In this document: positions 1 to 64,000 of the stretch, piece by piece | Layout: the number at the start of each line of letters is the position of its first letter | Position numbering within the stretch: the stretch's first letter is position 1 | Assembly: GCA_900230115.1 (NCBI GenBank) | Contig: LT907983.1 | Location: 4,820,774-4,884,773 of the forward strand | From: Spirosomataceae bacterium TFI 002 | GTDB lineage: Bacteria > Bacteroidota > Bacteroidia > Cytophagales > Spirosomataceae | DNA: 64,000 nucleotides | Direction of reading: 5' to 3' | Position numbers and translations under genes: made by a program | Notes under the pieces: model-generated | What the model was told of the DNA's origin: nothing | What the model saw: the letters and a program-made list of their open reading frames with translations, nothing else | Database searches by the model: none

Positions 1-250
1 AAGTACCTCCCAAAAGGATATTAAGGCAGTCTTTGTCATCCAAAAGGCCAACCACTTCACCGGCATCATTAAGGACAGGCACACCAGTGATTTTCTTATC
101 AAGCAGTTTACTTAATGCTTGTAGGATAGGACTGTCTTCTTTTACGGTAATTAGCCTTTTCACAGGGGTCATGTATTCAGTGACCTTGGGCATTGCACTC
201 TGATCATTATAATCGGCAACGTCAATTGCTTTGTTTTGGAAATTCTTCAT
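1..250 (-). CDS. CBS-domain protein, N-terminal part (cut by window edge)
   Basis: Reading the minus strand from an ATG at 250 gives an open frame that runs off the left edge, so only the first 83 residues are visible. They contain a phrase typical of CBS domains: a segment around YMTPVKRLITV, then a helix with ALSKLLDKKITGVPVLNDAGEVVG and a following LLDDKDCL. CBS pairs usually bind adenosyl ligands and act as energy or redox sensors. No further domain can be seen because the gene is truncated, so it could be a stand-alone CBS protein or the start of a larger one. Confidence 0.75.
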   Translation of the reverse strand, partial: MKNFQNKAIDVADYNDQSAMPKVTEYMTPVKRLITVKEDSPILQALSKLLDKKITGVPVLNDAGEVVGLLDDKDCLNILLGGT

Positions 251-380
251 AGCTTGTTTTCAAGGTTTGGTTAAAATCCTGAATAAGTTAAGAAAAAAGA
301 CCGGAATTGCAAGTTGTTGCTAATGAATATGTTGCGATTCTAATGTGAGGGGAGCGTACTTACTATTAGCTTAATCTTGC

Positions 381-1184
381 TTATTCTTTACCTAGCTCAA
401 CTGCTCTTTCATAAGCAGCGTTCGCTCCTTTTATGATTTTATTGGAAACGTCTTCAGCTGCAAGCATGTTGAGAGCTGCACGTGTAGTGCCACCTTTCGA
501 CGCTACACGATTCATCCATTCTTCAGGCGTAAGATCACCTTGGCGATAAAGCTCTATGGCTCCTAAGAAAGTTTGTGAGGCTAGTTTTCGGCTGTCCTCT
601 CGGTTAAAGCCCATACCTTCAGCTGCTTTTTCTAGTGCTTCTATAAAGTAGAAAATATACGCTGGTCCACTTCCTGAAATCCCCGTGCTTTTGTCCAAAT
701 CTTGCTGTTCAGCAACTTCTAAGACTTCACCTGTAGAACTCAAAATTGCTTTTACAATTTCTTTTGTTGGTTCGTCGATGGCATCGGTAAAATTAACGGT
801 TGTCATTCCAAGGCCAATTTGGGCAGGAAGATTGGGCATTGCTCTTGCTACTTTCCCTAGTTTTGTTGCGTTGGCAATGGTCTCCACTGTAACACCTGCC
901 ATTATTGAAATAATGGTGCAACTTGGTTTGAGTAAGCTATGTACATCAGCTGCTAGTGCTTTGAAATGCTGTGGCTTTACGGCCATTAAGATGTAGTCGG
1001 CTTGTCCTATTACATCTTTGGCAACAGTATATCCTTTATAGTTTTCGTCTTTGTTGAATGTGGTAATTTTAGCCTCATCGGCATCAAGTAACAAGATTGG
1101 TTTTTCTATCGCTATATCACTCTTAGCTATGCCTTCAGCATAACTCATTCCCATATTTCCGGCTCCTATTACTAGTAATTTCAT
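381..1184 (-). CDS. proC: Pyrroline-5-carboxylate reductase
   Basis: A cytoplasmic enzyme that reduces pyrroline-5-carboxylate to proline with NAD(P)H, the last step of proline synthesis. The 267 residues are the usual length. The N-terminus has the Rossmann dinucleotide motif GAGNMG (residues 8-13), followed by AVKPQ near residue 70. The dimerisation/active-site half carries the family signature SGISGSGPAYIF around residues 168-179 and a SKGGTTRAAL segment near residue 230. It starts at an ATG and stands alone, with about 130 bases separating it from the CBS gene on the same strand. Confidence 0.95.
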   Translation of the reverse strand: MKLLVIGAGNMGMSYAEGIAKSDIAIEKPILLLDADEAKITTFNKDENYKGYTVAKDVIGQADYILMAVKPQHFKALAADVHSLLKPSCTIISIMAGVTVETIANATKLGKVARAMPNLPAQIGLGMTTVNFTDAIDEPTKEIVKAILSSTGEVLEVAEQQDLDKSTGISGSGPAYIFYFIEALEKAAEGMGFNREDSRKLASQTFLGAIELYRQGDLTPEEWMNRVASKGGTTRAALNMLAAEDVSNKIIKGANAAYERAVELGKE

Positions 1185-1694
1185 TTGTAATAATTTTGTA
1201 ATGACATTCTCAATTTATCCTCTAAGCTCCATATGGCTTATATTAAAGCTTCCATTAACCTAGAGTGTACTAAACTAATTTTAAGGAGAAATAATTCGAA
1301 ATATTTGAACTAGTCTTGTTTCAAAACTCATCACCTAAATAGAATAATGTTGTAATACGAATTTTATTCTTTCTAGTTCATTTTACTTCGAAAAGTTCTT
1401 TTTTTTTAATCAATAGTTTGTGTTTCTGGTCTTATTTGGTCACTTAGTTTAGAGTGAGCAATGTTATTAATGATATCGATTTTTATCGACGTTTAAATTC
1501 TCCTTTTAGGCATTTTTTTTAACCTCTTCATTGCTTAAAGAGAAGAAAAGCAATGCGTTGAAATTTTGATATTGCAATTTGACTGAATTTGAAATTAGCA
1601 AGCGGTGTCGTTTACCACTCCCTCAATATTGGCTAAAAAGCACTATTCACTTCTGGCTTTTTCGTAAATTTGGTTAACAACCTTATAGCTCATC
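1185..1694. other. Intergenic region between divergent proC and metalloprotease genes
   Basis: About 510 AT-rich bases with no credible open frame on either strand, no tRNA-like fold and no strong inverted repeat. The only recognisable element is the promoter box at 1665-1672 ahead of the protease. The rest looks like ordinary non-coding DNA between divergent genes. Confidence 0.6.
1665..1672 (+). promoter_or_regulatory. Bacteroidota -7 promoter box for the metalloprotease gene
   Basis: TAAATTTG matches the Bacteroidota housekeeping -7 consensus TAnnTTTG exactly and lies 22 bases before the ATG at 1695. No clear TTTG -33 element is seen at the usual distance, so the assignment rests on the -7 box and its position. 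Confidence 0.45.
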
Positions 1695-3899
1695 ATGAAA
1701 AAATATCTACTATTCGTATTATCCTTACTATGCACATTTTCAGCTTTTTCGCAAGGGAAAGTTTATGAATTAGTTCAAGAAGCTCGCTCTGAACAAGTGA
1801 ATACTTCAATTGAGAATTTGTTTGCATTAGATGAAGCCAATGTGACCTCTTTTGATAATAGCGTTTTTAAAAACAACACAACTCAGACTCAGATTTCACT
1901 TTCTTCGGCAGTTCTTGAAAACATTGTAGCAAATAAACCTTCCTTCCTTTCTTTAGTCGTACCTATATCCAATAAGACTTCTTTTGAACTCGAATTGATT
2001 CCCATTAATATTTTTGCTGATAATTTCACTGTAATTAATTCTAACAATGAGGTAGTTGATGTGCAGCTAGGACTTTTCTATCAAGGAGTAGTTAAAGGAG
2101 AGAAAAACTCAATTGTATCTTTTTCAATAAGCGACGGTAAAGTTACAGGTCTGATATCCACTGACAAAGGAAATTTTGTTTTGGGAAAAATAGAAACCTC
2201 GGACTCATACATACTTTACAATGATAAAGACTTGAACGAAGGGTCAGACTTTGAATGTGGCGTAGCATTTGACGATGTAAATTATACTGAGGATGCTTTT
2301 TCAGTTCCGAGTGCTACCATATCGAATGTAGGGTGCCGTGCAGCCATGATTTATGTTGAGGCAGATAACCAAATGTATTTAGATAATGGCTCCAATATGA
2401 CAACAACTATTAATACTGTTAATGCCTTAATGGGTCAAGTTGCCATTCTATATTCTAATGAAAATATTACTATTCAAATTTCTCAGCTAAAGGTTTGGGA
2501 CACTGTTGATCCCTATGTAGGTACTACTACAACTGGGGCAATGCTTACTTCCTTTTCTAATAATGTAGGTACTACATTTAACGGTGATGTTGGTCATTTA
2601 CTTTCTGGGAGAAACCTAGGTGGTGGAATCGCAGGTTTAGATGTTTTATGTAGCAAAGGAACGGGTATAAGTGCTGGGATTTCGAACGTACTAGTAAACG
2701 TACCTACATATTCCAATGATGTGCTTGTTGTAACACATGAGTTGGGACATAATTTTGGTTCTCCTCATACCCAAAGTTGTTCTTGGCCTGGTGGACCGTT
2801 GGATAATTGTGTGGCTGTAGAAGATGGTCCGTGCCCTCCTGGTCCAGCACCTGTAAATGGTGGTACAATAATGAGTTATTGCCACATAACACCTGCTGGT
2901 ACAAACTTCAATAATGGATTTGGACTTGTCCCAGGTAATCTGATTAGGTTACGTACAGAGCAATGTTTGGGAAGTTCTGTTATTCCAACAAATTTAGTAA
3001 CTGTCTTGCCTTATGGTACAAGTGTGCTTTTGGGATGGGACCATTTAGCGGGAGATACATTTACTGTTCAATATAAGCTAACAACCTCGGGTACTTGGAT
3101 TACCCTTCCTACAACTCCGAATAAGTATATCCAAATTACAGGACTAACTCAAAATAAAAATTACAACTGGAGAGTTAAAACAAGTTGTTCCACTTACGCA
3201 ACTTCAACTTTCAGCACAAATTCTACGCCTACAATAAGTTATTGTAATCCAACTTTTACAAATGGCTGCAGCTTCTCTATTGGAATAGACAATTTCTCAG
3301 TTAATAACGTTAGCTGGAACGGAAATTCTGGCTGTTCGCAAGGTGGACTTTCATTTCTATATAATCCAATAAGGTCTCTAACTCCAGGAAGTACTTATTC
3401 TTTTATTGTTAACCCTATATCTACACTAAATGCTTATCAAGTTGGTATTTGGATTGACTATAACAAAAACGGAGTGTTCGCTGCAAACGAGCAGGTTTTT
3501 GCTACGACCGCTGAAACTAATAATGCTTCTGTGACAGGGACTTTTACGATTCCTGCAGCACAACCTATCTTACAAAATACTCGGATGCGAGTAATTTTAG
3601 ATTTCTTTAGTCCTACAAATAATCCTTGCGGTACATACTCTTATGGAGAAAGTGAGGATTATTTAATAAATATTGGAGCTAATCCGTGTCCGTCCTTGTT
3701 GACTCTAACTTCGCCCGCAAATAATATCATTTCTGGAATTGTAAAGAATGAAGCTTCTGGTAGCATTGCTGCAACAAATAAAATTACGGGTGGAAATGTA
3801 AAATATGACGCAGGAAGTAATATAAAGCTGAATCCTGGCTTTTCAGTTAACAACGGAGCCGTGTTTAATGCATATATTGATGGCTGTGGAGGTCAATAA
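1695..3899 (+). CDS. Secreted reprolysin-like zinc metalloprotease with FN3, GEVED and C-terminal beta domain
   Basis: A secreted 734-residue protease. Residues 1-19 form a signal peptide ending AFSQ. A long propeptide-like region follows, then a catalytic domain with the extended zinc site HELGHNFGSPHT (His348, Glu349, His352, His358) and a Met-turn in IMSYCH. This is the HExxHxxGxxH pattern of the M12B/metzincin clan. Next come a fibronectin type III-like domain (about 435-510), a GEVED-type domain (about 575-665, with YNKNGVF and YGESEDYLINI) and a C-terminal beta repeat with NPGFSVNNGAVFNAYI, like the so-called 3-coathanger domain of Bacteroidota secreted proteins. The C-terminus is GCGGQ. 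The gene is monocistronic; its substrate is unknown. Confidence 0.88.
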   Translation: MKKYLLFVLSLLCTFSAFSQGKVYELVQEARSEQVNTSIENLFALDEANVTSFDNSVFKNNTTQTQISLSSAVLENIVANKPSFLSLVVPISNKTSFELELIPINIFADNFTVINSNNEVVDVQLGLFYQGVVKGEKNSIVSFSISDGKVTGLISTDKGNFVLGKIETSDSYILYNDKDLNEGSDFECGVAFDDVNYTEDAFSVPSATISNVGCRAAMIYVEADNQMYLDNGSNMTTTINTVNALMGQVAILYSNENITIQISQLKVWDTVDPYVGTTTTGAMLTSFSNNVGTTFNGDVGHLLSGRNLGGGIAGLDVLCSKGTGISAGISNVLVNVPTYSNDVLVVTHELGHNFGSPHTQSCSWPGGPLDNCVAVEDGPCPPGPAPVNGGTIMSYCHITPAGTNFNNGFGLVPGNLIRLRTEQCLGSSVIPTNLVTVLPYGTSVLLGWDHLAGDTFTVQYKLTTSGTWITLPTTPNKYIQITGLTQNKNYNWRVKTSCSTYATSTFSTNSTPTISYCNPTFTNGCSFSIGIDNFSVNNVSWNGNSGCSQGGLSFLYNPIRSLTPGSTYSFIVNPISTLNAYQVGIWIDYNKNGVFAANEQVFATTAETNNASVTGTFTIPAAQPILQNTRMRVILDFFSPTNNPCGTYSYGESEDYLINIGANPCPSLLTLTSPANNIISGIVKNEASGSIAATNKITGGNVKYDAGSNIKLNPGFSVNNGAVFNAYIDGCGGQ

Positions 3900-4058
3900 G
3901 TTGATAATATGATCAGTGCGACGGTATTAATAGTCACTTTAAAAAATGAGAGTTTATAGGTTGACCTTAGATCTTATTACTACAATTGTCTAAATATCGA
4001 CACCATTCAAATCAAAGTTTGTTGCAGGGGTTTATAGTTATTGTTACCAAGCGTAACA

Positions 4059-4871
4059 TTAATCCTCAAACTCAGGCTTTCGTTTCTCCATAGAAGCGGC
4101 AAAAGCCTCCATTAGATCATTTGACAAAAGCATTGCAGCGTTCCAAGTTGACATATAGTTCAAGGAATCATCAACTGAGTGTTCTTTGGAGTAATGTAAA
4201 ACGTCTTTGGTACCTCTTATTGAAATAGGCGATTTAGAAGCGATGATAGTTGCTATCTCCATTACACCATTCATTAACTCTTCTTTTGTGGTATATACGT
4301 GATTTACAAGTCCGATATTTTTTGCTTCTGGACCAAATACTTTTCTTCCCGTAAACGCCATTTCAGAGGCCATTCCGTGAGGTATTATTTTTGGCAGACG
4401 TTGCAAGGTTCCTAAGTCAGCAACCATTCCTAAATCTATTTCTTTAACTGTGAAATAGGCATCTTCAGTACAATATCGCATATCGCAAGCAGTAGCAATA
4501 TCTACACCGCCGCCAATACATCCGTTATGAATGGCTGCAAGGACAGGTTTGGAGCATTTTTCTATTGACGATACTGTTTTTTGAAGTATAAGAACCATTT
4601 CTCTGATTTTTTCACTTCGTTTTCCACCACATGAAATACTTTGAATGCTTGCCGTAGACATTAATAATTCAAGATCAATTCCCGCACAAAAATGCTTTCC
4701 TTCACCTGCAAGCACTACAACTCTAACTTCTTCGGTTTTGGAAAGAGTTTCAAAAATGGTTTGCATCTCAAGCCAGGCTTCCATGTTGAGAGCATTTGCC
4801 TTTTCGGGTCTATTAAATGAAACCTGGGCGATTTTATTGGCAATTTCTACTTTGAAGTGCTTATAGTTCAT
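4059..4871 (-). CDS. Crotonase-family enzyme, delta(3,5)-delta(2,4)-dienoyl-CoA isomerase-like
   Basis: Crotonase fold, 270 residues. Beyond the generic signature GKHFCAGIDL (58-67) it resembles dienoyl-CoA isomerase (ECH1): the segment IHNGCIGGGVDIATACD, then KEIDLGMVADLGTLQRLP. The three acidic residues used by rat ECH1 (Asp176, Glu196, Asp204) are present with identical spacing as Asp124, Glu144 and Asp152. The likely role is shifting double bonds of 3,5-dienoyl-CoA in beta-oxidation of unsaturated fatty acids. No other beta-oxidation gene is adjacent. An ordinary enoyl-CoA hydratase is the alternative, but the conserved triad argues against it. Confidence 0.82.
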   Translation of the reverse strand: MNYKHFKVEIANKIAQVSFNRPEKANALNMEAWLEMQTIFETLSKTEEVRVVVLAGEGKHFCAGIDLELLMSTASIQSISCGGKRSEKIREMVLILQKTVSSIEKCSKPVLAAIHNGCIGGGVDIATACDMRYCTEDAYFTVKEIDLGMVADLGTLQRLPKIIPHGMASEMAFTGRKVFGPEAKNIGLVNHVYTTKEELMNGVMEIATIIASKSPISIRGTKDVLHYSKEHSVDDSLNYMSTWNAAMLLSNDLMEAFAASMEKRKPEFED

Positions 4872-4929
4872 GGTGATGATTTAGTGAGTTGATGTTCGTT
4901 TTGCTAGAATGATACGCCTGATATTTGAA

Positions 4930-6504
4930 TTACCATATACTATTCAGTGCATATATTTTGGTATTATTAATACTCCAAGTGCCCTTTTCTGCGAATAAAG
5001 ACATGGTGTCAAATTTCTTTGTTGGAAAAAAGATGCTTGTAAAGCTTACTTCGCCTTCATTGATGAAAATCTCAATAGATGCAGCATCAATAATCATACG
5101 TACGTTCAGTTTTTCCTTTCCAAAATTAATGGGAGCTGAATGATCTTTTTTGAAAAAGTCTTCGGAAAACTTTTCTTTGCTCGAATTAGATCTGTCAACA
5201 TACATTTTGCCTTTGGTTTTATCAAATTTGACCAAAAGATTTTCTCCAAGATCATTTTGAAGCTTTAGTCCAAATGTATTGGCTGTTGTTTTCTTCAAGT
5301 CAATTGTAAAGTTCAATTCTGATTGAGAGGCTTTAAAATTACCTTCCAACAACTTTTCTTCCGTGATGTTCATAACATCCAATGTAGTTGTTTCTCCTCT
5401 TAATGCAAGAAATTCCTTAGTTGGAGAACTTTGCAATAAATACCCTGATTTGGATTCAATTAGCTTTAGTTCTCTAGGTAATGTCATGGCACTTCTCCAT
5501 TTTTCTGTTGGCACTATCTGAGCGTATTGCCAATTGGACATCCAACCGATTCCTAGCACTCTACCATCATCTTTTGGTAGGTTATCCCAAGTTACAAATG
5601 CATAGTTATCAGTTCCCCAGTCTAACCATTTGTGATTCTTTACATCACTTTTAAACTCTTTGCCATCAAACTCTCCAACAAAATATGAGGTAGCTGTACC
5701 AGCATTAGGAGCGTCTTTCTGAATACTCACTATCAATACCCACTTTGTTTCATCTGTGCCTTCTACTTTGATAGGAAATAAGTCTGGACATTCCCATAAA
5801 CGAGTATCGCCTTTTATACCATAGTCTGAAAGGAATTTCCAGTCAATGAGGTTGGGAGAGGAGTAGAACTTAACCTTTTCATAGGCTGCCAAAGTTAAAA
5901 TCCAACTTTTAGATGGTTCATGCCAAATCACTTTCGGATCTCTGAAATCCTTTATTTTATCAGTGTTGGGAATAACTGGGTTTCCTTTATACTTTGTCCA
6001 TTTTGTGCCTCCATCTAAGCTATATGCAATGCTTTGTGTTTGAAAATCATTAGTTTGGGCTCTTTCTCCATCCATATTGTGATGTGTAAAAGCAGCAACG
6101 ATAGGAGGGTTTTCTGCGGTACCGAGTTTGGAGGTATTGTAAAGATCTACAACAGCACTTCCTGAAAAAATATAACCCAATGAATCAGGGTATAAACCAA
6201 TCGGTAGGTGTTTCCACGAAACTAAATCGCTTGATACTGCATGACCCCAGTGCATAGGGCCCCAAACTGTACTGTCAGGATAATATTGATAAAAAAGATG
6301 GTACTCACCATCCTTATAAAACATACCATTCGGGTCATTCATCCAGTTGGCCTCTGGCGTAAAATGAAACTGAGGACGATGGTTTTCTTGATAAAGTGAA
6401 GAGGTAGTAGCGTCTTCCACTACCTTGCCATTATTGCACCCAAAGAGGATTGAAAAAATAGGAATTAGTAAAAAAAGTAACCTTGAAGCGTAAGATTGTT
6501 TCAT
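4930..6504 (-). CDS. GH32 fructan hydrolase lipoprotein (levanase/inulinase/invertase type)
   Basis: A 524-residue glycoside hydrolase of family GH32. A lipoprotein signal peptide with cleavage before Cys23 (SILFGC) predicts membrane anchoring. The three catalytic motifs are intact: WMNDPNG with nucleophile Asp57, FRDPK with transition-state stabiliser Asp189, and ECPDLF with acid/base Glu238. The C-terminal third is the usual beta-sandwich with IDAASIEIFINEGEVSFTS. Substrates are beta-fructosides such as levan, inulin or sucrose; motifs alone do not separate them. No SusC/SusD pair or fructokinase is next to it, so it is not in a typical fructan utilisation locus within this window. Confidence 0.9.
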   Translation of the reverse strand: MKQSYASRLLFLLIPIFSILFGCNNGKVVEDATTSSLYQENHRPQFHFTPEANWMNDPNGMFYKDGEYHLFYQYYPDSTVWGPMHWGHAVSSDLVSWKHLPIGLYPDSLGYIFSGSAVVDLYNTSKLGTAENPPIVAAFTHHNMDGERAQTNDFQTQSIAYSLDGGTKWTKYKGNPVIPNTDKIKDFRDPKVIWHEPSKSWILTLAAYEKVKFYSSPNLIDWKFLSDYGIKGDTRLWECPDLFPIKVEGTDETKWVLIVSIQKDAPNAGTATSYFVGEFDGKEFKSDVKNHKWLDWGTDNYAFVTWDNLPKDDGRVLGIGWMSNWQYAQIVPTEKWRSAMTLPRELKLIESKSGYLLQSSPTKEFLALRGETTTLDVMNITEEKLLEGNFKASQSELNFTIDLKKTTANTFGLKLQNDLGENLLVKFDKTKGKMYVDRSNSSKEKFSEDFFKKDHSAPINFGKEKLNVRMIIDAASIEIFINEGEVSFTSIFFPTKKFDTMSLFAEKGTWSINNTKIYALNSIW

Positions 6505-6825
6505 GCTGGTTTATAGGTTAAAGTTTTATCACAATGCAAATTGTAATATTTCAACTAAGCTAGGATAAAAATCAATACCACGAAAGTTAGCATTCCTTTT
6601 AGCGTATAGTTTCGGTACCACGAGACATTAGCACCAGTTCCATAAGGGTTTAACCAAGTAGCAAAACTGCTTAGACTATTGAAAAAAGTAAGACTTTTAG
6701 GTTTATAACTTAAACCTCTGGTAGTGAGCAGTAAAGTATTTCATTCGGCTCGGTTTACCCTACTTTTAATTTATGAAATAGCATGTTGGTTAGCTCTTTC
6801 GCTAATCAAAATTGCCTCTAAAAAC
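6505..6825. other. Intergenic region upstream of the GH32 gene
   Basis: About 320 bases between the alaS stop and the GH32 start, both on the minus strand, with no credible open frame. It contains two imperfect direct repeats beginning TACCACGA at 6576 and 6616 (40-base period), each followed within a few bases by TTAGCA. They lie 72 and 112 bases upstream of the GH32 ATG and could be regulator sites, which is speculative. No terminator-like hairpin with a T-run was recognised behind alaS. Confidence 0.4.
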
Positions 6826-9516
6826 TCAACTTATCAGCTGAACAGCCTTCTCTAGGGCACTCACAAGTCCGTTTGCATCACTACCACCCGCAGTTGCAAA
6901 ATGTGGGGCACCACCACCACCACCACGCATTAACTTTGCTGCATCTTTTACAATGTCGCCAGCTTTAAGACCTTTCGCTTGTTGGTTATCATTGAGCATA
7001 ACAGCCAACAATGGCTTGTCATTGATTATGGTACCAAGGATAAAACATCCTTGACCTTCAACAGCTTTTAAGTCAAAACACAATTTCTTAAGTGCATCTG
7101 CATTTGGAAGGGCAACGATCTTAACGATTGTAGGTTCGCCATTTACTAATTCAATTTCATTAAGAATTGACTTTTTAAGCGAATTGATCTTTTCGTTTTC
7201 AAGAGCCTCTAGTGATTTTTGAAGCGTATTTTTGTCTTCTATTAAAGATTTTAGAGCCTTGATTACATCTTGAGGCTGCTTAAGCAATTCCTTTATTTCA
7301 TTTAGGGTTGCTTCTTGTTCTCTTAGTAATTCTAAAGCCTTTTCTCCAGTTAGAGCTTCCACTCTACGTACTCCTGCAGAAACAGATCCCTCCGATGTGA
7401 ATTTGAATAGTCCAATTTCACCTGTGCTTGCAACGTGTGAGCCACCACATAATTCTACAGAGAATTTAGGGTCAAAAATAATGACACGGACAAAATCGCC
7501 GTACTTCTCTCCGAAAGTAGCAGTCGCACCCATTTCGGTTGCCTCTTTTATGGCTACATTTCTTTTTTCTACAAGAGCTATATTTTGGCGTATCTTTTGG
7601 TTTACTATATCTTCTACTTTTTGTAATTCCTCATCAGTCACTTTACTAAAGTGTGAGAAATCGAAACGAGTTAAATTTTCGTTTTGATAAGAACCCCTTT
7701 GTATGATATGATCGCCTAATACAGTTCTAAATGCAGCTAGCATCAAGTGAGTAGCTGTATGGTTCTGCATGATAAGTTGGTGTCTTTCAACATCAATTTC
7801 TGCCTTGATTTGAAGTGATTTTAGATCTTCAAAAGCAATGTCATCAAAAGGAACCTTGTCAGCGATATGAATAAACATATCATTTTCCTTTTGTGTGTCT
7901 TTTATGTTTACTTGATATTTTTTGCCTTTTAGCTCAAATGTTAGTGTACCGCTATCTCCAACTTGTCCACCCATTTCGGCATAGAAAGGTGTGTTTTCAA
8001 GTACGATATGATATTCCTGACCTTTTTTAGTCTTTACTTTTCTATATTTAGAAAGAATTGAAACTGCTTCGTTGTAATCGTAGCCAAGATAGTTTACACC
8101 ATCAATGTCATTGATTTCCGTCCAGTCGCTAGCTTCTTTTGTAGCATCCTTTCTGCTTCTCGCTTTTTGCTCTGCTAGTTCTTTTTCAAAAGCAGCTTCG
8201 TCTATCTCATAACCTTTTTCTTTGGCAATGAGAGATGTTAAGTCAGAGGGGAAACCGAATGTATCCGAAAGTTCGAAAACGTCTTTTCCTGCTAAAATCT
8301 TGCTTTTTGCATTCTCCTCAAACTGTTGATCTAGTCTTTTTAAACCTAATTCTAGGGTACGTAAGAATGTTTTTTCTTCCTCCTCTACTACTTTTTTGAC
8401 AAACTCTTCTTGTTCTTTTAATTCGGGGAAAACATCTTTGAATTGCTCTGCCAAAACTGGAACAAGAGAACCCATGAATGGTTCTTTGAAGTTGAGGTAG
8501 GAATAGCCATATCTAATAGCTCTTCTTAATATTCTACGGATAACATAGCCAGCCTTTGTGTTTGATGGTAACTGGCCATCGGCGATTGTAAATGCGACGG
8601 CACGAATATGATCAGCAATGACTCTCATTGCTACATCACCATAATTCTCAGAACTCAAAGTGCCATTTGCACCATATTTAAGTCCAGACATTTTTTCCAA
8701 AACCTGAATCGTGTTTTGAAAGATATCCGTGTCATAATTACTCTGCTTGCCTTGAATCGCCATACAAAGACGTTCAAAACCCATACCTGTGTCTACATGC
8801 TTGGCAGGCAGGTTCTCTAGACTTCCATCTGCTTTTCTCTCAAACTGAATGAATACATTGTTCCAGATCTCAACAACTTGAGGATGATCCGCATTAACTA
8901 AGTCTTTTCCTGGAACTTTATCAACCTCAGCTTGTGGACGAAGGTCAATGTGAATTTCGGAGCAAGGTCCACATGGCCCTACTTCACCCATTTCCCAGAA
9001 ATTGTCTTTCTTATTACCAAGTAGGATTTTCTCATCGCTTCCTAATATGTTTTTCCAAAGGTCGAATGACTCTTGGTCAAATGGTACACCATCTTTTTCA
9101 TCACCTTCAAATACAGAAACATAAATTCGTTCTTTAGGCAATTTGAAAACTTCCGTTAATAATTCCCATGACCAAGCAAGAGCTTCATCCTTGAAATAAC
9201 CGTTTCCGCCAGTACCTGGAGTGCCAAATGACCAGTTTCCGAGCATTTCGAACATGGTGTGGTGATAAGTATCAAAGCCTACTTCTTCCAGGTCATTATG
9301 CTTTCCACTTACTCTCAAACATTTCTGAGTATCAGTAATTCTTTGAGACTTTGGTTGCTTGTTGCCAAGAAAGTAGTCCTTGAATTGCACCATTCCTGCA
9401 TTATTGAACATGAGGGTAGGGTCATTCTTGAGCACAATGGGTGCCGAAGGAACAACTAAATGTTCTTTTGAAACAAAAAAATCAAGGAATTTCTGTCGTA
9501 TTTCGTGTGAGGTCAT
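6826..9516 (-). CDS. alaS: Alanine--tRNA ligase
   Basis: Charges tRNA-Ala with alanine in the cytoplasm and clears mischarged Ser/Gly. At 896 residues it is full length. The class II catalytic core occupies the first roughly 245 residues, including TLMFNNAGMVQFK and the GNWSFG segment. The editing domain has HTATHLM near residue 585 and CGGSHV near 690, which supply its zinc-binding His/Cys residues. The C-terminal DHHA1 domain ends with a GGGGGAPHFATAGG stretch near 870. It starts with ATG at 9516, and a TAATTTTG box lies 26-33 bases upstream. Confidence 0.97.
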   Translation of the reverse strand: MTSHEIRQKFLDFFVSKEHLVVPSAPIVLKNDPTLMFNNAGMVQFKDYFLGNKQPKSQRITDTQKCLRVSGKHNDLEEVGFDTYHHTMFEMLGNWSFGTPGTGGNGYFKDEALAWSWELLTEVFKLPKERIYVSVFEGDEKDGVPFDQESFDLWKNILGSDEKILLGNKKDNFWEMGEVGPCGPCSEIHIDLRPQAEVDKVPGKDLVNADHPQVVEIWNNVFIQFERKADGSLENLPAKHVDTGMGFERLCMAIQGKQSNYDTDIFQNTIQVLEKMSGLKYGANGTLSSENYGDVAMRVIADHIRAVAFTIADGQLPSNTKAGYVIRRILRRAIRYGYSYLNFKEPFMGSLVPVLAEQFKDVFPELKEQEEFVKKVVEEEEKTFLRTLELGLKRLDQQFEENAKSKILAGKDVFELSDTFGFPSDLTSLIAKEKGYEIDEAAFEKELAEQKARSRKDATKEASDWTEINDIDGVNYLGYDYNEAVSILSKYRKVKTKKGQEYHIVLENTPFYAEMGGQVGDSGTLTFELKGKKYQVNIKDTQKENDMFIHIADKVPFDDIAFEDLKSLQIKAEIDVERHQLIMQNHTATHLMLAAFRTVLGDHIIQRGSYQNENLTRFDFSHFSKVTDEELQKVEDIVNQKIRQNIALVEKRNVAIKEATEMGATATFGEKYGDFVRVIIFDPKFSVELCGGSHVASTGEIGLFKFTSEGSVSAGVRRVEALTGEKALELLREQEATLNEIKELLKQPQDVIKALKSLIEDKNTLQKSLEALENEKINSLKKSILNEIELVNGEPTIVKIVALPNADALKKLCFDLKAVEGQGCFILGTIINDKPLLAVMLNDNQQAKGLKAGDIVKDAAKLMRGGGGGAPHFATAGGSDANGLVSALEKAVQLIS

Positions 9517-9541
9517 GATATATCTATATGGAAAAACGCTG

Positions 9542-9549
9542 CAAAATTA
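9542..9549 (-). promoter_or_regulatory. -7 promoter box for alaS
   Basis: On the minus strand the sequence is TAATTTTG, a full match to TAnnTTTG, located 26 bases before the alaS start codon. No convincing -33 TTTG was found. Confidence 0.4.
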
Positions 9550-9600
9550 AGGCTTTTATTATCATGGTCTACTTTTTTTGAAGAGCATATTGAATTTTCC

Positions 9601-9631
9601 TTTGTAAAAATCAAAACTAAACTTACTTTAG
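9601..9631 (+). promoter_or_regulatory. Promoter of the LRR gene (TTTG-N19-TACTTTAG)
   Basis: A TTTG at 9601-9604 and TACTTTAG at 9624-9631 are separated by 19 bases, the usual Bacteroidota spacing. The -7 box has one mismatch to TAnnTTTG. It ends 19 bases before the ATG at 9651. Confidence 0.45.
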
Positions 9632-9650
9632 TGAAACTAAAAAATTAGTT

Positions 9651-11060
9651 ATGCGAATTCCAATATTGCTAAGCTTCGTTGTATTATTAGCTCTCAGTCG
9701 TGTTTCGGCACAAGAGAATGTCATTATTATGGAAGACTCCCTTTATAGGATTGAGAATCCCAATAGTGCTAGTAGAGAGATCAGTTCTGCTAAGGAGGTC
9801 ATGGAAAGAGAAACCATTGCTCGGCAATTTCGAATCTTTTTACATGATAAAAAAGCGAAGTTCAGTGATAAAGACTTGGATTGCACGTTAAGTTTGAATT
9901 TTTACATGAATTCTAGAAACGAAGTAACTGCTGCTACATACGATTTTAGTAAAATGAGTTTTGTAGATGGAAAAATGATAAGGCACAAATTCACTTCGGC
10001 AGAGAAAGATAGTTTGGCTCTTATATTGAACCTTCCTGACCTTTTAGAGGAGTTTGCACCAAAAATGATTTTCAAAAGAAAGTACTTGGGAGACCATGTT
10101 CAGTATTTGTATTTTTCATTAAGGAAAGTAAGTGATGGACCGCCGCAAAAAAACAAGCTGGAAGAACTACTTGCTAACGCACAGCCAGATACAATAAAAA
10201 CCATCAATTTAACAGGAATGGAACTGACCGAAGTGCCATGGAAGCAACTGCTGAGGTTTAAAAATGCTGAAAAGCTCAATCTAAATGACAATAAACTAGA
10301 TGCTTTTCCAAAACAAGTACTCAAACTGAAAAAGCTTAAGAGTATAGATATCAGTGGTAATTATTTAAATCAATACAATACTTTTTTCAAAAGGCATAGA
10401 CGACTAGAAGTTCTCAATATTCAAAACAATGGATTTACTAGTTTACCAAAATCTCTTAAAAAACTCAAGAAGGTAAACAACTTAGTCATTGGGAATAATT
10501 CGCTTTATGACATTCAAGAATATAAATTTCACAAGCACAAGAAGCTAAAGGATTTAAACTTTTATAACCTAAACTTAGAAGAAGTTCCAGCTGCTGTTTT
10601 TAAAATGAAAAGGTTGGAGACCTTAGATTTATATTTCAATAATGTTAACTATTTCCCTGCGGAATTAGCCAATTTGAAAAGCCTTAAGGTTTTGGCCGTT
10701 TCTTACAACGACATGTGGAGTTTACCCTCGGTAGTAAATCAATTACCAGAATTGAAAATTATATATGCTCATCATAATCAACTAGATCGTTTGCCAGACC
10801 TTCCTGCTAGTCTTGAGGAGTTAGATATTGGTTATAACCAATACAAAGTATTCCCTAATAATATTGCCAAGCTAGGAAGTTTAAAATTGATAGATTATAG
10901 TAATAACGACTTAACAGATGGTATTTCGACAGATTTATTGCCTCCCAAGTTAGAAAGTTTATTCATTCGTAATAATCCATTTTTTCACGATGAGCGATAC
11001 GAAAAACAAGCTAAATCTTTCATTGAAAAGCTGAAGGGAATGGGAGTAATTGTGAAATGA
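9651..11060 (+). CDS. Secreted leucine-rich-repeat protein
   Basis: A 469-residue protein with a signal peptide (residues 1-20, ending RVSAQ). The N-terminal 160 residues are unrecognised and contain KRKYLGDHVQYLYFSL. From about residue 180 to the end there are roughly a dozen leucine-rich repeats, about 23 residues each, with the pattern LxxLxLxxNxLxxFPxxL, for example LNLNDNKLDAFPKQVL and LDIGYNQYKVFPNNI. Such repeats normally mediate protein binding; no enzymatic domain is visible. It is probably periplasmic or surface-exposed. It is transcribed toward the MerR/dprA pair, which appears to have its own promoter. Confidence 0.85.
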   Translation: MRIPILLSFVVLLALSRVSAQENVIIMEDSLYRIENPNSASREISSAKEVMERETIARQFRIFLHDKKAKFSDKDLDCTLSLNFYMNSRNEVTAATYDFSKMSFVDGKMIRHKFTSAEKDSLALILNLPDLLEEFAPKMIFKRKYLGDHVQYLYFSLRKVSDGPPQKNKLEELLANAQPDTIKTINLTGMELTEVPWKQLLRFKNAEKLNLNDNKLDAFPKQVLKLKKLKSIDISGNYLNQYNTFFKRHRRLEVLNIQNNGFTSLPKSLKKLKKVNNLVIGNNSLYDIQEYKFHKHKKLKDLNFYNLNLEEVPAAVFKMKRLETLDLYFNNVNYFPAELANLKSLKVLAVSYNDMWSLPSVVNQLPELKIIYAHHNQLDRLPDLPASLEELDIGYNQYKVFPNNIAKLGSLKLIDYSNNDLTDGISTDLLPPKLESLFIRNNPFFHDERYEKQAKSFIEKLKGMGVIVK

Positions 11061-11097
11061 AAATTGCTGGTTGTCTTTCATTTTCGTTCTTTCCTTT

Positions 11098-11105
11098 TAG
11101 ATTTG
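11098..11105 (+). promoter_or_regulatory. -7 promoter box for the merR-dprA pair
   Basis: TAGATTTG is an exact TAnnTTTG match ending 22 bases before the ATG of the MerR-like gene, in the gap after the LRR gene. No good TTTG -33 element is seen. Confidence 0.45.
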
Positions 11106-11127
11106 CAATCTCCATTATGCTTGCAGA

Positions 11128-11439
11128 ATGAAACTTTACTACACAACAGAAGAAGTTGCAGGTCACTTTGACATTGCAACCTCCAAAATTCGCTATTACG
11201 TTTCTGAGTTCAACCTCAGAATTAAGAAAAACGGGAAAAATAGTGCCTTTACTTTCAAGGATTTAGAAGCAATTACCGAAATTATTTATTTGCTCGAAGA
11301 AGAAAAATACACCTTGGAAGGGGCTAAGATAAAATTTAAAGCTAAAAGCAGCGAGCGACGTAAAAACGAGGCAATCGTGTTGAGGCTAAAGGGTATTAAA
11401 GAGATTTTGGAGAAAATGAAAGGGGCAAATGTTGAATGA
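11128..11439 (+). CDS. Small MerR-family DNA-binding protein
   Basis: A 103-residue protein with a MerR-type winged helix-turn-helix: YYTTEEVAGHFDIATSKIRY at the N-terminus, then wing residues and a segment FTFKDLEAITEIIYLLEEE. After about residue 75 only a short basic helix remains, so there is no effector-binding domain. It probably binds DNA without a ligand, as regulator or architectural factor. Its end overlaps the start of dprA by 11 bases, implying co-transcription and possibly translational coupling. Confidence 0.8.
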   Translation: MKLYYTTEEVAGHFDIATSKIRYYVSEFNLRIKKNGKNSAFTFKDLEAITEIIYLLEEEKYTLEGAKIKFKAKSSERRKNEAIVLRLKGIKEILEKMKGANVE

Positions 11440-12544
11440 GAATGAGTTATTATATCGACTAGCACTCCGTGAAGCCGATGGAGTGGGAGGGGTCCTGTTT
11501 CGTCATCTCATTAGTCATATTGGGTCAGCAGAAGAAATCTTTAAAACGCCTAAATCAAGGTTATTAAAGATTCCGGGTCTAGGCCCCAACACACTAAAAA
11601 AGTTGAATGATCCTCAATCGCTACTAACGATTGCTGAGAAAAATTTGAAATTGTGCCAAAAGAACAATGTCGATATCATCTCTTTTTCTGACGAGAATTA
11701 TCCTGCCAGACTTAAAAACTTATATGACGCACCTGCAATTCTATTTACGAAAGGCGGTGGTACGCTAGATTTTGGGAGATCGATAGGAATTGTAGGAACA
11801 AGAAAGGCTACCAACTATGGTAAAGACGTTACAGAAGCCATTATTGAGGCTTTGAAACCTTATAACGTTTCTATCATAAGTGGACTAGCATATGGAATTG
11901 ACATTGCGGCTCACAAAGCAGCAATGAAGCATGAGCTGCAAACAATTGCAGTGATGGCAGGTGGAATTGGTATGATTTATCCTGCAGCTCATCGCAAATA
12001 TGCTGAGCAAATAACTGCTGACGGATTACTACTTTCTGAAAATAAATATGATCTTGTTCCTGTTGCACCACAGTTTGTGGCTCGCAATAGAATTATTGCA
12101 GGATTGAGCGATATTGTAATAGTGGTAGAATCAGCTAAAAGAGGTGGTGGCCTCATTACTGCCGAATATGGAAATAACTATCACAGAGAAGTATTTGCTG
12201 TACCCGGTGATGTAGGAAATCCTTATTCAGAAGGGCCAAATAATTTAATCAAAGAAAACAAAGCTCGTATTTATACATCAGTGGATGATATGGTTGAGAG
12301 CCTGAATTGGTTACCTGGAGAGAGCACTGAGCCAGTCAAAAAAGCTATTGATCTAGACCTATCAACATTTAGTGAAGATGAGAGCAAAGTGATTACACTG
12401 CTTAGACAAAAAGGAGCTTATCCAATTGACGAAATTAGTTTTGAAACTAATATTCGCTTGAATAAGCTCGCTTCACTGCTCTTAAATCTTGAATTTCAGG
12501 ATTTGGTAAGAGCTTTACCGGGTAAAAAGTTTGAATTACGATAG
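11429..12544 (+). CDS. dprA: DNA-processing protein DprA
   Basis: DprA binds incoming single-stranded DNA during natural transformation and loads RecA. The 371-residue protein has an N-terminal helix-hairpin-helix region (LLKIPGLGPNTLKKL), the Rossmann-like DprA core with GIVGTRKATNYGKDV, ISGLAYGIDIAAHKAA, MAGG, and the ESAKRGGGLITAEY and FAVPGDVGNPYSEG segments, and a C-terminal winged-helix-like part (YPIDEISFETNIRLNKLASL). It starts inside the MerR-like gene. No com genes are in the window, so competence itself cannot be concluded. Confidence 0.95.
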   Translation: MLNENELLYRLALREADGVGGVLFRHLISHIGSAEEIFKTPKSRLLKIPGLGPNTLKKLNDPQSLLTIAEKNLKLCQKNNVDIISFSDENYPARLKNLYDAPAILFTKGGGTLDFGRSIGIVGTRKATNYGKDVTEAIIEALKPYNVSIISGLAYGIDIAAHKAAMKHELQTIAVMAGGIGMIYPAAHRKYAEQITADGLLLSENKYDLVPVAPQFVARNRIIAGLSDIVIVVESAKRGGGLITAEYGNNYHREVFAVPGDVGNPYSEGPNNLIKENKARIYTSVDDMVESLNWLPGESTEPVKKAIDLDLSTFSEDESKVITLLRQKGAYPIDEISFETNIRLNKLASLLLNLEFQDLVRALPGKKFELR

Positions 12545-12548
12545 TTTA

Positions 12549-13394
12549 TTATTTCAAAACCTCACTCGTTAGTCTTTTCTTATCCCTCAAAATTTCTTCC
12601 ATTTTTCTGAGGTAGTTTTGGGCATCATATAATTCCTGAGAAAGGTCTTCGAGCTGCTTTTCTCTTTGATTTAGCTTAGATGAATCCTTTTTCTCCTTTT
12701 TCTTTCTCTTCACGATTTCTTTTTCAGCCTTACTCAGCTCTTTGTCTAGCTTTTCGATATCAACTTCTTCCTCAGCTTTGTTCGTTCCGGTTAGTTTTTC
12801 TTGTAAAACCGTATTTTTCTCATTGATTAGTTTAGTCAATTCCTCAGGGCTTGCATCTAATCTTTTACCAAGCTTTTCTTGATCTCGAAGGTTCCGTTCT
12901 ATACTTTTCTCAATCTTCTCCTTTTCTTTTAGAGCTAAGTTAGTATTTGACTCCGCCAACTCTAAATCTGCTTTAACAAGTCTTTCTTCTTCGTTTTTAC
13001 GAACCAAGTCATAAAGCCCGTAGATAAACTCTTCTCTTTCATCTGGAGCGACTTCCCCAAGTCCTAGAGACTCAGAATTTCTATTTAGAAAGAAAAAGAT
13101 AAGCCTGTTATACTCTTTATTTTCTTCCAAGTCTACAGCAACTGTGTATACAAGTTCGCTATTACCTAAACCATTCTTTAGGTCCACATATTTAATATCA
13201 TTTCTTTCTCTCAGTTTGCCCATTTCGGAGAGGTACTTATCTATGTCATTCGAGATATCTTTTATGTCTCCCTTTACAAATAGGTAAAATGCGGTTTTGG
13301 GTTCTTCGTTTTCAAGTTCAAGTGAACTAAAGATTTGCTGCCCTTGTGCTGCAAAAGCAAAAAGGGTGATTACAATAAGGTTTAATACTTTCAT
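12549..13394 (-). CDS. Secreted coiled-coil protein of unknown function
   Basis: Not recognised. It has 281 residues with a signal peptide (residues 1-18, ending AAQG). Residues 20-130 form a mixed alpha/beta region without a known motif. From about 135 to the end it is almost continuous charged coiled coil rich in Lys and Glu (for example KEIVKRKKKEKKDSSKLNQ). It is probably periplasmic. It follows the THUMP-like methyltransferase gene by 3 bases, so the two form an operon. It ends 4 bases from the convergent dprA stop. Confidence 0.7.
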   Translation of the reverse strand: MKVLNLIVITLFAFAAQGQQIFSSLELENEEPKTAFYLFVKGDIKDISNDIDKYLSEMGKLRERNDIKYVDLKNGLGNSELVYTVAVDLEENKEYNRLIFFFLNRNSESLGLGEVAPDEREEFIYGLYDLVRKNEEERLVKADLELAESNTNLALKEKEKIEKSIERNLRDQEKLGKRLDASPEELTKLINEKNTVLQEKLTGTNKAEEEVDIEKLDKELSKAEKEIVKRKKKEKKDSSKLNQREKQLEDLSQELYDAQNYLRKMEEILRDKKRLTSEVLK

Positions 13395-13397
13395 TAT

Positions 13398-14582
13398 CTA
13401 GGTTGTTATTTTCGTTGTACTTATGACGATTCTATTAGCTGAAAAGTCACGCGTAAAAATAATGAAATCATTGTCTCCTTCTTTAATTTTGAATTTTTGT
13501 CTTAATACTTCAGGTTTTTGTCCAAAATTTCTTGAAATAATATTGGCTTTAATACCAGTTAATGATTTTGCTATTTTTTTGGAAAAAGGCATGGTGTTCG
13601 TCACAAAGAGTATTCTTCCAGGGAAGTTTGCTATTAATTCGGGCGAGGTAAAAAAATGGGAATTAGGTGCAATTTTCTTAACACTATATTTTTCTGCGAT
13701 TTCACTCCAAAGTCCACTTTTCATTACTGCGGAATTGGGTTCATACAGGTATTTAAGAACTGGAGAATATTCAACCTCAAGATTTCGTTTATTAGTAAGG
13801 GAACATTCAAATATTTCAGGTTGAGAATCTGTAAAATTGATAGTCGAAATCACAATTCCAGACTTAGATTTGCTTTTGTTCGCATAAAAAACCAATTCTT
13901 TAGCATCATTCTTAACTGCAATAATTACTACCTTATACACATATTTGAGCTGAGTAAGGGCCAAATGATGATCAAGCATTGGAGAATATTTTATTATTAA
14001 TTCTTCCGTTTTATCGAAGATGGCGTCCTGTAGTTCAATCAAATTGGGAATGCAGTCTTGAATACTAACCAACTTTACCTTTTGGTCTCCTCGTCTATCG
14101 GGATCTATATAAATAAGATCAACTTTAGGCTTTAGATTGGAAACCAGTTCTTCAGCCGACATATTAAGGCACTCAATATTATCCCTTCCAAGGACTTTGA
14201 AATTATGAGCAACAATCTCTTTCAATGTGGGATTGAGCTCATTATAAGTGTGTTTCTGTGAAATGAGTGATAGGAAGTAGCTGTCAACACCAAACCCTCC
14301 TGTAAGATCCACAGATGATTCTACCTTTAAATCCTTGAATTTAAACTGTGCTGTAATAGGAGTAGAGCATTGTTCTATTGCTTTTATATTCGCTCCTAGG
14401 AGGTTATTCACTGAAGCCCATTCTGGTAATTTGCTTTTTAACTTATGAAGGAATTGGTACTCTTTGACGACCCTTTTTAGGGTTTCAGGATCCAATTTAT
14501 CAGGATTTTGAAGAATGTAGCTGCTAGGGTCTATGTTTTGCAGATTTCTTGCAAGATTATTAATTCGTATCCGATCATCCAT
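13398..14582 (-). CDS. Class I SAM-dependent methyltransferase, THUMP-like family
   Basis: A 394-residue putative RNA/DNA methyltransferase. The Rossmann core carries the SAM-binding motif VDLTGGFGVDSYFLS (about residues 92-106) and a catalytic-site phrase LIYIDPDRRG near residue 155, where DPxR-type motifs sit in this Bacteroidota family. The N-terminal 80 residues are helical. The C-terminal third (KSGLWSEIAEKYSVKKIAPNSH onward) resembles the THUMP-like domain found fused to such enzymes. Its substrate is not established. It is first in a two-gene operon with the coiled-coil protein. Confidence 0.8.
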   Translation of the reverse strand: MDDRIRINNLARNLQNIDPSSYILQNPDKLDPETLKRVVKEYQFLHKLKSKLPEWASVNNLLGANIKAIEQCSTPITAQFKFKDLKVESSVDLTGGFGVDSYFLSLISQKHTYNELNPTLKEIVAHNFKVLGRDNIECLNMSAEELVSNLKPKVDLIYIDPDRRGDQKVKLVSIQDCIPNLIELQDAIFDKTEELIIKYSPMLDHHLALTQLKYVYKVVIIAVKNDAKELVFYANKSKSKSGIVISTINFTDSQPEIFECSLTNKRNLEVEYSPVLKYLYEPNSAVMKSGLWSEIAEKYSVKKIAPNSHFFTSPELIANFPGRILFVTNTMPFSKKIAKSLTGIKANIISRNFGQKPEVLRQKFKIKEGDNDFIIFTRDFSANRIVISTTKITT

Positions 14583-14600
14583 TTTTTAAATGCAATTATG

Positions 14601-14608
14601 TATTTTTG
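14601..14608 (+). promoter_or_regulatory. -7 promoter box for the small secreted protein at 14670
   Basis: TATTTTTG matches TAnnTTTG and lies about 60 bases ahead of the TTG start at 14670, in the divergent gap with the methyltransferase gene. Confidence 0.35.
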
Positions 14609-14669
14609 TATCGTTTTGGAACATAATGTTACAAAATACGTTTACATATAACAGAGTTACTAGAGTTTT

Positions 14670-14963
14670 TTGAAACATTCGATCAACATATTACTGTTTA
14701 TCATATTGACCCCTTTCCTATTCAACGGACAAGGGATCACTAAGATGTTGGTTAAGAAGTTTGCAAATACTACTGTAGTTACACTCACCGAAGAAAATGA
14801 ACACGAAGGATGTGAGGACGAAGTAGAAAGAGACTTGTACGAATTTTGGTTAAAAACCAATTACGTATTTATGGATAAAGTCTTACCAGCTTTTACTTTT
14901 CAGTTCTCCTATTACAAAGAAGTACATAGGGACTTTGACTCTCCACCACCCGATTTAGCTTAA
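14670..14963 (+). CDS. Small secreted protein of unknown function
   Basis: A 97-residue protein with a clear signal peptide (KHSINILLFIILTPFLFNGQ). The start must be the TTG at 14670: an in-frame stop lies at 14661 and the first ATG (14745) would remove the signal peptide. The mature part is acidic, with a single Cys in EHEGCEDEVERD and a C-terminus DSPPPDLA. No family was recognised. It precedes the SulP gene on the same strand, but tandem hairpins lie between them. Confidence 0.6.
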   Translation: MKHSINILLFIILTPFLFNGQGITKMLVKKFANTTVVTLTEENEHEGCEDEVERDLYEFWLKTNYVFMDKVLPAFTFQFSYYKEVHRDFDSPPPDLA

Positions 14964-14974
14964 TCCTTTTTTAA

Positions 14975-15029
14975 GCCTTATTTTATAAGGCCTTGCCATA
15001 TTGTTTTAAAGCCAAGTATAATAGGCTTA
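14975..15029 (+). promoter_or_regulatory. Two tandem small hairpins between the secreted ORF and the SulP gene
   Basis: GCCTTAT at 14975-14981 pairs perfectly with ATAAGGC at 14985-14991 over a 3-base loop. About 20 bases on, AAGCC and GGCTT (about 15010-15029) can form a second weaker hairpin. Neither is followed by a good T-run, so they could be weak terminators or structure in the SulP leader. Confidence 0.3.
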
Positions 15030-15080
15030 ACATAATTGCTGTATGTGGCATTTACATTTTCTTTATTTAATTTTTTATAT

Positions 15081-16652
15081 ATGTCGAAAGAGTCTTCTTT
15101 TAAATATATCGGTAAGGATTTATCCGCCGGTTTAGTAGTTTTTTTAGTGGCTTTGCCATTATGTTTGGGTATTTCTCTAGCCTCAGAGGCCCCATTGTTT
15201 TCAGGTATAATCGCAGGTATTGTTGGTGGTATTGTAGTAGGAGTCATAAGTGGTTCTAAACTTGGTGTCAGTGGACCAGCAGCCGGATTAGCAGTGATTG
15301 TTGCAACTGCAATTAATGATTTTGCAACTTATGAAATGTTTTTAGCTGCAGTTGTAATAGGAGGTATACTACAAATTGGGCTAGGTTTTGTGGGGGCTGG
15401 TAAAATTGCATTCTATTTCCCTTCTTCTGTAATTAAGGGCATGCTTGCAGCAATTGGTATTACCATAATTTTAAAACAAATACCTCATGCTTTTGGAGTA
15501 GATAAAGATCCAGAAGGTGACTTTGAATTCCTACAACCAGATGGAGAAAATACCATCTCTGAGTTATTTAACTTGGGTAATTACATCGGTGGTGCACTCC
15601 TCATTGGAATGGTGTGTTTGGTTTTGTTGATTTTGTGGGATCAAAAATTCATTAAAAGGAATAAGATTTTAAGCTTAATTCCAGGACCATTATTGGCTGT
15701 TGCCGTAGGAATTGGATTGAATAAATTCTTCCCAAGCGATATGAGTTTAGCTGCCTCTCACTTGGTACAATTACCTATCGCATCATCTTTGGAAGAATTT
15801 AAAGGGTTCCTTACATTTCCCGATTTTGGAGCATTTACTAACTTCAAAGTTCTTAAAGTAGGATTTTTAATTGCTATTATTGCTAGTTTGGAAACTCTTT
15901 TATGTGTGGAGGCTACAGATAGGTTAGATCCTCACAAAAATATCACACCAACCAATAGAGAATTAATTGCTCAAGGGGCTGGTAATATGGTCTCTGGTTT
16001 GATTGGAGGTATTCCAGTTACTCAGGTTATTGTAAGAAGTTCGGCAAACATACAGGCCGGTGGACGTACAAAGCTCTCAGCAATATTTCATGGAGTGTTA
16101 TTAATGACCTGTGTTATGTTTATTCCTGATTTACTAAACACTATCCCATTAGCAGCTTTGGCGGCGATATTAATAATGGTAGGTTATAAACTAGCACAAC
16201 CATCATTGTTCAAGAAGATGTATACGGAAGGTCAAGACCAATTTATACCGTTTATTGTAACTATTGTGGCTGTATTATTTACGGATCTCCTTATTGGAAT
16301 TTTGATTGGATTATTGGTAGGATTAGCATACGTTTTATTTACCAATTTCAGATCGGCAATAAAATACAATAGAGAAGGAAACCACCATATAGTGGACTTC
16401 AAGAAGGATGTGTTCTTTTACAATAGAGCTGAATTAATTCAAGTTTTTAGTAAATTGAAAAGTGGTGATAAACTAACACTTGACGGAAGAAATGTCGACT
16501 TCATGGATCATGATATCTTTTTGGCTATTGAAGAATTTGTTCAAGAAGCAGACAAGAAAAACATTGAAGTAGAAGTAAAAGAGATAAGTAGAAAGAAAAT
16601 TACTTTCAGAAAGAAGAATGAATCAAGTGTCAAACTAACGGTAAAATCTTAA
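15081..16652 (+). CDS. SulP-family anion transporter with STAS domain (probable bicarbonate uptake)
   Basis: A 523-residue inner-membrane SLC26/SulP transporter. The true start is the ATG at 15081 (MSKESSFKYIGKDLSAG); the frame could open earlier at a TTG but that adds an unlikely leader. The membrane domain shows the SulP entry motif VALPLCLGISLASEAPLFSG, a GSKLGVSGPAAGLAV segment and about a dozen hydrophobic helices. A STAS domain follows (about 430-510, with SGDKLTLDGRNVDFMDHD). The beta-carbonic anhydrase starts 10 bases downstream, which suggests bicarbonate rather than sulfate as substrate, by analogy with BicA-type transporters; this is inference. Confidence 0.9.
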   Translation: MSKESSFKYIGKDLSAGLVVFLVALPLCLGISLASEAPLFSGIIAGIVGGIVVGVISGSKLGVSGPAAGLAVIVATAINDFATYEMFLAAVVIGGILQIGLGFVGAGKIAFYFPSSVIKGMLAAIGITIILKQIPHAFGVDKDPEGDFEFLQPDGENTISELFNLGNYIGGALLIGMVCLVLLILWDQKFIKRNKILSLIPGPLLAVAVGIGLNKFFPSDMSLAASHLVQLPIASSLEEFKGFLTFPDFGAFTNFKVLKVGFLIAIIASLETLLCVEATDRLDPHKNITPTNRELIAQGAGNMVSGLIGGIPVTQVIVRSSANIQAGGRTKLSAIFHGVLLMTCVMFIPDLLNTIPLAALAAILIMVGYKLAQPSLFKKMYTEGQDQFIPFIVTIVAVLFTDLLIGILIGLLVGLAYVLFTNFRSAIKYNREGNHHIVDFKKDVFFYNRAELIQVFSKLKSGDKLTLDGRNVDFMDHDIFLAIEEFVQEADKKNIEVEVKEISRKKITFRKKNESSVKLTVKS

Positions 16653-16662
16653 ATAGAAATTT

Positions 16663-17319
16663 ATGGAATCATATAAAAAACTTTTAGCAGAAAATAAAAG
16701 GTGGGCAGAAGCACAAGCTTTGGTAGATCCAATGTTCTTCACTCAAATGGCAGCAGGTCAAAGTCCTGAGTTTTTGTGGATAGGTTGTGCAGATAGTCGT
16801 GCTCCTGCAGATAAAATCACCAATACTCAACCAGGGCAAATCTTTGTACATAGAAATGTTGCGAACCTTGTCCTTCACAATGACTTCAATATGCTAAGTG
16901 TGTTGCAATACGCTGTTGAGGTACTCAAAGTGAAGCACATTATGGTTGTGGGTCATTATGGCTGTGGTGGAGTAAAAGCTTCTATGTCAAATGATGATTT
17001 AGGACTTATCAATAAGTGGGTGCGTAACATCAAGGATGTTTACCAAAAACATAATGACGAGCTTGAAGCAATCGAAGATGAAACTGCTAAAACAAATAGA
17101 CTTTGCGAATTAAACGTGGTAGAGCAAACACGTAATTTGGTTAAAACTACAATTGTTCAAAAAGCTTGGGCAAATGGACATAAGGTTCATATACACGGAT
17201 GGATTTTGCAATTAGACTCAGGTTTAATTAAGCAAATCTTTGAAGTGGCACCTGGTGATTTATCAGTAGTAGAGCCTATTTACAGGTACAATATTACGCC
17301 AACAGAGAAAGAGAGTTAA
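16663..17319 (+). CDS. can: Beta-class carbonic anhydrase
   Basis: Interconverts CO2 and bicarbonate in the cytoplasm. The 218 residues contain all zinc-site residues of the beta class: Cys42 and the Asp44/Arg46 dyad in GCADSRAP, then His98 and Cys101 in HYGCGG. It lies 10 bases after the SulP gene on the same strand, so the pair is very probably co-transcribed and functionally linked in inorganic carbon handling. A strong bidirectional hairpin follows the gene. Confidence 0.95.
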   Translation: MESYKKLLAENKRWAEAQALVDPMFFTQMAAGQSPEFLWIGCADSRAPADKITNTQPGQIFVHRNVANLVLHNDFNMLSVLQYAVEVLKVKHIMVVGHYGCGGVKASMSNDDLGLINKWVRNIKDVYQKHNDELEAIEDETAKTNRLCELNVVEQTRNLVKTTIVQKAWANGHKVHIHGWILQLDSGLIKQIFEVAPGDLSVVEPIYRYNITPTEKES

Positions 17320-17345
17320 TATTCATTAACTCATATTAGGTAACT

Positions 17346-17378
17346 AAAAAAGAGAGGTCACATGTGGCTTCTCTTTTT
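17346..17378. terminator. Bidirectional terminator between can and the TolC gene
   Basis: An A-rich left flank and T-rich right flank (AAAAAAGAGAGG... and ...TTCTCTTTTT) enclose a stem with the inner core GTCACA/TGTGGC. The long stem with A/T tails on both sides suits convergent genes; it reaches into the TolC-family stop codon at 17377. Confidence 0.75.
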
Positions 17379-18774
17379 AGTTTATAGTATCTAAACCTGC
17401 TGCATATACTAAAGAAGCAACCGCCTTTTCGTATTTTGATTTTAACTCTTCTAGTTTAAGTTTTATTTCCAAAAGCTTGTTCTCTCTACTATTAATTAGG
17501 AAAAGGGAGCTTTCTCCAATTGAGAACTTCATTTTTTCGGCATCCAAAAGTACTTGTTGCATTTCCGCAGCTTCTCCCTGTATGCTAATAACATTTTCTA
17601 AATTCTTTGCTTGATTGTAGGCAATATAGACATCGTTTAGTATTTCTCTAGAAAGCTGTCTTCTCTCAAGTTCGTTTGATATTTGCTTGATTTTCACTTG
17701 TTGAAGTTTTCCTCGCTCTTTTCTCAGAAAAAGTGGAATTGAGAAATCAACACCAAGTTTATGGTTACTATTTAATAAACTATAGTCTCCGAAAGAGTAC
17801 TTAGGGGTATCAAGGTATCCAAAACTTAAATCTAGTTGAGGCTTAAAGGCTTCCTTTGCTAATCGTTCCTGTACCTGGATTTGCTCATACTTAAAATTGA
17901 GTTTAGTAATCTCAGGATGATTATTTTTAGCCTGTTCTACAAAAAGATTAAGCTTTTCCTCATTAAGTATAAAAGATGGGATAGAAGGCGGAATGAAGTT
18001 CTCGGGAATTTCAAGTGGTACGTCATTTTGATCCCACAAATAATTAGAAAGAATAAGAGAAGAATTACGAAAGTCAATTAAGGCATTTTGAACATCGACT
18101 TCTCGAGTTTGCAAAGTTATTTTTGCTTCTACAGAATCTATAGGGGCTTTTTCGCCAACTTGTGCTTGAGATTTAACAAATTGAAAACGATTTTTTGCGA
18201 GTTCATATGCTTCAGACTGAATCTTTAATGCCTGGTATTTTAGATACCATTCCCAATAATCTTTTGCACCAGCGAAGACTATTTTATTAACCATCTTTCG
18301 CTGTTCTGCAACAGAGATGTTTTGGTAAATTTTTGATTGTAATAGGGTGCTTCTCCTATTTTCCATCAAAAGACCTTTTCCTACTGGAACACTAAACCCC
18401 GTAAATGTTTGTAAAGCGGACAATTCTGGATTAAGTCTATCTCCAGTATTTTGTTCTCTTTCTACTTTAAAGTCTATTCCTGCCCATATAGGCACTTTTA
18501 ATTGCGAAATCCAATGATTGTAGTAATCTTGACCACCTATCGATTTTCGATCAAAGTTAGATTCCAATTTTGGGTCAAATCCACCTCTTGCCATTAATAG
18601 ATCGGCCTGAGCATAATCTACTTCAAGCCCAGCCATTTTCACCACAGGGTGGTTTTTGATTAGCAGCGTATAAAAGTCTATATAGCTTAATAACGTCGTA
18701 TCAGCTACTTGTGCATTGGTGCTTATTGAAGTAAATGCCACCAAAACCCATATATATATTAGCCTTTTTGTCAT
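17377..18774 (-). CDS. TolC-family outer-membrane efflux protein
   Basis: A 465-residue outer-membrane channel component with a signal peptide (residues 1-21, ending TNAQ) and the long alternating helices and internal duplication of the OEP/TolC family, for example YEQIQVQERLAKEAFKPQLDLSFG near residue 300. It is the last gene of a three-gene operon with the adaptor and ABC genes; its start overlaps the adaptor stop by 4 bases. Together they would form a tripartite type I-style exporter or efflux complex. Confidence 0.9.
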   Translation of the reverse strand: MTKRLIYIWVLVAFTSISTNAQVADTTLLSYIDFYTLLIKNHPVVKMAGLEVDYAQADLLMARGGFDPKLESNFDRKSIGGQDYYNHWISQLKVPIWAGIDFKVEREQNTGDRLNPELSALQTFTGFSVPVGKGLLMENRRSTLLQSKIYQNISVAEQRKMVNKIVFAGAKDYWEWYLKYQALKIQSEAYELAKNRFQFVKSQAQVGEKAPIDSVEAKITLQTREVDVQNALIDFRNSSLILSNYLWDQNDVPLEIPENFIPPSIPSFILNEEKLNLFVEQAKNNHPEITKLNFKYEQIQVQERLAKEAFKPQLDLSFGYLDTPKYSFGDYSLLNSNHKLGVDFSIPLFLRKERGKLQQVKIKQISNELERRQLSREILNDVYIAYNQAKNLENVISIQGEAAEMQQVLLDAEKMKFSIGESSLFLINSRENKLLEIKLKLEELKSKYEKAVASLVYAAGLDTIN

Positions 18775-20135
18775 TTTTTTGCACTCTCATTATTGGTTTC
18801 ATCACCTTCTGGCTTATTCTTCAAGCTAGGAGGAAAAGCATTCAGTTGACGCCAAATCTCATACCACACAGGAACATTGTCCAGCATAACCCACCCATAT
18901 ACACCCGAACCGATCCTTAATTGCTCAGGCCATGGTTCGTCGTCTTCTTTTGGCGTCACAAGTAGCCTGTATTCTCCATTCTTGCTATCTACTAGGTCAA
19001 TGACTGAAACTGTTCCACCAAATGTACCCACGGAAACATTAGGCCAACCAGAAAACTGAATTGCAGGCCATCCTTCAAATTGTATCCTTACTTCTCTGTT
19101 TTTTTGAATCAAAGGAACATCCATGGCACTGATATAGAGTTCCACCGCAAGGTTTGGTCGATCTGGTTGTAAAGTACAAATAGCTTCGCCTTGCTTGATT
19201 GTTTCGCCTATTCCAGCCTTTAAAGCTTTGACAACTACACCAGTTTGAGGAGCTCTAACCACATAATAGCCTTGGCGTGTGTCTACACTTGCTCTTTTGT
19301 TTACAAGTTTAGAAAGCTCAGATTGCCCATCGGCGATAGCGGCCAATGCCGAACTATAATCTGATCTAGCTTTAGCAATTTTCTCATTATATTCCGCCGA
19401 TACTGCGTTTAAAGAAATAATGGCACTTAGAAGGCCCTGTTTTGAGATTTCTAGTTTGTTTTGAGTTGAAACTACTTTTGCAGAAACTTCTTGTTGTTTC
19501 ATTTCTCGGCTTTCCAAACTAATTAACGACAAGATCCCTTGATCATATTGCTGTTTTCCTCTTAGGTATCTTTCATTTGCAATATTGTATTGAATACGCT
19601 CATTCACCAGGTCAGTACTATCCGAAATTACCTTTGCTCTACTTTGTGCTATATAGTTTTCTGCTTTCCTCAAACTGAATTTTCTATTTTCTTCTAGAGC
19701 GTTCATTTGGTTCTGAAGAGCTTGTACTTTTTGCCTGTAGCTATCTATTGCTTGATCTTTTGCCGAAATTTGCTCGTCAATTCGGAGCATTATATTAGGG
19801 TCAAAATACTCATCCTTAATTTCACTTATTAGAAGTAGGGTATCTCCTTTGTTAACCTTTTGACCTTCTTTAATTCTCCACTCCTTGATACTGCCGTCAA
19901 TAAAGTTTTGAACTGTTTGTGGCCTGTCGGAAGGCGACAATGCGGTTAAGCCTCCTTTGCCTGTTACATTTTGTTGCCAAGGCAAAAAGAGAACAAGGAT
20001 AAATACCATAAGTATACCTAGGAGCCATCGCATTAATCTTAGAATAGTGCGAGGTGTTCCTAATGTGGAAAGGATATAAATTTCGTAGTCCTTTTCCAGG
20101 GCGTCGTTAATTCGTTGTTTAGATATATTCAGCAT
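18771..20135 (-). CDS. HlyD-family membrane fusion (adaptor) protein
   Basis: A 454-residue periplasmic adaptor. It has a cytoplasmic N-terminus of about 35 residues, one membrane helix (about 36-52, LLGILMVFILVLFLP), a biotinyl/lipoyl half-motif (VQNFIDGSIKEWRIKEGQKV), a long coiled-coil hairpin (about 115-280), a second lipoyl half (YYVVRAPQTGVVVKAL) and a C-terminal beta-barrel. This is the layout of adaptors for type I secretion ABC proteins. It sits between the ABC and TolC genes, 8 bases after the former. Confidence 0.9.
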   Translation of the reverse strand: MLNISKQRINDALEKDYEIYILSTLGTPRTILRLMRWLLGILMVFILVLFLPWQQNVTGKGGLTALSPSDRPQTVQNFIDGSIKEWRIKEGQKVNKGDTLLLISEIKDEYFDPNIMLRIDEQISAKDQAIDSYRQKVQALQNQMNALEENRKFSLRKAENYIAQSRAKVISDSTDLVNERIQYNIANERYLRGKQQYDQGILSLISLESREMKQQEVSAKVVSTQNKLEISKQGLLSAIISLNAVSAEYNEKIAKARSDYSSALAAIADGQSELSKLVNKRASVDTRQGYYVVRAPQTGVVVKALKAGIGETIKQGEAICTLQPDRPNLAVELYISAMDVPLIQKNREVRIQFEGWPAIQFSGWPNVSVGTFGGTVSVIDLVDSKNGEYRLLVTPKEDDEPWPEQLRIGSGVYGWVMLDNVPVWYEIWRQLNAFPPSLKNKPEGDETNNESAKK

Positions 20136-20143
20136 TTGAAATC

Positions 20144-22288
20144 TTAATCAATACAGCGTTTAAGTCCTTCCTCATTAATGAGCGATTCGTATGTTCCATC
20201 AAGTGAAACTCTTCCTTCATCCAATACAACCAATCGGTCACAGGCTTTCATGACTTGTGGGTCATTGGAAACGGTAATAAATGTCCATGGTTGAGATTTG
20301 TCTATGAGGAATTTTAAAATGCTCCTAAGGTCTTGCTTGTCAATGTGTTCATAGCAATTACTCAGCATGAGCAGTTTAGGTTTATTTACAATACAGCGGG
20401 CTAAAGTTACTTTGGTAGAAAAACTTTGTGAAAAACGTCTCCCACCTGAAATCATTTGAGTACTTAGACCTTCTTTTAGTCTTCCAATTGCCTCTTCCAT
20501 GTTCAGGTTTTTCATCACCCAATAAACATCTTTGATTTGAACTTTTCGACGGCTCATAGTAATGTTTTCCAGCAATGTTCCATCAAATATTCCATCGGCA
20601 GAAACATTTCTTTCAATAACCTCATGAAGATGCCCTTGCTCAATATCCCTTAATGAAACTCCATTAAAGTTGATGTTGCCATTATAGCTCGTGAGAATTC
20701 CTGCAAGTACATTTAGTAATGTTTCTTTACCCGACCCATTGGAACCGGTTATACATACACTTTCTCCGCTTTTGATGTGAAGGTCGCAATCTTTTAATGT
20801 TGGCGAATAATTATCTTCAAATACATAGGTGAGTTTTTGAACTTTAACTTCAATCGCTTTGTCGCTGAAATTGAAATGTTTTACTTTCCCATTCGTGCTC
20901 TCTAATGGTAAATCGGATACTTGTCCTAATTTATCCAATGCTGTTAGAAGATCAAAAACTGAATCGAGAGATAATAAGATTTTTTCTACAGAACCAACCA
21001 CCAAGACCACAACAATTTCACTGGCAACAAATTGACCTATTGTTATTTGTCTGTTTATTACTAAGTAAGTACCTACAATAAGTAAACCACCAGTTACCAG
21101 TGCTTTAAAGAATACGGCATTGTAAAAAAGAACCAATAAGTAATCGAAATACTTTTTACGGTACTTAAGGTAACCATTTAGTAGCATCTCCATTCTTTGC
21201 AATGGAAGGGTTGTATTTCCTGCCACTTTAAAGGTGTAAGACGTTCGGGCCAAATCTTGAAGCCATTGTGCAATTTTGTATTTGTACTTCGATTTTACAA
21301 TGTTGGAATCGAGGGTTCTTGAGCCGTAAATTCGAGTTACTCCCAATACCAGAATAATGGTGAGTAATCCAAAAATAATAAATAATGGGTGATAAGCAGT
21401 TAATAATAAAAGACCAAAAATTATTTGAATCAAAGCTGCTGTAATATCGATCAAAAGCTTTGGAAGTGTTTTTTGGACAGTGGTAATGTCGAAAAAACGA
21501 TTCATCAATTCGGGAGGATAATACTTTAAAAGTGCCTCAGCTTTAATTCGTGGAATTCTAAAGGCGTAGTCAAATGCAGCTTTGGAAAAAAGACGTTCAA
21601 CTAAATATTCTACTAAGGACAATTGCATGACCTGCATCACCCCTGATACAATTAATGCGAAAAACACTAAACCAATGAGAATATAAATAGAGCTAAAGAC
21701 TAGACCTCCTTGCACGAGGCCAATGATCGCTTGAATTCCTAAAGGTAAAACTAGGCTAATGGCTCCTATAAGTAATGCGTAAATGTAGATTGCGATGATA
21801 TCCTTTCGCTCAACTTTGAGCATTCGAACCAGCCTTTGAAAAGGTCTAAGCACCTCGTTTTGTTCCTCTTCTCGAGACTCTTCGGATACACTTTGAACAG
21901 GGAAAGCTGTCAGAATTTTAACCGTATCACCAAATAATAATGGCTCAGGGTTTTTCTCTTTAACCAATCCATTGACTTGAACCAAATAAGTGAAGTCTTG
22001 CTGGGGTTTAAACGTACGACCATCTATTACAGGAACAATATCACTTTCAACTTGCGTAAAGTAGATAATTGGGAAATCATTGTTCTTGATACTATACTCA
22101 AGATGTTCTTTGGTTACGTTTTTCTCAATGATGAGCAAGCCCATCTTTTCTGCTTCTGATTGGAGGGTTTGAATGAAGTCTCCAATGTCATACGATATTT
22201 CCTCCAAGTTGTGTATGCTTGGAGCATATGTCATGTCAAATGTAGTGGCTAATTGGCTTAAAACAGTTTTTATCTGTTGTTGCTGCAT
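20144..22288 (-). CDS. Type I ABC exporter protein with a degenerate nucleotide-binding domain
   Basis: A 714-residue ABC exporter: N-terminal cytoplasmic region of about 150 residues (possibly a C39-like pseudo-peptidase, not proven), six membrane helices (about 160-440) and a C-terminal nucleotide-binding domain. That domain is altered at most catalytic positions: Walker A reads GSNGSGKET (515-523, Glu522 where Ser/Thr should bind magnesium), the Q-loop position is Ala564, Walker B ends LLMLSN (Ser643, Asn644 in place of Asp-Glu), and the H-loop has Asn675 in TVSND. SGGR of the signature is kept. The frame is intact throughout, so this is not a decayed gene. It leads the HlyD/TolC operon. 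ATP hydrolysis looks unlikely; it may act with another ABC subunit or have a non-canonical role. Confidence 0.85.
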   Translation of the reverse strand: MQQQQIKTVLSQLATTFDMTYAPSIHNLEEISYDIGDFIQTLQSEAEKMGLLIIEKNVTKEHLEYSIKNNDFPIIYFTQVESDIVPVIDGRTFKPQQDFTYLVQVNGLVKEKNPEPLLFGDTVKILTAFPVQSVSEESREEEQNEVLRPFQRLVRMLKVERKDIIAIYIYALLIGAISLVLPLGIQAIIGLVQGGLVFSSIYILIGLVFFALIVSGVMQVMQLSLVEYLVERLFSKAAFDYAFRIPRIKAEALLKYYPPELMNRFFDITTVQKTLPKLLIDITAALIQIIFGLLLLTAYHPLFIIFGLLTIILVLGVTRIYGSRTLDSNIVKSKYKYKIAQWLQDLARTSYTFKVAGNTTLPLQRMEMLLNGYLKYRKKYFDYLLVLFYNAVFFKALVTGGLLIVGTYLVINRQITIGQFVASEIVVVLVVGSVEKILLSLDSVFDLLTALDKLGQVSDLPLESTNGKVKHFNFSDKAIEVKVQKLTYVFEDNYSPTLKDCDLHIKSGESVCITGSNGSGKETLLNVLAGILTSYNGNINFNGVSLRDIEQGHLHEVIERNVSADGIFDGTLLENITMSRRKVQIKDVYWVMKNLNMEEAIGRLKEGLSTQMISGGRRFSQSFSTKVTLARCIVNKPKLLMLSNCYEHIDKQDLRSILKFLIDKSQPWTFITVSNDPQVMKACDRLVVLDEGRVSLDGTYESLINEEGLKRCID

Positions 22289-22496
22289 CTAAAAAATCTT
22301 ATGATTGTCGGGTATATAAACTAGAAAATGGTTTCAATGTTTCTTTTTAATATTGGAATCACATTAGAATACATGAAATGTAAATATATAGTCTTTGAAT
22401 TCTTTTTTGAAACGATAATAGTTTTTTATCAGTTGCTAGAACTTAATAAGTATTACATTTATAACAATGCTGATGTTTTAACATAAAAATGCAAAA

Positions 22497-22883
22497 CTAC
22501 ATATCCCAAGTACCTTCCGGCGAAAAAATCAAATCTGTTTCAATGTCAAGGTCATATAAGTATTGATATGTACGAGTTTCTTTATGGCAAAATGGCTCCA
22601 TTAATCGAAGCATATTTTCAAAACTTTCGTAAGTCATATCGCAAAAGAAATTAGTGCCGTCATTGGTTCTAAGTCCTTCGTCTTCAGGGAATATACGGAA
22701 TTTAAGATTGATTCCATTTCTATCTATAAATAGAACTTCGGATAAATCTAAAACCGCCCTGTTTTCAATAATGGTTGTTTTAAAAACATCATAAAATGCG
22801 GCAGCTTGAGACTGGTTAAAATTATAAATTCTAACGAGGTGTTCTCCGTAACTGTTAATATTTGAAAGGTAATCGAGTGTCAT
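22497..22883 (-). CDS. Unrecognised 128-residue cytoplasmic protein
   Basis: No family recognised. There is no signal peptide or membrane segment. The protein is acidic, with the phrases NRAVLDLSEVLFIDRNGINL and FPEDEGLRTNDGTNFFCDM, then a Tyr/Asp-rich C-terminus ending GTWDM. It has its own TAnnTTTG box 19 bases upstream and is separated from the ABC exporter operon by about 210 bases, so it is probably monocistronic. The intact reading frame and promoter support a real gene. Confidence 0.65.
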   Translation of the reverse strand: MTLDYLSNINSYGEHLVRIYNFNQSQAAAFYDVFKTTIIENRAVLDLSEVLFIDRNGINLKFRIFPEDEGLRTNDGTNFFCDMTYESFENMLRLMEPFCHKETRTYQYLYDLDIETDLIFSPEGTWDM

Positions 22884-22901
22884 GTGTCTTTTAATTCAGA
22901 A

Positions 22902-22909
22902 CAAATGTA
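22902..22909 (-). promoter_or_regulatory. -7 promoter box for the 128-residue orphan gene
   Basis: TACATTTG on the minus strand, an exact TAnnTTTG match 19 bases ahead of the ATG at 22883. Confidence 0.45.
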
Positions 22910-23033
22910 ATAATACTACTCCTTAAAGGGAGTTAATTAATTTTCAATTTTATAACTAGACACATAAATTGTTTCAAGAATCATAGTTTAAACTAAACTT
23001 TAAAACAAAAATTTATCCATATCTACCTTTGAG

Positions 23034-23041
23034 GTCGGATA
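23034..23041 (+). promoter_or_regulatory. Candidate -7 promoter box for the GH65 gene
   Basis: TACCTTTG, an exact TAnnTTTG match, 98 bases ahead of the GH65 ATG. A second, poorer candidate (TAATTTTTG at 23092-23100), set inside a GGGC...GCCC inverted repeat, lies 39 bases before the start. Confidence 0.4.
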
Positions 23042-23138
23042 TTTGTCGGAAATATAGTTTTAAGACGAAATACTAAAAAGAATAAAAGGGCTAATTTTTG
23101 CCCCAATTGAGAACGTGAGTTTTCAGTAAGATATAAAT

Positions 23139-25385
23139 ATGAAAAATTACATTAAACACGACGAGTGGCAAATCATAGAAGATGGTTTCCACCCTGAACA
23201 TAACGAAATAACAGAAAGTTTGATGAGCCTCGGAAACGGGCGAATGGGACAGAGAGGAAATTTTGAAGAAACATATACTGGCAAGTCTTTACAAGGAAAC
23301 TACATTGCAGGAGTTTGGTACCCAGATAAAACAAGGGTAGGTTGGTGGAAGAATGGTTATCCTAACTACTTTGCTAAAGTGATCAACTCAATCAACTGGG
23401 TAGGTTTTGAAATAAAGATAGATGGTGAAGAAATTGACCTTGCAACAACTAAAATTCTTTCTTTCAAGCGAAGCTTGAACATGAAAGAGGGAACACTTAA
23501 GCGTGAAATGACTCTTGAGTTGGCTGGAGAAAAGCAGGTTGAAATAGAGACCATTCGTTTTTGTAGTATGGCACACGACGAAGCTGGTGCTATTTCTTAT
23601 GCGATTAAACCACTTAATTTCGATGGAACATGTCACGTAATTACTTTTTTGGATGGAAACGTAAGTAATAGAGACTCAAACCACGGAGAGACGTTTTGGG
23701 AAGAAATCCATAAAGAAACTGCTCACTTAGAGGCATATTTAACTTTAAAAACAAAACAATCGCCTTGGGATACTGTACCAACATTTGAAGTTATTTCGGC
23801 GATGAAGGTGAAGGTATATCAAAAAGGTAAAAAGATTGATGTAAAGACACTTCCACTCAAAGGTGATAAATACGTCGCAAGTGAGTTTAAGGTTGGATTA
23901 ATTGAAGGAGAAAAGACGGTAATACAAAAGTATGTTGCCAATCTATCTTCTGAGAATCATGCTGTGGTAGACCTTCTTCCAAATTCAAAAAAATACTTAC
24001 AATCTATTTACGATCTAGGTTTTGAAGATTTATTAACTGCTCACATCGCCAAATGGGAAAGTAAGTGGGAATATAATGACATCAAGATAAATGGGGATGT
24101 TGCAGCTCAGCAGGGTATTAGGTTTAATATATTTCACCTAAATCAAACTTATACAGGTGAAGATGCCCGATTAAATATTGGACCAAAAGGCTTCACGGGA
24201 GAGAAATACGGTGGTGTAACTTATTGGGACACAGAGGCTTATTGTTTGCCTTTCTATTTAGCTACTGCAGAACCATCAGTTGCAAAAAACTTACTTGTTT
24301 ACCGTCATAATCATTTACAAAAAGCGATTGAGAATGCCTCTCTTTTAGGTTTTGACAAAGGTGCGGCCTTATACCCCATGGTTACCATGAATGGGGAGGA
24401 GTGCCATAATGAATGGGAGATTACATTTGAAGAAATTCATAGAAACGGTGCGATTGCTCATGCTATTTATGATTATATCCAATACACTGGGGATGAGAGT
24501 TACTTAGCTCAATTTGGACTAGATGTGTTGATTGGAATTAGTCGCTTTTGGGCTCAAAGAGTAAATTGGTCTAATGCGAAAGAAAAGTATGTAATGTTGG
24601 GCGTAACAGGTCCAAATGAATACGAAAACAATGTAAATAACAATTGGTATACCAATTATATCGCAGTTTGGACGCTCAAATATACTTTAGAAGCAATTCA
24701 AAAAGTTAGCCAAACTGAGGAGAATAGATATAATGAAATTGCGTCAAACTTAAACTTTGACCGAGAGGGAGAATCAGGAAAGTGGCAGCATATTATTGAT
24801 AATATGTACTTAGGATATGATGAGGAGCGAAAAGTGTTTTTACAACAAGATGGTTTCTTAGACAAAGAACTTCTTGCCACAGCAGAAATCACCGAACATA
24901 GGCCTATCAATCAGAAATGGTCGTGGGATCGTATTTTGAGATCATGTTTCATCAAGCAGGCGGATGTACTTCAAGGTATGTACTTTTTCGAAAACGACTT
25001 TAGCATAGAGGAATTGGAGCGAAACTTTGATTTCTACGAGCCTATGACTGTTCATGAAAGCTCTCTTTCACCATGTATTCATACAATTCTAGCTTGTAAA
25101 CTCGGTAGGTTAGAAAAAGCTTACGAAATGTACGTACGTACCGCAAGATTAGATATAGATGACTACAATAATGATACAGAAGATGGACTTCACATTACGT
25201 CTATGGCGGGCACTTGGTTGTCAGTCGTTAAAGGGTTCGGAGGAATGAAAGTTACTGACGATGGTTTAACCTTTAATCCTCAACTTCCTTCACAGTGGGA
25301 ATCATTCTCTTTTAGAGTAGGTCATAAGGGCAAATTATACGAAGTTGTAGTTGATAAAAGTGGTCATAAAGTGAGTGAAATTTAA
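23139..25385 (+). CDS. GH65 glycoside phosphorylase/hydrolase (maltose, trehalose or kojibiose type)
   Basis: A 748-residue GH65 enzyme with no signal peptide, so cytoplasmic. It has the N-terminal beta-sandwich (LMSLGNGRMGQRGNFEE near residue 30), the catalytic (alpha/alpha)6 barrel with YWDTEAYCLPFYL and the general-acid motif ECHNEWEITFEE (residues 421-432), and a C-terminal beta domain. Family members phosphorolyse or hydrolyse alpha-glucosidic disaccharides; maltose phosphorylase is a reasonable guess because of the ECHNEWEITFEE motif. The beta-phosphoglucomutase that often accompanies such phosphorylases is not adjacent. The next gene overlaps or abuts its end. Confidence 0.88.
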   Translation: MKNYIKHDEWQIIEDGFHPEHNEITESLMSLGNGRMGQRGNFEETYTGKSLQGNYIAGVWYPDKTRVGWWKNGYPNYFAKVINSINWVGFEIKIDGEEIDLATTKILSFKRSLNMKEGTLKREMTLELAGEKQVEIETIRFCSMAHDEAGAISYAIKPLNFDGTCHVITFLDGNVSNRDSNHGETFWEEIHKETAHLEAYLTLKTKQSPWDTVPTFEVISAMKVKVYQKGKKIDVKTLPLKGDKYVASEFKVGLIEGEKTVIQKYVANLSSENHAVVDLLPNSKKYLQSIYDLGFEDLLTAHIAKWESKWEYNDIKINGDVAAQQGIRFNIFHLNQTYTGEDARLNIGPKGFTGEKYGGVTYWDTEAYCLPFYLATAEPSVAKNLLVYRHNHLQKAIENASLLGFDKGAALYPMVTMNGEECHNEWEITFEEIHRNGAIAHAIYDYIQYTGDESYLAQFGLDVLIGISRFWAQRVNWSNAKEKYVMLGVTGPNEYENNVNNNWYTNYIAVWTLKYTLEAIQKVSQTEENRYNEIASNLNFDREGESGKWQHIIDNMYLGYDEERKVFLQQDGFLDKELLATAEITEHRPINQKWSWDRILRSCFIKQADVLQGMYFFENDFSIEELERNFDFYEPMTVHESSLSPCIHTILACKLGRLEKAYEMYVRTARLDIDDYNNDTEDGLHITSMAGTWLSVVKGFGGMKVTDDGLTFNPQLPSQWESFSFRVGHKGKLYEVVVDKSGHKVSEI

Positions 25386-25389
25386 TGGT

Positions 25390-25977
25390 ATGAAAAAGCT
25401 TGTATTACTTTTTATTCTATTTTGCTCGTTTGGGATTCAGTTGTTTGCACAAAGTGATAGTGCAAAGATTGCCAATATTTATTCTGAGATTTTACTTGGG
25501 ATAGAGAATGGAGATTTCTCTAAGTCGTTCGATTATTCTTATCCAAAGATTTTTGAACTTGTTCCGAGAAAAGTAATGGAAGAAGCTGTCACCCAAATGC
25601 TTAATCAGGAAGGGATGGAGATAGGTTTCTTAGAAAATGAGATCAAAAGTATCCGCCCTATCGGCGAAATCGATGGGACCAATTATCAGAAAGTGGTTTA
25701 TCGCAGTAAGATGTTCATTAAGGTAGAAAGTGAAAGCGACAGTACTTCTTCCTTTATGGAAACTATGCTGAGGGTAAATCTAAATAAGACTTTTGGTTCG
25801 GAAAATGTTAGCTACGATGAGTTAGATAATAGATTCATTATTGATGCTAATAAAATTGGTTTGGCTGTTTTAGATACAGCATACGACGGATGGAAAGTTT
25901 TGACCATAGAGCCACATATGGCACCCATATTGGAAAAATTTATACCCGAAGAAATCTTAAATCAAGTTTTGGAATAA
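25390..25977 (+). CDS. Secreted protein of unknown function
   Basis: A 195-residue protein from the ATG at 25390, which starts directly at a signal peptide (MKKLVLLFILFCSF...LFAQ); a GTG at 25375 in the same frame is less likely. The mature part contains DSAKIANIYSEILLGIENGDFSKSF-like helices, then a beta-rich region, without a recognised motif. The start lies 5 bases after the GH65 stop, so the two are probably co-transcribed, although a secreted protein and a cytoplasmic enzyme need not share a function. Confidence 0.65.
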   Translation: MKKLVLLFILFCSFGIQLFAQSDSAKIANIYSEILLGIENGDFSKSFDYSYPKIFELVPRKVMEEAVTQMLNQEGMEIGFLENEIKSIRPIGEIDGTNYQKVVYRSKMFIKVESESDSTSSFMETMLRVNLNKTFGSENVSYDELDNRFIIDANKIGLAVLDTAYDGWKVLTIEPHMAPILEKFIPEEILNQVLE

Positions 25978-25978
25978 C

Positions 25979-26524
25979 TTAATTACTCGGAGGAGTAATC
26001 ATGATATGTGCTCTGTGTGTGCCTGGGTCCATGATCCAAGGTCCACCAGGGACAAGTGGCTTAAGCGGCAAACCAGTGCTTTCTGAAGTTGCAAAAGGAA
26101 TGTAAACTACCCAACGCAGATTAGCATCTTCTTTAGTTTTTCCACTTAGTATGTATAGAGTAGAGGCTTTGTCTGGCATAAACAGTGTACCAGCCTTCAC
26201 CTCGTTTTCACGAGTATCAAATATTTCTTTAAAGCCTTTACCTTCGAGTTTTAGTTCTCGGCCTCTTGCCATAAATGCATCTAACTCTTTATGGTAGCAA
26301 GCTACACTAAATCCATCCTTTTTAGGATCATCGGCTAAGCATACATAGTTATTGGTTCCTCTTTTTGCTGTGTAAGTATTTCCAGCTTCATTAAATGCCA
26401 ATACTGTTGCAGCTGCCCTGTCTGACTCATCAAGAGGCAAAAGAGCATCGTTTATTAAGTCGTTCTGACCAAATGTTAGGGTAGTGACCAAAGAAAGTAA
26501 TAGGCTTTTTATGAGAATTTTCAT
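25979..26524 (-). CDS. Secreted protein of unknown function
   Basis: A 181-residue protein with a signal peptide (residues 1-19, ending TFGQ). The mature part has two cysteines (VCLADD and VACYHKELDAFMARGRELK), a possible disulfide pair, and a C-terminal PGGPWIMDPGTHRAHIMITPP segment rich in Pro, Gly and His. No family recognised. It ends one base from the convergent preceding gene. Confidence 0.65.
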   Translation of the reverse strand: MKILIKSLLLSLVTTLTFGQNDLINDALLPLDESDRAAATVLAFNEAGNTYTAKRGTNNYVCLADDPKKDGFSVACYHKELDAFMARGRELKLEGKGFKEIFDTRENEVKAGTLFMPDKASTLYILSGKTKEDANLRWVVYIPFATSESTGLPLKPLVPGGPWIMDPGTHRAHIMITPPSN

Positions 26525-26586
26525 TTTAATAAGATCTATTGATTAATTGAATATACGAAATGTTTATTTCTTTTCTTTTTCTTCTA

Positions 26587-27300
26587 TCAATAAATATCCC
26601 CCTTGATGATGAGTAACCTACGAAATATGACAAAATGAGAAAATAGAACAATTGGTGCCACAAATGCTGCTAACCAAGTAAAAGGGAAAAATAGTAGACC
26701 AATGTTAGGCTGATTATCACCGAACAACCTAAATGGACTAGGAACAGAGAACACAGCATTGAAAATTATAAACATTAATAAGCCGGCAGAAATGATATTC
26801 CAGCCTAAGAGAAGCTTTTTTGTGCCCACCTTACGGATATAACATAGGTAATAAATGATAGGAGCGGAGAGGCCAGCCAGTATGTCGAAATTACGACCTG
26901 AGAAGGTCATAAGCTCGGGAATGGCGTGATTGAGGTACAGCTTGTATAGTATAATTTCTACCGGAATACGTACCAAACTTAACAAAACCAATGACGGAAT
27001 GTGTAAACCATCAACAAAACGTTTTCCTTTTTCGGAGAAAAAAACGAAAATGGTCATGATGATATTGGGTGTAAGTACATAGGCCAATCGTGGAGGGAAA
27101 ATGTGAAGGTCCTGTTGGAAGAAAGTTAAGTAGCTTAAAATGCCTTGTATGGTTATCCATGTTAGCAAAATGAAAAAGCTATTTCTAAACTGTTTTTCAC
27201 TTATTTTTCCTTTTTTTGCCGCCCTCATAAATAGAACGAAAGCGGTAAGTGTGATAAGGATAAACCCTATCTGGGTATATATTGATACGTTTATTGACAT
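26587..27300 (-). CDS. Seven-helix membrane protein coupled to a MarR regulator
   Basis: A 237-residue integral membrane protein with about seven hydrophobic helices and short loops, for example IGFILITLTAFVLFM at the N-terminus and FTWLAAFVAPIVLF near the C-terminus. No transport or enzyme motif is visible, and I do not recognise the family. Its ATG overlaps the TAA of the upstream marR gene (TAATG), a translational coupling arrangement, so it is most likely the target or partner of that regulator. Confidence 0.7.
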   Translation of the reverse strand: MSINVSIYTQIGFILITLTAFVLFMRAAKKGKISEKQFRNSFFILLTWITIQGILSYLTFFQQDLHIFPPRLAYVLTPNIIMTIFVFFSEKGKRFVDGLHIPSLVLLSLVRIPVEIILYKLYLNHAIPELMTFSGRNFDILAGLSAPIIYYLCYIRKVGTKKLLLGWNIISAGLLMFIIFNAVFSVPSPFRLFGDNQPNIGLLFFPFTWLAAFVAPIVLFSHFVIFRRLLIIKGDIY

Positions 27301-27743
27301 TACTGTTGAGCAGCTTTAAGGGTTGAAATTACTTGATCAATCGTAGAAATACTGCTTTTATCTAAAAATGTGTTCATTTCGTCGTGTGCTCTTTGCCAAT
27401 GCGGTACTATTTCTTCAAGAAAAGCTTTGCCCTCAGTACTTAAAAAAAATATAGTGTTTCTTTTATCTATGTTATCTCTTTCTTTTTCAATGTACCCTTT
27501 TGAAGCTAACATTTTAATATCTCGGCTCATGGTAGAAGCATCAAGAATAAGATTTTCAGAAATCTGTTTTTGATTTATTCCTGGCTTCTTTCCAATGATA
27601 AATAGAATCGAAAGTATGCTACCTTTCATACCGTATGGTTCGAGAAACTCTTGATACCTATTATTTACTAATCTTTGCAAGCGTTTCATTTTTCCATTGA
27701 TACATATGCTAGGATCAATGGCATCGAAGTTAGGTGTTTGCAT
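27300..27743 (-). CDS. MarR-family transcriptional regulator
   Basis: A 147-residue winged-helix regulator. The core shows GSILSILFIIGKKPGINQKQIS, then the recognition helix LDASTMSRDIKMLASKGYIEK and wing RDNIDKRNTIFFLSTEGKAFLEE, standard for MarR. The correct start is the ATG at 27743 (MQTPNFDAID): the longer frame opens at a TTG at 27776, but that TTG is part of a perfect palindrome that probably overlaps the promoter. MarR proteins usually repress their own operon and are released by small molecules; this one is coupled to a seven-helix membrane protein. Confidence 0.88.
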   Translation of the reverse strand: MQTPNFDAIDPSICINGKMKRLQRLVNNRYQEFLEPYGMKGSILSILFIIGKKPGINQKQISENLILDASTMSRDIKMLASKGYIEKERDNIDKRNTIFFLSTEGKAFLEEIVPHWQRAHDEMNTFLDKSSISTIDQVISTLKAAQQ

Positions 27744-27747
27744 GGTG

Positions 27748-27776
27748 TAAAGGTAGTGATAAGATTGTATATACAA
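27748..27776 (-). promoter_or_regulatory. marR promoter with overlapping palindromic operator
   Basis: TTGTATATACAA at 27765-27776 is a perfect 12-base palindrome of the kind MarR dimers bind. On the minus strand its TTG lies 18 bases before TACCTTTA (27755-27748), one mismatch from TAnnTTTG, so the palindrome would cover the -33 region. The -7 box ends 5 bases before the ATG at 27743. Autorepression is the simple reading. Confidence 0.5.
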
Positions 27777-27827
27777 GTAATATCTCTAAAAAGAAGCCAA
27801 ATCTTTGAAGAAATGGCTCTTTTAGTT

Positions 27828-28352
27828 TTATTCTACGATGAACTTACCTTTCATTATCGCATAGTGTCCAGGGAAACTACAAATGAAATCATAAATTCCA
27901 AGGGCAGGGGCGTCAAACTCAATTGTATCTGATTCTCCTCCTCCAATAATTTTGGTATGTGCTATAATAGAAGATTCATCAGCGATGTAATCACTATCAC
28001 GTGCTTGACCAGCCGCCATTGCAAACTTAGCAATGTCTGTTCCGTCTTTTAATAATACGAAATTATGACCCATGCTAGCTTTTGGTAGTTTTCCAACATG
28101 CTTTAGTGTCAACTTTACCTTTTGACCAGCTTTAACCCTTATTTCAGAAAGGTTATATTTCATTTGGTCATTTGATTCTATCTCTATTACTGCTTCACTG
28201 GTTTCTGTAGTTGCTACTTCTTCAGTTGCTTCTGTACTAGCAGATGACTCTGCCGCTCCTGTATTATAATTGACGTCTTCTTTTGTTTCACTACTTGAGT
28301 TACACGAAAACCCGGCTGTCGCTAGGGCTAAAAAAAATGCTATTCTTTTCAT
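27828..28352 (-). CDS. Azurin-type blue copper lipoprotein
   Basis: An electron-transfer cupredoxin of 174 residues. A lipobox ending at Cys17 (TAGFSC) predicts a membrane-anchored form. A linker rich in Thr, Ser, Glu and Ala (about 20-56) leads to the azurin domain. The copper ligands are present with azurin spacing: His96 in MGHNFVLL, Cys158 and His163 in CSFPGH, and Met167. In this phylum such proteins probably pass electrons between periplasmic or surface redox enzymes; the partner is unknown here. It follows the OmpA gene but a terminator lies between. Confidence 0.92.
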   Translation of the reverse strand: MKRIAFFLALATAGFSCNSSSETKEDVNYNTGAAESSASTEATEEVATTETSEAVIEIESNDQMKYNLSEIRVKAGQKVKLTLKHVGKLPKASMGHNFVLLKDGTDIAKFAMAAGQARDSDYIADESSIIAHTKIIGGGESDTIEFDAPALGIYDFICSFPGHYAIMKGKFIVE

Positions 28353-28385
28353 TTTGTTGATTTTGGTTTGATATTAAAACAAAAA

Positions 28386-28410
28386 AAAGAGGTCTTTGTT
28401 AGACCTCTTT
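28386..28410 (-). terminator. Terminator behind the OmpA-family gene
   Basis: AAAGAGGTCT (28386-28395) and AGACCTCTTT (28401-28410) form a perfect 10-base stem with a 5-base loop. On the minus strand it is followed by a run of T, so it would end transcription of the OmpA gene before the azurin gene. Confidence 0.8.
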
Positions 28411-28427
28411 CTTAATATTTTCCGAAA

Positions 28428-29342
28428 TTATTTTGGAGCTTTATCTGGATCAAGTAAGTTGTAGAACTGATCAAGTTTAGGCATTAAAATAATTCTTGTT
28501 CTTCTGTTAATTGCTTTTCCTTCTGGAGTTGCATTACTAGCCAAAGTATTGTACTCTCCACGACCAGCTGCGATCAATCTATTTGGATTTACACCGTAGT
28601 CTTCTTGTAGAGTTCTTACAACAGATGTAGAACGAATAACACTCAAATCCCAGTTATCTTTCAATGATGCAGTTCTAATTGGGTTGTTGTCAGTGTAACC
28701 TTCTACCATAACCTCTAGGTCTGGACGAGACTCAATGATTTTAGCAATTTTCGCCAAAACTCCACCAGCTCTAGATGAGATTTGAGCAGAACCAGACTTA
28801 AACAACATTTTATCCGAAATGTTGATCATAACTACAGTTTTGTCAATTTTCACGTCGATGTCTTCATCGTTGATTCCGTCGCTAAGCATTCCAGTTAAGT
28901 TAACTGCTAGAGCAAGGTTCAAAGAATCTGATTTATTCTTAGCATTACGAAGTGCTGAAATGTATTGGTCTTTCTGAGCAATTTGTTGCAATGTTTTGTC
29001 AACATTGTTACTTGCTTGCTGAGTTAATACTGTAAGATCTCCAACTGTTTTCATTTGGGAATCACGTTGCTTCTTAAGATCTTCGATTTGAGAATTCAAG
29101 CTAGAAATTTGTTGCTCTCTTGATTCCATTTTAGAATTAGCAAGTTTTTTATCTTCAGCTAATTTTTGCTCAAGATCTCTCACTTGGTTTTTGTAGTCGT
29201 TTACCATCTCACCACGCTTGTTAAGATCAGAATTAACCGCATCCAATTGCGATTGCAATTCTGCGTATTTCTTCTTAGCAACGCAGGAGCTTAGTACTAC
29301 CGCGGACAATAAAATAAAGGTTATTTTCTGTAAGGTTTTCAT
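28428..29342 (-). CDS. OmpA-family peptidoglycan-binding lipoprotein with coiled coil
   Basis: A 304-residue lipoprotein (lipobox VVLSSC, Cys20). Residues 25-150 are a long coiled coil (QLDAVNSDLNKRGEMVNDYK and similar). The C-terminal OmpA domain (about 170-290) has VEGYTDNNPIRT and the NRRTRIIL segment, which hold the Asp and Arg used to bind diaminopimelate. It probably tethers the outer membrane to the cell wall. It is monocistronic, with a terminator 3' and a long non-coding region 5'. Confidence 0.9.
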   Translation of the reverse strand: MKTLQKITFILLSAVVLSSCVAKKKYAELQSQLDAVNSDLNKRGEMVNDYKNQVRDLEQKLAEDKKLANSKMESREQQISSLNSQIEDLKKQRDSQMKTVGDLTVLTQQASNNVDKTLQQIAQKDQYISALRNAKNKSDSLNLALAVNLTGMLSDGINDEDIDVKIDKTVVMINISDKMLFKSGSAQISSRAGGVLAKIAKIIESRPDLEVMVEGYTDNNPIRTASLKDNWDLSVIRSTSVVRTLQEDYGVNPNRLIAAGRGEYNTLASNATPEGKAINRRTRIILMPKLDQFYNLLDPDKAPK

Positions 29343-29907
29343 AAATTTTCAGGGTGTTTTTCTTTTAAAATGTAATCTAAAGGCGAAAAAAATAAATGTT
29401 TCACAATATATCAATAAAGGTTTACTATTTCTTTTTTAAACGGTAAAAAACTACCACAATTTTAAGGAAAAGCACTATTTTTTGCATTTCAGTGGTATTT
29501 TAACCTTTATTATGAATTTAAAGGCTAAAAGAACATTCCATTACAAAAGCGACCCAAATATATATTTAAAAAATATGATTTGGGTAAAAATAAGCAAGCG
29601 TTTCCCCAATTTGGATTTGATAATTAGACCAATGGTACGAAAGCCATATAACATTTAGCCAATAATATCGTATTCTTTAGGTCATAAAATTAAACTTGTA
29701 TGGATATACGTTTTATTACTTTTGAAGTTTTCTAGATTTTATTACAAAATCAGTTATTAGAGATGTGCTAAAACTATTTAATCATTACTATTGAGATTGA
29801 ATCTAACTTATTAGTAGATCAATGAGTTTTATGAAATGGGACATTGATCCAATAGTCCATTCACGCTGCACCTAGTAATTTTAAATCAATCTTATAAAGT
29901 TTTAGTA
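29343..29907. other. Long intergenic region between OmpA and CE15 genes
   Basis: About 565 very AT-rich bases without a convincing gene. A 48-codon ATG frame at 29512-29658 (+) is possible but has no recognisable features. An imperfect inverted repeat lies at 29553-29584, CCCAAAT... pairing with ...ATTTGGG. The OmpA promoter presumably sits at the left end, but no exact TAnnTTTG box was found there. Confidence 0.4.
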
Positions 29908-31134
29908 CTAATTAAATTGACTATCAGCAAAATCTAAAAAGTAATTCCAGTCTATAGGTTCTACTTCATGTTTTCCACTACGGATATGGTAACCACGTGG
30001 CCCACTTGTTCTCGAGACGTTGATTTGAGGGCTATCATTTGTTAAAGGTGCTTTGCTATAAAGTTGATAAACATCATTTGTATAAAACAAAGAGAGGTAT
30101 TCTCCTCTTGGATCGCTCCATTGGTCGCCTTCGGCACTAGCAACATATAATGCACGTGGTGCTACTAAGGAGAGTAATTGGTGCTGATCAACTGGCAAGC
30201 TAGCCTCGTTGTTATTATATGCCTTAAAACTGCTTGAAAACCAATGGGGGAAGCTAGTATTTATTACTTTAACTGTCTCACCATAAGCTCTTTTTGAAAG
30301 TGCTGCTCCACCACAGCCTGATTCGTTAGAAAAAGTTATCGCAAACCTTTCATCTTGAGCAGAAGCCCATAAAGCAGCTTTGCCTAATCTAGAATGGCCT
30401 AGTATTGCTACTTTCCTATCATCTATGGCATCATCTTGTTCGAAATAGTCCATTGCTTTTGAGAGTCCTAGTGCCCAGGCACCTATAGTTCCCATTGTTG
30501 TTTCTCCCAATATTGAATGTACTCCATTCTGGAATCCATCGTCAAAGTCAGGGTCTAAGTCACCACAATAAATATTTGCAAGTCCATATCCTCTTTCAAT
30601 GATTTCTTTGATGGGCCATCTATAAGCTCGTGTACCTCTAGAAGCATCATTTATTTTATTGTCAAGAATGTTAAAAGCTTCTTTATTTGGAACCCAACTT
30701 TGACTAAGACTAATCCTTTTATCATCGCTGATAGATTGGTTTCCGTAGAAGTTAAGACCTAGGAAGATAGGAGCTTTTGGTTTGGAGTTAGGTAGAAATA
30801 TTATGATATCGAACGAGTGACTTTTCCCTCCTTTGGTCAATGTACACTTTACTTCTTTCATTGTAGCCATGCCATCACAGGCATCATTATGAGTTTGGAC
30901 AACCTTAAAACTTGTTTCCAAGCCATCTAGGTTGGTTTTACCATAAACTTCAGATTCGAACTGAGCTAATATTTCTGCCCTGCGTCCCTTTTCCCAATCG
31001 TTCGTGTTTTTTGCTTTTTCTAAGACACTTGGAAGCTCGAATTTTGGAACTTTCGACTCGTCGTAATTTGTGTTTCTTTGTGCATTCATAAGAATAGGAC
31101 TAAGTAGAATAATAACTAGTAGTAAATGCTTCAT
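29908..31134 (-). CDS. CE15-type glucuronoyl esterase, secreted
   Basis: A 408-residue alpha/beta hydrolase with a signal peptide (residues 1-19, ending MNAQ). The nucleophile elbow is GHSRLGKAALWA with Ser248, followed by FSNESGCGGAAL, and the catalytic His lies in the C-terminal SGKHEVEPIDW segment. This is the pattern of CE15 4-O-methyl-glucuronoyl methylesterases, which cut ester links between lignin and glucuronoxylan side chains. Acetylxylan esterase-like activity is the alternative. No xylanase genes are nearby. The P1 peptidase gene lies 22 bases upstream on the same strand. Confidence 0.85.
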   Translation of the reverse strand: MKHLLLVIILLSPILMNAQRNTNYDESKVPKFELPSVLEKAKNTNDWEKGRRAEILAQFESEVYGKTNLDGLETSFKVVQTHNDACDGMATMKEVKCTLTKGGKSHSFDIIIFLPNSKPKAPIFLGLNFYGNQSISDDKRISLSQSWVPNKEAFNILDNKINDASRGTRAYRWPIKEIIERGYGLANIYCGDLDPDFDDGFQNGVHSILGETTMGTIGAWALGLSKAMDYFEQDDAIDDRKVAILGHSRLGKAALWASAQDERFAITFSNESGCGGAALSKRAYGETVKVINTSFPHWFSSSFKAYNNNEASLPVDQHQLLSLVAPRALYVASAEGDQWSDPRGEYLSLFYTNDVYQLYSKAPLTNDSPQINVSRTSGPRGYHIRSGKHEVEPIDWNYFLDFADSQFN

Positions 31135-31156
31135 AAATGTAAAGATGGTTAGTGTT

Positions 31157-32296
31157 TTATTGTTTTTTAGTTTTCATGATCTTAAGTACTTCATCCACAG
31201 GTAGTTCCTTGATAGTTAGTCCGTTTTGACCGGTCATTGTTTCTGCTGCAAAAAGAGAATTGATTATCGCTTCTTCTGTAGCTTCAATTACAGCTTCAAA
31301 TAAAATTCCAAGACTTTCATCTTTAAGTTCTTCTGTAGTTCTGGTTGCACCTTCTACATATACGACTCTCACACTTTGAGCAGTACTAAAAGCAATTGCG
31401 TAGTCTCCGCTTCCGTGATCTTGAATACCGCCTGTTCTTCCTAAGCCTAACATAGATCTCTTTGCGAGCCTTTCAAGATTTCGTGAAGTAAGTGGGGCGT
31501 CAGTTGCTATGACAATCATACATGAACCGTCGTCTTTATAAGGCAAGCCTAGGTCCTTGAATTTATATTGTCCTAATTCTTGACCAACTGGTACTCCGTT
31601 TATTTGAAGTACTCCACCAAAGTTTGTTTGAACCAAAACGCCAAGGGTATATCCACCTACTTGCTCAGGTAATTTTCGTGAAGCGGTTCCAATACCACCT
31701 TTAAAGCCAAAACAAATTGTTCCAGTTCCAGCTCCTACATTTCCTTCCTGAACCGGGCCCGAATTTGCATCCAAAAGAGCTTGCAGTCCATCTTTTGGTT
31801 TGATGTATCTACCTTGAATATCATTAAGGCTACCATCATTTGTTTCACCTACAATTCCATTGACACTTCGGATGTTTTTGTTTTCATCAAAAGTCAAGGT
31901 ATAGTCAATCAATGCATCTAAACAGCTAGCAATATTTAACGTATTGGTGAGCAGGATCGGAGTCTCGATATTTCCAAGTTCTTTCACTTGAGAGTAACCA
32001 GCGAGTTTGCCGTATCCGTTACCTATGTAAATCGCAGCAGGAACTTTTTCTCTGTAAATATTACCGTTGTGTGGAATTATAGCGGTTGCACCTGTTCGAA
32101 TGTTCCTACCCTCGATTTTAGTAAAATGACCTACTTTTACGCCCTTAACGTCAGTTATCGCATTGTATTTCCCCGTTGACAAAATCCCAAATGGAATCCC
32201 AGCCGAACGAGGTGTTACTTTTTGAGCAAAAGCAACTGAATGACATAAGAATATGAAAAAAAGCGTAAAGACTTTATATCGGAAACCTAGGAGCAT
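31157..32296 (-). CDS. P1-family (DmpA/BapA-like) aminopeptidase, secreted
   Basis: A 379-residue Ntn-fold peptidase with an N-terminal signal segment (about 1-25, ending AFAQ). Family features are the opening RSAGIPFGILSTGKYNAITD, the region NTLNIASCLDALIDY, and the glycine-rich CFGFKGGIGTASRKL in the middle, close to where the family self-cleaves into two chains before a serine nucleophile. Relatives release N-terminal D- or beta-amino acids from peptides. It is followed by the CE15 gene at 22 bases; the two may be co-transcribed without obvious shared function. Confidence 0.87.
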   Translation of the reverse strand: MLLGFRYKVFTLFFIFLCHSVAFAQKVTPRSAGIPFGILSTGKYNAITDVKGVKVGHFTKIEGRNIRTGATAIIPHNGNIYREKVPAAIYIGNGYGKLAGYSQVKELGNIETPILLTNTLNIASCLDALIDYTLTFDENKNIRSVNGIVGETNDGSLNDIQGRYIKPKDGLQALLDANSGPVQEGNVGAGTGTICFGFKGGIGTASRKLPEQVGGYTLGVLVQTNFGGVLQINGVPVGQELGQYKFKDLGLPYKDDGSCMIVIATDAPLTSRNLERLAKRSMLGLGRTGGIQDHGSGDYAIAFSTAQSVRVVYVEGATRTTEELKDESLGILFEAVIEATEEAIINSLFAAETMTGQNGLTIKELPVDEVLKIMKTKKQ

Positions 32297-32325
32297 TGAG
32301 TGATTATTTCGTAGATGACAATAAC

Positions 32326-32333
32326 CAAAGTTA
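32326..32333 (-). promoter_or_regulatory. -7 promoter box for the P1 peptidase gene
   Basis: TAACTTTG on the minus strand, an exact TAnnTTTG match 30 bases ahead of the ATG, with an ATTG 20 bases further upstream as a possible -33 element. Confidence 0.45.
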
Positions 32334-32395
32334 ATGCTAAATAAAGAGCTCTACAATGTCCAAGTAACCTAATATGTAAATTAGATTCAGTTAGT

Positions 32396-33142
32396 TTACA
32401 TATACTTTAAGTCATTGTTGGGCTTGAGCTTTATTAATTGCACCCAACTCAATACCTTAATAATAGGGTAGGTAGGGTCAAACTCGTGCCACTTTATACC
32501 AAAGTTTGCTCTTCCGCCAAACTTGTGGTGGTTATTGTGATAGCTTTCTCCCATCATTAGGAAATCGAAAGGAAGTAAGTTTTTAGCAGTGTCGCCAACT
32601 TTAAAATTCACATAACCGTACTTGTGAGCATACCAATTAATGATAACTCCGTGTACTGGTCCCATTAAGAAATGTATAGGAAGCAAAGCAAACATCCACC
32701 ATGCAGTTGCAAACTTGATATAAAACAAAATATACAATACACCCCAGCCAAGTCTGATGAGCCATTGATCGCCAAGTTTTTCCATAAATGCCCAATGTGG
32801 TACATTCTTTTTAAACTTAGGTTCTATGTTATCTTGTTTGTGTAAAATTGTATTATAGTAATTTTTCGTTTTCCACATCATGTCAAAAAGATTCTGCGAA
32901 AAGCTAGGGGAGTGTGGATCATTTTCGGTGTCTGCATGGGCGTGGTGAAGCCTGTGCATGACGCCGTATGCATAAGGACTAAGAAATGATGAACCTTGAA
33001 ATATAAATGTTAAAACATAGAATATCTTCTCTGTGAGAGGTTTCATGGTAAACATTCCGTGAGCAGCATAGCGATGTAAAAAGAATGTTTGAGCAAAAAG
33101 AGAAAGGTACCAATGAGCTAAAAAGAAAATTAATATTGCCAT
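32396..33142 (-). CDS. Membrane fatty acid (acyl-CoA type) desaturase
   Basis: A 248-residue di-iron membrane desaturase. All three histidine boxes are present: HRYAAH (about 23-28), HRLHHAH (about 64-70) and HNNHH near residue 206. Hydrophobic segments between them fit the usual four helices. It introduces a double bond into acyl chains, probably at delta-9, and so adjusts membrane fluidity. At 248 residues it is short but complete. It has its own promoter box upstream. Confidence 0.9.
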   Translation of the reverse strand: MAILIFFLAHWYLSLFAQTFFLHRYAAHGMFTMKPLTEKIFYVLTFIFQGSSFLSPYAYGVMHRLHHAHADTENDPHSPSFSQNLFDMMWKTKNYYNTILHKQDNIEPKFKKNVPHWAFMEKLGDQWLIRLGWGVLYILFYIKFATAWWMFALLPIHFLMGPVHGVIINWYAHKYGYVNFKVGDTAKNLLPFDFLMMGESYHNNHHKFGGRANFGIKWHEFDPTYPIIKVLSWVQLIKLKPNNDLKYM

Positions 33143-33159
33143 TTGTTATTTTTAATACT

Positions 33160-33167
33160 CAAAAGTA
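33160..33167 (-). promoter_or_regulatory. -7 promoter box for the desaturase gene
   Basis: TACTTTTG on the minus strand, an exact TAnnTTTG match, 18 bases before the start codon. A TTTTGACA sits roughly 16 bases upstream of it. Confidence 0.4.
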
Positions 33168-33230
33168 AAAACGGCAATATTGTCAAAATATGACTGGGGT
33201 CATAAATTGTATTATTACAAGTAAGATGTT

Positions 33231-33674
33231 TTAGAAATCAATGTTGCAATTGACCCATGAATCATCTAAATCGGCATCATATCTTTTATAGAAATCTATT
33301 GCACTTTCGTTCCAATCCAGAACTTGCCACATCAAACCTGAGCATTTGCTTTCTTTTGCTTTGGCTAAAATTGCTTCAAAAAGCTGCTTTCCAGCTCCAA
33401 CTCCTCTTTTACTTTCCGTTACTACGATATCTTCGAGATACAATCTTTTTCCTTTCCAAGTACTGTACCGGTAATAATAGATGGCTGTACCAATAGTTTC
33501 ACCATCTATAATAGCTACATAGGCACCGAAAAGAGGGTTTTGACCAAATCCGTCAATTTCCATTTGCTCAACTGTGTTTATCACCTGATCTCCTGCCTTT
33601 TCGTACACTGCTAACTCGTGTACAAGTTTCATCATATCAGGAACGTCTTGAATGGTAGCTTCTCTAATAGTCAT
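33231..33674 (-). CDS. GNAT-family N-acetyltransferase
   Basis: A 147-residue acetyltransferase of the GCN5 fold. The acetyl-CoA-binding motif A is LYLEDIVVTESKRGVGAGKQLF (Arg/Gly loop RGVGAGK), followed by the last strands with WQVLDWNESAIDFYKRYDA. It resembles diamine/spermidine acetyltransferase-type GNATs, but the substrate cannot be fixed. It lies 10 bases downstream of the pseudouridine synthase gene, so it is probably in its operon. Confidence 0.88.
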   Translation of the reverse strand: MTIREATIQDVPDMMKLVHELAVYEKAGDQVINTVEQMEIDGFGQNPLFGAYVAIIDGETIGTAIYYYRYSTWKGKRLYLEDIVVTESKRGVGAGKQLFEAILAKAKESKCSGLMWQVLDWNESAIDFYKRYDADLDDSWVNCNIDF

Positions 33675-33684
33675 AGTCTTAAAA

Positions 33685-34737
33685 TTATGTGTATTGAACG
33701 TAATGATCCCACTTTTCGATCACTTGTTGCATGTCTTCTGGAATTTCGCTGTCAAACTGCATCCATTGTTTTGTCGTAGGATGTTCAAACCCTAAGGACT
33801 TTGCATGCAATGCTTGTCTCGGTAAAATAGTAAAACAGTTATCTACAAATTGCTTGTACTTAGTAAAGAGGTTTCCTCTTAATGCTTTATCTCCTCCGTA
33901 CATAGTATCTCCAAATAGGGGATGGCCTAAGTACTTCATGTGAGCTCTTATCTGATGGGTCCGACCTGTCTCTAATTTACATTGCACAAGACTCACATAC
34001 CTCATAGTACGAAGTACTTCATAATGCGTAATGGCCTCTTTACCATGATCTCCCTCAGGGAAAACCTCAGATATCCTTCTATCTTTGAAACCTCGGCCTA
34101 TGTGCCCTTCTATGGTTCCTTTCATTTCTTTGGGTTCACCCCAAATAATCGCCAAGTAAGTTCTTTCTGTAGTATGGTCTGCAAATTGTTTTGCCAAATA
34201 TTGCATTGCAAACTCTGTTTTCGCAATCACTAACAGTCCTGAAGTTCCTTTGTCTATTCTATGAACAAGACCTGGCCTTATGACGCCATTCTTTCCAGTT
34301 GGTAAGTTTGCAAAATGGTGAACAAGTGCATTTACTAATGTACCGTCCCAATTACCATGACCAGGGTGAACAACCATATCTGGGTCTTTATTCACAATCA
34401 TGAGTGCATCGTCTTCATATACAATGTTGAGAGGAATGTCTTGCGGTATAATTTCTGTAGGTTCCCTTGGTGGGATTGCCATTGCAAGTACAACTTCGTC
34501 TCCTGGTTTTACTTTATAGCTAGCTTTTGCTATTTGACCATTTACTTTTACTGAATTTGCAGCGATGGCAGTTTGGATTCGGTTTCGGGATATGTTCTTT
34601 GCCTTTTGGGCAATAAACTTATCCATTCTCACCAAACTTTGACCAGAATCCGCTGTAATTCTAATATGCTCGTACATTTCGCCTTCCTCTTCGTGAAGGT
34701 CATTTTCTATTTCTTCCAAATCCTTGCTAATTTGCAT
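33685..34737 (-). CDS. RluA/RluD-family ribosomal pseudouridine synthase
   Basis: A 350-residue enzyme converting uridine to pseudouridine in 23S rRNA. An S4 RNA-binding domain (about 30-90, with RMDKFIAQKAKNISRNRIQ) precedes the catalytic domain with the RluA motif HRIDKGTSGLLVIAK, containing the catalytic Asp, and the segment GRTHQIRAHMKYLGHP. The start is uncertain: ATGs at 34755, 34737 and 34677 are all in frame. I prefer 34737, because 34755 would overlap the ATG of the divergent PLP-enzyme gene. Confidence 0.93.
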   Translation of the reverse strand: MQISKDLEEIENDLHEEEGEMYEHIRITADSGQSLVRMDKFIAQKAKNISRNRIQTAIAANSVKVNGQIAKASYKVKPGDEVVLAMAIPPREPTEIIPQDIPLNIVYEDDALMIVNKDPDMVVHPGHGNWDGTLVNALVHHFANLPTGKNGVIRPGLVHRIDKGTSGLLVIAKTEFAMQYLAKQFADHTTERTYLAIIWGEPKEMKGTIEGHIGRGFKDRRISEVFPEGDHGKEAITHYEVLRTMRYVSLVQCKLETGRTHQIRAHMKYLGHPLFGDTMYGGDKALRGNLFTKYKQFVDNCFTILPRQALHAKSLGFEHPTTKQWMQFDSEIPEDMQQVIEKWDHYVQYT

Positions 34738-34753
34738 GCAAGTTAGCACATCC

Positions 34754-35635
34754 ATGATTAAGATTGAAGATTTAGTACAGCTTCCTACACCTTTACAAAA
34801 ATGGAGTCATCCACTTTTTATAGAGAAGAGCGTAAATGTATATGTAAAAAGAGATGATCTCAGTCATCCTATTTTGTCGGGAAATAAGTTTAGAAAATTA
34901 AAATACAACCTTAGGGCTGCTAAAAGTAAAGGTTTTGAATCATTATTAAGTTTTGGAGGAGCATTTAGCAACCATTTGTATGCCATGGCTGGCGTTTGTA
35001 AATACAGTGACTTCAAAGTAAAAATGCTCATTCGAGGAGATGAACTAAACCCCGATTCTAGTTCTACTTTGGCTTTTGCAAATGAATGTGGAGTAGAATT
35101 AATTTTTGTAGACAGAAAATCCTATCGGGATAAAGCTGATTTGGTCCAAAAATATGGTTCTGATTCTTTCATAATACCAGAAGGAGGGTCAAATAAAAAT
35201 GCCTTGCTAGGTGTATCTGAATTGGTGGATGAGATTATGGTTGACATAGAGCCCAATTATATCATTGCTGCTATGGGAACAGGAGGAACGGTTGCAGGGC
35301 TACTTTCTAATGAAATTTATGATGGGAAAATTATTGGTGTCTCTTCGCTAAAGGGAGGGAGTTTTCTAAAAGGTGAAGTTGACCTACTTTTGGATAAATC
35401 CTCTGATTTTGATCTTTGGGTAGACTATAGTTTTGGTGGTTACGCAAAGCATACGGATGAATTGCTTCGTTTTATAGCTAATATTGAGCAGGAGTACGAA
35501 TTCCCTCTAGAGCATGTTTACACTGCTAAACTATTCTTTGCTGTACTAGATAAGGTAAAGAATGACTATTTTCCAATAGATTCACAAATCGTAATTTATC
35601 ACTCAGGAGGATTGCAGGGAAAAATTAAGGTATAG
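34754..35635 (+). CDS. ACC deaminase / D-cysteine desulfhydrase-like PLP enzyme
   Basis: A 293-residue fold-type II PLP enzyme. The lysine that binds PLP is in SGNKFRKLKYNL; the phosphate-binding glycine loop is AMGTGGTVAGL, and SFGGAFSNHLYA holds the substrate-binding Ser-Asn-His. This is the family annotated as 1-aminocyclopropane-1-carboxylate deaminase/D-cysteine desulfhydrase. Sequence alone does not separate the two; D-cysteine desulfhydration is the commoner true activity. The ATG at 34754 is preferred over a TTG at 34724. A bidirectional terminator follows. Confidence 0.87.
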   Translation: MIKIEDLVQLPTPLQKWSHPLFIEKSVNVYVKRDDLSHPILSGNKFRKLKYNLRAAKSKGFESLLSFGGAFSNHLYAMAGVCKYSDFKVKMLIRGDELNPDSSSTLAFANECGVELIFVDRKSYRDKADLVQKYGSDSFIIPEGGSNKNALLGVSELVDEIMVDIEPNYIIAAMGTGGTVAGLLSNEIYDGKIIGVSSLKGGSFLKGEVDLLLDKSSDFDLWVDYSFGGYAKHTDELLRFIANIEQEYEFPLEHVYTAKLFFAVLDKVKNDYFPIDSQIVIYHSGGLQGKIKV

Positions 35636-35643
35636 AAACGAAA

Positions 35644-35671
35644 AAAAGACCTCTCATATGAAAGGTCTTTT
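35644..35671. terminator. Bidirectional terminator between PLP-enzyme and WG-repeat genes
   Basis: AAAAGACCT (35644-35652) pairs with AGGTCTTTT (35663-35671) over a 10-base loop; the A- and T-rich flanks make it usable in both directions between convergent genes. Confidence 0.75.
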
Positions 35672-35691
35672 CTATTTACTTTCCTGAAAAA

Positions 35692-36888
35692 TTATTTTGT
35701 GAGAGCAATCACAGATTTATTTTGCTCAATTCCGTCGTTAACTTGAGTTACCTCAACTAATACTCTATGTGGGTTGGTAGCATTATCTAATGTTAGTGTC
35801 ATAGATATTTGTCCAAACTGATTTAAGAAAAGGTATTCGCCGTTCAATTTTACAGCACCACGACCGTTTGAAAAGTCTGCGGCTGAATCGTAAATCGGTT
35901 TAACAATCTCCATTCCTAAATTATCAATGTATCCATACTTTCCGTTCATTTCTACAATTGCAAAACCTTCAGCATATGGACTTAGGTTGTCATATTTTGG
36001 TTGCACGAGGATTTCTCCATTTGTTTTAAGGAATCCCCATTTTCCATTTTTGCAGAAAGCATAAACGCCATTGCTGTATTCTTTAGCATTGTCAAGACCT
36101 GCAAATTTGATTTCACCTACCTTGTTAATGATACCAACTTTTCCGTTTTTTTGAAAAAGTGCAGTTCCATTATTGAATTCAGTAATGTTATCATAATCAA
36201 AAGCCGTAATTAACTCGCCATTTAAGTTAATTAAACCTGATTTTCCATTTTTTCGTACTGTTGCTAAACCTTCTTTAAAGTTTGACGCAAAGTCAAATTT
36301 GAAATCAACAATAGTTGTTCCTTTAGCATTAATGTATCCCCATTTACCGTTTTTCATAACAGGAGCCATTCCGTATTTGAATGAAAGACCCATTTGAACA
36401 TCGGTTTCTATAATTATATTTCCATTCGAATTAATGTATTGTGTTTTGGCACCATCACTTACAGAGGCATACCCTTCACTAAATCCTTGGGCAAAATCGT
36501 ATTTGGCAGGAATTACTTCATTGCCATCAATATTTAGGTATCCGTATTTTCCATTTTTACGAAATACGGCGTATCCTTCTGAGAAGTCCTCTAAGTAATC
36601 ATATTTTATTTCTGTAACGGCTTTGCCTGTGACATCTATAAAGCCAAATGACTTACCAAGTCTTACAATAGCTTTTTCATTATTGAAGTCAGTAGCGTAA
36701 TCGTATTTGCAAGGAATCTCCAATTTACCTTCAAGGCTTAAAAAACCGAATTTACCGTCTACAGCTATTTTGCTTAGACCATTTTTAAATTGGTAACCAG
36801 AAATAAAGTTTGGGGGAACAGTTGCAATGCTTTGAAAAAAGATAGCTGCTGATAAAACAATCGTGGCTAAATATTTAGGGTTTTTCAT
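35692..36888 (-). CDS. Exported WG-repeat protein
   Basis: A 398-residue protein with a signal segment (about 1-22) followed by roughly ten WG-type repeats of about 30-45 residues, each like GKYGYLNIDGNEVIPAKYDFA, built around K-W/Y-G-Y/F-I/L-N/D and I-P-x-K/F-Y/F-D. They span nearly the entire mature protein and end with a short C-terminal tail. WG repeats form beta-hairpin solenoids; their role is usually unknown. It stands alone, with a sigma-54-like promoter 5' and a terminator 3'. Confidence 0.88.
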   Translation of the reverse strand: MKNPKYLATIVLSAAIFFQSIATVPPNFISGYQFKNGLSKIAVDGKFGFLSLEGKLEIPCKYDYATDFNNEKAIVRLGKSFGFIDVTGKAVTEIKYDYLEDFSEGYAVFRKNGKYGYLNIDGNEVIPAKYDFAQGFSEGYASVSDGAKTQYINSNGNIIIETDVQMGLSFKYGMAPVMKNGKWGYINAKGTTIVDFKFDFASNFKEGLATVRKNGKSGLINLNGELITAFDYDNITEFNNGTALFQKNGKVGIINKVGEIKFAGLDNAKEYSNGVYAFCKNGKWGFLKTNGEILVQPKYDNLSPYAEGFAIVEMNGKYGYIDNLGMEIVKPIYDSAADFSNGRGAVKLNGEYLFLNQFGQISMTLTLDNATNPHRVLVEVTQVNDGIEQNKSVIALTK

Positions 36889-36919
36889 GATACTTAGATT
36901 TATATGGTACTAATTACTA

Positions 36920-36936
36920 AGCCAATGTCATGCCAA
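36920..36936 (-). promoter_or_regulatory. Candidate sigma-54 (-24/-12) promoter of the WG-repeat gene
   Basis: On the minus strand TTGGCATGACATTGGCT has the invariant GG-N10-GC of sigma-54 promoters and differs from TTGGCACG-N4-TTGCW at only two positions. It would place the transcription start about 20 bases before the ATG. A sigma-54 activator gene is present at 51200-52495. No TAnnTTTG box is seen here. Confidence 0.45.
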
Positions 36937-37147
36937 AACGGTCTAAATTTTAGAAAAAATTGACCGTTCAATAAAGAAATTTACAAAATGCTGTATTTCA
37001 GCGAATTATGATTTGAGGTCATCAAGATGATTTTATTACAGTAGGAAAATGGAGGTGCAACGAATTTGCTATGCTATTGTCTTTAATGTTCGAATGATAC
37101 TAAAACCAAGCCAAAGTCGAGAAATTGGCATAAGAAAGTATCATATC

Positions 37148-37155
37148 TAATTTTG
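37148..37155 (+). promoter_or_regulatory. -7 promoter box for the gene at 37261
   Basis: TAATTTTG matches TAnnTTTG exactly. A near match ending ATTTGCA lies about 20 bases further on and could serve instead. Confidence 0.35.
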
Positions 37156-37260
37156 GTACAGTTTTAATATTTGCAGTTTATTTTAGAATATTCAAAGAGA
37201 ATGGCTCAGCGGAGCCACAATTATTTTATGAACACTTTTCCTTTAAGTAATTTGGTATTT

Positions 37261-38514
37261 ATGCGTTATCCTTATTTTCAGTCTTTTCTAGTTACATTTC
37301 TCGTTGTACTTAGTTCGTTAGCATATTCACAGGAGAAACCAAAGTTATTTATCAATTGCCAGGAAGCTCGATGTTATGAAACCTTCTTGCGAACAGAATT
37401 AACCTACTTTACATTTTCTCGAGATCAATCTTTAGCAGATGTCCAGATATTTATAACTGACCAAACGAACGCTGGTGGTGGAAGAAATTATCAAATCAAC
37501 TTTATTGGCCAGAATAACTACGATTCTACAAATTACTTCTTAGAGTTTGAAACTAGGCAAGATGATACAGAGTCAATTGCTCGAACCAAGATTTTGAATA
37601 AGATAAACCAAGGAATATTACTTTTCTTAGCAAAGACCAATAGTTTTGAAGATGTTCAGGTAAGCTACCCTAAAGGCCAACCAGTGAAAGAAAGAGAAAA
37701 GGTACTTAGCAAAGATCCATGGAATGGCTGGATTTTTGGTCTTGACGCTACGGGTTTAATAAGTGGAGAAAGTAATAAAAGCAGAACAAGACTTGCAGGA
37801 AGCTTTAGAGGAGGGAGGACTACCTATAAGTCTAAGTATAGTTTTTATACCTATTACAATAACAACAGGAACTCGGTTACTGTGGACAATATAGAGGAAA
37901 CAGTAAAAGTCAATAGTTATGGTTTCAATTCTATTTTTGTTACGTCATTCAGTAAAAACTGGAGCATAGGCGGTTTTGTGAAGAGCTACCATTCGGTTTA
38001 CTCCAATATCAATTTATCAAGCAGTATTGCACCAGCTATCGAATTCTCGATCTTTCCAATAGAAAACTTCAATAAGGAACAGTTCAGATGGATATATCAG
38101 GCTGGATATAGAAGGCTAGATTATCTTTCTCCTACAATTTTTGACCAAACATTAGAAACTCGTCCTTATCATCAACTCACAAGTATATTGGGTTACACAA
38201 AGCCGTGGGGTAACTTTTCGGCAGAACTTAATGGGTATCAATATTTAAATGATACTGAAAAGTACAGAGTAAGCTTAGAACTTGATTTCCGATGGAGAAT
38301 TGGTAAAGGAATTTCTTTGAGATTTGATGGTTCCATTGCTCAGATCAAAGACCAAATCTCACTAGCAAAAACCAATGTTAGCAGTGAAGAGCTTTTACTT
38401 GGAGGTCAGCAACTACCAACTTCCTTTGATTTCTTCTCTTCTTTTGGTTTGAACTACACATTTGGAAGTGCAAACGGAAGCATTGTGAACCCTCGTTTTT
38501 CAGGAGTTAATTAA
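37261..38514 (+). CDS. Outer-membrane beta-barrel-like protein of unknown function
   Basis: A 417-residue exported protein from the ATG at 37261, which begins a good signal peptide (MRYPYFQSFLVTFLVVLSSLAYSQ); ATGs at 37201 and 37228 only add a leader. Residues 25-150 form a soluble domain with two Cys (INCQEARCYETFL) and an IFITDQTNAGGGRNYQINF segment. From about 170 on, alternating aromatic/polar strands suggest an outer-membrane barrel ending in strands FFSSFGLNYTFG. No family recognised. Confidence 0.72.
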   Translation: MRYPYFQSFLVTFLVVLSSLAYSQEKPKLFINCQEARCYETFLRTELTYFTFSRDQSLADVQIFITDQTNAGGGRNYQINFIGQNNYDSTNYFLEFETRQDDTESIARTKILNKINQGILLFLAKTNSFEDVQVSYPKGQPVKEREKVLSKDPWNGWIFGLDATGLISGESNKSRTRLAGSFRGGRTTYKSKYSFYTYYNNNRNSVTVDNIEETVKVNSYGFNSIFVTSFSKNWSIGGFVKSYHSVYSNINLSSSIAPAIEFSIFPIENFNKEQFRWIYQAGYRRLDYLSPTIFDQTLETRPYHQLTSILGYTKPWGNFSAELNGYQYLNDTEKYRVSLELDFRWRIGKGISLRFDGSIAQIKDQISLAKTNVSSEELLLGGQQLPTSFDFFSSFGLNYTFGSANGSIVNPRFSGVN

Positions 38515-38569
38515 GGGATTCAAAATTATTAGTTGAGTCCTATTTCCTAAAGTAAGGTATCGCTGCGTA

Positions 38570-38593
38570 TCATCATTGAGGTATCAATAATGA
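38570..38593. other. Inverted repeat between convergent genes
   Basis: TCATCATTGA (38570-38579) and TCAATAATGA (38584-38593) pair at 9 of 10 positions over a 4-base loop. No T-run follows on either strand, so it may be a weak terminator for the flanking convergent genes. Confidence 0.3.
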
Positions 38594-38659
38594 ACTTTAA
38601 TACAAGCAAAATAGAGCTGAAGCTATTACTTAAAAGGGTAGGCTTCTAAACAACTTTAC

Positions 38660-40423
38660 TTATGCCATGGCAGCAGCGTATTGAATTTGATACAATTCAT
38701 TATAGAAACCACCTTTTGCAAGTAACTCATTATGATTTCCGCTTTCTACGATTTCACCTTTATCTATAACGATGATTCTGTCAGCTTTTTGAATAGTACT
38801 AAGTCTGTGTGCTATCACAATAGCTGTACGCCCTTTCATAAGGACTTCGATTGCATTTTGAATTAACTCTTCAGACTCAGTGTCGATAGATGAAGTCGCT
38901 TCGTCTAGCACAATGATACTAGGATTTTGTACCATAGCCCTCACAAAAGAAATCAACTGTCGCTGGCCTACAGATAGCGTGGCACCACGTTCCATTACAT
39001 TATAGTCGTAGTTGCCAGGTAACTGCATGATAAAGTCGTGTACGCCTACAAGCTTGGCCGCATTCACAATTTGTTCATCGCCTATATTTTGGTCCCCTAG
39101 GGTAATGTTGTTTCTAATGGTATCTGAGAAAAGGAAGACATCTTGCAAGACCATTCCAATACTTTGTCTTAAATGAGACAGATCGTAATTGTCAATGTTC
39201 ACTCCGTCAATCTCAATCTTACCTTCATTGATATCGTAAAACCTTGTTAAAAGATTTATGATTGAGCTTTTCCCTGCTCCTGTAGCTCCTACAAATGCCA
39301 CAGTTTCACCAAACTTAGCTTCGAAGCTGATGTTTTTCAAAACATAGTTCTCGTCAATGTAGGCAAACTTTACGTTGGTAAATTTTACATTACCTTCAAT
39401 AGGAGTAGTAATTGTACCATTGTCAACTAAATAATCCTCACTATCCAATAGTTTAATAATCCTATCGGTACTTACGATTCCCATTTGTAGTGTATTTATT
39501 CTATCGGCCAGCATTCTTATTGGTCTAAAAAACTGATTGATAAACATGATAAATGCCGTTATGGTACCAAACTCCACAGAAGCGTCGTTTAGCATCGCTC
39601 GGGCACCATACCACACGATTAGCCCAACTCCTAAAGCAGAAATAACTTCAACTACTGGGTAGTATATGGAGTAATAAAGTACCGAACGTATGTTTGCGTC
39701 GCGGTGATCCTTATTTATCTTCACAAACTTGTTGTATTCTACTTTTTCTGAATTGAAGATTTGGACAAGGTTCATACCGGTGATATGTTCCTGAACAAAT
39801 GTATTAAGGTTAGAAACGGCATTTCTAACTTCATTGAATGATTTTTTCACCTTTTCCTTAAAGACATAGGTGCTAATAAGCATGAAAGGAATTGTACATA
39901 GGCTTATCAAAGCCAATTTCCAATTGAGCCACATCATAACTCCAAAAATTAGTACTAATTGAAGGATATCTCCTACAATAGCCGCCATACCAGAACTGAA
40001 CACCTCAGAAAGAGTCTCGATATCAGAAATGGTACGAGTAACTAATCTGCCTATCGGGGTTTGGTCAAAAAACTTCAGCTTCAGTCCAAGGATTTTATCA
40101 TACAATTGGACTCTTATATTTTTGATGATATTTTGGCCTAGCCATCCAGCTAAATAGGTGTTGAGAAAGGCTAAAATAGATGAGAAGAAAAGTAAAGCCA
40201 CCATGGCAATAAACATATTGCGAGTGCCTATCCAATCTCCTTCACTAATAGGCCCATCAATCGTATATTTGATTAATACGGGTAATGCAGGTGAAAGTGC
40301 AGCTCCAAGTATTATAACCAAAATTAGGATTCCAAACCTTAATTTGAATGGCTTAATAAAGGAAATAAGTCTGATCAGGACTTTTTTGTCAAAGATTTTA
40401 CCGCTTAGATTTTCTTCTTGCAA
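38660..40423 (-). CDS. ABC exporter (MsbA/lipid or multidrug type half-transporter)
   Basis: A 587-residue half-transporter with six membrane helices (about 25-310) and an intact nucleotide-binding domain: Walker A GATGAGKSS, Q-loop VLQDVFLF, signature LSVGQRQL (Val for Gly at the second position after Ser), Walker B IIVLDEATS, and H-loop IAHRLST. It probably works as a homodimer on lipids or hydrophobic compounds. The start appears to be the TTG at 40423: no ATG exists between the upstream in-frame stop and the first membrane helix. It is the last gene of the run that starts at 44387. Confidence 0.9.
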   Translation of the reverse strand: MQEENLSGKIFDKKVLIRLISFIKPFKLRFGILILVIILGAALSPALPVLIKYTIDGPISEGDWIGTRNMFIAMVALLFFSSILAFLNTYLAGWLGQNIIKNIRVQLYDKILGLKLKFFDQTPIGRLVTRTISDIETLSEVFSSGMAAIVGDILQLVLIFGVMMWLNWKLALISLCTIPFMLISTYVFKEKVKKSFNEVRNAVSNLNTFVQEHITGMNLVQIFNSEKVEYNKFVKINKDHRDANIRSVLYYSIYYPVVEVISALGVGLIVWYGARAMLNDASVEFGTITAFIMFINQFFRPIRMLADRINTLQMGIVSTDRIIKLLDSEDYLVDNGTITTPIEGNVKFTNVKFAYIDENYVLKNISFEAKFGETVAFVGATGAGKSSIINLLTRFYDINEGKIEIDGVNIDNYDLSHLRQSIGMVLQDVFLFSDTIRNNITLGDQNIGDEQIVNAAKLVGVHDFIMQLPGNYDYNVMERGATLSVGQRQLISFVRAMVQNPSIIVLDEATSSIDTESEELIQNAIEVLMKGRTAIVIAHRLSTIQKADRIIVIDKGEIVESGNHNELLAKGGFYNELYQIQYAAAMA

Positions 40424-40463
40424 GTTGGAGTGTTTTGAGTCTTATTGTTAACTTTCAAATGAC

Positions 40464-41450
40464 TTAAATCGTTCGAGTTTTTTTATGTTCTAGGCCTTTT
40501 GGTAATTCTGACAAAAAGCCAATACCGTATCCTACCAGCTGAACAAGACAAGCAAGCAGGCTTAATGTTGCAATTTTAATATTGAAATCATAAACTCTTA
40601 ATGCATCAAAAAATAGAAGGCTACAATATATTGCAAAGAACGTTAATCCTACAAAGGCAATAGGTGGGTAAATAAAAAAAGAAAGTACGCATGCTAAAAG
40701 AAAGAGTGTAAAAGCTGCAGGAAAGAAATGTACTAACTTTAGTTGCTCAGGATAAAACCTAGCAATATTAATTCTAGCTCGACCAAAAAAGTGCAATTGG
40801 TTGAAAAACTGCCTCAATGAAGTCCTTCTTTTATGAAAAATAAATGCCTCAGGAATAAGTCCAACTTTAAATCCAGCTTCAATTATTCTTTTACTGAATT
40901 CAATATCTTCACCCATACGAGTGATTTTATATCCGCCAACTTTCTCCCAAACCTTTCGTGATAAACCGAAATTGAAGCTTCTAGGCGTAAATTGTCCGCC
41001 CATATTTGTTTTTTTTCCTCTGATTCCACCTGTGGTAAAAACAGAAGTCATGGCATAATTTATTGCTTTTTGTATAGGGCTGAAGGAGCTATGTGCAGCA
41101 TCTGGTCCACCAAAAGCATCCCAGGTGTATTGAGCCAAACTTTTATTTATTTCATCAAAATATTGCTCAGGAACTAAGACATCGCTGTCAAGTTGAATAA
41201 AGTAATCTCCTTGTGCTTTTTCGAATGCGAAATTTCGAGAGAAACCCTGTCCTGTGTTTTCTTTGAAAAAGTATTTAACGTTAAGAGAATCCTTAAATTG
41301 TGAGCATACTTCTTCACACTTTTGACTACTTCCGTCTTCAACAATAATTACTTCAAAATCTTTAAAGTTTTGTTTAGTTAAGCTTTCCAATAACTCAAAT
41401 ACCTCGTTTGGACGATTAAATACAGGAGTTATTATTGAAAACTTAGGCAC
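40464..41450 (-). CDS. Family 2 glycosyltransferase, membrane-associated
   Basis: A GT-A fold glycosyltransferase of about 328 residues. It opens with PKFSIITPVFNRPNEVFELL, has the metal-binding DSD in FIQLDSDVLVP, the GGPDAA loop and the acceptor-side phrase MGEDIEFSKRI (ED). Two to three hydrophobic helices at the C-terminus anchor it. It transfers a sugar to an envelope polysaccharide or lipid; acceptor unknown. No ATG is available; the start is GTG at 41450 or TTG at 41456, overlapping hemL by 8-14 bases. Confidence 0.9.
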   Translation of the reverse strand: MPKFSIITPVFNRPNEVFELLESLTKQNFKDFEVIIVEDGSSQKCEEVCSQFKDSLNVKYFFKENTGQGFSRNFAFEKAQGDYFIQLDSDVLVPEQYFDEINKSLAQYTWDAFGGPDAAHSSFSPIQKAINYAMTSVFTTGGIRGKKTNMGGQFTPRSFNFGLSRKVWEKVGGYKITRMGEDIEFSKRIIEAGFKVGLIPEAFIFHKRRTSLRQFFNQLHFFGRARINIARFYPEQLKLVHFFPAAFTLFLLACVLSFFIYPPIAFVGLTFFAIYCSLLFFDALRVYDFNIKIATLSLLACLVQLVGYGIGFLSELPKGLEHKKTRTI

Positions 41451-42732
41451 AAGCAATCAAACTTTTTCTATGAGCAGCAACGATTTTCTTCACCATTTTA
41501 CTGGTAATTACATTGGATATGAAAAGGCTTTCAAATTGAGCTGGGGCCAAGTAAATACCATTGTTCAGCATCTCATTGAAAAACTTTCCAAACATTATTG
41601 TGTCGCAAGTTTTGGCAGTTTCAAAGTTTATAACCTTCTCCTTAGTAAAGAAAAGGCTATACATAGAACCAATGTAATTGATTGTGTAGGGTAATTCTAA
41701 ATCATTTAAAACAGATTGAATTCCATGCACCAATTCCTCACCTATAGAGTCAAGGTCTGAATATATCACTGGATTTTTGTGTAAATGCTTCAGCATGGTT
41801 AATCCAGCTGCCATAGCCATTGGATTTCCTGAAAGTGTACCTGCTTGATAAACTGGTCCCATTGGGCTTACAAAGTCCATGATCTCTGTTTTACCACCAT
41901 AAGCTCCTACTGGCATACCACCACCAATGATTTTACCAAGAGTAGTCATATCAGGTATAACACCAAATCTTTCTTGGGCACCACCTTGAGCAAGCCTAAA
42001 GCCCGTCATTACTTCATCAAAAATAAGGACTATGCCTTCTTTTGTGCATATATCTCTAAGTCCTTGGAGGTAACCATCTTTTGGCAAAACACAACCCATG
42101 TTTCCTACCACAGGTTCTATTATAATTGCTGCAATTTCTCCTTTATTGGCTGCAACCAGTTTTGAAACGGCTTCTAAATCGTTGTATGGTGCAATAAGTG
42201 TATCTTGTGCTGTTCCTGGAGTTACGCCTGGACTATCAGGAGTTCCCATTGAAATTGCACCACTTCCTGCTGCAATTAAGAATGAGTCGCCATGACCATG
42301 GTAACAGCCTTCAAATTTGATGAATTTGTTTCTACCTGTATATCCTCTCGCTACTCTGATCGCTGACATGGTTGCCTCTGTACCAGAGTTTACCATTCTA
42401 ACCTTCTCTATAGAAGGTACCATTTCGTGAATTAACTTAGCAATTTCAACTTCAGCAGCTGTGGGAGCACCAAATGAAAATGACTTTTTTGAAGCTTTCC
42501 TTACTGCCTTTTCAACAGGAGGGAAGGCATGACCTAATATCATGGGTCCCCATGAATTAATAAGCTCTAAGTATTTGTTACCATCCTCATCGAATAGGTA
42601 TGCTCCTTTTGCTTTTTTGATAAAAATTGGGTCTCCACCTACGGCTTTAAAAGCTCTCACTGGTGAGTTAACTCCACCTGGTATATATTTTTGAGCTTTG
42701 CTGAATAATTTCTTACTTCTTTTCTTTTCCAC
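41443..42732 (-). CDS. hemL: Glutamate-1-semialdehyde 2,1-aminomutase
   Basis: Makes 5-aminolevulinate, the first tetrapyrrole precursor, in the C5 pathway. The 429 residues are standard. The N-terminus has KAQKYIPGGVNSPVRAFK; the PLP-binding Lys is in TLGKIIGGGMPVGAYGG; IFDEVMTGFR holds the conserved Asp. The start codon is GTG at 42732, overlapping the TAG of the upstream gene (TAGTG), and its end overlaps the glycosyltransferase. That indicates translational coupling in one operon. Confidence 0.95.
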   Translation of the reverse strand: MEKKRSKKLFSKAQKYIPGGVNSPVRAFKAVGGDPIFIKKAKGAYLFDEDGNKYLELINSWGPMILGHAFPPVEKAVRKASKKSFSFGAPTAAEVEIAKLIHEMVPSIEKVRMVNSGTEATMSAIRVARGYTGRNKFIKFEGCYHGHGDSFLIAAGSGAISMGTPDSPGVTPGTAQDTLIAPYNDLEAVSKLVAANKGEIAAIIIEPVVGNMGCVLPKDGYLQGLRDICTKEGIVLIFDEVMTGFRLAQGGAQERFGVIPDMTTLGKIIGGGMPVGAYGGKTEIMDFVSPMGPVYQAGTLSGNPMAMAAGLTMLKHLHKNPVIYSDLDSIGEELVHGIQSVLNDLELPYTINYIGSMYSLFFTKEKVINFETAKTCDTIMFGKFFNEMLNNGIYLAPAQFESLFISNVITSKMVKKIVAAHRKSLIACA

Positions 42733-44387
42733 TAATTCACAATATTGAAATTACCATATTCCCATTTTACAATAGGCACTTTTTTGTTTTCATTTTGCCC
42801 TTTGGAATAATCAAAACCAGATAATGTAAAAATATCTAGGTTTGGACTTTCGTCGAGGTTTAGTCTGTAAATCTCTTTTCCGTCCTTAAGCATTAAACCA
42901 TAAAATTTAACCATGTCGTATCCTAGGTATGAAAAATACGAAGGGATTGTATTCATGGTGTTAATGTATTGCTTTTTGAAATTGATCACTTCATTTTTGT
43001 TGTAATCAATGAATTCAGGATAGAGTAAATAGAGTTCTCTTGCTAGGAGACTCCTCGATATTTTCTGAAAATTGAATGAGCTTCCAGTAGATATCATTGG
43101 AGAGTTAATCTTACTCATTCCCATTTTTCTAATGGCCAATGAACCGAATTCATCATCTCCACAGAAAAATACGTGACCAGGGTTTATTCCATTTTTTGGA
43201 TTAATACTTTCTGATATTTTTCTAATGTCTAGCACTGTGAAACCATCCTCTTGAGCTAGTTTTTTGTATGTATATGCAAAAAGAGAATCTTTCATTCCAT
43301 CACCGAAATAAATGGCACATGTTTTACCCCATTTTTTGCTGTTGACAAATTCTAAAGCTTTTTCAGACTGAGTAGAATAGGATGGTTGTAATAAGAAGAT
43401 TCCCGACTTATTATTTATCAGGCTAAGGTTGTTTGATAATGGATGTACTTGAATTATTTTATTCTTTTCAGCATACCTAGTTGTAACAACATTTGGTCTT
43501 GGGTATAAGGGACCAAAAATCAAATCCATTTTTTTGAATTTAGGATCCTCTAAGTGTTCCTTAGCTTCAATCGCATCTGATCCAATATCAATTCCAAAAA
43601 GTCTAATTGGAATTCCGTCGCTTTGTAATTCTTTCTCTGCGATCTGCATACCAGCAAAAATGTCGTAGACATATTGATTCTTTAGGTTTTTAACGTCTCC
43701 TAAATCAAAAGGCAAAAGGACGCCAAAATCCATGGTATTGTCGTCAAACGCCCTAGTATAGTCTACTGCGGTTTTACCATGATTTTGTTTGTTGTATTCA
43801 TCCTTTAGTTTGAATCTGTTTGTCAGTAAATCAGAAAGTTCAAGATCTTCCCTTGAATTGTATGGTCGGTCTTGAATTCTCTTTACAAGCGTTTTCGCAA
43901 CAATTTTTTGATTAGGAAACTTCTCGGAAAGAGTCTTAAGCAAGTTTACATTCTGGATATTGGGTATAAAATTTTGAAGTAAGGCAATGCTTGATTGAGC
44001 TATTGATTCGTCTCTTATTCGTTCAACATATTCAAGTCCTTCTTCATAGTAGTTCTCTACCAAGTTGGCATCAGCATATAGGTAGTAAGCTTCTTCCATG
44101 GAGTCCCATTCAGGAAAACGTGTAAAGAGTTTTCGCAGCATCTCTCTGCATTGAAAATACTTTTCAGCCTCATAGGCGGAGAGAGCATAGTAGTACATTG
44201 CGTAAGGTACAACTGCATTGTTATACTCTGCTTTGGTAAGTGGAGCAAGTTGTGTTATTGCGTCGTTAAAGTTGTGACCCGCGTAGGTTTGTACTGCTTG
44301 CTGATACTTTTCAAGGTATTGCTCATCGCTCAGTTGAGCTTGCAATCCAAATGAAAAGAGACAAAATGCAATAATGATATACTTCAT
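42732..44387 (-). CDS. Exported TPR plus periplasmic-binding-fold protein (LpoA-like layout)
   Basis: A 551-residue exported protein (signal peptide 1-17, ending LQAQ). Residues 20-190 are helical repeats of TPR type (AITQLAPLTKAEYNNAVVPY, YYLYADANLVENYYEEGLEY). Residues about 215-540 form a type I periplasmic-binding fold like ABC-transporter substrate-binding proteins (FGVLLPFDLGDVKNLKN, DLIFGPLYPRPN, YSTQSEKALEFVNSK). No ABC permease or ATPase for amino acids is adjacent. The order TPR then binding fold recalls LpoA, the outer-membrane activator of a penicillin-binding protein, though there is no lipobox. It leads the run with hemL. Confidence 0.75.
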   Translation of the reverse strand: MKYIIIAFCLFSFGLQAQLSDEQYLEKYQQAVQTYAGHNFNDAITQLAPLTKAEYNNAVVPYAMYYYALSAYEAEKYFQCREMLRKLFTRFPEWDSMEEAYYLYADANLVENYYEEGLEYVERIRDESIAQSSIALLQNFIPNIQNVNLLKTLSEKFPNQKIVAKTLVKRIQDRPYNSREDLELSDLLTNRFKLKDEYNKQNHGKTAVDYTRAFDDNTMDFGVLLPFDLGDVKNLKNQYVYDIFAGMQIAEKELQSDGIPIRLFGIDIGSDAIEAKEHLEDPKFKKMDLIFGPLYPRPNVVTTRYAEKNKIIQVHPLSNNLSLINNKSGIFLLQPSYSTQSEKALEFVNSKKWGKTCAIYFGDGMKDSLFAYTYKKLAQEDGFTVLDIRKISESINPKNGINPGHVFFCGDDEFGSLAIRKMGMSKINSPMISTGSSFNFQKISRSLLARELYLLYPEFIDYNKNEVINFKKQYINTMNTIPSYFSYLGYDMVKFYGLMLKDGKEIYRLNLDESPNLDIFTLSGFDYSKGQNENKKVPIVKWEYGNFNIVN

Positions 44388-44453
44388 CTTAAGGGTTATT
44401 CCATTGTTTATTAAAGTTAAAAAAACGAACAGGGAATTATTAATAATGCCTTT

Positions 44454-46280
44454 CTATTTCTTTTTCTTATTTTTTAGCGATGCTGCTTTTTCTTTGTTAG
44501 AAGCTTCTTGAGCTTCTAATTGTTTTTGAAGATAGTTAGAAAACTTATTTGTCTTTTTGGGTTTGGTGGCGTAGTTACGCTTATTCTCTTCCAAAATTGT
44601 CTTTATTTTATCTTCATCTACAAAACGTTTAACAATTAATTGTTGTGCAATTGTTACTAAGTTAGAAACCAAATAGTAAAAACTCAAAGCTGCTGGGAAA
44701 CTATTTAAAACGAAAAAGAATACCAATGGGAAAATGTAAGATATCTTCTTCATATCTACTGGCCCGGGCTGAGTTGGAGTGATTTGGTTGTTATAATAGG
44801 TAAATGCCAAACTCGAAATGGTCATTAATACTACAAACAAACTCAAGTGATTTCCTATTACAGGAATGTCAAAACCCCAGCTGATAGGTGCATCGTAGGT
44901 AGAAAGGTCATTTGCCCATAAAAATGATTTTTGACGGAACATCTCCATATTAGGGAAAAGGAAGAAGACCGACATTAAAATTGGCATTTGGAGCAACATA
45001 GGAACGCATCCACTAAGTGGACTCACACCTACTTGCTGATAAAGCTTCATTGTTTCTTGCTGAACCTTGGCTGCATCGTCACCAACTTTTTCTTTTATTT
45101 CGGCGATTTCAGGAGCAAGCACTCGCATTTTTGCTGAGCTTGTATATGACTTGTAGATAAGAGGTGTAAGCGTAAGCTTAATCATTAATACAACAATGAT
45201 AATAAGTAAACCATAGTTGCTTATAAAGCTCTCTACCCAATCAAATAATGGTACAAAAATAAACCTGTTAATAGGCTTAATGATGTCATATCCTAGGTAG
45301 AGGTTTTTGTGAAATCCTTCACCTACTTTTTTTAGTTCTTCAAGATCGTTTGGACCAAAATAATACTGTAATCCACCTGCGAGTGCTGTGCTTGAGATTG
45401 TAGTATTCACAGTTGCGTCTTTTACTACTGTTGTATCCTCTGTTGGTACAAGAAGCGTCGCTTTTAAACCGTCAAAGTATGAATCTTTTACATAAACACC
45501 TGATGTAAAGTATTTCTGCTTGAAGGAGAACCATTTTACTTTCTCCTCTATATCTTCTATTTCGTCGCTTGTGCTATTTAAGCCTATATCGTTGAAATCT
45601 TCTTCGATATCGTAGTAGTTGATTTGTGCTGCTTTTCTATTCTCCAGCATGTCTTTTTCAAGTTGCTGTAGCTTATTTTCCCAAGTGAGGCTAACATTTT
45701 GGCTACTGCTTAGTGCTGTTCCTTCAACTTTATAGTCGAGTATAAATCCTTCTGTAGGTAGTGTGTAAGTTTGCGTAACCGTTTTACCATTTGGTAGTTG
45801 CAGAGCGAAAACAGCTTTGTTTGAAGTGCTTTCGGTAACATTGAAATATAAATCTCTCAAATCAACTGTTCCAGTTCCAGTCGCAATTTCAAGTTTTTGT
45901 TTTGAGTTAATTGCGTCTAAAACCTTCATTGGTTCTTCGCCGCCATTAGCATAAGTCTCGTATGTCTTATATTTAGTCAATACTACGGACGAAAGGTTTC
46001 CACCCTTAGAGCTTAGCGTAACTTTAAGTTGATCGTTTTCTAAAACAACTTCTTTAGCTTCTCCAGAAGTTGCGGCTGCGAATTCGCCAAATTTTTGAAC
46101 TAATTGTGCACTATCTACAATTACGGGAGCTAATTCTGCTTGTGTATTTGCAGGACTTGCTTTTTGCTCAACCTTCTCTGGCTCAGGTGGAACTGGAGCA
46201 GGCATGAAATACATGTACGTACCGTACATTACAAAAAGCAATATAAAACCAATGATGTAATTTTTGTCTAATTTTTCCAT
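44454..46280 (-). CDS. yidC: Membrane protein insertase YidC
   Basis: Inserts and folds inner-membrane proteins, alone or with SecYEG. It has 608 residues from the ATG at 46280 (MEKLDKNYIIGF); a TTG at 46313 only adds an odd leader. The first membrane helix is at residues 6-24, followed by a Pro-rich linker, the large periplasmic beta-domain (about 60-330) and the conserved insertase core of five helices starting near FVPLFDWVESFISNYG, with SGCVPMLLQMPILMSVFF. The C-terminal tail is very basic (KNKKKK), useful for ribosome binding. Confidence 0.96.
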   Translation of the reverse strand: MEKLDKNYIIGFILLFVMYGTYMYFMPAPVPPEPEKVEQKASPANTQAELAPVIVDSAQLVQKFGEFAAATSGEAKEVVLENDQLKVTLSSKGGNLSSVVLTKYKTYETYANGGEEPMKVLDAINSKQKLEIATGTGTVDLRDLYFNVTESTSNKAVFALQLPNGKTVTQTYTLPTEGFILDYKVEGTALSSSQNVSLTWENKLQQLEKDMLENRKAAQINYYDIEEDFNDIGLNSTSDEIEDIEEKVKWFSFKQKYFTSGVYVKDSYFDGLKATLLVPTEDTTVVKDATVNTTISSTALAGGLQYYFGPNDLEELKKVGEGFHKNLYLGYDIIKPINRFIFVPLFDWVESFISNYGLLIIIVVLMIKLTLTPLIYKSYTSSAKMRVLAPEIAEIKEKVGDDAAKVQQETMKLYQQVGVSPLSGCVPMLLQMPILMSVFFLFPNMEMFRQKSFLWANDLSTYDAPISWGFDIPVIGNHLSLFVVLMTISSLAFTYYNNQITPTQPGPVDMKKISYIFPLVFFFVLNSFPAALSFYYLVSNLVTIAQQLIVKRFVDEDKIKTILEENKRNYATKPKKTNKFSNYLQKQLEAQEASNKEKAASLKNKKKK

Positions 46281-46345
46281 GAAGGATGTTAAGTCTGCTA
46301 AATTTTCCCGCAAAAGTCGGAAAAATCTTTCATGATATGTAGGAT

Positions 46346-47095
46346 TTAGTCATTTGTTTGGTGATCGGTACTTCGCTTGATGTTATCTAGCAAAATTCCG
46401 GTAGCAACGGCAACATTGAGAGATTCAGCTTTACCATATGCTGGAATTGCGATGGTTTCGGACACTTTTTTTCTTAATTCAGGTGAGATTCCATGAGATT
46501 CACTGCCCATTAGCAGGATTCCTTTTGACGGAAAATTAAACTGATGTGCACTGGTTCCTTCCATTGACGCAGCAAAAATTGGCAAGTTGAATGTGTCTAT
46601 TTGTTCTAAAAGGTCGCAATACCAAACATTAACCCTTGCAAAAGAGCCCATGGTACTTGCAATCACTTTAGGATTTTGAAAATCAACTGTGTTTTGTGAG
46701 CATATCAAGTGTTCGATTCCATACCAGTCTGCAAGGCGAATCATTGTGCCTAAGTTTCCAGGATCCCTCACATCGTCAGCTGCGAGTACCCATCCGTTAA
46801 GAACTTTTGGGAAATCAACATTTTTTGATTTCAATATTGCAATTCCGTAGTTGTTGTTTTGCATGAAAGAGCATTTACGAATAGACTCTTCATCTACTAC
46901 TACAGTTACATCGCTGGGTAGCAAACCTAGATCTTGTTCTTGTGAAATGTAAATTTTCACAATTTCATATTTTCCATCAGGAAGTTCCAAGATAGATTTC
47001 CGCCCTTCTACGGTAAATTCGCCAAATTGTTTGCGGTATTTTTTATTATAAAGGGATTGAATGTATTTTTGCTGCTGTTTGCTAATTGTATTCAC
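46346..47095 (-). CDS. TrmH/SpoU-family RNA 2'-O-methyltransferase
   Basis: A 249-residue SPOUT methyltransferase. An N-terminal substrate-binding domain (YRKQFGEFTVEGRKSILEL) precedes the knotted SAM domain with motif 1 DDVRDPGNLGTMIRLADW, motif 2 ILLMGSESHGISPEL and motif 3 IAIPAYGKAESLNVAVATGI. It probably methylates a ribose of rRNA or tRNA. The start codon is GTG at 47095; no ATG is available. It lies 65 bases upstream of yidC and is divergent from the TamL-like gene. Confidence 0.92.
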   Translation of the reverse strand: MNTISKQQQKYIQSLYNKKYRKQFGEFTVEGRKSILELPDGKYEIVKIYISQEQDLGLLPSDVTVVVDEESIRKCSFMQNNNYGIAILKSKNVDFPKVLNGWVLAADDVRDPGNLGTMIRLADWYGIEHLICSQNTVDFQNPKVIASTMGSFARVNVWYCDLLEQIDTFNLPIFAASMEGTSAHQFNFPSKGILLMGSESHGISPELRKKVSETIAIPAYGKAESLNVAVATGILLDNIKRSTDHQTND

Positions 47096-47195
47096 TTTTC
47101 TTCGTTGTAATCGTACCGAACATTAGAACATTCTGAAACCATCAAATCTCACTTTAATCTCTAAACTCCACTCTTTTGGAAGCCCGCTAGCAATT

Positions 47196-49694
47196 TTGCT
47201 ATTGCCACTGCTTTTTTTGAGTTCTTGTAGTTCAAATATTGTTTTGAAGAAGGATCAGTATTTTCTTACTAAACTAGAATTCGAAGGTAATCAAAAAGTC
47301 TTAAGTGAAGAGCTAGATGATATAATTCCGGTTAATCAAAAACCAAATACACGACCTTTTAATTTGCCAATCACTCCGAGGGTAGGGTTTTATAACTATG
47401 GCCTCAATAGATTTGATTCTGCTCAAACGGTCAATGACCTTTTAAACTTAAGGTCAGAATTGGCTACTTATCCTCAAAATTTTTCTGACTCAAAGAAAAT
47501 TGAAAACAAGAAGCAAAAAATAAAAAAGAGAATTGATAGGAAGCAAGAAAGCTTAGAGACGAAAATTGGATGGTTTTGGAGAAATATTGGTGAGCCTAAG
47601 GCAATTATAAATACAAGTCAAATTCAGCAAACAAGTGAATTAATTACCAAATACCTGAAAGATATTGGTTTTAAAGATGCTCAAACTTTACATCGCATTG
47701 ACTCTCTCAATGCTCCCGGTAGTATTAAATTAGTTTATTTGGTAAGTGAAGGTGACCCTTACCTTATTGATACGGTAAAGTACTACGTAGAAGACGCTAA
47801 ACTTGACAGCCTTTTTGAAGTAAATAGAAAGGATCAATTAATTAAACCTGGAAATCGTTTTGACATTAGATTGGTGGAGCTTGAACGGTCGAGGCTAGAA
47901 AACCTAGCCAAAAACAATGGTTACTATAATTTTTTACCTCAATACATTCTTTTTGGAGCTGATAACGCTTCAGGTGATTTAGAGGAATTTATTAAAAACA
48001 AAGGAGGTAACCTATATTTCAACGTAGTTAACCTGCCAGGACAAGATAACCACAAGCAATACGAAATTAAGGAGGTAGTCTTCAAAGCCTTTGACCCTTA
48101 TAGTAATAACAATAATGTCAAATTAGATACTACGTATTTTAATGGTATCAAATTTATCACAATGGATCGCAGGATTCCAATTGGCATATTGGCAAACAAA
48201 TTGGTAATAAAACAAGGTCAGCAATATTCCCTAAAAAATGTGATTGAAACTCAAAGGCAAATAGGCTATTTGAATCAATTTGCTTTTGCTAGTTCGCAGG
48301 TTAATGTATTAAGTGACAATCAGCTTAGTATGGAGTTTTTTGCACCATTGCTAGAGAAATATACCCTTGGTACTGGACCTGGTTTAAATCACCTTTACAA
48401 TCAAGGGCAGGGTTTTATAGGTTTTGGTATTCCTGTAACACTTACGGCTCGTAATTGGGCAAAGCGACTCGAAATCGTAGAGGCTTCTTTTAGAGCCTTT
48501 TGGGAAGGGCAACCATCACCAATAGATGCTACGTCTATCAGAGGTAGTCTAGAACTTGGTGCGAACTTAGCCATTACGTATCCCAACATTTCATTTTTTG
48601 GGAAAAGGGTAAATAAGTTATCTCTCTTTAATCCAAGGACTCAGCTTGGAGGTGGTGTCAATTATTCGGAACCATTTTGGGGAAACAGGTTAAATTTTAG
48701 GCTAAATACGAATTACTCATGGCGACCAACTCAGTTTACCACCATACTTTTTTCTGTCTTGGATGCCAATTTGATTAATACAAACTATAACCTTAGCAAT
48801 CCAGATGGGGCAGGAGCACAGTTTTACCAAAGCCTATTGGATCAGCAAGCTCGAGGAAATAACTTGAAAGTAACTTTTGATCCTCAGTTTGTAAGCTCGT
48901 TCAATGGGACCTATATTTTCAATAATCAAAATCCTCAAAAGCCATACGGTAGTTCAAAGTACTTTAGAGTGTTTTTAGAAAGTGGTGGAACATTCATGAA
49001 TTTTGGAAGTAACAAGGATAGAATTAACCTTATTGAGTCGCTTTTACCTTTGAGGCAGGATCTTAATTCACCAGATACTGTTCGTGCTTACTTTAGGTTT
49101 GTGAAGGTCAATTTGGATTATAGAAGATATGTGAACATTAACCTTGTCAGCAGTTTTGCCTACAGGTTTAATATTGGTCTTACAAATCCATATGGTAAAA
49201 ACAAGTCGCTTCCTTACGAAAAGAACTTTTTTGCAGGAGGTAGCAATAGTGTGAGAGCATGGTCGCCAAGAGGATTGGGGACGGGTTCTGCATTGCCAGA
49301 TACAGCCGCAAATAATGTTATTCCACAACCTGGAGATATCATCTTAGAAGGAAGTATAGAGTGGAGACGAAAAATTGCCAGATTCGTCGGAGATATTCAG
49401 TTCGCAACCTTTATAGATTATGGAAATATTTGGAAATGGTACCAGATAGAAACTCCAGAAAAGAAAGACAAAGCAAACTTCGACTTTAGCAGATTTTACA
49501 AAGAGTTTGCCGTTGGAACAGGTTTTGGTATCCGATGGGATTTTTCATTTTTTCTGGCCCGTTTTGATTTTGGTATCAAAGTTATGGATCCTTCAAGAGA
49601 TATAGGCGACAGGTTTGTTTTGGACGATTTTAGTCTAAAAAAGAAACAACCTTATGGAATTCAATTCAATGTTGGAATAGGATATCCGTTCTAA
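47196..49694 (+). CDS. tamL: TamL-like BamA-superfamily outer-membrane assembly lipoprotein
   Basis: An 832-residue BamA/Omp85-superfamily protein with a lipobox (LFLSSCSS), the mark of the Bacteroidota TamL variant of TamA. POTRA-like segments occupy residues 20-400 (YLIDTVKYYVEDAKLDSLF, YEIKEVVFKAFDPY, VIETQRQIGYLNQFAFAS). The C-terminal barrel includes FFAGGSNSVRAWSPRGLG, the conserved lid-loop region, and ends GIQFNVGIGYPF with a terminal Phe. It assembles proteins or lipids into the outer membrane. No ATG exists between the upstream stop (47124) and the lipobox; TTG at 47196 or a CTG/ATT further upstream must start it. No TamB gene is adjacent in this window. Confidence 0.87.
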   Translation: MLLPLLFLSSCSSNIVLKKDQYFLTKLEFEGNQKVLSEELDDIIPVNQKPNTRPFNLPITPRVGFYNYGLNRFDSAQTVNDLLNLRSELATYPQNFSDSKKIENKKQKIKKRIDRKQESLETKIGWFWRNIGEPKAIINTSQIQQTSELITKYLKDIGFKDAQTLHRIDSLNAPGSIKLVYLVSEGDPYLIDTVKYYVEDAKLDSLFEVNRKDQLIKPGNRFDIRLVELERSRLENLAKNNGYYNFLPQYILFGADNASGDLEEFIKNKGGNLYFNVVNLPGQDNHKQYEIKEVVFKAFDPYSNNNNVKLDTTYFNGIKFITMDRRIPIGILANKLVIKQGQQYSLKNVIETQRQIGYLNQFAFASSQVNVLSDNQLSMEFFAPLLEKYTLGTGPGLNHLYNQGQGFIGFGIPVTLTARNWAKRLEIVEASFRAFWEGQPSPIDATSIRGSLELGANLAITYPNISFFGKRVNKLSLFNPRTQLGGGVNYSEPFWGNRLNFRLNTNYSWRPTQFTTILFSVLDANLINTNYNLSNPDGAGAQFYQSLLDQQARGNNLKVTFDPQFVSSFNGTYIFNNQNPQKPYGSSKYFRVFLESGGTFMNFGSNKDRINLIESLLPLRQDLNSPDTVRAYFRFVKVNLDYRRYVNINLVSSFAYRFNIGLTNPYGKNKSLPYEKNFFAGGSNSVRAWSPRGLGTGSALPDTAANNVIPQPGDIILEGSIEWRRKIARFVGDIQFATFIDYGNIWKWYQIETPEKKDKANFDFSRFYKEFAVGTGFGIRWDFSFFLARFDFGIKVMDPSRDIGDRFVLDDFSLKKKQPYGIQFNVGIGYPF

Positions 49695-49749
49695 TCAAAA
49701 TAAATCTTAAATTCTTAGTAGTATGGTCTGCCATTATGTCAGCCTTTTG

Positions 49750-49757
49750 TATCTTTG
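49750..49757 (+). promoter_or_regulatory. -7 promoter box for the miaB operon
   Basis: TATCTTTG, an exact TAnnTTTG match 24 bases before the ATG at 49782. It overlaps an earlier in-frame GTG (49755), which therefore cannot be the start. Confidence 0.5.
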
Positions 49758-49781
49758 TGCAAATTTAGAAGAGGAATCATA

Positions 49782-51203
49782 ATGAAAGAATATAGTGGTG
49801 CTTTGGAGTTGTTTAGTGCGGACGACAAAGAAAATGTGGATGAAGCTAAGATCACGCAAGCTCAAGGGGTAGGCAAGCGAAAGGTTTATATTGAAAGTTA
49901 CGGCTGCCAAATGAACTTCGCCGATAGTGAAGTTGTAGCCTCTATCTTGCTGAAAGATGGTTTTTCTACTACTACCAATGAAGAAGAGGCTGAGCTTATC
50001 TTATTAAATACTTGTGCCATTAGAGATAATGCTGAGCAAAAAGTAAGAAACAGATTAATGCACCTAAAAAAGCATAAAGCTAAAATAGGCGTGCTTGGTT
50101 GCATGGCTGAGCGACTTAAAACTCAGCTACTCGAAGAAGAAAAAATGGTTGATATGGTTGTAGGGCCAGATGCCTACCGAGATCTTCCAAAACTCATAAG
50201 TGAAGTTGAAGATGGCCACAAAGCTGTTAATGTTTTCTTGTCGAGAGAGGAGACCTACGCCGATATAACACCAGTTAGACTTGGGACTAATGGTATTTCT
50301 GCATTTATTTCAATCATGCGAGGCTGCGACAATATGTGTAGTTTTTGTGTGGTGCCTTATACTAGAGGAAGGGAAAGGAGTAGAAACCCTCAATCTATTG
50401 TTGCAGAAGCTCAGGATCTTGTGAATAAAGGTTACAAGGAGGTTACTTTGTTGGGGCAAAATGTGGATTCTTTCAAATGGAAAAATGAAGCAGGCGAGAT
50501 TGAAACGAACTTTTCTCAATTACTAGAAATGGTTGCTCAGGTAAGTCCTGATATGAGAGTTAGGTTTAGCACTTCTCACCCAAAAGACATCACAGACGAT
50601 GTTTTGTTCACGATGAAAAAATACGAGAATATATGTAACTATATTCATTTACCTGCCCAAAGCGGTAGCTCTCGTATTCTTGACAAAATGAATAGAACCT
50701 ATGATCGTGAATGGTATATTCAAAAAATAGATCGTATCAGAGAGGTATTTGGAGAAGACTGCGGAATCTCTCACGATATGATCATTGGTTTTTGTAGTGA
50801 AACCGAAGAGGACCATCAAGAAACACTCAGCTTGATGGATTATGTGAAATATGACTACGGCTACATGTACTATTACTCTGAGAGACCAGGGACGCCAGCC
50901 GCCAAAAAATATGAAGATGACGTCTCTCTAGAAATAAAGAAATCTAGGCTCGATGAGGTTATTACCAAGCAAAGGGCTCACTCGTTATATCGAAATCAGC
51001 AGGCGATAGGTAAAACGGAAAAGGTTTTGATTGAAGGGTTTTCTAAAAAATCTAAAGATGATTATCAAGGCCGCACAGATCATAATAAAGTAGTAATTTT
51101 TCCAAAAGGCGACTTGGAGATTGGAACCTACGCATATGTTAAAGTAGAAGATTGTAACTCGGCAACTTTGTTTGGTAAAGTAGTCGTTAAAGAATTGGTA
51201 TGA
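49782..51203 (+). CDS. miaB: tRNA-2-methylthio-N6-dimethylallyladenosine synthase
   Basis: Radical-SAM methylthiotransferase acting on A37 of tRNAs. It has 473 residues from the ATG at 49782. The N-terminal UPF0004 domain has [26 protein letters not shown] and [10 protein letters not shown], supplying the three Cys of the auxiliary cluster. The radical-SAM motif is [19 protein letters not shown] (CxxxCxxC). A C-terminal TRAM domain follows. Its TGA overlaps the ATG of the sigma-54 activator by 4 bases (ATGA), so it heads the cluster running to secG. Confidence 0.95.
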
Positions 51204-52495
51204 CGAATAATCCCGAAATTCAATCGGTTAAAAATAGATTTGGGATCATTGGAAATGCTCCCGCACTAAACTATGCACTTTCTGTCGCAATTCAAGTTGC
51301 CCCTACAGATCTTACGGTTTTAATTAGTGGAGAAAGTGGTAGTGGTAAAGAATCCTTTTCCAAAATCATTCATGGTTTAAGTGCCAGAAAACATGGACCT
51401 TTTATAGCCATCAACTGTGGAGCTATACCTGAGGGAACAATAGATTCAGAGCTTTTTGGCCATAATAAAGGTGCCTTTACGGGTGCTCTCGATGACAGAA
51501 AAGGTTATTTTGAAACTACTGACAAGGGGACGATTTTTCTTGATGAAATAGGAGAAATGCCTGTGAGCACACAAGCAAGGCTACTCCGTGTCTTAGAAAA
51601 TGGAGAATACATTAGTGTAGGTTCTTCCAAAGTGAAAACTACCGATGTGAGAGTAGTTGCCGCTACGAATGTGAATTTGATTCAAGCAGTAGAGAGAGGT
51701 AAGTTTAGGGAAGATCTTTATTATCGACTAAATACAGTGCCTATTACGGTTCCTCCAGTAAGAGACCGTGGCTATGATATAGAATTGCTTTTCATTAAGT
51801 TCACTACAGACTTTGGCGAAAAGAATCAAATTCAACCTGTGGAATTAACAGATGGAGCTCGAAAAGTGCTGCATTCATTCCGATTTCCAGGAAATATTCG
51901 TCAATTAAAGAATATCGCTGAGCAAATCACCATTCTGGAGGAGGAGCGAGTGATTACGGGTGAAATATTGCAAAAATACTTACCCACTAATCAATCGAGC
52001 GGTTTGCCTTCTGTGTACCGACAGTTTGGGTCAGATGGGTCCGACATTTCAGAACGAGAGATATTGTATAAAGTGCTTTTCGATATGCGAAAAGATATGA
52101 CAGAGCTTAAGAAGTTGGTGCTGTCACTTATAAAGGGTGGAGATATTAACCCCGAGGTTCTTGAAAACCATAGTCGATTGTTTGAAGACTTGGATAAAAA
52201 AGAGCAATCTCCGTTGCTGCCTTCGCCAGCTGAAGAATTTGAACCATACACTGCTGGAGACGACAATCAAATCCTCAGAATTGATAACCTTCAAGGAAAT
52301 CGTGAAAATGTAGAGGATATTTCTCATGAAATGGAAGAAGAGTCGTTATCACTTGAGAGAAACGAAAAGGATATGATTATCAAGGCCTTGAGAAAGAATA
52401 GGTTCAAACGAAAATATGCTGCTCAGGATTTAGGAATATCGGAACGCACACTTTACCGAAAAATTAAACAATATGACATTGAAGATGAAAGGTAA
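51200..52495 (+). CDS. Sigma-54-dependent transcriptional activator without receiver domain
   Basis: A 431-residue bacterial enhancer-binding protein. The AAA+ domain starts almost at the N-terminus ([16 protein letters not shown]), with Walker A GESGSGKE, the sigma-54-contacting loop GAFTGA, Walker [12 protein letters not shown] and arginine-finger region [17 protein letters not shown]. There is no response-regulator or GAF domain in front. A charged linker (about 280-390) leads to a C-terminal Fis-type helix-turn-helix ([20 protein letters not shown]). Without a sensor domain it is presumably controlled by partner proteins or abundance. It sits between miaB and the lptE-like gene with overlaps on both sides. 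Confidence 0.93.
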
Positions 52496-52982
52496 GTGGC
52501 TCATCCTATTGAGTGTAGTTGCCTTGCAAGGTTGTAAAATTTACTCATTCACAGGTACTACATTAAGTGAAGACCTTAAGTCTATCACTATTCAAAACTT
52601 TAGTATGTCAACTGCAGGTGGGCCTCAAAACATGACTTTGGAGTTCAATGAGAAACTAAAAGAGTACTACCAAAGAAATACAGACTTAAAGATAGTACCT
52701 AACGAAGGCGACTTGTTTTTGGCAGGAGCGATTACAAGTTACGAGATGACTCCAGTGTCAACTACGGCATCAGATAGAGCTGCACAAAACCGGCTTACAA
52801 TCAAAGTGGAGGTACAATTTCAGAACAAATTAACTCCAGCTGAAGACTTCGAAAAAGAGTTTTCTTTCTTTCAAGACTTTTCGCAAGAGCTCACACTTAC
52901 GGATATTGAGCCTCAGTTAGTTCCCAAAATTTTGGATCAATTGGTACTAAATATTTTTAATGACACAGCTGCACAATGGTAG
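52485..52982 (+). CDS. lptE: LptE-like LPS-assembly lipoprotein
   Basis: A 165-residue lipoprotein from the ATG at 52485 (signal peptide with lipobox VVALQGC, Cys17). The mature part fits the LptE/RlpB-like family of Bacteroidota: YSFTGTTLSEDLKSITIQNF, then LKEYYQRNTDLKIV, and EFSFFQDF. LptE plugs LptD, the LPS translocon of the outer membrane. An alternative ATG at 52473 lies deeper in the activator gene. Start overlaps the activator end by 11 bases, and its end overlaps the next gene by 7. Confidence 0.82.
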   Translation: MKGKWLILLSVVALQGCKIYSFTGTTLSEDLKSITIQNFSMSTAGGPQNMTLEFNEKLKEYYQRNTDLKIVPNEGDLFLAGAITSYEMTPVSTTASDRAAQNRLTIKVEVQFQNKLTPAEDFEKEFSFFQDFSQELTLTDIEPQLVPKILDQLVLNIFNDTAAQW

Positions 52983-53293
52983 AGATAAATGTGCTAAATA
53001 AAGAAAAAGGGTTTACAAGTCAGGATAGAGTGGTGTTACTCAAACTGCTTGAAAAGTACCCTTATTTCGAATATGCACAGGAAAAGTTAATTGAAGTTTC
53101 GGACAAATTGAGAAAAAATGGCTCGGTTGATGATAGACTAAGGAAGAGAAAGGAGCAATTTTCGAAAATTTCAAATGATAGTATAGAGGTTATAAAGACA
53201 AAAGTTCAATACGATAAAAGTGATGAAATGTTAGTCAACTTTTTGGAAAAATACCAATTGCCAAAAAGCCCAATTCATTTTATCAGCAAATAA
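52976..53293 (+). CDS. Small helical protein in the lptE-secG cluster
   Basis: A 105-residue charged, mostly helical cytoplasmic protein with no signal peptide. Phrases are DRVVLLKLLEKYPYFEYAQEKLIE and DEMLVNFLEKYQLP. No known domain recognised. Translational overlap with the lptE-like gene (7 bases) makes it a genuine operon member rather than a spurious frame. A strong promoter box for secG follows it. Confidence 0.65.
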   Translation: MVEINVLNKEKGFTSQDRVVLLKLLEKYPYFEYAQEKLIEVSDKLRKNGSVDDRLRKRKEQFSKISNDSIEVIKTKVQYDKSDEMLVNFLEKYQLPKSPIHFISK

Positions 53294-53329
53294 TGGTGGT
53301 GTTTTAATAATTTTTGAAAAAAAATAAAA

Positions 53330-53337
53330 TATCTTTG
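53330..53337 (+). promoter_or_regulatory. -7 promoter box for secG
   Basis: TATCTTTG followed by CAC, an exact TAnnTTTG match 40 bases before the secG ATG. A TTTTTG run at 53311-53316 is nearby but only 13 bases upstream. It suggests that secG can be transcribed independently of the miaB cluster. Confidence 0.5.
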
Positions 53338-53377
53338 CACCCCAAATAGAGATACAAAAAATTAATACAAAATAAAT

Positions 53378-53743
53378 ATGTTCGAGACAGTTGTAATTTT
53401 AATGATGATAGTTGCCATTTTACTTATCCTAGTAATATTGGTTCAAAACCCTAAAGGTGGTGGATTATCTAGTGAGTTTGGTGGAGGTGCTACTTCTCAA
53501 ATGTTTGGAGTTCAAAAGACTGGCGACATATTAGAAAAATTGACTTGGGGATTTTATGCGTTTTTAATTGTTGGAGGTTTGCTTTCAGGAATTTTTATGA
53601 GAGCAGATATTACTTCTCAGTCTTCAGGAGAGCTTGATGTAGAACGTTCTGCAGCTGCTCCAGTACCTACTTTACCAGCAGCTCCGGCTCCTGTTCAAGA
53701 AGGAACGCCACTTGAAACTGCTCCTGCAACACCTGCACAGTAA
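53378..53743 (+). CDS. secG: Protein translocase subunit SecG
   Basis: A 121-residue inner-membrane SecYEG accessory subunit. Two hydrophobic helices (about 3-20 and 55-75) flank the cytoplasmic loop with the family motif LVQNPKGGGLSSEFGGG. The C-terminal tail is longer than in enterobacteria and rich in Pro and Ala (VPTLPAAPAPVQEG). The start is an ATG and a hairpin terminator follows. Confidence 0.92.
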   Translation: MFETVVILMMIVAILLILVILVQNPKGGGLSSEFGGGATSQMFGVQKTGDILEKLTWGFYAFLIVGGLLSGIFMRADITSQSSGELDVERSAAAPVPTLPAAPAPVQEGTPLETAPATPAQ

Positions 53744-53764
53744 TTCAAATAAAGAAATTATATT

Positions 53765-53800
53765 AAAAAAGGCACTTGAGTTATCTCAGGTGCCTTTTTT
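53765..53800. terminator. Bidirectional terminator after secG
   Basis: AAAAAAGGCACTTGAG (53765-53780) pairs with CTCAGGTGCCTTTTTT (53785-53800), one G-T wobble, over a TTAT loop. The A and T tails allow use by secG and by the convergent gene. Confidence 0.85.
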
Positions 53801-53823
53801 GTGTGATGTAGCTACGTTTTGAT

Positions 53824-54258
53824 TTAATAATACGCTAATGACGTAGTTAGGCCAAGAATAATCAATACCAAATAAACAGCTGCGATAGTACCGTAGGTAA
53901 CCAAACAACCCATAGCAGCCTTTTTAGTGAGTGACTTGTCCTTGTCTGTTAGAATAAAAACTAATAAAATTCCGAGCAAGCCAAAAACACAACCCCATAG
54001 AAATGGAGGAATTCCAAATGTGTCATCATTTGGACCGTCCACAAATGTGCTGTTCTCTGCCAATGTTACATCTTGAAGAAGGTTAGGTTGGCTAATCTTC
54101 AGCTCCTCTAATGTTGCCTCGTTATTTTCAAGGTAATTCTCTAGTTCATTCAATTGCTTGAACTCATTAGTAATGGTTTCATCCATTGCGGTAGGTTCAC
54201 TCGCAGTAGAGATGAAAGAGGCAGTTATTAAGCCTGCCAGAAATAAGTATTTTTTCAT
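53824..54258 (-). CDS. Exported small membrane protein of unknown function
   Basis: A 144-residue protein. A signal peptide (residues 1-19, ending STAS) is followed by an acidic Glu/Asn/Leu-rich stretch (about 25-70), then two membrane helices (FLWGCVFGLLGILLVFILTD and AAVYLVLIILGL) separated by a short basic loop DKDKSLTKKAA. No known family. It is convergent with secG and divergent from groES. Confidence 0.65.
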   Translation of the reverse strand: MKKYLFLAGLITASFISTASEPTAMDETITNEFKQLNELENYLENNEATLEELKISQPNLLQDVTLAENSTFVDGPNDDTFGIPPFLWGCVFGLLGILLVFILTDKDKSLTKKAAMGCLVTYGTIAAVYLVLIILGLTTSLAYY

Positions 54259-54339
54259 TTAATATTAATGGAATTTATTTGATTTTGATATTCACAAATC
54301 ATGCCATTGCGACGCGTCATTTTGCGGCTTTTTGTAGTG

Positions 54340-54399
54340 TTGTCAGTATAAAACTGAAATATTGTCAGTTAAAACCTCTTTTGTATCTCTTGGCAGTAT
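54340..54399 (+). repeat. Three TTGKCAGTWW repeats upstream of groESL
   Basis: TTGTCAGTAT (54340-54349), TTGTCAGTTA (54362-54371) and TTGGCAGTAT (54390-54399) are near-identical direct repeats spaced 22 and 28 bases apart, ending 60 bases before the groES ATG. They could be regulator sites or alternative promoter -35-type elements. No CIRCE inverted repeat is present. Confidence 0.45.
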
Positions 54400-54458
54400 C
54401 ATTGATCATGATAAGCAAAAGCTTTAAACAATATTTAAACTTAAAATTATAGTAAACT

Positions 54459-54734
54459 ATGTCAGTAAATGTAAAACCTTTGGCAGATAGAGTTTTGGTG
54501 GAAGCAGCACCAGCTGAAGAGAAAACTGCATTTGGAATAATTATTCCAGATAGTGCAAAAGAGAAACCACAAAAAGGAACTGTAATTGCTGTAGGTCCAG
54601 GAAAAGTAGATGAGCCTATGACAGTTAAAGTTGGAGATTCTATACTTTATGGAAAGTACTCAGGTACAGAATTGGTTGTGGAAGGAAAGGAGTTTTTGAT
54701 CATGCGTGAATCAGACATCTACGCTATCGTTTAA
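54459..54734 (+). CDS. groS: Co-chaperonin GroES
   Basis: The 91-residue lid of the GroEL chamber. It has the family opening [19 protein letters not shown], the mobile loop with the hydrophobic [24 protein letters not shown] segment and the end [10 protein letters not shown]. The start is ATG. groEL follows 45 bases downstream on the same strand, so the pair forms the normal groESL operon. Confidence 0.97.
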
Positions 54735-56408
<1,674 letters not shown>

Positions 56409-56433
56409 TTCATTTCAAAAGCTAAAAAATAAA

Positions 56434-56463
56434 GAGAGAAGCATTCGTGCTTCTCTTTTTTTT
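56434..56463 (+). terminator. Terminator of groESL
   Basis: AGAGAAGCA (56435-56443) and TGCTTCTCT (56448-56456) form a perfect 9-base stem closed by a stable TTCG tetraloop, followed by eight T. A textbook intrinsic terminator. Confidence 0.92.
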
Positions 56464-56527
56464 GCTCCAAAATCAATCTTTAGCACAATTATTGCATCGA
56501 TTTACTTGTTAAAAAAAACTAAGAGTG

Positions 56528-57337
56528 ATGCTAAATAAAACATTGGCTGTGGGTATGATTTGCTTAATGGCATTTTCATGTAAGGATAGAGAGGTAGTGG
56601 CAGATGGGGTAGATTTAAATCCTGAAGAAACAGCTGCAAGGTGTAAAATACTTTCAAATACTCGTACTTCAGGAGCAAGGTTTGATTTTGGATATGATGA
56701 CAACCACATCATTACGATGCAAGGATTCAGTGATTTTGATACTTTTCAATACGAAGGAGTTACGCTTGTAAAGGCTGTAAATTCAAGAGATAAAAGCTAC
56801 GATGTCACTTTCGATTACAATACTAACGGACAATTAACTACGGTAACTTTTCATGGAAAAGATAGTCAAGGACGAGCTTTTTCGAACAAGTCTACTATGA
56901 CTTACAATAATAAGAATCAGATATCAGAATTGATTTTTGACTGGCCAAGTTTAGACAAAGTGCAGGCATTTATCAATTATGACAACAATGGAAATATTCT
57001 CAATATCTCCGGTCAATACAATGATAGACTTCAAAATCTTCTTGTGAATAAAAGTTTTGATGACAAAAAGAGTCCTTATAAGGATCAGAAAGTTGGACAA
57101 GTTTTATCTTATTTCATGATCTATGGATTGCTAGTAGGAGGGGACAACTTGACCTACTTTATCAATAACAACAATGTAACAGCTTCTGAAATTGATGTAA
57201 ACAATATCAAACGCAAAGTTGGATACGAATACGAATACAATGGCTCGGATTATCCTAAAGTTGCTAACCATACAATAACAGAAAACAATAGAATCAAAAC
57301 TGCTACCGAGTATTTTGAGTATAAGTGTGGAAGCTAA
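56528..57337 (+). CDS. Lipoprotein of unknown function
   Basis: A 269-residue lipoprotein (lipobox LMAFSC, about Cys18). The ATG at 56528 is preferred over a GTG at 56525. The mature part is a run of beta strands with Asn-rich turns, such as YNTNGQLTTVTFHGKDSQGR and YNNKNQISELIFDW, reminiscent of the YD/RHS-like or DUF4595-type beta repeats seen in Bacteroidota lipoproteins. It is probably anchored in the outer membrane. It lies between the groESL terminator and pyrG and appears monocistronic. Confidence 0.7.
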   Translation: MLNKTLAVGMICLMAFSCKDREVVADGVDLNPEETAARCKILSNTRTSGARFDFGYDDNHIITMQGFSDFDTFQYEGVTLVKAVNSRDKSYDVTFDYNTNGQLTTVTFHGKDSQGRAFSNKSTMTYNNKNQISELIFDWPSLDKVQAFINYDNNGNILNISGQYNDRLQNLLVNKSFDDKKSPYKDQKVGQVLSYFMIYGLLVGGDNLTYFINNNNVTASEIDVNNIKRKVGYEYEYNGSDYPKVANHTITENNRIKTATEYFEYKCGS

Positions 57338-57506
57338 TCAGTAATTTGAATTTGTTGTTTTGAAAGATTAATTAGCTAGAGAATCTTTAAAGTTTTCTTT
57401 CTTTTAATGTTTACAGCCCCACTTCTTAAGTTGTGAAAAATTAATTCAAAATACTTTCCATGATAACCTATTGATCTTCATGTTGTTCCATAGGTAGTTG
57501 CAATAA

Positions 57507-59216
<1,710 letters not shown>

Positions 59217-59512
59217 GTCCTTCAGTTTACTTTGGAATCACATTTTGTGAGTTTGTATAGCTGCTATTTGCGGTGTAAAAACTCATGCTCTATTTTGGAG
59301 TGAAAACGGTTGGCGTTAGAATAACTAAAACGTGAAATTGTTTTCTTCTAGTTGATGAGGACAAAATTGCTACGTGCAAGCATTGATAAAAATAGTGTTT
59401 GTTAGATTCTTATATTAGAACTGGTATTAAAATTATGAAGTCCATATACTTACTATTGTAAAAACTTCATTTTTAATGTTATCTTCGATTGATATTCAAC
59501 CCAATTTCAATT
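59217..59512. other. Non-coding gap between pyrG and the glycan operon
   Basis: Just under 300 AT-rich bases without a credible open frame or hairpin terminator. The promoter of the sialidase-symporter-sulfatase operon must lie here, but no exact TAnnTTTG box could be assigned with confidence. Confidence 0.4.
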
Positions 59513-60544
59513 ATGATAAAAACCTTTCTAGCAATTTTGCTATTTTCTTCTTATGCCTTTTCACAAAGTGTTAATGTAATTTCAGCGGGCTTTATTTATG
59601 AAAATGCCCCATTCCCGAGCTGTCATGCCAGTACGGTTGTGGAGACTCCTGATGGAATCGCCGCCGCATGGTTTGGAGGAAAACATGAAAAAAATCCAGA
59701 TGTAGAAATTTATTTTAGCCGCCTTATAAAAGGTAAATGGACAACACCAGTATCAGTTGCTAATGGAATTCAGCATGCAGATAAGCGTTATCCAACTTGG
59801 AATCCTGTTCTTTTTCAAGTTCCTAATGGTCCACTTTTGCTATTTTTCAAAGTAGGTCCAGACCCTTCTCATTGGTGGGGAGAGTTAATAGAAAGTAATG
59901 ATGGCGGAATTACATGGTCTCAGGCAAGAAGGCTACCAGAGGATATATTTGGACCGATCAAAAACAAACCTGTACTTATGAGTGATGGGAGATTATTGAG
60001 TCCATCTAGCAAGGAGACTGAAATAGGTGATCACGACTATTGGCAAGTATTTGTCGAAAGTTCTAGCGACTTTGGCAAGACATGGGAAATTACAAAACCA
60101 TTAAATGATGGTGTGAAGGTTAACGCGATTCAGCCTAGTATTTTAACTTATCCTGATGGTCGCCTCCAAATGATTTGTAGAAGTAAAGAGAATAGATTGG
60201 TAAGTTTTTGGTCCAGTGACCAAGGAAAGACTTGGTCTGAGCCTGAAATGATGAATTTGCCTAATCCAAATTCAGGAACAGATGCTGTTACACTAAAAAA
60301 TGGAATGCAGGTTTTGATTTATAACCCAACCGAGAAGTATGAAGGAAAATGGGGAGGATCCAGAAGCCCATTATCTGTAGGGGTTTCGAAAGACGGAAAA
60401 AATTGGACTAAGATTTATGATTTAGAAACCGAAAAAGGAGAATTCTCATACCCTGCTGTCATAGAAGGAAAAGATGGCAGTGTTCATATTACGTATACGC
60501 ACAATAGAACCAAGATCAATTATGTTCACTTGAGAATCAAATAG
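59513..60544 (+). CDS. Exported BNR/Asp-box sialidase-like protein
   Basis: A 343-residue six-bladed beta-propeller enzyme of the sialidase superfamily (BNR_2 type). It has a signal peptide (MIKTFLAILLFSSYAFSQ). The first conserved region is FPSCHASTVVETPDG and AAWFGGKHEKNPD; three Asp boxes follow: SNDGGITWS, SSDFGKTWE and SSDQGKTWS. Whether it cuts sialic acid or another acidic sugar cannot be said; family members in sulfatase operons often act on other glycans. The start is the ATG at 59513, not a TTG at 59489. The symporter gene begins one base after its stop. Confidence 0.82.
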   Translation: MIKTFLAILLFSSYAFSQSVNVISAGFIYENAPFPSCHASTVVETPDGIAAAWFGGKHEKNPDVEIYFSRLIKGKWTTPVSVANGIQHADKRYPTWNPVLFQVPNGPLLLFFKVGPDPSHWWGELIESNDGGITWSQARRLPEDIFGPIKNKPVLMSDGRLLSPSSKETEIGDHDYWQVFVESSSDFGKTWEITKPLNDGVKVNAIQPSILTYPDGRLQMICRSKENRLVSFWSSDQGKTWSEPEMMNLPNPNSGTDAVTLKNGMQVLIYNPTEKYEGKWGGSRSPLSVGVSKDGKNWTKIYDLETEKGEFSYPAVIEGKDGSVHITYTHNRTKINYVHLRIK

Positions 60545-60545
60545 T

Positions 60546-61979
60546 ATGAATTTAGATATTGGGATTTTAATAGTCTATTTACTACTAGTTCTAGGCTTTG
60601 GTGTTTCCTTTTATTTCAAGAAAAGAACAGCTTCTGAATTTACTTCAGGGGGAGGGAGGTTACCATCTTGGGCATTAGGAATGTCTGTTTTTGCAACTTA
60701 TGTAAGTAGCATAAGCTTTTTGGCATTGCCGGGAAGTGCTTATGGAGGAAACTGGGGAAGCTTTGTTTTTAGTCTTAGTATTCCTTTGGCAGCCTATATT
60801 GCTGTTAAATACTTCGTGCCACTTTATAGAGGATTAGGAAACGAATCTGCCTTTTTCTACTTAGAACAACGGTTCGGTTACCCTGCAAGGGCTTATGCTT
60901 CTACGTTTTATTTGTTAACACAGTTGGCTAGAATGGGTACCATTTTATATTTGTTGGCACTACCTATGCAAGCTTTGCTTGGTTGGAGTATTCCAGAAAT
61001 TATAATTGCAACAGGAATTGTCGTGATTCTATATGCTAGTTTGGGAGGCTTAGAAGCAGTTGTGTGGACAGATGCAATTCAAGGTATTATTTTGATTTTT
61101 GGAGCCGTAATATGTGTTTATATCCTTGTCAGTTCTTTGGGTTCCGATTTTAATACGGCCCTTGCTTCTGCTCAGTCGCAGGGTAAATTGAGTTTAGGAA
61201 GCTTGAAACCATCATTGGTGGATTCTTCTTTTTGGTTGATTTTGTTTTATGGTCTGTTCATTAATCTTCAGAATTTTGGAGTTGACCAAAATTATATTCA
61301 ACGCTATGTAAGTGCAAAGTCTGACAGTGATGCAGCAAAGTCTATTTGGTTGGGTAGTTTACTTTATGTACCAGTTTCATTATTGTTTTTTATTATTGGT
61401 ACCTTACTTTGGATGTATTATCAGCAAAATGAAGGAGTACTGCCAAGTGATATACCATCAGATCAGATTTTCCCCTTCTTCATTGTAAATCAATTACCAA
61501 CTGGCTTGACAGGCTTACTTTTAGCAGCGATATTCTCGGCAGGTATGAGTTCTATTTCTACGAGTATAAATAGTTCAGCCACGGTTCTTTTGTCTGATTT
61601 TTACAAACGAAATAAAGAAAGAACCGAAGGGCAATCGAAAGGTTTTTTAGTGCTGTCGTCTGCTGGAATGGGTATCTTGAGTGTTTGTATTGCTTTGATG
61701 TTTAATGGTGTAGAAAGCGTATTAGATACTTGGTGGGCTCTTGCTTCTATTTTTAGTGGTGGAGTTCTTGGATTGTTTTTGGTGGCTTTTCTTTTTCCAA
61801 AAATTCGCAAAAGAACAGCTTATGTTGCAATGCTATTAGGATTTCTTTCCATTGTGATATTTACAATTCTTCCTTTATATGAGTCTACCAAAGGCTTCAA
61901 TATTCACCCTAATTTTATCATAATCATTGGCACTTGCGTAACAGTATTATTTGCCTACTTTTTAAGAAAATCGAAATAG
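60546..61979 (+). CDS. Sodium/solute symporter (SSS family)
   Basis: A 477-residue inner-membrane transporter of the SSS/SLC5 family with about 13 helices. Family features are the opening [19 protein letters not shown], then [25 protein letters not shown], and [20 protein letters not shown] in helix 5-6. It imports a sugar, sialic acid or similar product with sodium. It is squeezed between the sialidase-like and sulfatase genes with one-base gaps, so it probably takes up the sugar released by them. Confidence 0.9.
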
Positions 61980-61980
61980 T

Positions 61981-63507
61981 ATGAAGTTTACCTTCTCCTT
62001 GTATTTGATTGTTGGTTTGGTTTTAGGAATAGATTCTGATTCTTTCGGTCAACAAGCTAATAAGCCTAATATTGTTATAATTTATGCTGATGACATGGGC
62101 TATGGTGACCTTAACTGCCAGAATCCTGACTCTAAGATACCAACGGTTAATTTGGACAAGTTGGCTAGTGAAGGAATGCGTTTTACTGATGCTCATAGCT
62201 CTTCGGGCATATGTTCACCTAGTAGATTCGCTTTGCTAACGGGAATGTACCATTGGCGTAGACAACATGATATTATAAAGTCTTTTGGTTCACCATTTTT
62301 TCACGACAGCGACTATACTTTACCGCAAATGCTTAGTGAGAACGACTATGTAACAGCCGCCATAGGAAAATGGCACCTTGGATGGGATTGGGAGTTTTTA
62401 AATGAACCTACTTCAGAAATTGAGAAGAATGGTAAAATCACCAAGTATTACGGAGCTAAGGACTTGGATTGGACAAAACCAATAAAAGGAGGTCCTACTG
62501 CAAGAGGTTTCATTTACTACTTTGGTGACGGAACAATAAATTTTCCACCGTATGCATGGATTGAAAACGATAAACTGTTAGAAATTCCTACGGAAGAATT
62601 GGATAATGACAAAATGCCGTCAAATGCCAATGAAGGCAATTGGGAGTTTAGACCAGGACCAGCTTTGAAAGGCTGGGATCCATATAAAGTTTTACCAACC
62701 TTAACCCAAAAAGCAAAGGACTGGATTGGTAATCAGAAAGCTGATCAGCCATTTTTCTTGTATATGGCATTGCCTAGCCCGCATGCACCTATAATTCCGA
62801 ATGACGAATTCATAGGTACTTCCAAAGCCGGGGCTTATGGCGATTTCGTAGTTCAAACTGATTGGGTAGCAGGAGAGGTTTTAAAGGCTTTGAAAGAAAA
62901 TGGTTTTGAAGAAAACACACTTGTAATTTTTACATCTGATAATGGACCAGAAAATTATGCTTTTGCTAGAGCTGAGAATTTTGGACATTTCAGCATGGGA
63001 GATTTTAGGGGCTTAAAAAGAGACGTATGGGAAGGAGGGCACCATGTTCCATTTATTGCTAAATGGCCTAATAAAATCAAAAGTGGGTCTGTTACAAATG
63101 AATTGATTTCTCAAATAGATATAATGAACACAGTTGCCAACATTTTAGAAGTCAATCTTCCTGGAATGGCTGCACCAGATAGCTATAATCTGCTACCAGT
63201 ATTTTTTGAAAAAGAATATAGTAAACCATTGAGAGAAGCCACCGTTCACAATACTTATGCTAATAAATGGGGAATTCGAAAAGGAGATTGGTTATATATC
63301 AACTACAAGGATGGTGAGCAAAATCGAATGCCCGAGAGTTTTAAGAAACTAAGAGACTATGAAGATTTCACTACAGCAGGCTTACTTTTTAACATGAAGA
63401 TTGACCCTTATCAAAGGGTTAACCTATACGATGAAAATCCTGATAAAGTAAAAGAATTATCTGAAATGCTAGATGAATATAGTAATGGGAGATCTTCTAA
63501 AAGATAA
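61981..63507 (+). CDS. S1-family sulfatase
   Basis: A 508-residue exported sulfatase. It has an N-terminal signal segment (about 1-24). The catalytic Cys78 in [12 protein letters not shown] is the substrate for formylglycine conversion (CxPSR). Metal-binding Asp residues are in [14 protein letters not shown] and [10 protein letters not shown], and GKWHLGW is the usual middle motif. It would remove sulfate from a glycan. An anaerobic (anSME) or FGE maturase must be encoded elsewhere. It is the last gene of the three-gene operon. Confidence 0.93.
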
Positions 63508-63540
63508 GAAATTAGTACAAACCTATTTCTTTAAAACCTT

Positions 63541-63828
63541 TTACCAGCGTTCCCAAGGAAACTTCTTTCTAGCTTTAGTTCTTTTGACTCCATCCACAGT
63601 TTGTAGTTCGGTGTCAGGGTTTTCTTCACCTTTATTTTTATCCCATAAAAAGTGGTAACGCTCTGGGAATATTTTGTTTCGGCTTGAAAATACACCACTG
63701 ACAAAATCACCGTGTTGATGTTCATATTTTGACCTACATGTTTCCATGGGACAACGAGGAGCCCAACAGGAGCTGAGCGTAAAGGCTGTAAATAAGAATA
63801 GTATAATATTTTTTAAAGTACGAGACAT
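63541..63828 (-). CDS. Small Cys-containing lipoprotein
   Basis: A 95-residue lipoprotein with lipobox FTLSSC (Cys21). The mature part is unusual in having CPMETC close behind the lipid anchor and a basic C-terminus (KRTKARKKFPWERW). The ATG at 63828 overlaps the end of the truncated upstream gene by 16 bases, so the two are coupled. No family recognised. Confidence 0.65.
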   Translation of the reverse strand: MSRTLKNIILFLFTAFTLSSCWAPRCPMETCRSKYEHQHGDFVSGVFSSRNKIFPERYHFLWDKNKGEENPDTELQTVDGVKRTKARKKFPWERW

Positions 63829-64000
63829 AGTCTTAATCCTGCTGTTTTACTTAGAAATAAACCTTTGCTACCAAGCTCTCTGTTTGGCTGTTTAAAGGCA
63901 AATTTTTGTTTGATGAAATCTTCTTCTGCATTGAAAGTCTCAATGGTGGGTGTGGTAGTGCTTTGTCCCACACCAATACCCGCAAATGCGTCAACGAATA
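63813..64000 (-). CDS. C-terminal end of an unrecognised protein (cut by window edge)
   Basis: Reading the minus strand from the right edge gives an open frame of 61 residues that stops at 63813. The visible end has FVDAFAGIGVGQSTTTP, a region FNAEEDFIKQKFAFKQP and the final strand GLFLSKTAGLRLCLVL. Alternating hydrophobic residues in the last part suggest a beta-barrel C-terminus, perhaps an outer-membrane protein. Its stop overlaps the ATG of the small lipoprotein gene by 16 bases. Confidence 0.55.
   Translation of the reverse strand, partial: FVDAFAGIGVGQSTTTPTIETFNAEEDFIKQKFAFKQPNRELGSKGLFLSKTAGLRLCLVL

Follow-up and report, generated by a model that had tools for sequence, protein, structure and literature searches.

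What drives an exporter of the ABC type whose ATPase domain (NBD) has lost the residues expected to hydrolyse ATP, and which sits in one operon with HlyD and TolC genes? This question is raised by a gene of Spirosomataceae bacterium TFI 002 found at positions 20144–22288 (reverse strand) of the window, that is, the whole stretch of 64,000 nucleotides that was analysed.

Gene, operon and domain organization

The frame of 714 aa has zero internal stops and encodes an ABC-exporter-derived inner-membrane protein, apparently ATPase-dead. It is directly followed, on the same strand, by a gene for an HlyD-family periplasmic adaptor (18771–20135, 454 aa; PF13437 and TIGR01843) and then by one for a TolC-family outer-membrane channel (17377–18774, 465 aa; PF02321 and TIGR01844), so that the intact frame and the HlyD/TolC operon of the preliminary description are both borne out. 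Matches to PF00664 (ABC_membrane, 36.8 bits, cut-off 28) and PF00005 (ABC_tran, 66.2 bits, cut-off 25) both exceed their cut-offs, and by these domain matches the protein is, in descent, a member of the ABC exporter superfamily. An operon shared with HlyD and TolC is what is found in type I secretion systems, and the best score against the NCBIfam T1SS and bacteriocin ABC models is below threshold (176 bits vs a cut-off of 853).

The protein starts with an N-terminal domain (residues 1–145, 21854–22288), continues with a transmembrane domain (TMD; residues 147–467, 20888–21850), delimited by alignment, PF00664 and the tree and constituting the sole part retained in the TMD-only relatives described below, and ends with a degenerate NBD (residues 476–714, 20147–20863), recognized by PF00005 (66 bits), the motif tally and the dN/dS of its clade. 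All three lie on the reverse strand. A full-length AF2 model built on a 4-sequence alignment reached pLDDT 56 and pTM 0.34 and was left unused for residue geometry.

The AF2 model of residues 1–145 reached pLDDT 83.7 and pTM 0.79, and its best 17 structural matches were all C39 peptidase or C39-like domains (PCAT1, HlyB, ComA etc.), with Z of 8.5–9.9 over 106–118 residues. Foldseek by itself returned weak E-values (best 0.027), and a profile comparison against a single C39 domain gave no match; the C39 assignment is therefore a purely structural one. No Pfam family was found for this domain. Residues 1–145 contain no cysteine, which points to a pseudo-peptidase, HlyB offering a parallel with its C39-like domain. 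The modelled fold and the missing cysteine thus support a C39-like pseudo-peptidase, as had been supposed from the sequence at first.

A small gene upstream (22497–22883) was considered as a part of the system and rejected, because related loci have no counterpart of it. On the other side, a SulP-like permease gene lies beside a carbonic-anhydrase-like gene at 15036–17319, both recognized by eye and convergent with the operon.

Loss of catalytic residues from the ATPase domain

Residues of the NBD were assigned by a residue-by-residue alignment against ABCB1 and, for Walker A, the signature, Walker B and the H-loop, also by the motif tally; all positions are given on the reverse strand. In Walker A (residues 515–523, GSNGSGKET, 20720–20746) the P-loop lysine K521 is retained and Glu522 takes the place of Ser/Thr. 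Walker B (residues 639–644, LLMLSN, 20357–20374) has Ser643-Asn644 for Asp-Glu, and the histidine of the H-loop is replaced by N675 (20264–20266). These three replacements are as the preliminary description had them. For the Q-loop (20597–20602) its claim holds in part: glutamine is indeed lost, yet the position given for it, Ala564, corresponds to the Gln of ABCB1 only under another placing of a one-residue indel, the ungapped alignment giving S563. Its statement that the SGG of the signature is retained has to be corrected, as S614-G615-G616 (20441–20449) falls on the “ERG” position of ABCB1 and LSGGQ falls on FSQSF (residues 619–623, 20420–20434); therefore, the signature of the window protein is lost as well. 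The aromatic residue of the A-loop, Y488, is retained.

Compared with ATP-hydrolysing exporters, the protein thus lacks the Walker A Ser/Thr, the Walker B Asp-Glu pair, LSGGQ and the H-loop His, and a homodimer devoid of the Walker B acids, the signature and the histidine would not be expected to hydrolyse ATP. Judged from these residues, ATP hydrolysis has very probably been lost, and the use of ATP, with which type I systems secrete unfolded proteins, is contradicted. A canonical ABC exporter of 587 aa with intact catalytic motifs is encoded at 38660–40423 (reverse strand) and served as a control.

Relatives with degenerate and missing ATPase domains

A relative at E <= 1e-60 was found in 139 of 150 genomes of the same family. 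In the sample of the phylum Bacteroidota, 77 of 296 genomes gave a match (about a quarter). The nearest named relative, among the three named in a contig scan, belongs to a Spirosomataceae MAG and has 60% identity. Of the 82 loci with enough flanking sequence, 76 have HlyD and TolC immediately downstream.

Scoring six catalytic positions per NBD, we found the ATPase domain in four states. Distant relatives in other Bacteroidota classes have all six positions in 12 of 17 cases, four of these 12 with an almost normal LSTGQ/E signature. A second state, “type II”, comprises proteins of about 540–580 aa without the N-terminal domain, in which the P-loop is mostly intact, Walker B usually reads E-D or E-E, and the signature and the histidine are gone; in one such relative (L139:5614-7272) Walker A is absent (no GxxGxGK), with an NBD-sized region still there. 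The window's own clade, mostly of 705–750 aa and with the N-terminal domain, keeps the P-loop lysine in 37/37 members. Its Walker A Ser/Thr position is occupied by E, N, H or D in 34/37 (E in 23) and by Ser/Thr in only 3, the Walker B Asp is found in 1/37, the Walker B Glu in 0/37 and the H-loop His in 5/37; the Gly of the signature is also lost, leaving 1–2 of the six scored positions. The relatives sampled in the window's class nearly all lack most catalytic residues. The comparison with orthologues, which had been proposed as a check, thus returned none that keeps all canonical residues within the window's family, and most of them are kept only by distant relatives of other classes.

In the fourth state the NBD is missing. 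These TMD-only proteins (332–385 aa) end at the linker after TM6 and are encoded by 51 genes, spread over 49 of the 139 family genomes with a relative. The start of the HlyD frame lies between roughly 30 bp ahead of the TMD stop codon and roughly 120 bp beyond it, so that no NBD is hidden behind these genes. A dimer of such proteins has no means of hydrolysing ATP. One further relative (L050:7343-9525) has its TMD (498 aa) and a degenerate NBD (236 aa) in two overlapping frames, which could reflect a frameshift or else a naturally split gene at an intermediate step of NBD loss. In some genomes of one genus (g33) type II and TMD-only forms coexist, every one accompanied by a separate HlyD and TolC, and one genome of this genus, G063, carries three operons (L047, L048 and L059).

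In the TMD tree all TMD-only proteins fall into a single clade (SH-aLRT 100), which lies within a group (support 98) that also holds the window protein and the degenerate-NBD proteins closest to it. This was a quickly built tree whose deep root is uncertain because of a long outgroup branch, and the nesting of the TMD-only clade is independent of the root. The clade has kept HlyD and TolC. A single nested clade implies that the ATPase domain was lost once, and most likely it was already dead in the ancestor of this clade. TMD-only genes of two other taxonomic families (f3 and f4) fall inside the same clade, which suggests that they were transferred there laterally.

Could all this be the trace of a decaying pseudogene or of a sequencing artefact? 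The simultaneous absence of many catalytic residues might recall one. However, intact frames occur in more than 100 genomes, the operon is conserved and dN/dS is low. Between close relatives, where some dS values are near saturation and the figures consequently rough, dN/dS was 0.004–0.046 for TMD-only genes and 0.018–0.025 for the TMD of NBD-bearing forms. The NBD gave 0.017–0.068 in its degenerate form in the window's clade and 0.08 in a single type II case, and the N-terminal domain gave 0.04–0.31. TMD-only genes are under strong purifying selection, the degenerate NBD is under purifying selection too, and no dN/dS value is pseudogene-like; we therefore rejected the artefact or pseudogene, which is exceedingly improbable.

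A degenerate NBD under purifying selection could also be one that still hydrolyses ATP by an unusual chemistry, for instance with the Walker A Glu522 or with the Asp that many relatives have at the Walker B Glu position. The P-loop lysine kept in 37/37 and the conserved pattern of replacements would agree with this. Yet the window protein and its nearest kin have no acidic residue of the Walker B pair, no signature and no histidine, and a sister clade is maintained without any NBD, which makes such chemistry very unlikely.

Search for a replacement ATPase and conserved membrane residues

Another way to retain ATP as the energy source would be to pair the degenerate subunit in trans, either with an active ABC protein encoded at another locus or with an ATPase domain on its own, giving an asymmetric transporter. 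Asymmetric ABC exporters are common, and the family has what such a pairing would use: the coupling-helix region (residues 249–272, 21473–21544) has a PPELMNRFFD..QK pattern that is nearly invariant even without an NBD. In ordinary exporters PPELMNRFFD is the motif in contact with the NBD, and its conservation in TMD-only members leaves room for an ATPase acting in trans. Against this stand the results of the search for a partner. In the window's own genome no close TMD paralogue was found (the next match had E = 0.006) and a partner paralogue was rejected; in the operons of the family no other ABC gene was found; and in 18 TMD-only genomes the search for a relocated NBD matched only full-size exporters (best 4e-42), while native NBDs used as positive control scored 1e-91 to 1e-120, so that an NBD moved elsewhere was rejected too. 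Pairing with another ABC subunit, put forward when the locus was first described, is therefore disfavoured and seems to us distinctly unlikely; any such partner would probably be a distant, unrelated one.

In or near the membrane helices, the family alignment points to charged residues (all on the reverse strand). E227 in TM2 (21608–21610) is Glu in all degenerate and NBD-less members, with Asp or Glu among the distant relatives. E424 in TM6 (21017–21019) is acidic (Glu or Asp) throughout the degenerate and the NBD-less group, and K436, also in TM6 (20981–20983), is conserved at 100% in these two groups. Two canonical exporters encoded in the window's own genome lack the three residues. In the distant, apparently ATPase-competent relatives, acidic residues also occupy the positions of E227 and E424; thus, the two residues did not arise with the loss of the NBD and are candidates only. 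Q288 had been considered as a family-specific intramembrane residue linked to NBD loss and was dropped because the canonical controls carry N or Q at the same position.

Possible energy source and comparison with known systems

The mechanism that we propose, to which we give about an even chance, is that of a tripartite trans-envelope exporter in which an ABC-derived inner-membrane dimer, its ATPase dead, would act with the HlyD adaptor and the TolC channel on an ion or proton gradient, in the manner of SbmA. The inner-membrane protein probably descends from a PCAT/HlyB-like type I exporter and has very probably lost ATP hydrolysis since. The TMD homodimer would still alternate its access, powered by the ion or proton gradient, and conserved acidic residues, for example E227 and E424, might mediate the coupling as in SbmA. 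In the forms that retain it, the pseudo-NBD may have a structural role or sense nucleotides, given that its P-loop lysine is invariant. For the Bacteroidota family as a whole, the view that an ABC-type TMD dimer has turned gradient-driven, with near-intact, dead and absent ATPase stages all extant, is a tentative one that we hold at slightly less than even chances.

Precedents for such a mode exist. SbmA, an ABC-type TMD driven by protons, has been proposed to derive from full ABC transporters through loss of the NBD, and its coupling helices are lost as well (PMC13316013). The membrane domain of LmrA without its NBD was reported to be a secondary-active translocator (PMC6155054). Together they show that a gradient-driven mode is possible for an ABC-type TMD. 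Alternatively, the protein could be a passive or ligand-gated conduit or a platform for HlyD-TolC assembly, with transport being downhill or driven elsewhere. The sequence holds no sign of an energy source and TolC and HlyD are retained, as a conduit or platform would allow; nonetheless, the TMD is strongly conserved, including the alternating-access helices, and wherever ABC-type TMDs lack working NBDs, the near precedents are transporters, so that we consider this reading unlikely. A different energy source, raised at the outset, and a passive conduit, close to the channel or scaffold raised there, are still standing, and the clade that has completely lost the NBD has strengthened them.

The gradient-driven reading invites a comparison with SbmA/BacA (SLiPT), which share with our family an ABC-exporter-type TMD active without an NBD, a proposed ABC descent and conserved acidic residues (PMC13316013). 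SbmA differs in being an importer with extra TM0 helices and no HlyD/TolC in its locus. Whereas SbmA has no NBD, the window protein keeps a degenerate one, its absence being limited to the TMD-only relatives; and whereas the coupling helices of SbmA are lost, PPELMNRFFD and neighbouring residues are conserved in the window's family, in which degenerate-NBD intermediates are extant. With HlyB/HlyD/TolC the family shares the three-gene plan, a C39-like domain without catalytic cysteine and the ABC folds of TMD and NBD, but HlyB hydrolyses ATP and the NBD of our family is predicted to be ATPase-dead or is absent. Among PCATs, ComA has the closest TMD of solved structure (E 1e-9) and the C39 fold in common; the window protein, unlike it, has neither the peptidase cysteine nor a working NBD. 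EmrAB-TolC unites a gradient-powered inner-membrane transporter with an HlyD-type adaptor and TolC, as proposed here, and TetR-type genes flank many relatives of the window protein; its inner-membrane part, EmrB, is however an MFS protein and not an ABC-type TMD. As for LmrA, the NBD-less form (PMC6155054) is a laboratory truncation rather than a natural gene, and it is not tripartite. Taken together, the system is a variant of the HlyD/TolC tripartite exporter; it is possibly SbmA-like in its working but does not belong to the SbmA family.

In a first set of loci, a divergent TetR-type gene adjoined the operon or lay one gene off in 12 of 19 TMD-only and 17 of 17 type II loci; it was absent beside the window gene and beside the other loci of its clade that were examined. 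These neighbours hint at small-molecule substrates for the type II and TMD-only forms.

In the open-access literature we found no description of a family that combines an ATPase-dead or absent NBD with HlyD/TolC. Where genes of this kind are annotated in plasmid records, they are labelled “ABC transporter ATP-binding protein”, a label that would mislead. Tripartite pumps are described as ABC-, RND- or MFS-powered (PMC8277102). If an ABC-type TMD works in a tripartite pump without its ATPase, this would be a further kind of engine. SbmA suggests that a conversion from ABC to gradient-driven transport is possible, and since the intermediates survive in the window's family, the order of the steps and the moment at which energy coupling changed become testable.
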